NCBI GenBank assembly: GCA_028281825.1 | Contig: JANQJC010000142.1 | Location: 1 to 34,849 of the forward strand | DNA length: 34,849 bases | Reading direction: 5' to 3' | DNA from: Flavobacteriales bacterium | Lineage (GTDB): Bacteria; Bacteroidota; Bacteroidia; JANQJC01 | Shown here: piece by piece, positions 1 to 34,849 of the stretch | How positions within the stretch are numbered: position 1 is the stretch's first letter | How the letters are laid out: each line of letters begins with the position of its first letter | Made by a program: the position numbers and the translations under genes | The notes under the pieces: generated by a model | Databases searched by the model: none | Told to the model about the DNA's origin: nothing | Seen by the model: the letters and a program-made list of their open reading frames with translations, nothing else

Positions 1-1
1 A

Positions 2-202
2 AAAGATAATGGTGTAGGGTTTAACATGGATTACGCTGATAAATTATTTGGCGTATTTCAAAGGCTGCACTCACAAAGTGAGTTTGAGGGAACAGGAGTC
101 GGTTTAGCAATTGCACATCGGATTATCGAGCGACACAGCGGAAAAATATGGGCTGAAGCAGAAGAGGGAAAAGGAGCGGCATTTTTCTTTCAGTTAAAAT
201 AA
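2..202 (+). CDS. Sensor histidine kinase, C-terminal fragment (cut by window edge)
   Basis: Only the last 66 codons are visible, read in frame from base 2 to a TAA at 200-202. They form the end of a HATPase_c domain: a DNGVGF stretch is the G1 box, FQRLHS is the F-box region and [16 protein letters not shown] is the G2 box. The tail [19 protein letters not shown] is the usual last beta strand of a histidine kinase, so the protein ends with the kinase domain and has no receiver fused to it. It probably phosphorylates the single-domain response regulator that starts 53 bases downstream on the same strand, and the pair is likely one operon. The sensory part lies outside the window, so the signal cannot be named. 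PAS- or phytochrome-type kinases commonly partner Rcp-like receivers, but that is family knowledge, not seen here. Confidence 0.9.
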
Positions 203-255
203 GGGAAACATAGTTATATTAGCACAATTACTAAACATTAACTATTGAAAGTATT

Positions 256-714
256 ATGGAAACAACCGATTATCATAGTGTAGAGCTTTTGTTGGTGGAA
301 GACAACCCTGATGATGCCAAATTAGTACTCAGGGCATTTAAAAAGCTGAACCTGGCCAATAAGTATTTTTGGGTAAAAGACGGAGAAGAGGCATTGAATT
401 TTCTTTTTGCCAAGGAGCCTTATGACGACAGGAGCATTGATGACAGGCCGAGAGTGATCCTTTTAGACCTTAAGCTTCCAAAAATAAGCGGGATAGAGGT
501 CTTAAAGAAAATACGCGAAGATAAACGGACAGCCACTATCCCGGTGGTTATAATGACTTCTTCAAGAGAAGAAAGAGATGTCATAGATACATATGAATTG
601 GGTACCAACAGCTATATTGTAAAACCCGTTGCCTATGATTCTTTTGTAGAGTCAATTAAACAGGTAGGTTATTATTGGCTCTTCACCAATATACCACCAA
701 GTGGTATCCAATAA
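256..714 (+). CDS. Receiver-only response regulator, Rcp1/CheY-like
   Basis: The 152-residue protein is a single receiver domain with no output domain. The acidic pocket is E15-D16, the phospho-acceptor is D71 in LLDLKLP, the switch threonine is T101 in MTSS and the conserved lysine is K123 in VKPV. The start LLVEDNPDDAKLVLRAF and the 20-residue extension around residues 50-65 before the phosphorylation strand are typical of the Rcp1 subgroup, which works with phytochrome-type and other PAS kinases by phosphotransfer. The gene follows a histidine kinase end at 202 and precedes a strong terminator at 771-800, so it closes that operon. No DNA-binding domain is present, so output must be by protein contact or by relay to another protein. 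The family is secure. The cognate signal is unknown. Confidence 0.93.
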   Translation: METTDYHSVELLLVEDNPDDAKLVLRAFKKLNLANKYFWVKDGEEALNFLFAKEPYDDRSIDDRPRVILLDLKLPKISGIEVLKKIREDKRTATIPVVIMTSSREERDVIDTYELGTNSYIVKPVAYDSFVESIKQVGYYWLFTNIPPSGIQ

Positions 715-770
715 ATATAAGGTCAAAAAACTAACGGTATCAAAATAGTGATGGGGCAAAAAACAAACGG

Positions 771-800
771 GGGTGGTACATAAGTACCACCCTTTTTTTA
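771..800 (+). terminator. Intrinsic terminator after the response regulator
   Basis: A perfect 9-bp stem (GGGTGGTAC at 771-779 pairing with GTACCACCC at 784-792) closes a four-base loop and is followed by a run of seven T at 793-799. This is a textbook factor-independent terminator on the plus strand, 57 bases after the response regulator stop. The rest of the 715-925 gap shows no gene. It lies between convergent operons, but the T-run is only on the plus side. Confidence 0.9.
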
Positions 801-925
801 TTTATACATTTCGCGTGTATATTATTATAAATTGTGTGTATGATGTAATTTATTTACAAAGTAAACAAAGTTTTATCGACACCCTCGAGGGACTCACGGA
901 AAATCTTAGTCGTCAAATAACAATA

Positions 926-2245
926 TCAGTTTTTGGGAACCCGTAAAAGCCCGCCACTCAAGGTTTTCAGCTCTATCTCTGCTAGCTTGGCACTAAAGCG
1001 GGTATCGTTAATTCTGGATTGTAATCTCAGTAAATTAAGTTGCGCTTCTCTAAATTGGGTACTGTTTACCTGAGCCACTCCGAATAGTTCCTTAGTTCGT
1101 TCGAAGTTCAGTTGGGCTGTTTCCAGGTTTTCTTCTTCTAGTTGTAGCAGTTGGCGGTACTGTGTGAAGTTTTCCCAAGCATTAAGTACGTCTTTATCCA
1201 CAGTCAATAGGGCTTCTTCTTGCTTCTCACGGTTGTTCTCTATCGCAATTTTGGCATTTTGGATTTGTATATGGTTTCTCCTTCCGTTGAAAAGGTTATA
1301 GCTTAGTGTGATACCACCCGTAAAGCCTATTTGGGTGTTGCTCAGTACTATACCTGCATCACTTTCTTGCTTGTTGTAGCCATAGGAGGCACTGGCTGCC
1401 AGCCTTGGGTATTGCCCTGACCGCACTACTTTCAGGTCAGTTTCTGCTATGAACAGGTTGTGCGCTGCCACCAAAACGGCGGCGTTGTTTTCCTTGGCTT
1501 GATTTCTAACGGTTTCCAGCACAGTGCTTTCATCCCAGGTTACTTCCCTAGCTACTGAAAATTCGGTATCTACCGCCCTTCCCAATAGTACATTTAGGGA
1601 GCGTTTCAGGTTTTTCAAGTTCATTCCCAAATTAATTACCGTACTGCTATCGGTATTTAAATCCACCTTTGCGTTGAGTGCTAAAATCCTGGGCGCTCCA
1701 TAGTCACTTCTGGCTTGCGCTCTTTCATACCTGTCTTTTGAAATGCTCAAGGCCTCTCTTGCCACAGCTAAATTTTCCTGCACTCTTGCAATGTTGTAAT
1801 ACAGGTTTGATATTTGAACCAATGTGCTTTCAATCGCCAATCTGGATTGGGTTTCTCCTAGCTCACCATACTCCTTAAGCTTATTGTAGTTGTGTATCAC
1901 CCCCAAGCCATCAAACAAGATGTAGCTAGCACCAATTGAGCCATTCAGCACTCTGGTCTCTGCGCCATCAACGCTTGAAGGGGGTATGCCACCTGCAAAC
2001 TCAAGGTCTGTATTGGTATTGGAATAGGTATATCCACCATTCAGGTCTACCATTGGCAGCAGGCCTGCATTTCCCGGGTGGGCATTATTTTTCGATATCT
2101 CAGCGGTGTTTTGCGCTACACTAATGCCATAGTTTTTCTCCAATGCCAACTTGATAGCCTGCTCCAGGGTAAGCTCTTGTGCCAACCCATTGGCAACTGC
2201 CGTGCAAGCAAGCAGTAAAACAATATATCCTTTAAAGGTCCTCAT
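926..2245 (-). CDS. TolC family outer membrane efflux protein
   Basis: A 439-residue outer membrane channel of the OEP/TolC family. It starts with a Sec signal peptide (MRTFKGYIVLLLACTAVANGLAQ), followed directly by ELTLEQAIKLALEKNYGISVA, the standard start of the first OEP repeat. Two long alpha-helical repeats follow (about residues 25-215 and 230-430), with the internal beta-strand segments YTYSNT and ASASYGYNKQ expected for the barrel. It supplies the outer membrane exit duct of a tripartite pump whose inner parts are the two genes just upstream. Its ATG lies inside the pump gene, a 14-base overlap (2232-2245) that suggests translational coupling. It has no lipobox, so unlike OprM-type channels it is probably not a lipoprotein. 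It is the last gene of the four-gene operon. Confidence 0.93.
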   Translation of the reverse strand: MRTFKGYIVLLLACTAVANGLAQELTLEQAIKLALEKNYGISVAQNTAEISKNNAHPGNAGLLPMVDLNGGYTYSNTNTDLEFAGGIPPSSVDGAETRVLNGSIGASYILFDGLGVIHNYNKLKEYGELGETQSRLAIESTLVQISNLYYNIARVQENLAVAREALSISKDRYERAQARSDYGAPRILALNAKVDLNTDSSTVINLGMNLKNLKRSLNVLLGRAVDTEFSVAREVTWDESTVLETVRNQAKENNAAVLVAAHNLFIAETDLKVVRSGQYPRLAASASYGYNKQESDAGIVLSNTQIGFTGGITLSYNLFNGRRNHIQIQNAKIAIENNREKQEEALLTVDKDVLNAWENFTQYRQLLQLEEENLETAQLNFERTKELFGVAQVNSTQFREAQLNLLRLQSRINDTRFSAKLAEIELKTLSGGLLRVPKN

Positions 2246-5200
2246 TCTCGTATTTCAATTCTCTAACAGCTGGCTCTACCGATTCCTGGCTAGGCTTTTC
2301 TCCTGTCCAAAGCCATTTGGCTCCCCGCTTTGTACTATTGACTACCAACAGTAATACTGGTAGTATAAATAATGTGATTAGGGTGGCTATCCCAAGTCCA
2401 TATGCTACTGAGATAGCCATAGGCACTAAGAATTGCGCTTGAAAGCTACGCTCCAATATTAATGGTGCCAAGCCCGCAACCGTTGTAACTGAAGTAAGCA
2501 ATATGGGCCTAAACCTTGATAAGGATGCCTCGTAAAGCGCCTGCCAATAGGGTTTGTTCTGCTTGAGCAAGTTATTCATGGCGCTCACTAAAACCAGTGA
2601 GTCATTTACCATAATACCAATCAAGGCTATAATACCAAAAATGGAGAACAGGCTAATAATCGCTCCGTGAAACCAATGACCCCAGGCCACACCTACTATG
2701 CCAAGTGGTATAATCCCGATAACTATTAATCCCTGCGATACCGAGCGGAATGCTAATATGATAATTGCCAGCATAAAGAGCAATATCACGGGCAGCACTT
2801 TTTTTCCCGAAGCCTGTGTTTTTGCAAACTCACGACTTTGCCCCTCAAAAGTGTAACTCACTGAAGGGTACTTGTTCATAATCTCCGGTAATATGCTATC
2901 TGCCATACTGGCCTGTACTTCAGATGAAGAAACATCTGAACGTGCAATATCTGCCTCTACCCTTATTTCTCTCTTGGTATCCAGGCGGTTGATAGAAACT
3001 ACCCCTCGCTCAATCGAATACTCTGCAATCTCTCCTAATGGAACCTGTAATCCGGTTGGTGTTTTAATTCTCATGTCTTCCAAATCACCAAATGTGGCGC
3101 GATTTTCTTCATCATAGCGCACCCATATCTTCACTTCGTGCTCACCACGTTGCAAGCGTTGCACCTCATAACCAAAAAAGCCCTGGCGCACCTGCGTCAA
3201 CACCATTCCCAAGTTGAGCCCTAAGTACTCTGCTTTGTCTTTTAGTTTTAACCTTATTTCCCGGACGCCCGCCTGATCATTGCTGATTACATCAGTAAGG
3301 TCAGTGATATTCTTCATGCTCGTCTTCAGGTCTTCCTTTGCTGCTTCAAGCTCATTCATATCATTGCTTTGCAGTGATACTGAAACAGGCTTTCCAAATG
3401 CAGAACGAACAGCATAAGATATATTCTCAATCCCCTCAATTGGCCCCACTGTTTTGCGCAAAGCACTGGTCAATGTCAGCACTTTCATATTGCTGGTTTC
3501 GGCATCCAGCAAAAATATCTTAACTGTACCCAAATTTTTTGCGGTAGTGATTTCTTGATTTACCTTAAGCACAATGTCCAAACTATCTGGTCGCGTTTGT
3601 TTGATTGAATCACTCATCTCCCAGGCCGCTTGCTCAATATAAGCCAACCACTTCTCAGTAGTTTCTTGAGGCGTTCCCGCTGGGAAATCAACATTAACCT
3701 CTATTTCCTCCCTTTCAATAAATGGCATAAAGGTGAACCTGACAACTCCACCTTTAAAAGCCCCGATTGTTATTGCGAATGCAGCAGCGGCAATTGCTAG
3801 CACAACTGTAGGATTGGCCAAGGCTGAGCGCAAAACAGGTGCGTAGAGTTTTTCCCTTAAAAAACCCATTACCTTATCCATCCTGCTGGATATTCCATTA
3901 AAAAGCCTGTCGAACCAGCTTTGCTTGCCCTCATGTGCATGTAAATCCCTGGAATGCGCAATGTGTGCTGGAAGTATAAACGCTCCTTCTATCAATGAAA
4001 ATGATAACGTGGCAATAACCACTATCGCTAGGTCAGGCGCGAATTTTCCCAGTCGACCATCTAAAAAGAAAAAAGTTGAAAACGCCACTACCGTTGTCAG
4101 CACTGCTGAAAACACTGCCGAAAGTACTTCCATAGTTCCATCGATAGCAGCTTGTAATGGAGGCTTTCCCCTTTCGTAATGCTGGTAAATATTCTCACCT
4201 ATCACTATACCGTCATCCACCAGTATTCCAATCACCAATATCATCCCAAATAGGGATAACACGTTGATAGTAACACCGGCAAAAGAGGCTATAATAAACA
4301 TTCCCATAAAAGAGATAGGAATACTCATAGCTACCCAAAAGGAAAGCCTTATCCTGAGGAAAAGAGCCAACATAAAAAACACCAATATTGCTCCAATACG
4401 ACCATTCTCTACCAGTAAATCCACCCTCTGTTGAAGTATGTCAGAGCCATCAGTAAGTATAACCGTCTGAATTACATCATTCTCACTCTTGAGCCTCTCG
4501 ACATATTCTCTTGTAGTGTTGGTTATATCAAATATATCTTCATCATTTGTGTTTTTAACCGTGACTACTGCCGCTGGTTTACCATTAGTGTAGGCTGCGT
4601 TGGCCACATCAGCCCACCTATCCCTCACTTCAGCTATGTCCCTTAATAAGACTACCCTACCGTCAGGAGTGGCCCTTACTACAATATCCAGCAAATCATC
4701 AGCATAATACCCTTTGTTGTTGGCGCGGATGAGAAACTCCTCCGTTTCGGTTTTAAGCGTGCCACCAGTTATTTGTAGGTTAGCTCCTCTCACTGCTGCT
4801 GCTGCTTGCTCAAAACTTAGATTGTATGCCCTTAGTTTTTCTTCTTTCAAGGCCACTTCTATCTCTTCTTCAGGATAGCCCGTAATGGTAACATCAGATA
4901 TACCATCTTTAGCCACAAGGTCATCTTTGGCTTTCTCCGCAAATTCTTTCAGCACTTTTTTGTCAACATCACCATATATTGCAAATGAAATAGCTAGGTT
5001 GCGGGGCTCTTGCTTAAAAACAACCAAACGCTCCATACCCTCAGGAAATGATGCGATTTTGTCCAGTGCATTTTTCACATCATCCATCACCAGGTCAATA
5101 TCCTTGCCCCTGATAATTTCTATTAAAATGTTGGCGACATTCTCACTTGATGTAGACGAAACCCTCTGTATGCCTGGTATCCCCTGTAGATTCTCTTCTA

Positions 5201-5402
5201 CCTTAACTACAATACCTTCTTCTACTTCCTGGGGTGATGCCCCGGGGTATATCGCATTCACTACAATAACATCACTGTCAAACTGAGGGAAAAAACTACT
5301 GCGTATATTGAAAAAACTCACCAAGCCAAAAAGCATTATGGCCACCATGAGCATATTACCTGCTATCGGGTACTTAATAAAATATGCTATTATCTGCCTC
5401 AC
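2232..5402 (-). CDS. RND efflux permease (AcrB/HAE1-like inner membrane pump)
   Basis: A 1056-residue resistance-nodulation-division transporter, the usual length for this family. It begins with MRQIIAYFIKYPIAGNMLMV (TM1), followed by a long periplasmic porter domain, a TM2-TM6 block, a second periplasmic loop and the final TM block. The proton-relay acidic pair is visible as D396-D397 in TM4 (ILVDDGIVIGENIYQHYERG). This pattern fits drug or lipid exporters of the HAE type better than the metal-exporting CusA type, which usually has a methionine relay. It uses proton influx to drive substrates from periplasm or inner membrane to the TolC channel through the adaptor encoded upstream. The C-terminal tail is charged and cytosolic. 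Substrate is unknown, and the MarR gene in the same operon suggests a small lipophilic inducer. Confidence 0.94.
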   Translation of the reverse strand: MRQIIAYFIKYPIAGNMLMVAIMLFGLVSFFNIRSSFFPQFDSDVIVVNAIYPGASPQEVEEGIVVKVEENLQGIPGIQRVSSTSSENVANILIEIIRGKDIDLVMDDVKNALDKIASFPEGMERLVVFKQEPRNLAISFAIYGDVDKKVLKEFAEKAKDDLVAKDGISDVTITGYPEEEIEVALKEEKLRAYNLSFEQAAAAVRGANLQITGGTLKTETEEFLIRANNKGYYADDLLDIVVRATPDGRVVLLRDIAEVRDRWADVANAAYTNGKPAAVVTVKNTNDEDIFDITNTTREYVERLKSENDVIQTVILTDGSDILQQRVDLLVENGRIGAILVFFMLALFLRIRLSFWVAMSIPISFMGMFIIASFAGVTINVLSLFGMILVIGILVDDGIVIGENIYQHYERGKPPLQAAIDGTMEVLSAVFSAVLTTVVAFSTFFFLDGRLGKFAPDLAIVVIATLSFSLIEGAFILPAHIAHSRDLHAHEGKQSWFDRLFNGISSRMDKVMGFLREKLYAPVLRSALANPTVVLAIAAAAFAITIGAFKGGVVRFTFMPFIEREEIEVNVDFPAGTPQETTEKWLAYIEQAAWEMSDSIKQTRPDSLDIVLKVNQEITTAKNLGTVKIFLLDAETSNMKVLTLTSALRKTVGPIEGIENISYAVRSAFGKPVSVSLQSNDMNELEAAKEDLKTSMKNITDLTDVISNDQAGVREIRLKLKDKAEYLGLNLGMVLTQVRQGFFGYEVQRLQRGEHEVKIWVRYDEENRATFGDLEDMRIKTPTGLQVPLGEIAEYSIERGVVSINRLDTKREIRVEADIARSDVSSSEVQASMADSILPEIMNKYPSVSYTFEGQSREFAKTQASGKKVLPVILLFMLAIIILAFRSVSQGLIVIGIIPLGIVGVAWGHWFHGAIISLFSIFGIIALIGIMVNDSLVLVSAMNNLLKQNKPYWQALYEASLSRFRPILLTSVTTVAGLAPLILERSFQAQFLVPMAISVAYGLGIATLITLFILPVLLLVVNSTKRGAKWLWTGEKPSQESVEPAVRELKYENEDL

Positions 5403-5430
5403 TGTTTCGCTGCTGCTTTCTGGTTGCTAA

Positions 5431-6576
5431 TTAATTCGAGGTTTTTTCACTTACTGCTTTGCTCTCTTGTGTTTTCAGTTTCACCAGCATACCATCAAAA
5501 GCGCCAGACATATTCTCGTTCAATAAAACTGTATTATCATTCAGTCCTTTGATTACCACAGAACCCCTGTTTACCTTCACTATTTCCACTTCTTGCTTGC
5601 TCAACATGGTGTCGTTTTTCACAGTAAAAACCATGCTGTCATCCACCAAGAGTTTTCTTGGTAGTTCATATGCATTTTCAAAGGTCCCAGAATGTATTTC
5701 ACCGCTTAGGTATAGCCCTTCTCTTAAGCCACTTCCCTGAACAGCAACAAATATCTTTACAGATTGAGTGGCTGGGTCAATCTTATCACTGATACGCACT
5801 ACCTTGCCTTCCCAGTTTTTCCCAAGCTCAGTTGAACCCAGGTTGACCTTGTCTCCCATCTTCACAAACTTCATATCTCCGGCTGGCACCGCAGTTTCTA
5901 TCTCAAATGAACTGGGGTTTAAAAACTCACCTAGCATTTGTCCAGCTGGCACTGTCATTCCAGGATAAACATTGGAAACCGTTACCGCACCGTTAAATGG
6001 AGCCGTAATGTCATACTTCGCCAGCCTTTCTTCCAAACTCTTAATCGCATAGTACTGTTGGTAAACATTTCTGCTTGATAAAAAGAACTTTTCCTGCCCA
6101 TCAGCTTCTGGCAAGGGGGCTAAAGGTTTTTCTAACTCAAAAACATTAACATACTCATCCCATTTTGATGCACTGCTGCTGTAATCTATCTTCAGGTCTG
6201 GCATCATTTGGGTAAGGAGGTTTAAAAAAGCACTTTTCTGCGCCAATAAATTCATCTTAAACTCATTCGCGTCAATGCTTAGCATCACTTCACCCTTGCT
6301 ATAAGCCACCCCTTCTTTGAACACTTTATTACTCTCCTTCAAAGTGCCCATCACTTCAGCTATAACAGATATTTTCTCTCTTGCTACAAGGCGTCCGGTA
6401 ATGGATATCGTAGAAGGAACCGTTCCATTTTCAACTATCAGAGTGCGAACATAAGGCCTGGCTTTGTCAGTTCGCCTGTCTTCTACCTTTTCCTGGCTTT
6501 TCATAAACATAAAACCAGCCACCCCAATACCTAAAATCACCAGGGTTATTGCTATTTGCCTTATTGTTTTACCCAT
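5431..6576 (-). CDS. RND efflux periplasmic adaptor (membrane fusion protein)
   Basis: A 381-residue HlyD/AcrA-type adaptor. Residues 7-26 form an N-terminal membrane anchor (IAITLVILGIGVAGFMFM). The first lipoyl half is around residues 58-105, a helical hairpin lies at about 105-185, and the second lipoyl half follows at about 190-215 (ITAPFNGAVTVSNVYPGMTV). Beta-barrel and membrane-proximal domains occupy the rest (FEIETAVPAGDMKFVKMGDKVNL onward). No lipobox cysteine is seen, so the protein is anchored by the N-terminal helix. It bridges the RND pump, whose start lies 28 bases downstream, to the TolC-like channel. It follows marR with a 17-base gap, so all four genes are likely one transcript. 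Confidence 0.93.
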   Translation of the reverse strand: MGKTIRQIAITLVILGIGVAGFMFMKSQEKVEDRRTDKARPYVRTLIVENGTVPSTISITGRLVAREKISVIAEVMGTLKESNKVFKEGVAYSKGEVMLSIDANEFKMNLLAQKSAFLNLLTQMMPDLKIDYSSSASKWDEYVNVFELEKPLAPLPEADGQEKFFLSSRNVYQQYYAIKSLEERLAKYDITAPFNGAVTVSNVYPGMTVPAGQMLGEFLNPSSFEIETAVPAGDMKFVKMGDKVNLGSTELGKNWEGKVVRISDKIDPATQSVKIFVAVQGSGLREGLYLSGEIHSGTFENAYELPRKLLVDDSMVFTVKNDTMLSKQEVEIVKVNRGSVVIKGLNDNTVLLNENMSGAFDGMLVKLKTQESKAVSEKTSN

Positions 6577-6593
6577 TTGCGTCTTGCTGCTTA

Positions 6594-7052
6594 TTATTCC
6601 TCACCCTCATATGGGCTAAGGTTCTGATATATTTTTCTGAGAGTGTCTTTAGTTATTTCCATATCATACAAGCCAATACCTTTCTGGGCCTGCTCAAGCG
6701 TATTTTCAATCGCTGGTATTACTTGCTCTTGCATTTCCTTGGCTTTTTCCGTCAGGAATATATTATTCACTCTACCATCTACCTTGTCTTTCACACGTTT
6801 TACCATACCCATTTTCTCCAGGTTATCAATAGCGCGCGTGATTGTAGTCTTATCTTTCGCACAGCTTTGTGCTATTTCGTTTTGGTTCAAACCGTCCTTT
6901 TGCCACAAGTGAACCAACAACATCCATTGTTCTGGGGTTATCTCAAAACCACGTTCCTTAAGGTTTTGGAAAAGTTTATTCGCCATTACACGATGCGCCC
7001 TGAATAACAAGTATCCTATCGCATCTTCAAAGTTTATCTTCTTTTTTGTCAT
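6594..7052 (-). CDS. MarR family transcriptional regulator of the efflux operon
   Basis: A 152-residue winged helix-turn-helix protein of the MarR family. Helices at residues 10-33 and about 100-145 form the dimer domain. The recognition region is LNQNEIAQSCAKDKTTITRAIDNLEKMGM, and the wing carries the family DGR motif (KVDGRVNNIFLT). A single cysteine (in AQSC) sits just before the recognition helix and might be redox-sensitive, but there is no evidence for that. It is the first gene of the minus-strand operon and is placed to repress it together with the pump genes. Candidate operator repeats lie between its ATG and its promoter at 7059-7078. Repression relieved by pump substrates is the common family behaviour and is inferred here. 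Confidence 0.92.
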   Translation of the reverse strand: MTKKKINFEDAIGYLLFRAHRVMANKLFQNLKERGFEITPEQWMLLVHLWQKDGLNQNEIAQSCAKDKTTITRAIDNLEKMGMVKRVKDKVDGRVNNIFLTEKAKEMQEQVIPAIENTLEQAQKGIGLYDMEITKDTLRKIYQNLSPYEGEE

Positions 7053-7058
7053 TACACT

Positions 7059-7078
7059 AGTTGCATATACAACTGCAA
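7059..7078 (-). promoter_or_regulatory. Candidate MarR operator (two overlapping inverted repeats)
   Basis: Two inverted repeats overlap directly upstream of marR. AGTTG at 7059-7063 pairs with CAACT at 7070-7074 (6-base spacer). TTGCA at 7061-7065 pairs with TGCAA at 7074-7078 (8-base spacer). They cover the expected transcription start and touch the -7 box at 7076-7083, so a bound dimer would block initiation. MarR proteins commonly bind such short dyads. Binding by this MarR is inferred. Confidence 0.5.
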
Positions 7079-7105
7079 ATGTATAAAGAGAAGCTTACGT
7101 GGCAA
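7076..7105 (-). promoter_or_regulatory. Bacteroidota-type promoter for the marR-efflux operon
   Basis: Read on the minus strand, TACATTTG at 7083-7076 is an exact match to the Bacteroidota -7 box TAnnTTTG, and TTG at 7105-7103 lies 19 bases upstream at the position of the -33 element. Transcription would start near 7068, giving a leader of about 16 bases before the marR ATG. Confidence 0.55.
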
Positions 7106-7223
7106 GCCTTGTTAACAAAAAATTAAAACCTTTTGTTTATTTATTTCAGCCATAAGCCCCTAATTTGCTGACTTTTAGAAAGATAAATTTTGTGCATTTT
7201 TGCGAAATTGATTTAATAGGCAA

Positions 7224-7757
7224 ATGAACTCAATCAAAATATACCTGGCAGGCCCTGACGTATTCATGGCACCAGATAAGGTAATTCCACATTTTAACTA
7301 TCTTAAGGATTTATGCGCTAACTATGGCTTTGAGGGCCTTTCTCCATTCGATAATTCACTTGATTTAGATAAATATCCCACTCCCCACGAAAAAGGGATG
7401 GCAGTCTACAAAGGCAACCACAGTCTAGTGCAGCAATGCGACGTAGTGATGGCTAATTTGGTGCCTTTTAGGGGAATCAACGTGGATGATGGCACTGCTT
7501 GGGAAATAGGTGCTGGTGCAGCATTGGGAAAAAGGTTGTATGGTTATACCACTTTATTTAATGAGTCTTTAGAGCAAAGAACTAAAAACTACCCTTTGTT
7601 TAAAGCAATAATGCAAGTGGATGCCGAATTCCCGGACATTGAAGTCTTCGGCTATCCCACCAATCTTATGTTATCATGCTCCATCCTTGAAAGTGGAGGA
7701 GATACTTTTGCTTCTTTTGAAGACTGTCTGGAACACCTTTCCCAAAATCCTTTGTAG
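7224..7757 (+). CDS. Nucleoside 2-deoxyribosyltransferase
   Basis: A 177-residue soluble protein of the nucleoside 2-deoxyribosyltransferase family (PF05014). It begins with IYLAGPDVF, the first strand and loop of the fold. The catalytic region reads CDVVMANLVPFRGINVDDGTAWEIGAGAALGKRLYGY, in which the glutamate of AWEIG is the expected nucleophile. The enzyme moves a deoxyribosyl group between nucleobases or hydrolyses deoxynucleosides or their monophosphates, a role in nucleotide salvage or clearance of damaged nucleotides. It could also belong to the DNPH1-like hydrolases, which share the motif. It is divergent from marR, with 171 bases between them. A TTTG at 7164-7167 and a TAAATTTT at 7184-7191 may be its promoter, though the spacing is short. 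It appears monocistronic. Confidence 0.88.
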   Translation: MNSIKIYLAGPDVFMAPDKVIPHFNYLKDLCANYGFEGLSPFDNSLDLDKYPTPHEKGMAVYKGNHSLVQQCDVVMANLVPFRGINVDDGTAWEIGAGAALGKRLYGYTTLFNESLEQRTKNYPLFKAIMQVDAEFPDIEVFGYPTNLMLSCSILESGGDTFASFEDCLEHLSQNPL

Positions 7758-7803
7758 CTAGGCTTCCTATCAATCTTTTTTGATTCTTAAATAATGTTAA
7801 AGT

Positions 7804-7835
7804 TTTGGACTCAATGGAATTTTTATATAGTATTG
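7804..7835 (+). promoter_or_regulatory. Candidate promoter for the SPFH-RHH operon
   Basis: A TTTG at 7804-7807 and TAGTATTG at 7828-7835 are separated by 20 bases. The second differs from the Bacteroidota -7 consensus TAnnTTTG at one position. The start site would be near 7842, about 30 bases before the ATG at 7872. The rest of the 7758-7871 gap shows nothing else recognisable. Confidence 0.4.
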
Positions 7836-7871
7836 TGATATCATTTTAATATCAATTTAAATTATCATATC

Positions 7872-8726
7872 ATGAATCAAGAGAAAACAGTTAGGGGAAG
7901 CAATGGCTGGTTGGCATTATTCCTAATAATATCCATCATGGGGGCTACTGTTTATGGTATCATTCTCACTGAACTCCCTATACTTATAGTAATATCAGCC
8001 ATAGCAGGCTTTTGTGCTAAAGGTTTTGTAATTGTAAACCCCAACGAGTCCAGTGTACTAGTCTTCTTCGGTAAATATGTTGGCACTATCAAGGCCAATG
8101 GTTTCTTTTGGGTAAACCCCTTATACACTAAGAGAAAAATCTCGCTAAGGGCAAGAAACCTGGATAGCCAACACATCAAAGTGAATGATAAACTTGGCAA
8201 CCCAATAATGATTGGTGTGGTATTGGTGTGGAGAGTAGAAAACACCTACAAAGCAGCTTTTGAAGTGGATGATTTCCGAAATTTCGTTACAGTTCAAAGT
8301 GAATCAGCCGTAAGGAAACTGGCTGGCAGCTACCCCTATGACAAGTTTGATGATGAAGATGCTGACATCTCCCTTCGCGACGGTGGAGATGAAGTAGACC
8401 AAGTGCTTGAAACCGAATTACAAAGCCGTGTGGAGATAGCTGGTATAAAAGTAATGGAAGCCCGCATCAGCCACTTGGCCTATGCCCAGGAAATAGCAGG
8501 AGCTATGCTTCAAAGGCAGCAAGCCACAGCCATTGTTGCCGCAAGGGAACAAATTGTGGAAGGTGCAGTAGGTATGGTAGAAATGGCCTTGAAAGAGCTT
8601 TCAAACAAGTCCATCATTGAGCTGGACGATGAGAAAAAAGCTGCGATGGTGAGCAACTTAATGGTAGTTTTGTGTTCTGATAAAGCTGCTAACCCGGTAA
8701 TTAATACAGGCACTTTACACCAATAA
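7872..8726 (+). CDS. SPFH/Band 7 domain membrane protein
   Basis: A 284-residue protein of the stomatin-prohibitin-flotillin-HflK/C superfamily. Two hydrophobic helices occupy about residues 13-55 (WLALFLIISIMGATVYGIIL and LPILIVISAIAGFCAKGFVIV). The SPFH domain starts right after the second helix (NPNESSVLVFFGKYVGTIKANGFFWVNP) and runs to about residue 200, with the family signature SRVEIAGIKVMEARISHLAYAQEIAGAMLQRQQATAIVAAR. The remainder is a short helical tail. Such proteins oligomerise on the membrane and organise microdomains or protect quality-control proteases. This subgroup, with a ribbon-helix-helix gene directly downstream, is widespread, but its function is not known to me. The next gene starts 17 bases after the stop. 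Confidence 0.9.
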   Translation: MNQEKTVRGSNGWLALFLIISIMGATVYGIILTELPILIVISAIAGFCAKGFVIVNPNESSVLVFFGKYVGTIKANGFFWVNPLYTKRKISLRARNLDSQHIKVNDKLGNPIMIGVVLVWRVENTYKAAFEVDDFRNFVTVQSESAVRKLAGSYPYDKFDDEDADISLRDGGDEVDQVLETELQSRVEIAGIKVMEARISHLAYAQEIAGAMLQRQQATAIVAAREQIVEGAVGMVEMALKELSNKSIIELDDEKKAAMVSNLMVVLCSDKAANPVINTGTLHQ

Positions 8727-8730
8727 ATGC

Positions 8731-8740
8731 AGGAGGTGAT
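8731..8740 (+). promoter_or_regulatory. Perfect Shine-Dalgarno sequence before the RHH gene
   Basis: AGGAGGTGAT at 8731-8740 is complementary over its full ten bases to the canonical 3' end of 16S rRNA (ATCACCTCCT). Its AGGAGG core lies seven bases before the ATG at 8744, an ideal spacing. No other start codon in this window has anything close to it, as expected for Bacteroidota, in which Shine-Dalgarno pairing is normally not used. Confidence 0.85.
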
Positions 8741-8743
8741 AAT

Positions 8744-8920
8744 ATGGCTAAAAAAAAGCCATTTGTATTAAGGCTTGATCCTGAAATGCTCAAAGCTGTT
8801 GAAAAATGGGCTGCTGATGAATTCAGGAGCACCAACGGGCAGTTGGAATATGTAATCAATGAAGCGCTGAAAAAAGCGGGTAGAAAAAAGGCGGGCAAAG
8901 ATTCTTCTACTGAAAAATAA
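8744..8920 (+). CDS. Small ribbon-helix-helix (Arc-like) DNA-binding protein
   Basis: A 58-residue basic protein. Residues 5-11 (KPFVLRL) form the expected beta strand, and DPEMLKAVEKWAADEF and NGQLEYVINEALKKAGR form the two helices of an Arc/MetJ-type ribbon-helix-helix fold. A lysine-rich tail follows. RHH proteins bind DNA as dimers through the paired strands. This one is placed 17 bases after the SPFH gene and is probably co-transcribed with it. It may regulate the pair or act as a nucleoid- or membrane-associated accessory. The ATG at 8744 is fixed by a perfect Shine-Dalgarno sequence. Its last 14 bases overlap the convergent secreted-protein gene (8907-8920). An antitoxin role is possible for the fold, but no toxin is visible, because the neighbour is an SPFH protein. 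Confidence 0.85.
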   Translation: MAKKKPFVLRLDPEMLKAVEKWAADEFRSTNGQLEYVINEALKKAGRKKAGKDSSTEK

Positions 8921-9776
8921 GCTTACCAGACTTTTTCACCACTCCTTCATCAAACAAGTGGTAAAAATAAAGCCCCGGAGCAATGCCCAAATCTGAAATG
9001 ATGAAAAAACTGCCACGGCCCAATTGACGATTGTCAACTATGCTACCTTTAGCATCAGTTATTATTAGTGATGCATTCTTAACCTCAAAACCCGTATTGA
9101 CTTGTATCTCTCCCTTACTGGGATTAGGATACAACTCTATTGATGCTGTTTCGCGCTCTTCAATAGCTGTTGTGTTGCAATCTGCCACACCCAAGCGCAA
9201 ATAAACCAATGTGTCGTTTTGATGAAAACAATAAAGCTCTTCAACCGGGTCAAAATTAGCGGCAGGTGTAAACAACCCCCTTTTGGAACCAATACCACCA
9301 ATCCATTCATATTGATATCCCTGGTCTGTCTCTATTATATATACAGGGCGCATCTCGGTTTCAACTTGGATAGAGTCATACCCCACTACTGTTACATTCA
9401 CTGTTCCATATCCATGGAGGTACACATCCTCAGATTGCAATCCCGCATATAAATTAAAGTTGTAAAGAATAACTTCATTGGTCATTCCAGCCATTACTGC
9501 TTTTACCACCCCGGCAGGTTCTTCCCTAAGTGCTGCATGATAGGTTGCTCCGCTCAGATTAAAAACCGCTTCATCAGAAGTCCATATCTTTTTATAGTCG
9601 ACATTATTGATGGTCGTATCACCATCCATGGCATACTTAACACTAGTGTTTTCAGCCCATAAAGCGGTTGTTGTAGGCAAGGAAAACAAAATAGGTGGCG
9701 GTGGTGGTTGCGCCACCAAGCTATTAGCCATCAAGCTAAATGCTGTGAAAAGTAAATATGTTGTGCTAGCCTTCAT
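8907..9776 (-). CDS. Secreted protein with T9SS type A sorting domain
   Basis: A 289-residue exported protein. The N-terminus is a Sec signal peptide (MKASTTYLLFTAFSLMANSLVAQ) followed by a proline run. Residues about 25-205 are a beta-rich domain that I cannot assign to a family. The C-terminal 75 residues are a type IX secretion sorting domain of type A: IELYPNPSKGEIQV, then LIITDAKGSIV and a final GLYFYHLF...KSGKLIFQ strand. Such proteins cross the outer membrane by T9SS and are cleaved and either released or attached to surface polysaccharide. A TATCTTTG -7 box lies at 9800-9793, so it may be transcribed separately from the glycosyltransferase 36 bases upstream. Its 3' end overlaps the RHH gene on the other strand by 14 bases. 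Confidence 0.88.
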   Translation of the reverse strand: MKASTTYLLFTAFSLMANSLVAQPPPPPILFSLPTTTALWAENTSVKYAMDGDTTINNVDYKKIWTSDEAVFNLSGATYHAALREEPAGVVKAVMAGMTNEVILYNFNLYAGLQSEDVYLHGYGTVNVTVVGYDSIQVETEMRPVYIIETDQGYQYEWIGGIGSKRGLFTPAANFDPVEELYCFHQNDTLVYLRLGVADCNTTAIEERETASIELYPNPSKGEIQVNTGFEVKNASLIITDAKGSIVDNRQLGRGSFFIISDLGIAPGLYFYHLFDEGVVKKSGKLIFQ

Positions 9777-9792
9777 GCAATTTCCAGTTAAT

Positions 9793-9800
9793 CAAAGATA
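9793..9800 (-). promoter_or_regulatory. Candidate -7 box for the T9SS cargo gene
   Basis: TATCTTTG on the minus strand (9800-9793) fits TAnnTTTG exactly and would start transcription near 9786, about ten bases before the ATG. No clear -33 TTTG is visible at the right spacing, so the call rests on one element. Confidence 0.35.
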
Positions 9801-9812
9801 CGCATTACTTCG

Positions 9813-10913
9813 TTAAAGAAATGCTTCCATCATATCGTCATATTTTTCTACCATCACCCCCCAATCATAATCTGCCACATAGCTGGATGTTCTGTATGCT
9901 CTCGTTTCATCAATGTTTAACAACAAGTGCCTTAGTTTATCTACCAATTCCTCATTGCCGTTATAAATCAACTTTTCCTTTTCACTTTTCGGTATGTGCT
10001 CGGGATAAGCCAGCCTATTGGGCAATAGCGGATAGCAATTGCAATACATAGCTTCTATCACACTACCCCCAAAAAAATCTTGTGATGAAGTTACCGGTAA
10101 AACATCCCCCTTCCACAGCCATTGGGCATACTCTTCAAAAGTCTCTGCATATCCAAAGTGAACAATCCTATCACTCAGTTTCTTTTTCGCTTCCTTAAAA
10201 ATAGCAGGCCTCTTTGGATAACTTTCCCCTAATACAGCCGCCTGAAAATCAACTCCTTCATCTTGTAACTGATACAAAACATCAAAAAAAGCTTCAGGGT
10301 TTTTATCATACTCCCACCTGTGATTCCAAATAATCAAAGGTGTGCTTTCAGCTCCTTTTATCTTCAATTCGTCAAACTTCTTTAAATCCATTCCTAAATA
10401 GAGCACCTCGCTTTTGTCAGCTATTTTTTCTACTGTTTTCAACTCTCTGTTGTCTGGAAACCCTTTAAGGAAATTAGGCATCTCACCTAAAAAGCTATCC
10501 ATGTGATACCGCGAATTAAAAAACACTTTATCAGCTGCCAATGCACTGCTGTAATTGATAAAAGCGTAGTGCCCATCCCTTTTCTTCTTCACATCCCTAT
10601 CCGTTGGCGACCAGGGGTAAGTCAGTTGGTTTTCATGGAAGTAAAGCACTGTTTTTATTCCTTGCGTTTCTGCTCTGGTTAAGGCCAGGAACGTCGTCAA
10701 ATCCAACATATCTGTGGCTAAAATCAAATCGGGTTTTAAACCCATCTCTTCATACTTTCCCGCTATGGATACCGCACCACCATGCATCCGCCATTTCCAG
10801 TAATGGCCCGTCATGCTGAGTATCTTTACCTCATGCCTGCTATGCATTTGGTAGCCTTTGGCCCATTTTGAATGTGAGCCTGTGAAGAATGGTTCTATCA
10901 GCAGTATTTTCAT
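9813..10913 (-). CDS. DUF3524 glycosyltransferase, tRNA-queuosine alpha-mannosyltransferase-like
   Basis: A 366-residue GT-B type glycosyltransferase. The N-terminal domain opens with MKILLIEPFFTGSHSKWAKGYQMHSRHEVKILSM-type sequence (residues 1-34) and carries HYWKWRMHGGAVSIA, the signature of the DUF3524 family that includes vertebrate GTDC1, reported as the enzyme that mannosylates queuosine in tRNA-Asp. The C-terminal half holds a GT4-like nucleotide-sugar region (IIWNHRWEYDKNPEAFFDVL and FFGGSVIEAMYCNCYPLLPN). There is no signal peptide, so it is cytosolic. Bacterial members are mostly uncharacterised and could act on tRNA or on another acceptor. The epoxyqueuosine reductase gene at 14593-15522 lies about 4 kb away, which fits but does not prove a queuosine role. 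The family assignment is firm and the substrate is inferred. Confidence 0.8.
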   Translation of the reverse strand: MKILLIEPFFTGSHSKWAKGYQMHSRHEVKILSMTGHYWKWRMHGGAVSIAGKYEEMGLKPDLILATDMLDLTTFLALTRAETQGIKTVLYFHENQLTYPWSPTDRDVKKKRDGHYAFINYSSALAADKVFFNSRYHMDSFLGEMPNFLKGFPDNRELKTVEKIADKSEVLYLGMDLKKFDELKIKGAESTPLIIWNHRWEYDKNPEAFFDVLYQLQDEGVDFQAAVLGESYPKRPAIFKEAKKKLSDRIVHFGYAETFEEYAQWLWKGDVLPVTSSQDFFGGSVIEAMYCNCYPLLPNRLAYPEHIPKSEKEKLIYNGNEELVDKLRHLLLNIDETRAYRTSSYVADYDWGVMVEKYDDMMEAFL

Positions 10914-11010
10914 AATTATTCTCCCTGCAAGAATAACAATTTATCGCGGCTATAAAGGCTTTACCCAAATGTTACCAACTCATTAAAGTTAGGTGAATAT
11001 TACCACCTGC

Positions 11011-11044
11011 TTGAAACATGTGCCGGGAGTTTTATACATTTTTG
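11011..11044 (+). promoter_or_regulatory. Candidate promoter for the polyphosphate gene cluster
   Basis: TTG at 11011-11013 is followed after 21 bases by TACATTTTTG at 11035-11044, a near match to the Bacteroidota -7 box. The ATG of the first gene is at 11062, giving a very short leader. The 10914-11061 gap holds nothing else I can name. Confidence 0.4.
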
Positions 11045-11061
11045 TCACTAAGAATTGAAGC

Positions 11062-11565
11062 ATGAAACAACTTCTGCTTGCTCGGCACGGAAAACCAAGT
11101 TGGGCCAAAAACTCCCTCGATGACTGGGACAGGCCTTTAAAAATTAATGGCCTTAAGGAGACCTATCGCATGGCTGAATGGCTCCAAAACCAAAAAGTAT
11201 CTGTCGACTTAATAATCACTAGCCCAGCTATCAGAGCAGTTCACACAGCACTAATATATGCCCAAACATTAAAATACCCATCTCACCGCATTGAAATAAA
11301 CGACTTGCTATACAATGGGGACAAAGGTAAGCTCATCAAGTTCCTCCAAAACTCAGATGTCAGGTACGACTCAATCCTATTAGTTGGCCATGACCCTGGC
11401 CTAACCAACCTTTACAATCACCTCACCAAAGAATCCATAGATAAGATACCATCCTCTGGTATCGCTGGTGTTAAGCTAAAAGTAAAGTCATTCGGAAACT
11501 TGAAAAAAAATTCATGTAAAAGCAATTTTTTGATGGGGCCTAAAAAATTGCCAAAGAAATCTTAA
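11062..11565 (+). CDS. SixA-like histidine phosphatase
   Basis: A 167-residue member of the histidine phosphatase superfamily. The catalytic RHG motif is at residues 8-10 (LLLARHGKPSW), where H9 would be the phospho-acceptor. The second catalytic histidine is in LLVGHDPGLTNLYNHL. The arginine of IITSPAIRAVHTA completes the phosphate pocket. The length and the ARHGKPSW start match SixA, which removes phosphate from phosphohistidine in E. coli. The protein could therefore act on a histidine-phosphorylated partner. PPK1, encoded 15 bases downstream, itself works through a phosphohistidine intermediate, which is an attractive but untested link. The C-terminal 25 residues are very basic (KNSCKSNFLMGPKKLPKKS), unlike E. 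coli SixA. Confidence 0.88.
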   Translation: MKQLLLARHGKPSWAKNSLDDWDRPLKINGLKETYRMAEWLQNQKVSVDLIITSPAIRAVHTALIYAQTLKYPSHRIEINDLLYNGDKGKLIKFLQNSDVRYDSILLVGHDPGLTNLYNHLTKESIDKIPSSGIAGVKLKVKSFGNLKKNSCKSNFLMGPKKLPKKS

Positions 11566-11580
11566 ATTTCACGCTTTCAC

Positions 11581-13695
11581 ATGTCAGAGAAAAAACCAGC
11601 CAAAACGGCTAATAATTTGAGCAATAAGAAAATTATAAATAGAGAGATAAGCTGGCTGTCTTTTAACGAAAGGGTGCTGCAAGAAGCGGAAGATCCTCGT
11701 GTGCCATTGGTACAACGCATGAGGTTTTTAGGTATTTTTTCTAATAACCTCGATGAGTTTTTTAGGGTACGGGTGGCAACTGTACAAAGGGTTATCAACT
11801 TTGGTAAAAGCGCGCGTGAAGTAATTGGAGGCAAACCAAAAAAAATTCTTAATCAAATACAGAAAACCTCTGTTGATCAACACAAAAGGTTCGACAACGC
11901 CTTTCGCAATATTCTTAAAGAACTTGAAAAAGAAAAAATCTTTGTTCTTCGTGAAGACAAACTAAATAAGTCCCAAGGCCTTTTTGTAACTGACTATTTT
12001 AGGAAAAACGTGCGCCCTGCCCTCGTCCCTATCATGGTAAACGGTCCTGAAGATTTTCCGTATTTGAGGGAAAAGTCAATCTACCTGGCTATAAAATTCA
12101 TTAGAAAAAAGGCCCATACAGAACCCAAATATGCCTTAATAGAAATCCCGTCTGATGTGGTCGGTCGATTTGTGGTGTTACCGCAAAGGGGGGAGCGCAA
12201 ATACATCATGATTTTAGACGATATGATTCGTTATTGCGCCAGGGAAATTTTTTCCATCTTCTCTTTTGATGATGTAAAAGCATACACTATTAAGATTACA
12301 CGTGATGCCGAGCTAGACATTGATAATGATGTGTCGCGAAGCCTGTTAGAGAAAATATCCAGAAGTATCAAGCAAAGAAAAAGGGCTGAACCGGTAAGAA
12401 TGGTTTATGATGCTACCATGCCACGAGACTTATTATTATTGGTAAAAAGCGCCCTTGATTTGGAAGAAAATGACAGCCTAATTGCTGGTGCGCGTTATCA
12501 TAATTTCAAAGATTTTATTGGCTTTCCAAATATTGGTGGCCCTCATTTGTTATACAAGCCAGCCCCACCTCTAGCCTTAAAAGAGTTTCATCCTCATGAA
12601 AGTATCCTGAAGGTAATCAAGCAACAGGATATTATGCTGCATTTCCCTTATCAATCTTTCAATTATGTAATTGACCTTTTAAGAGAAGCTGCAATCGACC
12701 CCAACGTTAAGTCTATTAAAATAACCTTATACCGCCTTGCCAAAAAATCGAAAATCATCAATGCGTTAATCAATGCAGCACGCAACAGGAAAGAAGTAAC
12801 TGCAGTAATGGAATTGCAGGCTCGCTTTGACGAAGAAGCCAATATCGGGTGGACAGACAAACTACAAGAAGCGGGAGTAAAAATCATTTTTGGTGTACCA
12901 GGCTTAAAAGTACACAGTAAGTTATGCCTTATTGAGCGTGAAGAAAATGGCAAAATAGTTCATTACGCTAATGTCTCCACCGGTAATTACAATGAATCTA
13001 CCAGTACCATATACTCTGATACCAGCCTGCTCACCGCTGACCCTCGAATAACATCCGATGTAAATCGCATGTTTACATTCTTTAAGAACAACTACAGAAC
13101 TTATACCTATAAACACCTGATTACTTCTCCGCTGCACATGCGCAGGCGGATGACCAAATTAATCGACAGCGAAATTAAAAATGCCAAAGCTGGCAAAAAG
13201 GCATACATTATACTTAAACTCAATAGTCTGGTAGACCCGGAAATGATTGAAAAGCTTTACAATGCAAGTAATGCAGGTGTCAGGATAAATCTCATCATTC
13301 GTGGTATCTGTAGCCTGGTTCCTGATATTGAAGGCCAAAGTGAGAACATTGAAGCCGTGAGTATTGTAGACAAGTACCTTGAACACTCACGCATATTGAT
13401 ATTCGGCAATGGGGGTGATGAACTATACTACATTAGCTCAGCCGACTGGATGACACGAAACCTTGACCATCGTGTGGAAGCTGCCTGCCCTATTTATGAT
13501 AAAGACATCCAGCAGCAACTGCGCACTATGATAGATATTCAACTAAGTGGAAACACTAAAGCTAGAATATTGGATGCCAAACAATCAAACAAATACAAAG
13601 TACCAATTGACAATAAGAGGGTGCGTTCTCAAGATGATTTTTACTTTTACCTTGAAAAACTTGGGAAGCAAAAAGGGAGTGTAGATGGAAATTAA
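11581..13695 (+). CDS. ppk1: Polyphosphate kinase 1
   Basis: A 704-residue PPK1, close to the 688 residues of the E. coli enzyme. It reversibly transfers the terminal phosphate of ATP to polyphosphate. The N-terminal domain starts with NREISWLSFNERVLQEA and contains FSNNLDEFFRVRVATVQ. The catalytic histidine that becomes phosphorylated is H445 in GLKVHSKLCLIER, and the second conserved histidine is H602 in YLEHSRILIFGNGG. The C-terminal domain has the expected ADWMTRNLDHRVEAACPIYD stretch. The gene sits between sixA-like and ppx. It overlaps ppx by 11 bases, which suggests coupled translation of the enzymes that make and degrade polyphosphate. No Shine-Dalgarno sequence precedes its ATG. Confidence 0.97.
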   Translation: MSEKKPAKTANNLSNKKIINREISWLSFNERVLQEAEDPRVPLVQRMRFLGIFSNNLDEFFRVRVATVQRVINFGKSAREVIGGKPKKILNQIQKTSVDQHKRFDNAFRNILKELEKEKIFVLREDKLNKSQGLFVTDYFRKNVRPALVPIMVNGPEDFPYLREKSIYLAIKFIRKKAHTEPKYALIEIPSDVVGRFVVLPQRGERKYIMILDDMIRYCAREIFSIFSFDDVKAYTIKITRDAELDIDNDVSRSLLEKISRSIKQRKRAEPVRMVYDATMPRDLLLLVKSALDLEENDSLIAGARYHNFKDFIGFPNIGGPHLLYKPAPPLALKEFHPHESILKVIKQQDIMLHFPYQSFNYVIDLLREAAIDPNVKSIKITLYRLAKKSKIINALINAARNRKEVTAVMELQARFDEEANIGWTDKLQEAGVKIIFGVPGLKVHSKLCLIEREENGKIVHYANVSTGNYNESTSTIYSDTSLLTADPRITSDVNRMFTFFKNNYRTYTYKHLITSPLHMRRRMTKLIDSEIKNAKAGKKAYIILKLNSLVDPEMIEKLYNASNAGVRINLIIRGICSLVPDIEGQSENIEAVSIVDKYLEHSRILIFGNGGDELYYISSADWMTRNLDHRVEAACPIYDKDIQQQLRTMIDIQLSGNTKARILDAKQSNKYKVPIDNKRVRSQDDFYFYLEKLGKQKGSVDGN

Positions 13696-14596
13696 AAGAT
13701 TTGCCGCAATTGATATAGGCTCCAATGCTATGAGGCTCCTCATAATGAATGTTTTTGAGGGCAAGGATGGTCCGGTTTTTAAAAAAGCTTCTCTCGTAAG
13801 GGTTCCTGTGAGATTGGGTCAAGAGGTGTTTACAGGTGATGAAATTCCAGAAGAAAAAATTGAAACCCTTACTACCGCCATCAAGTCTTATAAACTCTTG
13901 ATGGAAGCCTTTAACGTTATTAAACTGCGGGCATGCGCTACTTCAGCCATGCGTGAGGCATCCAATGGTAAAGATATTGTAAAGAGGATAAAAAAAGACA
14001 CCGGCATTAAAATCAAAATAATCAGTGGTAAAGAAGAAGCTGATATTATCTATGCCAACCATATCGAGCACTTGCTCGACCATAAAAACTCTTACCTATA
14101 TGTAGATGTAGGTGGTGGTAGTACCGAGATTACGCTTTTCGCGAAAAACGAACTGGTAGCTTCAAAATCTTTTCAAATAGGCACCGTTCGTCAACTGGAA
14201 AATGTGGTGGATGTAGAAGCCTGGCAAACCATGAAAAAGTGGGTAAAAGAGAATACCCAGAATCATCAACCAGTGTATTTAATCGGTTCTGGTGGTAACA
14301 TCAATCGGTTGATAAAAATGTCTCGCTCTACCAAGAAAAAAGGGACTCCCTCTATCTCTAAGGGTCAGATTTCAACCATTTATAAAAGTATTACTTCAGT
14401 ACCCTTAGAAGACCGCATTAGCGAATTTGATATGAACCCAGATAGGGCCGATGTAATCATCCCGGCTACTGAAATTTTCTTGTCCATACTTAAATGGGCC
14501 AAAAGTGAAAAAGTATACGTCCCTCAAATTGGCCTTGCAGATGGTATAGTTAGAGAGTTATATAGGGAATACACAGAAAAACAAGTTCCAGCCTAA
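13685..14596 (+). CDS. ppx: Exopolyphosphatase, Ppx/GppA family
   Basis: A 303-residue Ppx/GppA phosphatase of the short form lacking the C-terminal HD domain of the E. coli enzymes (about 500 residues). The ASKHA-fold phosphate loops are visible as [18 protein letters not shown] near the N-terminus and [14 protein letters not shown] in the middle. [13 protein letters not shown] and [12 protein letters not shown] are further family motifs, and GSGGNINRL marks the second lobe. It removes terminal phosphate from polyphosphate or pppGpp. The start overlaps ppk1 by 11 bases in another frame. The stop overlaps the convergent queG by four bases, so there is no room for a separate terminator between them. 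Confidence 0.95.
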
Positions 14597-15522
14597 GACT
14601 TCAAAAAATCGATATTTCTTTTAATCCCGCTATACTTCGTGCGCTTCACAGCCGAATTCTTAAACAGTTTTTTAAAGACATCTTCAGTAATCTCTTCCCA
14701 ATCGGCTTTAGTCATTTCCAGCAAACCCTCTTTAGGTTCAAAAGCAGGCTCTTGGTGTGCTTTTGAAAACCTATTCCAGGGGCACACATCCTGGCACACA
14801 TCACACCCAAAAGCCCAACCATCCATTTGGCCACTAAACTCATTAGGTATTTGCTCTTTCAACTCAATGGTTAGGTAAGAAATACATTTTGAAGCATCTA
14901 TCCGGTAAGGCCCGAAAAACGCATCGGTTGGGCAAGCATCCAGGCACGCGGTGCAGGTACCGCAATAATCTTTTATTGGGCTATCAGGCTCCAACTCAAG
15001 GTCTAAAATCAACTCACCAATAAAGAAAAAAGAACCGTGCTTGGGATGTATTAAGTTGGTGTTTTTCCCTACCCAGCCCAATCCTGAACGTTTAGCCCAT
15101 ACTTTGTCCATCACAGGTGCCGAGTCCACAAAAGCTCGCCCTGAAACTTCACCAATGTTCTCCTCTATAAAATGTGCTAGCTCTTTCAGTTTATCCTTAA
15201 TCACATAATGATAATCATCCCCATAGGCATACTTGCTTATTTTAGGCGATGTTGGGTCTTTTTGTTCCTTCTCAGGAAAATAGTTGAGCAAAACCGAAAC
15301 GACTGATTTCGCGCCTGGCACCAGCTTGGTAGGGTCAAGACGTTTATCAAAGTGATTGGCCATCCAACCCATAGTGCCATGGTAGTTCTTGCTGAGCCAT
15401 TCCTCCAACTTAGGAGCTTCGTCCTCCAAAAACTCAGCCTTTGAAACGCCACAATACATAAAGCCTAGCCGTTGAGCTTCTTGCTTAATAAGTCTTGCAT
15501 TTTCAATTTTGGGTGATGGCAT
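14593..15522 (-). CDS. queG: Epoxyqueuosine reductase QueG
   Basis: The enzyme that reduces epoxyqueuosine to queuosine in tRNA, using cobalamin and two [4Fe-4S] clusters. The clusters are bound by [16 protein letters not shown] and [13 protein letters not shown]. Upstream lie the conserved cobalamin-binding parts ([31 protein letters not shown] and [13 protein letters not shown]). Two starts are possible. An ATG at 15522 gives 309 residues and matches the usual N-terminal length (about 20 residues before RLGF). A GTG at 15537 overlaps the ruvB TAG stop by one base and would add MLYLG. I prefer the ATG. It is co-directional with ruvB and is probably in its transcript. The HEAT-repeat tail of some QueG proteins is absent. 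Confidence 0.95.
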
Positions 15523-15536
15523 GCCTAAATATAGCA

Positions 15537-16580
15537 CTATTCAGCATCCAAGCCATCTTCAAATAGAGTCCCCGCATTGCGGGTGAATACTTTACCCAGG
15601 TGCTTATAGGCCAATTCAGTTGCTTGCCTACCCCGTGGTGTGCGCATCAAGTAACCTTCCTGGATTAAGAATGGCTCATATACTTCCTCAATAGTGCCTG
15701 ACTCTTCACCTACTGCCGTTGCTATGGTAGTTATACCCACAGGCCCGCCTTTAAATTTCTCAATGATGGTCGCCAATATCTTATTATCCATTTCATCCAA
15801 ACCATGCTGGTCAACATTCAAAGCCCCCAGGGCAAAACGGGATATCTCCAAATCAATCGTTCCATTGCCTTTTATTTGAGCAAAATCACGCACCCGTCTC
15901 AATAACGCATTGGCAATACGGGGTGTTCCACGACTACGGCGGGCAATTTCATGAGCCGCCGTCTCTTCTATCTCCACCTCCAATATCGAGGACGACCTGT
16001 TCACAATCCCCTGCAAGGTCTTGGTATTGTAATACTCCAACCTTGAGTTAATCCCAAACCTCGCTCTTAAAGGCGAAGTCAACAATCCCGAGCGAGTAGT
16101 AGCCCCTACCAAAGTAAAAGGGTTAAGCTTGATTTGAACAGTTCTTGCATTGGGCCCTGTCTCAATCATAATGTCGATGCGATAATCCTCCATAGCTGAA
16201 TAAAGGTACTCTTCCACTATTGGACTAAGCCGGTGTATCTCGTCAATAAAAAGCACATCATTAGGTTCCAGGTTGGTCAGCAAACCTGCCAAGTCGCCTG
16301 GCTTATCCAATACGGGGCCGCTGGTAATTTTAATCCCCACATCAAGGTCATTAGCAATGATATGCGCCAACGTTGTCTTTCCCAATCCAGGAGGGCCGTG
16401 CAACAGTACATGGTCTAGTGCTTCTCCCCTTTTTAGGGCCGCTTGCACAAAAACCTTAAGGTTCTCCACCACCTTCTCCTGCCCATCAAAGTCATCAAAA
16501 TGCCCTGGGCGTAGAGCTTTCTCAAGCTCTTTATCAATGGAAAATTGGTTTTCCTTGTCTGGGTCTAAGTTGGGATTCAT
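15537..16580 (-). CDS. ruvB: Holliday junction branch migration helicase RuvB
   Basis: A 347-residue AAA+ ATPase with the full RuvB signature: Walker A in [15 protein letters not shown], Walker B in [24 protein letters not shown], sensor 1 in [21 protein letters not shown], and the C-terminal winged-helix domain ([40 protein letters not shown] region). It is the motor that drives Holliday junction migration with RuvA during recombinational repair. Neither ruvA nor ruvC is nearby, which is common in Bacteroidota. A TACCTTTG -7 box lies 21 bases before the ATG. queG follows immediately. Confidence 0.98.
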
Positions 16581-16600
16581 TCCTTATTTAACGTGTCGTA

Positions 16601-16608
16601 CAAAGGTA
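16601..16608 (-). promoter_or_regulatory. Candidate -7 box for ruvB-queG
   Basis: TACCTTTG on the minus strand (16608-16601) fits TAnnTTTG exactly. Transcription would start about 14 bases before the ruvB ATG. A -33 element is not obvious. Confidence 0.4.
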
Positions 16609-16665
16609 ATATTTTCGTGTGCCTTTTTACACCAGCTATTTGTACATTGGTTTGTGTACTTTTCA

Positions 16666-16696
16666 TTGCTAAAAATGAGATTATTTTCCATATTTG
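16666..16696 (+). promoter_or_regulatory. Candidate promoter for the 7TM-AraC gene
   Basis: TTG at 16666-16668 and CATATTTG at 16689-16696 are 20 bases apart. The second is one mismatch from TAnnTTTG. The start site would fall near 16703, about 27 bases before the ATG at 16730. Confidence 0.4.
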
Positions 16697-16729
16697 CTTT
16701 TACCAGCCTATTACACTTTATCGTGAAGA

Positions 16730-18304
16730 ATGAAATCGTCTTTAAGAAGGTCTTGCTTTCTGGTAGTTTTTGTTTTGCTTGCGCTAACTTCATTAGGCGA
16801 AGGGCAAAAAGGGTATTACAAACAATTACAGGTTTTTGAGGACGCCTCCGGTGAGCTCAACATTCATGATGTTCTTGGCAGCGATGTTTCTTTCATAGTA
16901 AAGAAAACAGCCAATTTTGGGTACACCAAGTCGGCATTTTGGATAAAGCTAAACCCAGCAAATTCAAATCCACTATTTATTACCATTGACCATCCTTTTG
17001 TCAATTACGTTGACTTTTATCTGGTATCAAATGGTCAAATTAAGAGAGAACTACATACTGGCTCATTAAGGCCAGCATCCACTCGAGATGTTCCACTCAA
17101 TAAGTTCATGTTTGAAGTTCCAGCCTCTAAAAGCCCCAATCAACAGGTTTATATTCGGCTCCAAAATGAGCATGGAGCCCTTAAGACAGGTGTTTCTTAT
17201 TTTGAAACCAAGGAGGTGTACAAACATATTCAAACTTCCAACCTGATGTTTTTCCTGTTCTTGGGTGTTGCATTAATTCAGCTCTTTTATTCATGCTTAC
17301 AGCTTTATCTCTATAAAGACCCATTAATTGCCTGGTATATCGGTTTTATCTTCTTTCTGATTATCTATCAGTCAGTAACCATTGGTTATTTGAGCTTAAT
17401 TCTACCGGCAAGTTTCACTACTTATACCAACATGCTTCGGTTTTGGATGTCTATACCCATTTTAATCTTTTTAACCCAGTTTTCTTACCACCTTCTGGAC
17501 ATAGAGTTACTATTCAGCAAAAAAATACAGTTGCTCTATAAAGGTCTTTTGTATTCTTTCATCGTCATTTTCGCCATTTCAATAATCCCGTTCAAAAGCG
17601 ACCTACTGAAATCAACCCTGCTTACCCTTTTCAATATAGCTACTATTATCTTAATTATCACAGTCTTATTCACTTCTTGGCGGGCTGCTTTCAAAAGAGG
17701 GCATAGGCCTGGGTATTATCTGCTAATAGCCCAAACTCCATTTTGCATAGTGTTGATTATATACATGTTGCGCAACTACGGTATAATTGATGAGCACCCA
17801 CTATTTGGCTACCTCATTCTTCCAGCTTGTCTATTCGAGATGTTGGTCACATTATCTGTAATGATGCTCTACTTGAAGCGCCAAGAACTGGCACGCACAC
17901 AAGTAAAAGCTAATGAGACCAGCCAACCCATCACACAAAAAGTGGAAGAAATTGATAAAGCGACATTAGAAGTCTACAACTCTATCATTCAATTATTTGA
18001 AGAAAAGGCCTACTATTTAGATAGCAACTTAAAAATTGGTGACATCGCCAATGCCTTGCAAACAAATACCCACACGATTTCAAAAGCAGTAAATCAAGGT
18101 AGCGATATGCACTTTTTCGACTTCATCAACCAATACAGGGTGATTTATGCCAAAAAATTACTGAATACTCCCGACCACAGTGAAAAATACACCCTGGAAG
18201 CCATTGCCAGCCAGAGCGGATTCAATACGAGGCCCTCTTTTATCAACGCTTTCAAGAAGTTCACAGGGCTCACCCCATCAGAATTCAGAAAGAACCCCAA
18301 CTAG
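16730..18304 (+). CDS. Membrane receptor with 7TMR-DISM domains and C-terminal AraC-type HTH
   Basis: A 524-residue membrane-bound regulator. A signal peptide (about residues 1-25) leads into a periplasmic beta-sandwich of the 7TMR-DISMED2 type (about 27-165, with KSAFWIKLNPAN and FITIDHPFVNYVDFYLV). Seven hydrophobic helices span about 178-385 (7TMR-DISM_7TM). After a polar linker the last 110 residues form an AraC/XylS DNA-binding domain with two HTH units (LKIGDIANALQTNTHTISKAVNQG and YTLEAIASQSGFNTRPSFINAFKKFTGLTPSEFRKNP). In most 7TMR-DISM proteins the output is a kinase or cyclase. Here sensing and DNA binding are in one chain, so the protein must act on promoters while in the membrane unless it is cleaved. 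The ligand is unknown; carbohydrates are common for this family. Confidence 0.88.
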   Translation: MKSSLRRSCFLVVFVLLALTSLGEGQKGYYKQLQVFEDASGELNIHDVLGSDVSFIVKKTANFGYTKSAFWIKLNPANSNPLFITIDHPFVNYVDFYLVSNGQIKRELHTGSLRPASTRDVPLNKFMFEVPASKSPNQQVYIRLQNEHGALKTGVSYFETKEVYKHIQTSNLMFFLFLGVALIQLFYSCLQLYLYKDPLIAWYIGFIFFLIIYQSVTIGYLSLILPASFTTYTNMLRFWMSIPILIFLTQFSYHLLDIELLFSKKIQLLYKGLLYSFIVIFAISIIPFKSDLLKSTLLTLFNIATIILIITVLFTSWRAAFKRGHRPGYYLLIAQTPFCIVLIIYMLRNYGIIDEHPLFGYLILPACLFEMLVTLSVMMLYLKRQELARTQVKANETSQPITQKVEEIDKATLEVYNSIIQLFEEKAYYLDSNLKIGDIANALQTNTHTISKAVNQGSDMHFFDFINQYRVIYAKKLLNTPDHSEKYTLEAIASQSGFNTRPSFINAFKKFTGLTPSEFRKNPN

Positions 18305-18311
18305 CTTATAA

Positions 18312-18350
18312 AGGTGTAAAACCTTGTAAAAGATTATAAAGTTTTACAAG
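18312..18350. repeat. Nested inverted repeats built on TGTAAAA
   Basis: TGTAAAA occurs at 18315-18321 and 18325-18331, and its reverse complement TTTTACA at 18342-18348. CTTGTAAAA at 18323-18331 and TTTTACAAG at 18342-18350 form a 9-bp AT-rich hairpin with a ten-base loop, directly after the receptor gene. A further copy, GTTTTACACCT at 18430-18440, pairs with AGGTGTAAAAC at 18312-18322 over 11 bp. The hairpin may help end the receptor transcript, although no T-run follows. Confidence 0.6.
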
Positions 18351-18482
18351 AAATGGGGCTTTTCGTTTCTATTGAACCCTCGCCTCGAATAAATTTGGGC
18401 TATTGATTTGGTTTAAACGCTTTGCTCGTGTTTTACACCTATGAGCACTTGTGAAGTAAAAGAGAATTTCAGTCAACCATGC

Positions 18483-18522
18483 AAAACTACCCGACTTGCA
18501 CCCGCAGGAAGGGTAGTTTTTT
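18483..18522. terminator. Bidirectional terminator between the receptor and MFS genes
   Basis: AAAACTACCC at 18483-18492 pairs perfectly with GGGTAGTTTT at 18511-18520. The 18-base loop can form a small inner TGC/GCA stem. T18517-T18522 gives a six-T run on the plus strand, and AAAA at 18483-18486 gives four T on the minus strand. It sits between two convergent genes and can serve both. Confidence 0.8.
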
Positions 18523-18527
18523 ATCCC

Positions 18528-19718
18528 CTAATCATCATCAACAGGCCTAACTTTCCAGGCTATAATGATGGCCAACACACTACAAAAAGCTGCCAAATAG
18601 CCCACCTTTTCGTAATGGACCAACCTACCATCGGCCATCTCGATTACAATTATCCCCGAGATAACCGATGCAAGCGATGATGCAAATTCACGCACTGCAG
18701 TAACTATACTCATAAAACTACCCCTGTTTTGAGTCTTAGCAGCCGCTGTAAGCATGGTTTGTGCTGGCACCATTCTTCCGCTCACAAAAACGAAGAACAT
18801 CCCCGTAAAAGTTAGGGCAACATAGGCAGGCACCATTCCCATATTAGTAATAAAAAAGATAGGTATAATGGCTAGTCCTGCGCATATGGAGAATACCAAA
18901 GCCCGCCCAAACCTATCCGCCAATCTGCCAACTATGGGTGCTGTAACTATGGTCAAGCCACCTCCTATCATATAAACCAAGGTAATATGGTGTTCCTTTA
19001 GCCCCACATTATTAATAAAATATTTGGTGATAAATGGGATGATGGTGAAATGTCCCATAATCATTAAGAACATAAACAGCAGAGCCCTTAATTGATTGGG
19101 GTTTTTAATCACATTGGTCATTACTTCAATTTTTCTTGAAGTATCATTCTTATTAATATGCCCAGATAGTGATGGAACAAACTTGTAAATCAAGCCTATT
19201 ATCACAACTCCGAATCCTGCAATCATTATAAAAGGAATGTGCCAATTAAACTTATAAGCAATGGTATATCCTAGCGGAACTCCAACTACGGCTGCGATTG
19301 AAAATGCTGCCATTATTGCCCCCATGGCTTTCCCCCTGCGCTCCAGAGGTATCACATCCCCAACAATGGCATATATAATGCTTCCTACTATGCCACCAAA
19401 AGCTCCTGTAAACATCCTTGCCGCCAAAAAGAAAGGATAGGAATTTGCCAAACCACAAGCCAATGTACCCACAACAAAGCCAATAAATGAAACAAAAACA
19501 ACCGTTTTTCTATTGAGTTTATCCAGGTATAATGCAGCAACAAGGGTAGCAACACCAGCACTCAAGGTGTATGAAGCTACAAGAAAACTAAATTGCTTGG
19601 GGTTAATGCTCAAGTCTGCCATCAGTATATCTACCAATGGCATCATAATCATAAAATCAACTATGTGGCTAAACTGAACGCACGCCAGTGTAAACAGCAA
19701 TATACGCTCTTGTTTCAC
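18528..19718 (-). CDS. MFS transporter, DHA1/AraJ-like exporter
   Basis: A 396-residue major facilitator with about twelve hydrophobic helices. The conserved loop between TM2 and TM3 is LYLDKLNRKTVV, and TM5 carries GVPLGYTIAYKFNWHIPF, close to the motif C pattern of drug-proton antiporters. The central cytosolic loop (SLSGHINKNDTSRKIEVM) separates the two halves, and the second half starts near LRALLFMFLMIMGHF. This is the AraJ/YdhP-like part of the family, whose members export sugars, amino acid derivatives or drugs. The ATG overlaps the aldo/keto reductase stop by four bases (ATGA type), so the two are translated together. Substrate unknown. Confidence 0.9.
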   Translation of the reverse strand: MKQERILLFTLACVQFSHIVDFMIMMPLVDILMADLSINPKQFSFLVASYTLSAGVATLVAALYLDKLNRKTVVFVSFIGFVVGTLACGLANSYPFFLAARMFTGAFGGIVGSIIYAIVGDVIPLERRGKAMGAIMAAFSIAAVVGVPLGYTIAYKFNWHIPFIMIAGFGVVIIGLIYKFVPSLSGHINKNDTSRKIEVMTNVIKNPNQLRALLFMFLMIMGHFTIIPFITKYFINNVGLKEHHITLVYMIGGGLTIVTAPIVGRLADRFGRALVFSICAGLAIIPIFFITNMGMVPAYVALTFTGMFFVFVSGRMVPAQTMLTAAAKTQNRGSFMSIVTAVREFASSLASVISGIIVIEMADGRLVHYEKVGYLAAFCSVLAIIIAWKVRPVDDD

Positions 19719-20746
19719 CTATGGTTGTCTATTTTACCTTTTAATCCACCAAAAAGAACCGTCTCCACTCCCTCTCCTTTCAAAAAGTCATGTGGGAAAC
19801 CTAGCTCAATCTTGCTTACCTCATTGAGTTTATCCAGCTGCTCCTGGTTTAAAGGATATTTGAGGCTTTCTATGTTCTGTTGTATTTGTTTGGTGTTTCT
19901 CGCCCCTACAATAGGTATTAGTACTTTACCTTGCTGTTTCACCCAGTTCACAGCCACGTGGGCAGGTTCACAACCTATCTCATTGGCTATATCAACCGCA
20001 GTTTGCGCTATAGCAGTACTGCGCTCATTCAATCTTTTACTACCCTCTTTCAAGCGTTTGGGGCTATCGTTATCGTTCAAGTACTTGCCTGTTAATGCTC
20101 CCCCAGCCAAGGGTGCCCACGCAGTCACACCCATGTCAAATGCCCCAGCCATTGGTAATAAGTCGCGTTCACCATCGCGTGTTATTAAGCTATACTCTAT
20201 TTGCATCGCCGTGAAAGAGCTCCAACCCCTCAATTCGGCTAGGGTATTCGACTTTGCAACCACCCAAGCTGGTGTGTCTGAAATACCAACATGCAACACT
20301 TTACCTGAACGAACCATATCATCTAAAGCACGCATTATTTCCTGCTCGGGTGTAGTAAAATCCCAGGCGTGTATATATAATAAATCTATATAATCAGTCT
20401 TTAGCCTTCTTAAACTACCCTCAAGAGATTGAACTAAATTCTTGCGGTGGTTACCGCTGTCGTTTATTTTCCCTGCTTTGGTGTATAGTGAATACTTAGT
20501 AGCCATTACAATCTCATCCCTTTTACCAGAAGCTTTCATAAAGTCTCCCAACCACTCTTCACTTGTCCCTTCAGTATATCGGTTGGCTGTATCAATAAAG
20601 TTTCCACCTGCATCCAAAAAGGTGTTGAACATACTTTGACTTTCCTCTTTATTGGCTCCATATCCCCATTCCTCCCCAAAAGTCATTGTACCCAAACAAA
20701 TCTCTGAAACGCGCAAGCCACTGCGACCTAATAATTTATATCTCAT
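19715..20746 (-). CDS. Aldo/keto reductase
   Basis: A 343-residue NADPH-dependent oxidoreductase with a TIM-barrel fold. The start MRYKLLGRSGLRVSEICLGTMTFG is typical. The catalytic tetrad is visible: the aspartate and tyrosine of FIDTANRYTEG, the lysine of VMATKYS and the histidine of LLYIHAWD. The C-terminal cofactor region includes LIPIVGARNTKQIQQNIESL. It reduces carbonyl compounds, and the physiological substrate cannot be read from sequence. It is translationally coupled to the MFS exporter, so the pair may modify and expel a reactive carbonyl. That link is inferred. A TAAGTTTG -7-like box lies at 20801-20794, but without a well-spaced -33 element. Confidence 0.93.
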   Translation of the reverse strand: MRYKLLGRSGLRVSEICLGTMTFGEEWGYGANKEESQSMFNTFLDAGGNFIDTANRYTEGTSEEWLGDFMKASGKRDEIVMATKYSLYTKAGKINDSGNHRKNLVQSLEGSLRRLKTDYIDLLYIHAWDFTTPEQEIMRALDDMVRSGKVLHVGISDTPAWVVAKSNTLAELRGWSSFTAMQIEYSLITRDGERDLLPMAGAFDMGVTAWAPLAGGALTGKYLNDNDSPKRLKEGSKRLNERSTAIAQTAVDIANEIGCEPAHVAVNWVKQQGKVLIPIVGARNTKQIQQNIESLKYPLNQEQLDKLNEVSKIELGFPHDFLKGEGVETVLFGGLKGKIDNHR

Positions 20747-20884
20747 TTAAATATGACTTAAAGCTAAAACAACAGTAGTGTCTAAAAAGAGTTCAAACTT
20801 AAGCAAGATTAATCAACACAGGCGGTTTTTAGCCGACTATTTAACCTATAATTGTTGCAAGTCGTCCAAATTTTATGTATAAAC

Positions 20885-20915
20885 TTGCATATATATAGAT
20901 ATTTATATATATTTG
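20885..20915 (+). promoter_or_regulatory. Promoter and candidate ArsR operator of the sulfur operon
   Basis: TTG at 20885-20887 and TATATTTG at 20908-20915 (exact TAnnTTTG) are 20 bases apart, a good Bacteroidota promoter. The spacer and -7 box are covered by a perfect 9-bp inverted repeat, ATATATATA at 20889-20897 and TATATATAT at 20904-20912, with a six-base centre. ArsR-family repressors bind AT-rich dyads in this position, so autoregulation by the gene that starts at 20932 is likely. The low complexity of the repeat weakens the operator part. Confidence 0.55.
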
Positions 20916-20931
20916 TGCCGAGATTTTAATT

Positions 20932-21237
20932 ATGAAAGATTTAGTTGTCACATTATCAGAACAAAAACTAGAGCGTGCAGCCTATGTTTTAAAAACGGTA
21001 GCTCACCCTGTAAGGATTTCAATTATTGACCTTCTTAAGCAGAAAAAAGAGATTTCCGTTGGTGAGCTCACTGACGCTTTAGGTGTTGAACAAGCTGTTG
21101 TATCACATCATCTTACCAAGATGAGAGATAAACAAATTTTAGAGGTAAGGCGTGAAGGACGAAACGTTTATTACAGCCTTACTGATGATACCATTACCAA
21201 TATAATAGGTTGTATAGACTCTTGTGAAGGATTTTAA
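20932..21237 (+). CDS. ArsR family regulator of the sulfane-sulfur operon
   Basis: A 101-residue ArsR/SmtB winged-helix repressor. The HTH is SVGELTDALGVEQAVVSHHLTKMRDKQIL and the wing is EVRREGRNVYYSL. Members controlling sulfide and persulfide genes (BigR, SqrR) sense with one cysteine in helix 2/3 and one in the last helix. Here the first position is absent: residues 40-50 read EISVGELTDAL without cysteine. The only two cysteines are C94 and C98 in the C-terminal helix (NIIGCIDSCEGF), one helical turn apart. The metal-site ELCVCDL of true ArsR is also missing. The gene leads a co-directional operon with a three-base gap to the next gene, so it probably represses persulfide handling until sulfane sulfur appears. 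Effector identity is inferred from context. Confidence 0.9.
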   Translation: MKDLVVTLSEQKLERAAYVLKTVAHPVRISIIDLLKQKKEISVGELTDALGVEQAVVSHHLTKMRDKQILEVRREGRNVYYSLTDDTITNIIGCIDSCEGF

Positions 21238-21240
21238 AAA

Positions 21241-22032
21241 ATGCAAATACTAGGATACATAGCGGCTATTTTAATTGGTTTGGTTCTTGGTTCTATTGGC
21301 GGGGGTGGTTCAATTCTCACCGTACCTGTTTTAGTTTACCTCATGGACTTATCACCAATTACTGCCACTTCCTACTCTTTATTCGTAGTAGGTAGTAGCA
21401 GCTTAGTAGGTGCCCTATCCGCAAAGAAGAAAAATCAGCTAGATACCAAGGCTGTATTCATGTTTGGTTTGCCGGCAATAGCTTCAGTCTTCGCAACAAG
21501 AGCATATGTATTGCCAGCCTTACCAAGCGTTTTATTCACCATCTCAGGTATTGAAATAACTAAGGACATGGGAATTATGTTGCTGTTTGCGATACTGATG
21601 GTGACATCATCCATATTCATGATAAAGCCCCAAAAATTTAAGCCCAATCAGGGTGATTATTCCGCTACAACCAGATACCCTTTATTGCTAATAGAAGGCT
21701 TACTGGTAGGTCTAATCACAGGATTACTTGGCGCTGGTGGCGGGTTTCTAATAATACCAGGATTGGTACTATTAGCCCGTCTGCCCATGAAAATAGCCAT
21801 TGGTACATCCCTTGCTATTATTGCTATTAATTCTTTTATAGGTTTCGTGGTTGATTTAGGCCATTTTACGATTGATTGGAAGTTTTTACTACCATTTACT
21901 GCCCTGGCAGTGGCTGGCATCTTCCTCGGTAGTAGGTTATCTAAGAATGTCGCTGGCTACAAACTTAAACCCGCTTTCGGGTGGTTTGTACTAATAATGG
22001 GAATTATAATAATAGGTAAAGAATTGATATAA
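21241..22032 (+). CDS. TauE/SafE family permease (putative sulfite exporter)
   Basis: A 263-residue membrane protein with about eight hydrophobic helices in two repeats. Each repeat carries the glycine-rich family motif: LGSIGGGGSILTVPVLVYL near the N-terminus and ITGLLGAGGGFLIIPGLVLL in the second half. TauE/SafE proteins export or import sulfonates, sulfite and related organic sulfur anions. In a persulfide operon the natural role is removal of sulfite or thiosulfate made by the downstream dioxygenase and rhodanese. The gene starts three bases after the regulator. Import of thiosulfate cannot be excluded. Confidence 0.92.
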   Translation: MQILGYIAAILIGLVLGSIGGGGSILTVPVLVYLMDLSPITATSYSLFVVGSSSLVGALSAKKKNQLDTKAVFMFGLPAIASVFATRAYVLPALPSVLFTISGIEITKDMGIMLLFAILMVTSSIFMIKPQKFKPNQGDYSATTRYPLLLIEGLLVGLITGLLGAGGGFLIIPGLVLLARLPMKIAIGTSLAIIAINSFIGFVVDLGHFTIDWKFLLPFTALAVAGIFLGSRLSKNVAGYKLKPAFGWFVLIMGIIIIGKELI

Positions 22033-22088
22033 GTCATTAAAGATAAACATTGAATAGATAATTTTGTTGAACGAACACAGATAAAACA

Positions 22089-23495
22089 ATGAAAGTAGAA
22101 CAAATGTACACAGGTTGCCTTTCAGAAGCAGCTTACTATATTGAGTCAGAAGGCGAAGTAGCAATTATTGACCCGTTAAGAGAAACAGAGCCGTATATAG
22201 AAAAAGCTAGGGAAAATGGTGCTAGGATTAAATACATCTTTGAAACCCATTTCCATGCTGATTTCGTGTCGGGGCATATTGACCTGGCCAGGAAAACAGG
22301 AGCTACGATAGTATACGGACCAAACGCAAACCCTGAATATGACATCTACTCGGCCAAAGACCAAGAAGTGTTTGAGTTGGGCAAAGTAAAAATCAAGGCG
22401 CTTCACACTCCGGGGCACACAATGGAATCAACAACATTCCTACTGATTGACGAAAATGGGAAAAACCACGGAATTTTTACAGGCGACACACTGTTTATCG
22501 GTGATGTGGGCCGCCCCGACTTGGCAATAAAAACCAATCTTACCAAAGAGGATTTAGCAGGTTTTCTTTTCGACTCATTGAGAGAGAAAATCATGCCTCT
22601 TGAAGATGACGTAATAGTATATCCAGCGCATGGTGCTGGCTCTGCATGTGGAAAAAACTTGAGCAGGGAAACAACCGACACCCTGGGTCATCAAAAAGAA
22701 GTGAACTATGCCTTGAGAAAAGACATGACCAAAGAGGAGTTCATTAAAGAAGTTACTGATGGCATTATGCCGCCACCTCAATACTTCCCGAAAAATGCAT
22801 TGATAAACAAGTTGGGCTACGATAGTATCGATGACGTAATGGAAAAAGGTTTGCGTGCCTTGGGCCCTGATGATATAGAGGAAGAAATGCGCAATGGGGC
22901 CTTGCTACTCGACACAAGAAAAGCACAAGAATTCAATAAAGGCTTTATTCCTGGCTCTCTTTTCATAGGTTTGGATGGTTCCTTCGCAGTATGGGTAGGA
23001 ACCCTTATTAAAGACCTGCATCAAAAGATAATCATACTAGCTGAAGAAGGCAGAGAAGATGAGGCCGTGCTTCGCCTGGCACGTGTCGGTTATGATAATA
23101 GTATCGGGTATGTTAAAGGTGGAATTAACACTTGGAAAAACGCTGGCAAACCTGTCGACACAATAACTTCTATTACCGCCGATGAGTTAAGTTCCCAATT
23201 GGGCAACAATCAGGTAGAATCACTTCTTGATGTTCGCAAGCCGAGCGAATATGATGCTGAACATGCTGAATCAGCAACTAATTTTCCCCTTGATTTTATC
23301 AATGACCATCTTAACGACTTGGATAAGAACAAAACTTATCACATTCATTGCTTGGGGGGTTACCGCTCTATGATTGCTGCATCAATCTTAAGACGAGAGG
23401 GTTATAAAAATCTGGTTGACATCATAGGTGGTTTTAACGCCATTGCAAAAACGGATATCCCAAAGACGGCATTTGTTTGCCAGACATCTGCATAA
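22089..23495 (+). CDS. Persulfide dioxygenase-rhodanese fusion (CstB-like)
   Basis: A 468-residue three-domain protein. Residues 1-250 are an ETHE1/PDO-type metallo-beta-lactamase domain. Metal ligands are in THFHADFVSGH (H54, H56, D58, H63), HTPGH (H110), FTGDTLFIGDVGRPD (D133) and YPAHGAGSACG (H181). C187 in that last motif corresponds in position to the sulfur-accepting cysteine of staphylococcal CstB. Residues 268-352 are a rhodanese domain with glutamate in place of the active cysteine (ILAEEGRE), so it is inactive. Residues 365-460 are a rhodanese with active C421 (IHCLGGYRS). The order matches CstB, which oxidises low-molecular-weight persulfides to sulfite and converts this to thiosulfate. 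No sulfide:quinone oxidoreductase gene is in the cluster. A TAATTTTG at 22059-22066 might be an internal promoter. Confidence 0.93.
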   Translation: MKVEQMYTGCLSEAAYYIESEGEVAIIDPLRETEPYIEKARENGARIKYIFETHFHADFVSGHIDLARKTGATIVYGPNANPEYDIYSAKDQEVFELGKVKIKALHTPGHTMESTTFLLIDENGKNHGIFTGDTLFIGDVGRPDLAIKTNLTKEDLAGFLFDSLREKIMPLEDDVIVYPAHGAGSACGKNLSRETTDTLGHQKEVNYALRKDMTKEEFIKEVTDGIMPPPQYFPKNALINKLGYDSIDDVMEKGLRALGPDDIEEEMRNGALLLDTRKAQEFNKGFIPGSLFIGLDGSFAVWVGTLIKDLHQKIIILAEEGREDEAVLRLARVGYDNSIGYVKGGINTWKNAGKPVDTITSITADELSSQLGNNQVESLLDVRKPSEYDAEHAESATNFPLDFINDHLNDLDKNKTYHIHCLGGYRSMIAASILRREGYKNLVDIIGGFNAIAKTDIPKTAFVCQTSA

Positions 23496-23547
23496 TCATT
23501 AATTAAACTGATACTAGACTTTAAGCAACACGAATAAATAGCAAAAA

Positions 23548-23561
23548 GTTGTATATACAAC
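23548..23561. promoter_or_regulatory. Perfect 14-bp palindrome upstream of the rhodanese gene
   Basis: GTTGTATATACAAC is a perfect palindrome, 33 bases before the rhodanese ATG, in a 99-base gap within the sulfur operon. No TAnnTTTG box follows it, so it does not look like a promoter on its own. It could be an operator for an internal promoter I cannot recognise. It resembles the repeat upstream of marR at 7059-7074. Confidence 0.55.
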
Positions 23562-23594
23562 AATCATATAAATCAATAATCAAATCAGAGTAAA

Positions 23595-23897
23595 ATGGGA
23601 ATTTTCAGTAATCTTTTCAGGGGCGGAAAATCTGCCAAAATTGAAGAAGCACTTCAAAACGGGGCTAAAATAGTTGACGTGAGAACACCTCAGGAGTTTA
23701 AAGGCGGGCATGTAAAAGGTTCCATTAATATACCTCTCAACACAATTAATGGGCACATTGATAAGCTAAGAAAGGACGGTAAACCAGTAATATTGTGCTG
23801 TGCCTCAGGCATGCGTAGTGGTCAGGCAACTTCTGTATTACAACAACACGGCATAGAAGCATACAACGCCGGAAGTTGGGTAAGCCTTAACAAATAA
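23595..23897 (+). CDS. Single-domain cytoplasmic rhodanese
   Basis: A 100-residue single rhodanese domain without signal peptide. The active loop is VILCCASGMRSG, with C69 as the loop cysteine and C68 beside it, so a CC pair is available. The domain starts with AKIVDVRTPQEFKGGHVKGSINIPL, typical of GlpE/PspE-like proteins. It would carry sulfane sulfur as a cysteine persulfide and could pass it to the CstB-like enzyme or to thioredoxin. The order in the cluster and the short N-terminal MGIFSNLFRGGKSAK extension are usual for Bacteroidota. A strong hairpin follows its stop. Confidence 0.93.
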   Translation: MGIFSNLFRGGKSAKIEEALQNGAKIVDVRTPQEFKGGHVKGSINIPLNTINGHIDKLRKDGKPVILCCASGMRSGQATSVLQQHGIEAYNAGSWVSLNK

Positions 23898-23903
23898 TCC
23901 TTT

Positions 23904-23936
23904 GTAACCCTCCCTTTTTATCAAAGGGAGGGTTAC
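23904..23936 (+). repeat. Intercistronic 14-bp hairpin
   Basis: GTAACCCTCCCTTT at 23904-23917 pairs perfectly with AAAGGGAGGGTTAC at 23923-23936 around a five-base loop. It begins six bases after the rhodanese stop and lies 22 bases before the next ATG. No T-run follows, so it is not a classical terminator for the plus strand. It may attenuate transcription or protect the upstream mRNA from 3' decay. Confidence 0.85.
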
Positions 23937-23958
23937 TTAAAAAACATAAAAACTCAAA

Positions 23959-24378
23959 ATGAAAACACTATTAACTACAGCAACAATAATAAGCTGCCTT
24001 TTCTTAGGAGCATGCTCTAACAGTAATACAAGCGAACCTACCAATCGGAAAACTACAATCAATGAGGACATTACTGTTCAGGAATTCAAAGCTTTAACCC
24101 AAGAACAGCCAGGTATCATACTTGATGTAAGAACACCGCGTGAAGTTGCTGAAGGAACTATTCCTGGAGCTATTGTAATAGATTGGAACGGCGATAATTT
24201 CGAACAAGAAGTAAACAAACTTGATAAAACCAAACCCATTTACGTTTACTGCAAGTCAGGTGGCAGAAGCTCCAGTGCTTGTGGAAAAATGGAATCGATA
24301 GGTTTTGAAAAAATTTACAATTTAAAAGGTGGTATTACCGCCTGGAAAAGTGAAGGCAATGAAACTGTAACCAATTAA
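23959..24378 (+). CDS. Rhodanese-domain lipoprotein
   Basis: A 139-residue exported rhodanese. The signal ends with the lipobox LGAC, so C19 would be lipidated and the mature protein anchored in the periplasm or outer membrane. After a polar linker the rhodanese domain spans about residues 37-135, with LDVRTPREVAEGTIPGA and the active loop YVYCKSGGRSSSAC, in which C98 is the catalytic cysteine. A second cysteine (C108) lies in the same helix and could form a disulfide with C98. It places a sulfurtransferase outside the inner membrane, complementing the cytosolic rhodaneses of the same operon. Next gene starts nine bases after its stop. Confidence 0.92.
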   Translation: MKTLLTTATIISCLFLGACSNSNTSEPTNRKTTINEDITVQEFKALTQEQPGIILDVRTPREVAEGTIPGAIVIDWNGDNFEQEVNKLDKTKPIYVYCKSGGRSSSACGKMESIGFEKIYNLKGGITAWKSEGNETVTN

Positions 24379-24387
24379 TGAAAGAAA

Positions 24388-24684
24388 ATGACCAAATTTG
24401 GAGATATAATTAAATCTGAAAAGCCGGTATTAATCGACTTTTATGCTGAATGGTGTGGCCCATGCAAGATGATGGCACCCATACTTCAGGACCTGGCAAA
24501 AGAGGTGGGAGATAAAGCCCGCATTTTGAAGATAGATGTGGATAGAAACCCTGAAATAGCTAATGTGTATCAAATACAAGGGGTTCCCACTTTAATGCTA
24601 TTCAAGAATGGAGAGCTTAAGTGGCGCCAATCTGGGGTTGTTCCCGTTAATGCCTTGAAGCAAATGATAGAGCAAAACATGTAA
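24388..24684 (+). CDS. Thioredoxin
   Basis: A 98-residue thioredoxin without signal peptide. The active site is WCGPCKM, with C23 and C26, and the cis-proline loop is [14 protein letters not shown]. It is slightly shorter than E. coli TrxA (109 residues) because the N-terminal strand is reduced. In this cluster it would reduce persulfides on the rhodaneses and release sulfide or recycle their cysteines. Its TAA stop shares one base with the ATG of the next gene (TAATG at 24682-24686), so translation is coupled. Confidence 0.95.
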
Positions 24685-25577
24685 TGGAAAGATACCTAAA
24701 AATATTTTTAGGGTCCTTTTCAAGCTATTGGGATTACCTTGTCCACGAAGTAACGCACCCGCATTGGGGCAACTACTTCTACTGGTTGATAGGGGTTTCC
24801 TTATTGTTTTGGGTCTTAGAAATAGTTATCCCTTGGAGACAAAAGCAACCTATCATCAGAAAAGACTTTTGGTTGGATGGCTTCTATATGTTCTTCAATT
24901 TTTTCATCTTTTCATTAATAGGATATAATGCCGTTTCCAATATCGCAGTGGAGCTTTTCAATGACTTTCTTGGTCTTTTTGGTATCACCAACCTGGTAGC
25001 CATTGAGGTGAACTCATGGCCTGTTTGGGTCCAGCTATTAACACTCTTTGTAGTCAAAGACTTTATCAATTTCAACACCCACCGGTTACTCCACAGGGTT
25101 CCTTTCCTTTGGGAGTTTCATAAAGTTCATCACTCTGTTCAACAAATGGGTTTTGCTGCACACCTTCGCTATCACTGGATGGAAAATGTGGTTTACGCTG
25201 TCATCCAATACATCCCTTTATCCATGATTGGCTTTGGCATCCAGGATTTCTTTATTGTGCACATCTTTGCAACCGCAATCGGGCACTTCAATCATTCTAA
25301 CATCAACATTCCATTAGGGCCTCTCAAGTATATTCTCAACAACCCTCAAATGCATATTTGGCACCACTCAAAAGAAGTTCCTGAAAATATGAGATATGGC
25401 ATGAACTATGGCATTTCATTAAGCATTTGGGATTACATATTTAGAACCAATTACATTCCCTCAAGCGGCAGAGATATAGTGCTTGGTTTTAAAGGTGATG
25501 AAACTTTTCCTGGAAGCTTTATTGAGCAAGAGCTTTATCCTGTATTACAACCCAATCGAAGGAATCCAAAAACTTAG
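24684..25577 (+). CDS. Sterol desaturase/fatty acid hydroxylase family membrane protein
   Basis: A 297-residue integral membrane protein with about four hydrophobic helices. Its histidine clusters bind a di-iron centre: HRLLH, HKVHHS and HIWHHS, plus HFNHSN between them. The WEFHKVHHSVQQM region is the family hallmark. These enzymes hydroxylate or desaturate lipid chains with oxygen, or cleave ether lipids. It starts within the thioredoxin stop codon and closes the sulfur operon. The substrate is not known. Cytophagales make sulfonolipids from cysteate-derived bases, so a link between sulfite chemistry and lipid hydroxylation is conceivable, but nothing in the sequence proves it. The 25578-25764 gap after it has no clear terminator. 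Confidence 0.9.
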   Translation: MERYLKIFLGSFSSYWDYLVHEVTHPHWGNYFYWLIGVSLLFWVLEIVIPWRQKQPIIRKDFWLDGFYMFFNFFIFSLIGYNAVSNIAVELFNDFLGLFGITNLVAIEVNSWPVWVQLLTLFVVKDFINFNTHRLLHRVPFLWEFHKVHHSVQQMGFAAHLRYHWMENVVYAVIQYIPLSMIGFGIQDFFIVHIFATAIGHFNHSNINIPLGPLKYILNNPQMHIWHHSKEVPENMRYGMNYGISLSIWDYIFRTNYIPSSGRDIVLGFKGDETFPGSFIEQELYPVLQPNRRNPKT

Positions 25578-25764
25578 GCTTTTTTGTTTAGAATCATTTG
25601 TAGACATCACTTTACCCCTTGAATAAAACAAAATAAAACCTTCTCTTAAATTTTTCGTTCCAACTCCCAACCAATCAAGGTATTTTTTCGTGCATTGGGT
25701 TGAGAAAAATTAGTATCTTGCTCTGTTTCTTTAAAGTGAACAGCGCATACTTGTAGGATTATAC

Positions 25765-28700
25765 GTGAAAAATACAATTTTAAGAATAGGGGCTTTTGTG
25801 TTGTTATCCTTGATAAGTAACCATCTGGTGTACTCTCAAGGGTGTGTTAATGCTGATTTTTCCAATAACGATTTCACCAACTGGACAGGTAGAACTGGAA
25901 GTTGTTGCCCCATCAACATGGGTGGCAATGGAATTGTAAACGGAAGGCACACCATCATGACCGGTGCTGGTACTGACCCGAATGCCTGCGATGACATTAC
26001 TGTTGTCGCTCCCGGTTACACTTATTCTGCAAGACTTGGCAACCCTGCTGTAGGAGCTCAGGGTGAAAGACTTTCATATACCTACAACGTTCAGGCTGGT
26101 AGTGAACTTTTTACTTACCAATACGCCGTGGTGCTGCAAGACCCAGGCCACTCAGCGGCAGACCAACCAAGATTTGAGATTAGGGTACTTGATGGAAATG
26201 GACAACTCATCAGCCAGCAATGTGGATATTATCAGGTAACGGCTGCTGCTAATATACCAGGCTTTCGTACATGTGGTGGTAGTGTAAGGTATCGTGCCTG
26301 GACACCCGTGGGAATTGATTTATCAGCGTATATAGGACAAAATGTTACCATCGAGTTTACAACAGGTGATTGCGATTTAGGAGGACATTACGGTTATGCC
26401 TACATCGTTGGCGAGTGTAACCCTCTAGAAATTCAGGTGGATTACTGCCCAAGTAATAGCAACGTGGCTACTTTAACTGCCCCTGCTGGTTTTACCTATC
26501 AGTGGAACACTGGTGCAACTTCCCGTAGTATCTCAATCGCTGACCCGCCTAATGGAAGTCAATATTCTTGCACACTTACTGCAGTAACAGGCTGTCAAGT
26601 AACGCTTAATGCAACCATCACTTCAACTGCGGTAAACACCCTATTTGATTATCCACCACCTTGCCCCAATGCTCCAATTCAGTTTAATGACCTTACTACT
26701 TCAAACATTGGATCTATTGTTACATGGGAGTGGGACTTCGGTGATGGAACAACTTCAGACCAACAGCATCCAACTCATACTTATGCCTCTAGCGGTTTGT
26801 ATAACGTTTCACTAAATGCGATAACTGGAAGTGGATGCCAAGCTACTTATGTTGAAACAGTTGATGTTAATCCTGTTCCACAAGCTGGTTTTGCAGCACC
26901 AACAGTATGTGATGGGACACCTGCAACAATTACGAACACCACATTATTCCCTAATACTATTGGTTCATGGGAATGGGATTTCGGAGATAATACTCCTGTT
27001 AACACAACCAATTGGGATGCTACCCATACTTACGATAGTGCAGCTACATATGATGTAACTTTGATTACGCGCTCTCATAATGGTGCCTGTACTGATACAG
27101 CTACTGGACAAATAACCATTGCTCCATTACCAACTGCAGGCTATACTTTTAACGATGTGTGCTTCGGCACTCCTGTCGATTTCACCAATACTTCTCAGGG
27201 GAATATCACCAATTCGGTATGGGACTTCGATCACAACTCTCCACCTGGTTATGAGCCTGAACCACAACATGACTTCCCGGCTCCTGGCGATTATGATGTT
27301 GAGTTGATTGCTACCAATGTGCATGGTTGCAGTGATACCGTAGTTCAAACGGTAACTGTTAATGCAAATCCACATTCTAGTTTTGACTTTGGCAACGTAT
27401 GTGCTGGTGCAAACATTTCTTTCACCAATTCTAGTGTAATGCCCCCAAACAATAACATCACCGATTGGGTTTGGGATTTCGGTGATGGTTCAAATCTTGA
27501 CTCTACCAACTGGGAGCCTACACACAGTTTTTCTCCTGGCAACTATTACGTGACCTTGGTTACACATTCCCCAGGAAGAGCTTGCTCTGACACCCTTGGC
27601 GATTCGGTAAGGGTGTTTAACCCTCCTGTCGCAGCATTTGATTTCCAAAATGTTTGTTTGGGTCAAGCAATGATTTTCACCAACCAATCTTCAGGTGATA
27701 TCACTAGTTGGGAATGGGATTTTGGAGATAATAGTGCTGTTAATTACAACCCAAATATTGCCCACACTTACGACTCTGCCATAACATACGAAGTCGAACT
27801 TCAAGTAATGACTATTTACGGTTGTTCAGATTCTGTAACACAAACCGTGGAAGTATACCCTTCTCCAACAGCATCTTTTGAAGCTGAACCTGTGTGTGAA
27901 GGAGAAATAAGTAATTTCACAAGCAGCGCCACCATTCCTCCTCAGTCCAGCATAGTTAGATACCAGTGGAACTTTGCTGACTTAACTCCTACAGTTGATG
28001 GGCAAACCGTTAATCACGCTTATACAAACCCTGGCAATTTCAACGTAACCCATTATGTGTACTCAGATGAAGGTTGTATTGATTCGATAATCCAGACCGT
28101 GGTGGTTAATCCAAAACCAGTGGTTGATTTCGCTGGCGAACCAAAAGAAGGGTGCTCTCCAGTATGTGTGGATTTCAGAGACCTTTCAGGCATCATGAGC
28201 GGTACCAATGCAGAATTTTACTGGCTTTTTGGCGATGGAAATTTCTCTCCCGCACAAAACCCGACCCACTGTTATAAAAACTTGTCAAGTGATAGCCTAT
28301 CAGCAAATGATGTAACCCTAACCGTTACGTCTGACAAGGGCTGCGTTAGCTCTCTAAGGAAAGACCAATATGTTCAGGTATATCCAACCCCTGAAGCAGG
28401 TTTTGATTACGAACCAAAAATTACAACGCTTGTTTTCCCTACAATCAGTTTCTACGATGAGTCTGTTGACGCTACTCAATGGTTATGGAACTTCGGTGAT
28501 ATTCAGGTAAACAACACCTCAGAAGCTCAAAACCCAGAATATACCTATTTGGATACAGGCACCTACAGTATTACACAAGTGGTTTATAATGACTTTGGGT
28601 GCACAGATAGTATAGACGTAACTGTAATTGTGAACCCCGATTATACAGTATACATACCAAGTGCATTTACTCCAGATGATAATGAGGTGAATGATGAATT

Positions 28701-28920
28701 TTATGTGACAGGAATTGGAATTCAAGAATTTGAAATAAGAATATTTGACCGTTGGGGCTCAATGGTTTATTTCTCAAAAGACATCAATGAAGGATGGGAT
28801 GGTGAAGTAAGAAACCAGGGCAGAACCTCCAAGCAAGATGTGTACGTGTACACAGTGAAAATCCTGGATATGCTTGGCGAAGAACATAGCTACAACGGAA
28901 AAGTGATGCTTTTAAGATAA
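25765..28920 (+). CDS. Secreted PKD-repeat protein with gliding-motility C-terminal domain (first of tandem pair)
   Basis: A 1051-residue surface protein. It starts at a GTG, supported because a signal peptide begins there (KNTILRIGAFVLLSLISNHLVYSQG). Residues about 26-225 form a beta-rich head with several cysteines that I cannot assign to a family, followed by a small domain to about 295. Eight PKD repeats follow (about 300-955), each with a variant of WEWDFGDG and of HTY..G.Y.V.L. The PKD repeats mostly carry one cysteine early (VC) and one near the end (GC.D), so each could form a disulfide. The last 93 residues are the CHU_C/type B sorting domain (YIPSAFTPDDNEVNDEF, IFDRWGSMVYFS, GWDGEVRNQ). 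It is exported by the type IX system and displayed or secreted like SprB-family adhesins. Confidence 0.92.
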   Translation: MKNTILRIGAFVLLSLISNHLVYSQGCVNADFSNNDFTNWTGRTGSCCPINMGGNGIVNGRHTIMTGAGTDPNACDDITVVAPGYTYSARLGNPAVGAQGERLSYTYNVQAGSELFTYQYAVVLQDPGHSAADQPRFEIRVLDGNGQLISQQCGYYQVTAAANIPGFRTCGGSVRYRAWTPVGIDLSAYIGQNVTIEFTTGDCDLGGHYGYAYIVGECNPLEIQVDYCPSNSNVATLTAPAGFTYQWNTGATSRSISIADPPNGSQYSCTLTAVTGCQVTLNATITSTAVNTLFDYPPPCPNAPIQFNDLTTSNIGSIVTWEWDFGDGTTSDQQHPTHTYASSGLYNVSLNAITGSGCQATYVETVDVNPVPQAGFAAPTVCDGTPATITNTTLFPNTIGSWEWDFGDNTPVNTTNWDATHTYDSAATYDVTLITRSHNGACTDTATGQITIAPLPTAGYTFNDVCFGTPVDFTNTSQGNITNSVWDFDHNSPPGYEPEPQHDFPAPGDYDVELIATNVHGCSDTVVQTVTVNANPHSSFDFGNVCAGANISFTNSSVMPPNNNITDWVWDFGDGSNLDSTNWEPTHSFSPGNYYVTLVTHSPGRACSDTLGDSVRVFNPPVAAFDFQNVCLGQAMIFTNQSSGDITSWEWDFGDNSAVNYNPNIAHTYDSAITYEVELQVMTIYGCSDSVTQTVEVYPSPTASFEAEPVCEGEISNFTSSATIPPQSSIVRYQWNFADLTPTVDGQTVNHAYTNPGNFNVTHYVYSDEGCIDSIIQTVVVNPKPVVDFAGEPKEGCSPVCVDFRDLSGIMSGTNAEFYWLFGDGNFSPAQNPTHCYKNLSSDSLSANDVTLTVTSDKGCVSSLRKDQYVQVYPTPEAGFDYEPKITTLVFPTISFYDESVDATQWLWNFGDIQVNNTSEAQNPEYTYLDTGTYSITQVVYNDFGCTDSIDVTVIVNPDYTVYIPSAFTPDDNEVNDEFYVTGIGIQEFEIRIFDRWGSMVYFSKDINEGWDGEVRNQGRTSKQDVYVYTVKILDMLGEEHSYNGKVMLLR

Positions 28921-28924
28921 TATT

Positions 28925-31900
28925 GTGCGCTTTTCACTTATTACCATATTACTAATTTCTTTATGCCATTTCGCTAAGGCGCAATTGGTGGTGGATGATA
29001 CCTATACAGGTCAGCAGCTGGTTGATATAATAGTTGCAGATGGAATTTTTGTAAGTAATGTCAATCTTATTTGTCCTACGGGAGGGAGTGGTTATTTTGA
29101 CGGTAGTGCAACCAACATTGGCATTAACACCGGGGTTCTGCTAACAAGTGGCAGTGCAACAGGTGCCAACGGACCAAACAATGATGCGGGCGCTGGAGTA
29201 TGCGGTAATGGCCAGGGAGACCCTCACCTGGAAGCTATTGCAGGCGAAACCATTTTTGATGCATGCATATTGGAGTTCGATATTGTGCCTACCTGCACCC
29301 CTCTGACATTCTCTTACGTCTTTGCATCGGAGGAATACCCAGAGTATATCAATCGTGAATTCGTTGATGCAATGATAATTAACATTGACGGACCTGGTTT
29401 TGGTGGGCCCACCAATCTCGCCCTGGTCCCTAATGGAAATCAGCCAGTCAACATAGGTACTATTAATAGTGGCTCAAATAGCACTTATTACAATGGCAAT
29501 TCTGGTGGTAACAGTATACAATATGATGGTTTTACTACTGTTTTAACTGCCACTGCCAATATCCAGCCATGCGAAGAATATCATGTGAAGATTGGCGTTG
29601 GAGATGCCTCAGATTGCATTTTTGACTCTGGCCTTTTCATCGCCGAGAATAGCATGGACTGTGGTGTAAGCAACGCGGTTACTGTTGATGTCAACGAAGG
29701 GCCCTTTCCTCCAATTGAGGGCTGCCAGGATTACACTATAGAATTCTGCAGGCAAGGTAGCACGCAAGACCCTTTTGACCTAAATTTAATTATTGAAGGT
29801 ACTGCAACCAATGGTGTTGATTACCCCGCTCTACCAACTTTAGTTACCCTGCCAGCAGGGGTTCAGTGCACTACCCTTACTATTGACCCACCAGCTGATT
29901 TTGTAACTGAGGGTATGGAAACCGTTCACATCATTTATCAAGCTATCTCAGGTGGTTGTCAGGTGCTTGATACGGTTATCGTTGAAATTGCTGATGACCA
30001 AAACTTATTACCTGACTTCTATAATAACGATGTATGTATTGGATCAACAATGTTTTTTAACAATACAACAACCATTGACCCTCCTGGTGTTGTAACTGAC
30101 TTTGTATGGCGTTTCGGAGACCCACAAAATGGTACTGTTAATACATATAATGCCTCCTACCAATACGCACAGCCCGGCGATTATGAAGTCACCTTAATAG
30201 CTACAAGCACCACAGGATGCATTGATTCAATTAAAGATAGTGTACATGTATATGATTATCCTACTGCTGATTTTGTGCAGGGCAATAATGTTGTTTGCCT
30301 GGGCGAAGAAATTAGCTTTGTCAACACCTCATTGCAACCGAGTAATGATGTTATAGGTCAAACTTCGTGGAACTTTGGCGATGGCGGTAATGAAAGTACA
30401 TGGGATGCTACACATACCTATTCAATTCCCGATACTTTTCCTGTTGTGCTTACTGTTTACTCTGATGTTTTGGGGTGCTCAGATAGCCATCGTGATACTG
30501 TGATTGTTTTACCTGCTGTTAGGACCAATTTCATTTCAACAAATGTGTGTTTAGGCAATGATATGAACTTTGTAAACACATCCACTGGGTATGACCAAAA
30601 CACCATTTGGGAATGGGATTATGATGATATGACCCCTTACGGAGACATGTTTAATACCAGTCACAACTACCTGTTACCAGATACCTACGATGTAAGGCTG
30701 GTAGGTATAACCCCTAACGGCTGCAATGATACCACCATTCGTCAATATTATGTATTTGATGCACCAGTTGCCTATTTTGAAGTGGAAGACATTTGTGCTA
30801 ATGAATTAGCCTATTTTGATAATCTTTCCACTCCTCCTGTAATGGGCGACTTAGGTTCTTGGTTCTGGTTGTTTAGTGACCAAACCAGTTCCTCTGCATA
30901 TAGCCCCACTCATTTGTTCCCAACACCACCAAATAACTATGATGCAACACTCATAGTGTACAATTCGAACCTAAGTTGTTCTGATACCTTCAGCACAAGC
31001 TTAGTTGTGGCACCCATTCCTGATGCCAACTTTACAGTAGGCAATGTTTGCCATGGTGAAGAAGTCGCCCCTATAAACAGCACAGCAGGCGTTGTAAATC
31101 AATGGGAGTGGGACTTCGGTGATGGTAGCCCAATTGATGGCTCCCCTACCCCTATTCATACCTATACTGACCCAGGGACTTATCAAATTGAGCTAACAGC
31201 AACCAATGCTTTTGACTGTGCAGATTCCATCATTCAAACCGTGAGGATTTATAACCTACCAGAAGCTGATTTTTCTGCTAACCCAGCTTGCGCAGGCGCC
31301 CCTATTCCATTTCAAAACCACAGTACAATAGCTTTCCCTGAAAATATCATATACTGGATTTGGGACTATGACCACGGGCCAGGTGTAGACACAATTATTA
31401 GTGCCAGCCACACCTACACATCAGGTGGTACATATTTCCCTGAATTATTGGTCCTTTCAGGAAATGGTTGCCGTGATTCTGTTACTATTCCACTTACCGT
31501 TTATCATGTTCCAGACATTGATGTAGAGCTTGATACTACTCAGGGCTGCTCTCCTGTTTGTGTTCAGTTTCAAGACTTAAGCACCTTGCCAGGAGATAGC
31601 ATGATATCCTGGCTTTGGAACTTTGGGGATTTAAATCAAAGCACAACTAGAAACCCTTCACATTGCTATGGAAATGAAGACCCATATAATTCTAAGTTTT
31701 ACGATGTAAGCCTAACGATTAAGACCGATAGCGGCTGTCAGGCTACGAAAATCTTTGATAAGCTTATTGAAGTTTACCCCCAACCCGAAGCAGAGTTTGA
31801 CTGGACACCTGACCCTGTAAGCCTTTTTGACCCTACGGTTACCTTTATTGACCAGAGTTTGGGGGCTTCATATTGGGGCTGGAATTTTGGCCAAGAAAAC

Positions 31901-32323
31901 ACCATTGCAGATACATCGTGGTATCAAGAACCTGAATATACTTTCACTACTTACGGTGATTTCCCAATCACTTTGATAGTAGAGAATCAGGAAGGATGTA
32001 GAGATACGCTGGTAGAAAACATGCACATCATTCCAGACTATACCCTGTATGTGCCTAATGCCTTTACACCAGATGGAGATACGCTAAACGCCAAATGGGG
32101 CCCCAAAGGTTTTGGTTTAAAATCAATTGAAATCCGAGTATTTGACCGCTGGGGCAGGCTCGTTTTCTTCAGTGATGACTTAAGTCGCCAATGGGATGGT
32201 TATGATAGAAGTCATCAAGAATCACCTCAAGGGGTTTATGTGTATGAGATAGTTGCTGAAACCCTATACAAAGAGGTGTACAACTACAGTGGCAAACTGG
32301 TGTTGATGAGAAGGGATGATTAA
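28925..32323 (+). CDS. Secreted PKD-repeat protein with choice-of-anchor L head and gliding-motility C-terminal domain
   Basis: A 1132-residue surface protein starting with GTG four bases after the previous stop; the signal peptide (RFSLITILLISLCHFAKAQ) fixes the start. Residues about 20-245 match the choice-of-anchor L type head: DDTYTGQQLVDIIV, GIFVSNVNL and FSYVFASEEYPEYIN with FVDAMIINIDGPG. About 255-360 resemble a Calx-beta-like segment (NLIIEGTATNGVDY, FVTEGMETVHI). Eight PKD repeats follow (about 365-1035), then the CHU_C/type B domain (YVPNAFTPDGDTLNAKW, VFDRWGRLVFFS, QWDGYDRS). It shares repeat number and tail with its upstream neighbour but has a different head. Export by the type IX system and a role in adhesion or gliding are inferred. 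Confidence 0.93.
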   Translation: MRFSLITILLISLCHFAKAQLVVDDTYTGQQLVDIIVADGIFVSNVNLICPTGGSGYFDGSATNIGINTGVLLTSGSATGANGPNNDAGAGVCGNGQGDPHLEAIAGETIFDACILEFDIVPTCTPLTFSYVFASEEYPEYINREFVDAMIINIDGPGFGGPTNLALVPNGNQPVNIGTINSGSNSTYYNGNSGGNSIQYDGFTTVLTATANIQPCEEYHVKIGVGDASDCIFDSGLFIAENSMDCGVSNAVTVDVNEGPFPPIEGCQDYTIEFCRQGSTQDPFDLNLIIEGTATNGVDYPALPTLVTLPAGVQCTTLTIDPPADFVTEGMETVHIIYQAISGGCQVLDTVIVEIADDQNLLPDFYNNDVCIGSTMFFNNTTTIDPPGVVTDFVWRFGDPQNGTVNTYNASYQYAQPGDYEVTLIATSTTGCIDSIKDSVHVYDYPTADFVQGNNVVCLGEEISFVNTSLQPSNDVIGQTSWNFGDGGNESTWDATHTYSIPDTFPVVLTVYSDVLGCSDSHRDTVIVLPAVRTNFISTNVCLGNDMNFVNTSTGYDQNTIWEWDYDDMTPYGDMFNTSHNYLLPDTYDVRLVGITPNGCNDTTIRQYYVFDAPVAYFEVEDICANELAYFDNLSTPPVMGDLGSWFWLFSDQTSSSAYSPTHLFPTPPNNYDATLIVYNSNLSCSDTFSTSLVVAPIPDANFTVGNVCHGEEVAPINSTAGVVNQWEWDFGDGSPIDGSPTPIHTYTDPGTYQIELTATNAFDCADSIIQTVRIYNLPEADFSANPACAGAPIPFQNHSTIAFPENIIYWIWDYDHGPGVDTIISASHTYTSGGTYFPELLVLSGNGCRDSVTIPLTVYHVPDIDVELDTTQGCSPVCVQFQDLSTLPGDSMISWLWNFGDLNQSTTRNPSHCYGNEDPYNSKFYDVSLTIKTDSGCQATKIFDKLIEVYPQPEAEFDWTPDPVSLFDPTVTFIDQSLGASYWGWNFGQENTIADTSWYQEPEYTFTTYGDFPITLIVENQEGCRDTLVENMHIIPDYTLYVPNAFTPDGDTLNAKWGPKGFGLKSIEIRVFDRWGRLVFFSDDLSRQWDGYDRSHQESPQGVYVYEIVAETLYKEVYNYSGKLVLMRRDD

Positions 32324-32335
32324 CCTCCATCAGTA

Positions 32336-32848
32336 ATGGAAACTACCATCTATACAACCTCAATGGACCAATATGTTACTTTGGTCAGCATCGGTAACAT
32401 CATTTTATTTATAGTGCTATCCATATTAGGAATCTATCTTATCCGTAGTTCGAAAAAGCAAGAAGGATACACACGTAAAATGAATTTCGCTGGTGGAATA
32501 TTCCTGCAAATAATCATATTACTGCCACTGAGTTCCTGTGTTCGAACCTTTATAAAACACTACGAAGTAAACGAGACGGCATTAATTATCCACAGGCCAA
32601 CAGATGCTATTCAAGTGCCTATTGTAGAAATAACAGAAGTAAAACCCCTTTCTGAAGGTTTTGAAATAAAAAAATCATGGGGTAATAATGGTATGTTTGG
32701 TTATTCAGGTGAGTTTACCAATCCTGAAATTGGGCGTTTTACCATTTATGCAAAGAATACTGAAAAGCTGGTGCTTATCAAAACTATCCATCAGGGAAAT
32801 ATAGTTATCGCACCAGACGATATCGCAATTATAGAGGAGTTAAACTGA
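32336..32848 (+). CDS. Membrane protein with bacterial PH-like domain
   Basis: A 170-residue protein with two hydrophobic helices at about 14-36 and 48-65, then a soluble C-terminal part of about 100 residues. That part has the pattern of the bPH family PF10882: YEVNETALIIHRPTDAIQVPIVEITEV, then GNNGMFGYSGEFTNPEIGRFTIYAKNTEKLVLI and a final GNIVIAPDD. Its biochemical role is not known; such domains usually sit on the cytosolic or outer face of membranes. It begins 12 bases after the PKD gene, so it is likely in the same transcript. A second ATG nine codons in (32363) is possible. The LSSC in helix two is not a lipobox because it is too far from the N-terminus. Confidence 0.75.
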   Translation: METTIYTTSMDQYVTLVSIGNIILFIVLSILGIYLIRSSKKQEGYTRKMNFAGGIFLQIIILLPLSSCVRTFIKHYEVNETALIIHRPTDAIQVPIVEITEVKPLSEGFEIKKSWGNNGMFGYSGEFTNPEIGRFTIYAKNTEKLVLIKTIHQGNIVIAPDDIAIIEELN

Positions 32849-32855
32849 TGAGTAA

Positions 32856-33401
32856 TTACTCTTTGATTGGGTCAAAGTCTTGACCATCTATTTCTTCAGT
32901 CGGCACTTCAACCTGAATAAATGGATGCTCTGATAACTTATGGCATGAGTTACATGAACTTACTAAATTTTCAAAAGCGTCTACCCTCTTTGTACTCTCC
33001 GGTTTTTCCAGCTCTTGCTCCATATTCTCTATTGCAGGCATTAGCTTGTCTAGCATCAAAACACTGATGTGAACCCCTTCATGGTATACATCATCTTCAA
33101 TTATCTCTTCCGCTATTTCCTCAATCTCCTCCAAATAAAACAGGGATAGTTCTTGATTTTCATGCTTTATCGCACTCCCTAATTTATTTTTGAAATAGAA
33201 AAACTTTGACATCTTTTCACCCAGGGGATATTCGTGTTCATGATTATCTCCAACATCGTCATCATCATGTTCATGATGCTCGTGCTCAGTTTTGTATTGT
33301 TTGTGGTGAAGCTGCTTTTCTAGAGAATGCAACCTGTAAAACAACATTCCGATAAGTACCAGCATTAGCACTAGTACTACTATAATAGGGGTATTCTTCA
33401 T
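32856..33401 (-). CDS. Membrane-anchored c-type cytochrome-like protein with His/Asp-rich segment
   Basis: A 181-residue protein. Residues 5-22 form one membrane helix, so the remainder is probably periplasmic. Residues 32-57 are crowded with histidine and acid (HEHHEHDDDD, then DNHEHEY), a likely metal-binding stretch. Residues 62-145 look helical, and one CxxCH haem-binding motif (C150, C153, H154) lies near the C-terminus. A helical bundle ending in CxxCH recalls cytochrome c' and c556, but similarity is only in outline. Without a haem it could be a zinc or copper protein. The stop lies eight bases from the convergent PH-like gene. A TAATTTTG -7 box lies at 33424-33417. Confidence 0.7.
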   Translation of the reverse strand: MKNTPIIVVLVLMLVLIGMLFYRLHSLEKQLHHKQYKTEHEHHEHDDDDVGDNHEHEYPLGEKMSKFFYFKNKLGSAIKHENQELSLFYLEEIEEIAEEIIEDDVYHEGVHISVLMLDKLMPAIENMEQELEKPESTKRVDAFENLVSSCNSCHKLSEHPFIQVEVPTEEIDGQDFDPIKE

Positions 33402-33416
33402 AACTTAAAAGGACAA

Positions 33417-33444
33417 CAAAATTAGTTTTATTGATACTCTACAA
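33417..33444 (-). promoter_or_regulatory. Candidate promoter of the cytochrome-like gene
   Basis: On the minus strand TAATTTTG at 33424-33417 matches TAnnTTTG exactly, and TTG at 33444-33442 lies 17 bases upstream, a little close for the -33 element. Transcription would start near 33410, close to the ATG at 33401. Confidence 0.4.
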
Positions 33445-33468
33445 TGAAAACTCAATGTAAAGTATTTC

Positions 33469-33912
33469 TTAACTTTTTACTGGAGGTTCGTATCCCGGCA
33501 AGGTTTTATGCATCCCATCGCAAAAGGGTTTGTTTTTTGAATGGCCGCATGAACATAAGGAAGCAACCTTCTTTCCTTCTAGTAAAATATTACCTTCTCT
33601 GTCCTTTATTACAAATTCTCCTTTAATCCTCATTGGCCCCATGTTTGCCACATTTATCTCTACTGTTTCACTCTCATTTTCCTTCACACCAGCCATATCT
33701 ATGTCTTTATTGTATTTATATGATAAAGCTCCAGATGGACATTTATCTATTTGTGCTATAATTTCTTCTGTAGTTGCTCCAGTCATATTTACCCACGGGC
33801 GCTTGCGTGGGTCAAATACCTGCAATAAACTCTTCCAGCACAAAGTTGAATGTTCGCATATCTTAGGTTGCCAATAGACCGTTATATCATCGTTACTGTA
33901 TGTTTTTTCCAT
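33469..33912 (-). CDS. Iron-sulfur protein: Fer4_19 domain fused to CDGSH domain
   Basis: A 147-residue two-domain protein. The N-terminal part is the divergent 4Fe-4S mono-cluster domain (PF06902): ICEHSTLCWKSLLQVFDPRKRPW, with C19 and C25, then DKCPSGALSY, with C58. The C-terminal part is a CDGSH-type domain: ASLCSCGHSKNKPFCDGMH, with C120, C122, C131 and H135 as the three-cysteine, one-histidine ligands of a 2Fe-2S cluster. The usual serine, alanine or threonine of CDG(S/A/T)H is methionine here. Such proteins are electron-transfer or iron/redox sensing proteins; the exact partner is unknown. It is monocistronic, with a consensus promoter. Confidence 0.92.
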   Translation of the reverse strand: MEKTYSNDDITVYWQPKICEHSTLCWKSLLQVFDPRKRPWVNMTGATTEEIIAQIDKCPSGALSYKYNKDIDMAGVKENESETVEINVANMGPMRIKGEFVIKDREGNILLEGKKVASLCSCGHSKNKPFCDGMHKTLPGYEPPVKS

Positions 33913-33935
33913 TTTCAGGGTGTTTTATTGAGTAT

Positions 33936-33966
33936 CAAAAATAACGGGATTATTCGCTTTTGCAAA
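33936..33966 (-). promoter_or_regulatory. Consensus Bacteroidota promoter of the iron-sulfur gene
   Basis: On the minus strand TTTG at 33966-33963 is followed after 19 bases by TATTTTTG at 33943-33936. Both elements fit the -33 and -7 consensus exactly. It is the clearest promoter in the window and would give a leader of about 15-20 bases before the ATG at 33912. Confidence 0.65.
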
Positions 33967-34086
33967 TAACATACACATTTAGAAATTGTTGTAAAGGTCA
34001 TGTTCACGCCATTTCATTGTTTTTAGTTACTAAATGTCGTGTAAATTGCTATGTTTACCTTTCTTAATTTACTAAGTACTACTAAT

Positions 34087-34752
34087 ATGGCATACTTTAC
34101 TGATGACTTTGTACAGTTCTTTAAAGAACTAGCTGCAAACAACAACAGGGATTGGTTTCAAGAGAATAAGAAACGCTATGAGAGCTCTGTAAAAAAACCT
34201 TTCGAGCTTTTTGTCGCAGATTTAATTGCAAAGGTCAAAGAGCGCGAACCAGATTTAACCCTTGAGCCGAAACAAGCCATTTTCCGTATTTATAGGGATG
34301 TCCGTTTCTCTAAAGACAAAACTCCTTACAAAATCAATACATCGGCCATTGTGGCAAAGGGAGGCCGCAAGGGCATGCACTCTCCCGGTATGTATGTAGA
34401 GTTAAACCCAGAAGAAATAAGAGTATATGGTGGTATTTATATGCCAGATAAAGACCTACTATACTCTGTGCGTGAGCAGATTACAAAAAACATGGCTGCC
34501 TTTGATAAAGCCATTAATGACAAGGGTTTCAAAAAAGTATACGGGACTATTCAAGGCGATAAGAATAAGATAATCCCAAAGGAGTTTAAGGAGGCTGGTG
34601 AAAAACAACCTTTAATCTATAATAAGGCATTCTATTACTACACCAAGCTTCCTATAAAGCTAATCACCAGCCCCAAGTTAGCTGATGAAGTGATGAGTGC
34701 ATATGACTCAGCTAAGCCTGTAAGGGAATTTTTAAGGAAAGCGGTTAAATAA
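34087..34752 (+). CDS. DUF2461 family protein
   Basis: A 221-residue soluble protein of the DUF2461 family (TIGR02453). It opens with FTDDFVQFFKELAANNNRDWFQENKKRYE, and the family core includes IFRIYRDVRFSKDKTPYKINTSA and GMYVELNPEEIRVYGGIYMPDK. The function of the family is not established. I prefer the ATG at 34087, which puts the protein start at the family N-terminus. An in-frame ATG at 34051 would add a twelve-residue hydrophobic lead (MFTFLNLLSTTN) that is unlike relatives. The gene is divergent from the iron-sulfur gene, with about 175 bases between them, and stands alone. Confidence 0.88.
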   Translation: MAYFTDDFVQFFKELAANNNRDWFQENKKRYESSVKKPFELFVADLIAKVKEREPDLTLEPKQAIFRIYRDVRFSKDKTPYKINTSAIVAKGGRKGMHSPGMYVELNPEEIRVYGGIYMPDKDLLYSVREQITKNMAAFDKAINDKGFKKVYGTIQGDKNKIIPKEFKEAGEKQPLIYNKAFYYYTKLPIKLITSPKLADEVMSAYDSAKPVREFLRKAVK

Positions 34753-34823
34753 AAAAGGTACTGTTGTCAATTCCAAATAAATTGAAAAAAAAGTATCTTT
34801 ATCATTCAGGGAAGTTTTGATTT

Positions 34824-34849
34824 ATGTCATTACTATCCCGTGTAGCCTT
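34824..34849 (+). CDS. Possible start of a further gene (cut by window edge)
   Basis: An ATG at 34824 opens a reading frame to the window end with eight complete codons (MSLLSRVA). It lies 71 bases after the DUF2461 stop on the same strand. Too little is visible to identify it, and it may not be real. Confidence 0.3.

Follow-up and report, generated by a model that had tools for sequence, protein, structure and literature searches.

In Flavobacterium, the anti-Shine-Dalgarno (anti-SD) sequence is held in a pocket formed by bS21, bS18, and bS6, and ribosomes free of bS21 prefer mRNAs with strong SDs (PMC9976891). An extended SD on rpsU, together with autoregulation by bS21, has been described in Flavobacterium johnsoniae and other Bacteroidota (McNutt et al. 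2023, PMC9976891). In F. johnsoniae, adding AGGAGGU to an SD-less reporter suffices for a >2-fold increase in its output with a bS21 that is missing the C terminus (PMC9976891). Other SD-bearing genes of Bacteroidia include rpsR, rpsB, rpsE, and rplI, among others, with rpsR at -7 to -14 kcal/mol (PMC9976891). Published work on Flavobacteriales concluded that rpsU is the only gene under SD-dependent control in that group.

We analyzed a 34,849-nt stretch of DNA from an uncultured Flavobacteriales bacterium, referred to here as the window, which is one contig (C103) of a 4.02-Mb genome assembly (G000; 144 contigs, 96% complete). The initial annotation of the window had claimed a perfect ten-base SD before a small ribbon-helix-helix (RHH) gene and had proposed that this gene is read by a special ribosome state or responds to bS21. 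In a genome with the rpsU/bS21 features, a nonribosomal gene whose SD surpasses that of rpsU would be a natural second target of such control and makes the rpsU-only limit testable. Since the SD proved not to be conserved, RHH remains only a candidate for addition to the strong-SD genes of Bacteroidia.

An extended SD precedes the RHH gene

The RHH gene lies directly downstream of an SPFH/Band 7 gene (Table 1). Its 58-residue product scored 25.0 bits against its Pfam family (curated cutoff, 20.4), and the SPFH partner scored 77.9 bits against its own (cutoff, 23.6). SPFH ends with a stop codon at 8724-8726 and RHH begins with an ATG at 8744-8746, so that AGGAGGTGAT falls within the 17-nt noncoding spacer between them; the surrounding sequence reads ...CACCAATAAatgcAGGAGGTGATaatATGGCTAAAAAAAAGCC..., with the TAA that ends SPFH, then AGGAGGTGAT, and then the RHH start. 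We looked for a correctly spaced helix of at least 9 bp and below -13 kcal/mol and found one of 10 bp and about -19.9 kcal/mol, with the AGGAGG core ending 7 nt 5' of the ATG. This energy comes from a contiguous, no-bulge nearest-neighbor calculation against an assumed canonical anti-SD, not from free_scan of PMC9976891.

Table 1. Features of the SPFH-RHH locus (positions in the window) and sites at other genes and loci
Feature	Position	Strand	Remarks
SPFH/Band 7 gene, 284 aa, directly upstream of RHH	7872..8726	+	PF01145
17-nt noncoding spacer holding the SD, SPFH stop to RHH start	8727..8743	+	
Shine-Dalgarno site AGGAGGTGAT	8731..8740	+	Perfect 10-bp complement of canonical 16S anti-SD
Arc-like RHH gene, 58 aa	8744..8920	+	Pfam PF03869
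AGGAGGT genuine starts, genome-wide			RHH, rpsU, sufS, Tat-signal-like protein (L375), plasmid-type replication protein (L353), lipoprotein (L351), ECF sigma factor (L385)
Cyclobacteriaceae loci with GGAGG before RHH			L066, L076, L178, L183, L191, L198, L199, L207, L069

The site was thus as first described, and the accompanying claims that the window has no comparable start elsewhere and that the SPFH partner lacks such a signal also held. There was no further zero-mismatch copy of AGGAGGTGAT in the window. Among the first starts of its 32 likely genes the next strongest SD was -10.8 kcal/mol, or -12.4 kcal/mol when internal starts were allowed, and the SPFH start had none (-3.0 kcal/mol). 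RNA folding over the RHH start was no better than that of shuffled sequences (z 0.05), and we rejected start-region RNA structure as a switch on these grounds.

The genome has features of the bS21 mechanism

The genome has a single copy of bS21, with the anti-SD-contacting Tyr at residue 54. Its rpsU gene carries an extended SD (AAAGGAGGT; aaaAGGAGGTataaactattATG, AAAGGAGGU) of -16.2 kcal/mol at a spacing of 11 nt, weaker than that of RHH. Given the rpsU SD and Tyr54, the published mechanism of anti-SD sequestration and bS21 control plausibly operates in this organism. Both the 16S gene and GGATCACCTCCT were absent from the contigs of the assembly, and the anti-SD is therefore an assumed one; a 16S 3' end of ...GGAUCACCUCCUUU would fit pairing with AGGAGGTGAT.

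RHH resembles the rpsU/bS21 autoregulatory system in its pairing (within the range of 9 to 13 bp and below -13 kcal/mol), in the presence of Tyr54 and an SD on rpsU itself, and in its otherwise SD-poor genome. RHH departs from that system in being nonribosomal and in having an SD that is not conserved among its orthologues, and a closed feedback loop is therefore not implied. RHH also shares a strong SD in a mostly SD-less genome with the reported rpsR, rpsB, rpsE, rplI, and other genes. Those genes, in contrast, are ribosomal, and we saw no SD at rpsR, rpsF, or rplI of this genome.

Strong SDs are rare but not unique to RHH

We examined SD background in a sample of about 800 kb containing 612 genes of at least 100 aa. 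Moderate SDs were scarcer than in mock windows (24 versus 34 at <= -10 kcal/mol). Because this depletion extended up to -12 kcal/mol, general SD use in the lineage was rejected. The extreme tail was slightly fuller, with 4 sampled genes versus 0 mock windows at <= -14 kcal/mol. The RHH SD is not the only strong one in the genome: a few further genes, among them rpsU, hpf, sufB, and sufS, have SDs of about -13 to -16 kcal/mol. It nevertheless exceeded every first start in the 612 genes and all other AGGAGGT starts genome-wide, and no stronger SD was found at a genuine start in this genome, which is SD-poor and has the rpsU/bS21 features.

The gene read as hpf (hibernation factor; L233:16204, contig C16) lies two genes after rpsU, about 1.2 kb on, and has a strong SD (agaaaggagagaactATG, -15.6 kcal/mol), its start carrying agaaaggag. 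Strong SDs are also present at two genes lying near each other on contig C78, read as sufB (L255:13868; aaggaggcgaaATG) and sufS (L255:17916; aggaggtagttATG).

Exact copies of AGGAGGTGAT numbered 10 genome-wide, versus 1 for the reversed control; nine lay inside open reading frames (ORFs), and only the RHH copy preceded a genuine start. The pattern AGGAGGT-N2..11-ATG matched 54 times (58 for the reversed control), and when all 54 matches were classified, 7 were genuine starts (Table 1). The names given to these genes are readings of their sequences, except for rpsU, which was found by its Pfam model. RHH had the longest match of the seven and alone extended to AGGAGGTGAT.

We estimated chance expectations with a first-order model of start regions for about 3,300 to 3,600 genes. 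The exact AGGAGGTGAT was expected before 0.012 to 0.024 starts per genome, any perfect Watson-Crick 10-mer of the extended SD before 0.16 to 0.24, and any helix of <= -19.5 kcal/mol with G-U pairs allowed before about 0.5 to 0.9. With about 0.2 to 0.9 expected per genome, one such site is unremarkable on its own: although few windows would contain one, a whole genome could have one without clearly exceeding chance. The energy model likewise expected about 2.4 starts of <= -16 kcal/mol per genome. AGGAGGT at genuine starts was enriched (7 versus 0.9 to 1.5 expected; p about 4e-5 to 8e-4), a hint of selection on some of the strong SDs.

The SD is largely absent from RHH orthologues

We found RHH in 102 of 395 Bacteroidia genomes. 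The SPFH gene was nearly always upstream, either adjacent to RHH or separated from it by one or two small genes. Across 242 orthologous RHH loci, some of them duplicated between collections, a strong site (<= -13 kcal/mol) was present at about 15, and AGGAGGT preceded RHH at none. Lack of conservation in orthologues had been named beforehand as a refuting result, and the SD was indeed largely not kept at the same gene in relatives. G000 was the only genome of its family and order compared, the orthologues coming from beyond its order; it is an isolated lineage within its class. Orthologue energies were obtained by the contiguous-helix calculation in place of duplexfold, whose first energies allowed bulges and the GGAUC palindrome; L131 and L134, which had appeared as strong-SD orthologues, were false matches of this kind.

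Most of the strong orthologue sites come from a single Cyclobacteriaceae clade (Algoriphagus, Rhodonellum, and Mongoliitalea), in which GGAGG, a shorter SD than AGGAGGTGAT, lies about 5 to 9 nt before the RHH start. Of the 17 clade loci, which share ancestry and are not phylogenetically independent, 9 had it at RHH, and none of their 99 other genes did. The motif usually overlaps the final codons of an intervening gene, in two reading frames. A wider Cyclobacteriaceae sample gave 4 of 61.

As a control, we ran rpsU from 29 of the same genomes through the same pipeline. An rpsU SD of <= -13 kcal/mol, pairing over up to 11 bp, was found in 8 of the 29, so the method does detect conserved SDs. 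Only one of these eight genomes (G094) had an RHH site of <= -13 kcal/mol; at <= -10 kcal/mol there were three, all of one genus (G094, G126, and G266), and five had none. The strongest RHH site elsewhere was in G128, a genome without an SD on rpsU. A strong SD on rpsU is no predictor of one on RHH, and in general the two do not go together.

Interpretation of the RHH SD

We consider it somewhat more probable than not that this is a genuine, well-placed extended SD, specific to its lineage and showing no evidence of selection, which would make RHH sensitive to bS21 by the known mechanism. On bS21-poor ribosomes, the SD would raise translation of the RHH cistron, and the upstream, SD-less SPFH cistron would stay unchanged. 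Because AGGAGGU alone confers bS21 sensitivity on a reporter, sensitivity of RHH is a reasonable mechanistic prediction, although we infer it, like the organism's anti-SD sequence and its sequestration. Most likely, drift within the 17-nt spacer produced the site, which is tolerated. Of the special ribosome state and bS21 response first proposed, what stands is the strongest SD, the rpsU SD, Tyr54, and the reporter precedent (PMC9976891); selected or conserved special control of RHH is not supported, the SD being unconserved and the rpsU SD not predictive. With orthologues lacking the site and chance able to yield it, RHH is a testable lineage-specific oddity, not a demonstrated new control system. 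The AGGAGGT excess at genuine starts and the shorter SD at RHH in the Cyclobacteriaceae clade count against this explanation.

Those same two observations argue for a small, selected set of strong-SD genes (rpsU, hpf, sufB, sufS, the ECF sigma factor, and RHH) whose translation rises jointly when ribosomes lack bS21. The four genes at <= -14 kcal/mol with no mock counterpart, an SD on RHH stronger than on rpsU, the agaaaggag of hpf two genes after rpsU, and the fact that the clade with GGAGG before RHH includes genomes with an rpsU SD all fit such a set. We nevertheless regard it as unlikely: seven of the eight genomes with a strong rpsU SD have no strong RHH site, the best RHH site elsewhere (G128) occurs without an rpsU SD, chance alone could supply the starts of <= -16 kcal/mol, no common function is obvious among the other members (one resembles a plasmid-type replication protein), and the Cyclobacteriaceae sites are mostly coding sequence in related genomes. 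In this reading, unfinished or damaged ribosomes would be examples of the bS21-less state, and the RHH protein would be its transcriptional output. The broader proposition that bS21-free ribosomes control genes beyond rpsU in some Bacteroidia, including the SPFH-coupled RHH, and convert bS21 loss into a transcriptional response appears less probable still.

An SD with no regulatory role, matched by chance and ignored by complete ribosomes with a sequestered anti-SD, would agree with the whole-genome expectation, with the lack of AGGAGGT in every orthologue, and with the location of nine of the ten genomic copies inside ORFs. We think this improbable too, because an artificial strong SD altered the response to bS21 loss in F. 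johnsoniae (PMC9976891), and a site as strong as that of RHH would thus probably have some effect if bS21 levels vary. In many relatives the upstream stop lies about -11 to +10 nt from the RHH start, and here the SD fills a 17-nt gap, as it would if it aided reinitiation by ribosomes that have just finished SPFH, in place of the stop-start overlap. That role is very unlikely: relatives with gaps of 14 to 46 nt (L055, L077, L078, L086, L332, and L333) have no strong SD, and ribosomes at termination would be expected to have bS21 bound and their anti-SD sequestered.

The SPFH-RHH module

The RHH protein resembles Arc-type repressors (PF03869; phage P22 Arc structures) in its family match, its length of 58 aa, its FxLR strand, and its RSxN motif. 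It differs from them in a conserved EKWAADEFRS core and in its persistent linkage to SPFH genes. We found no paper on SPFH proteins paired with Arc-family partners. Acquisition of RHH from an SD-using phylum is unlikely, as the best 80 RHH homologues (GTDB genomes) were titled Bacteroidota or subordinate taxa, the sole exception being one metagenome-assembled genome titled only "bacterium." No well-supported sister for the window emerged from an SPFH tree. The locus (7872-8920) and its orthologues form a conserved Bacteroidia module, with the SPFH gene first and the Arc-like RHH gene last. Between them there is often a ~165-aa two-TM-like protein and/or a 50- to 60-aa protein (no Pfam match).
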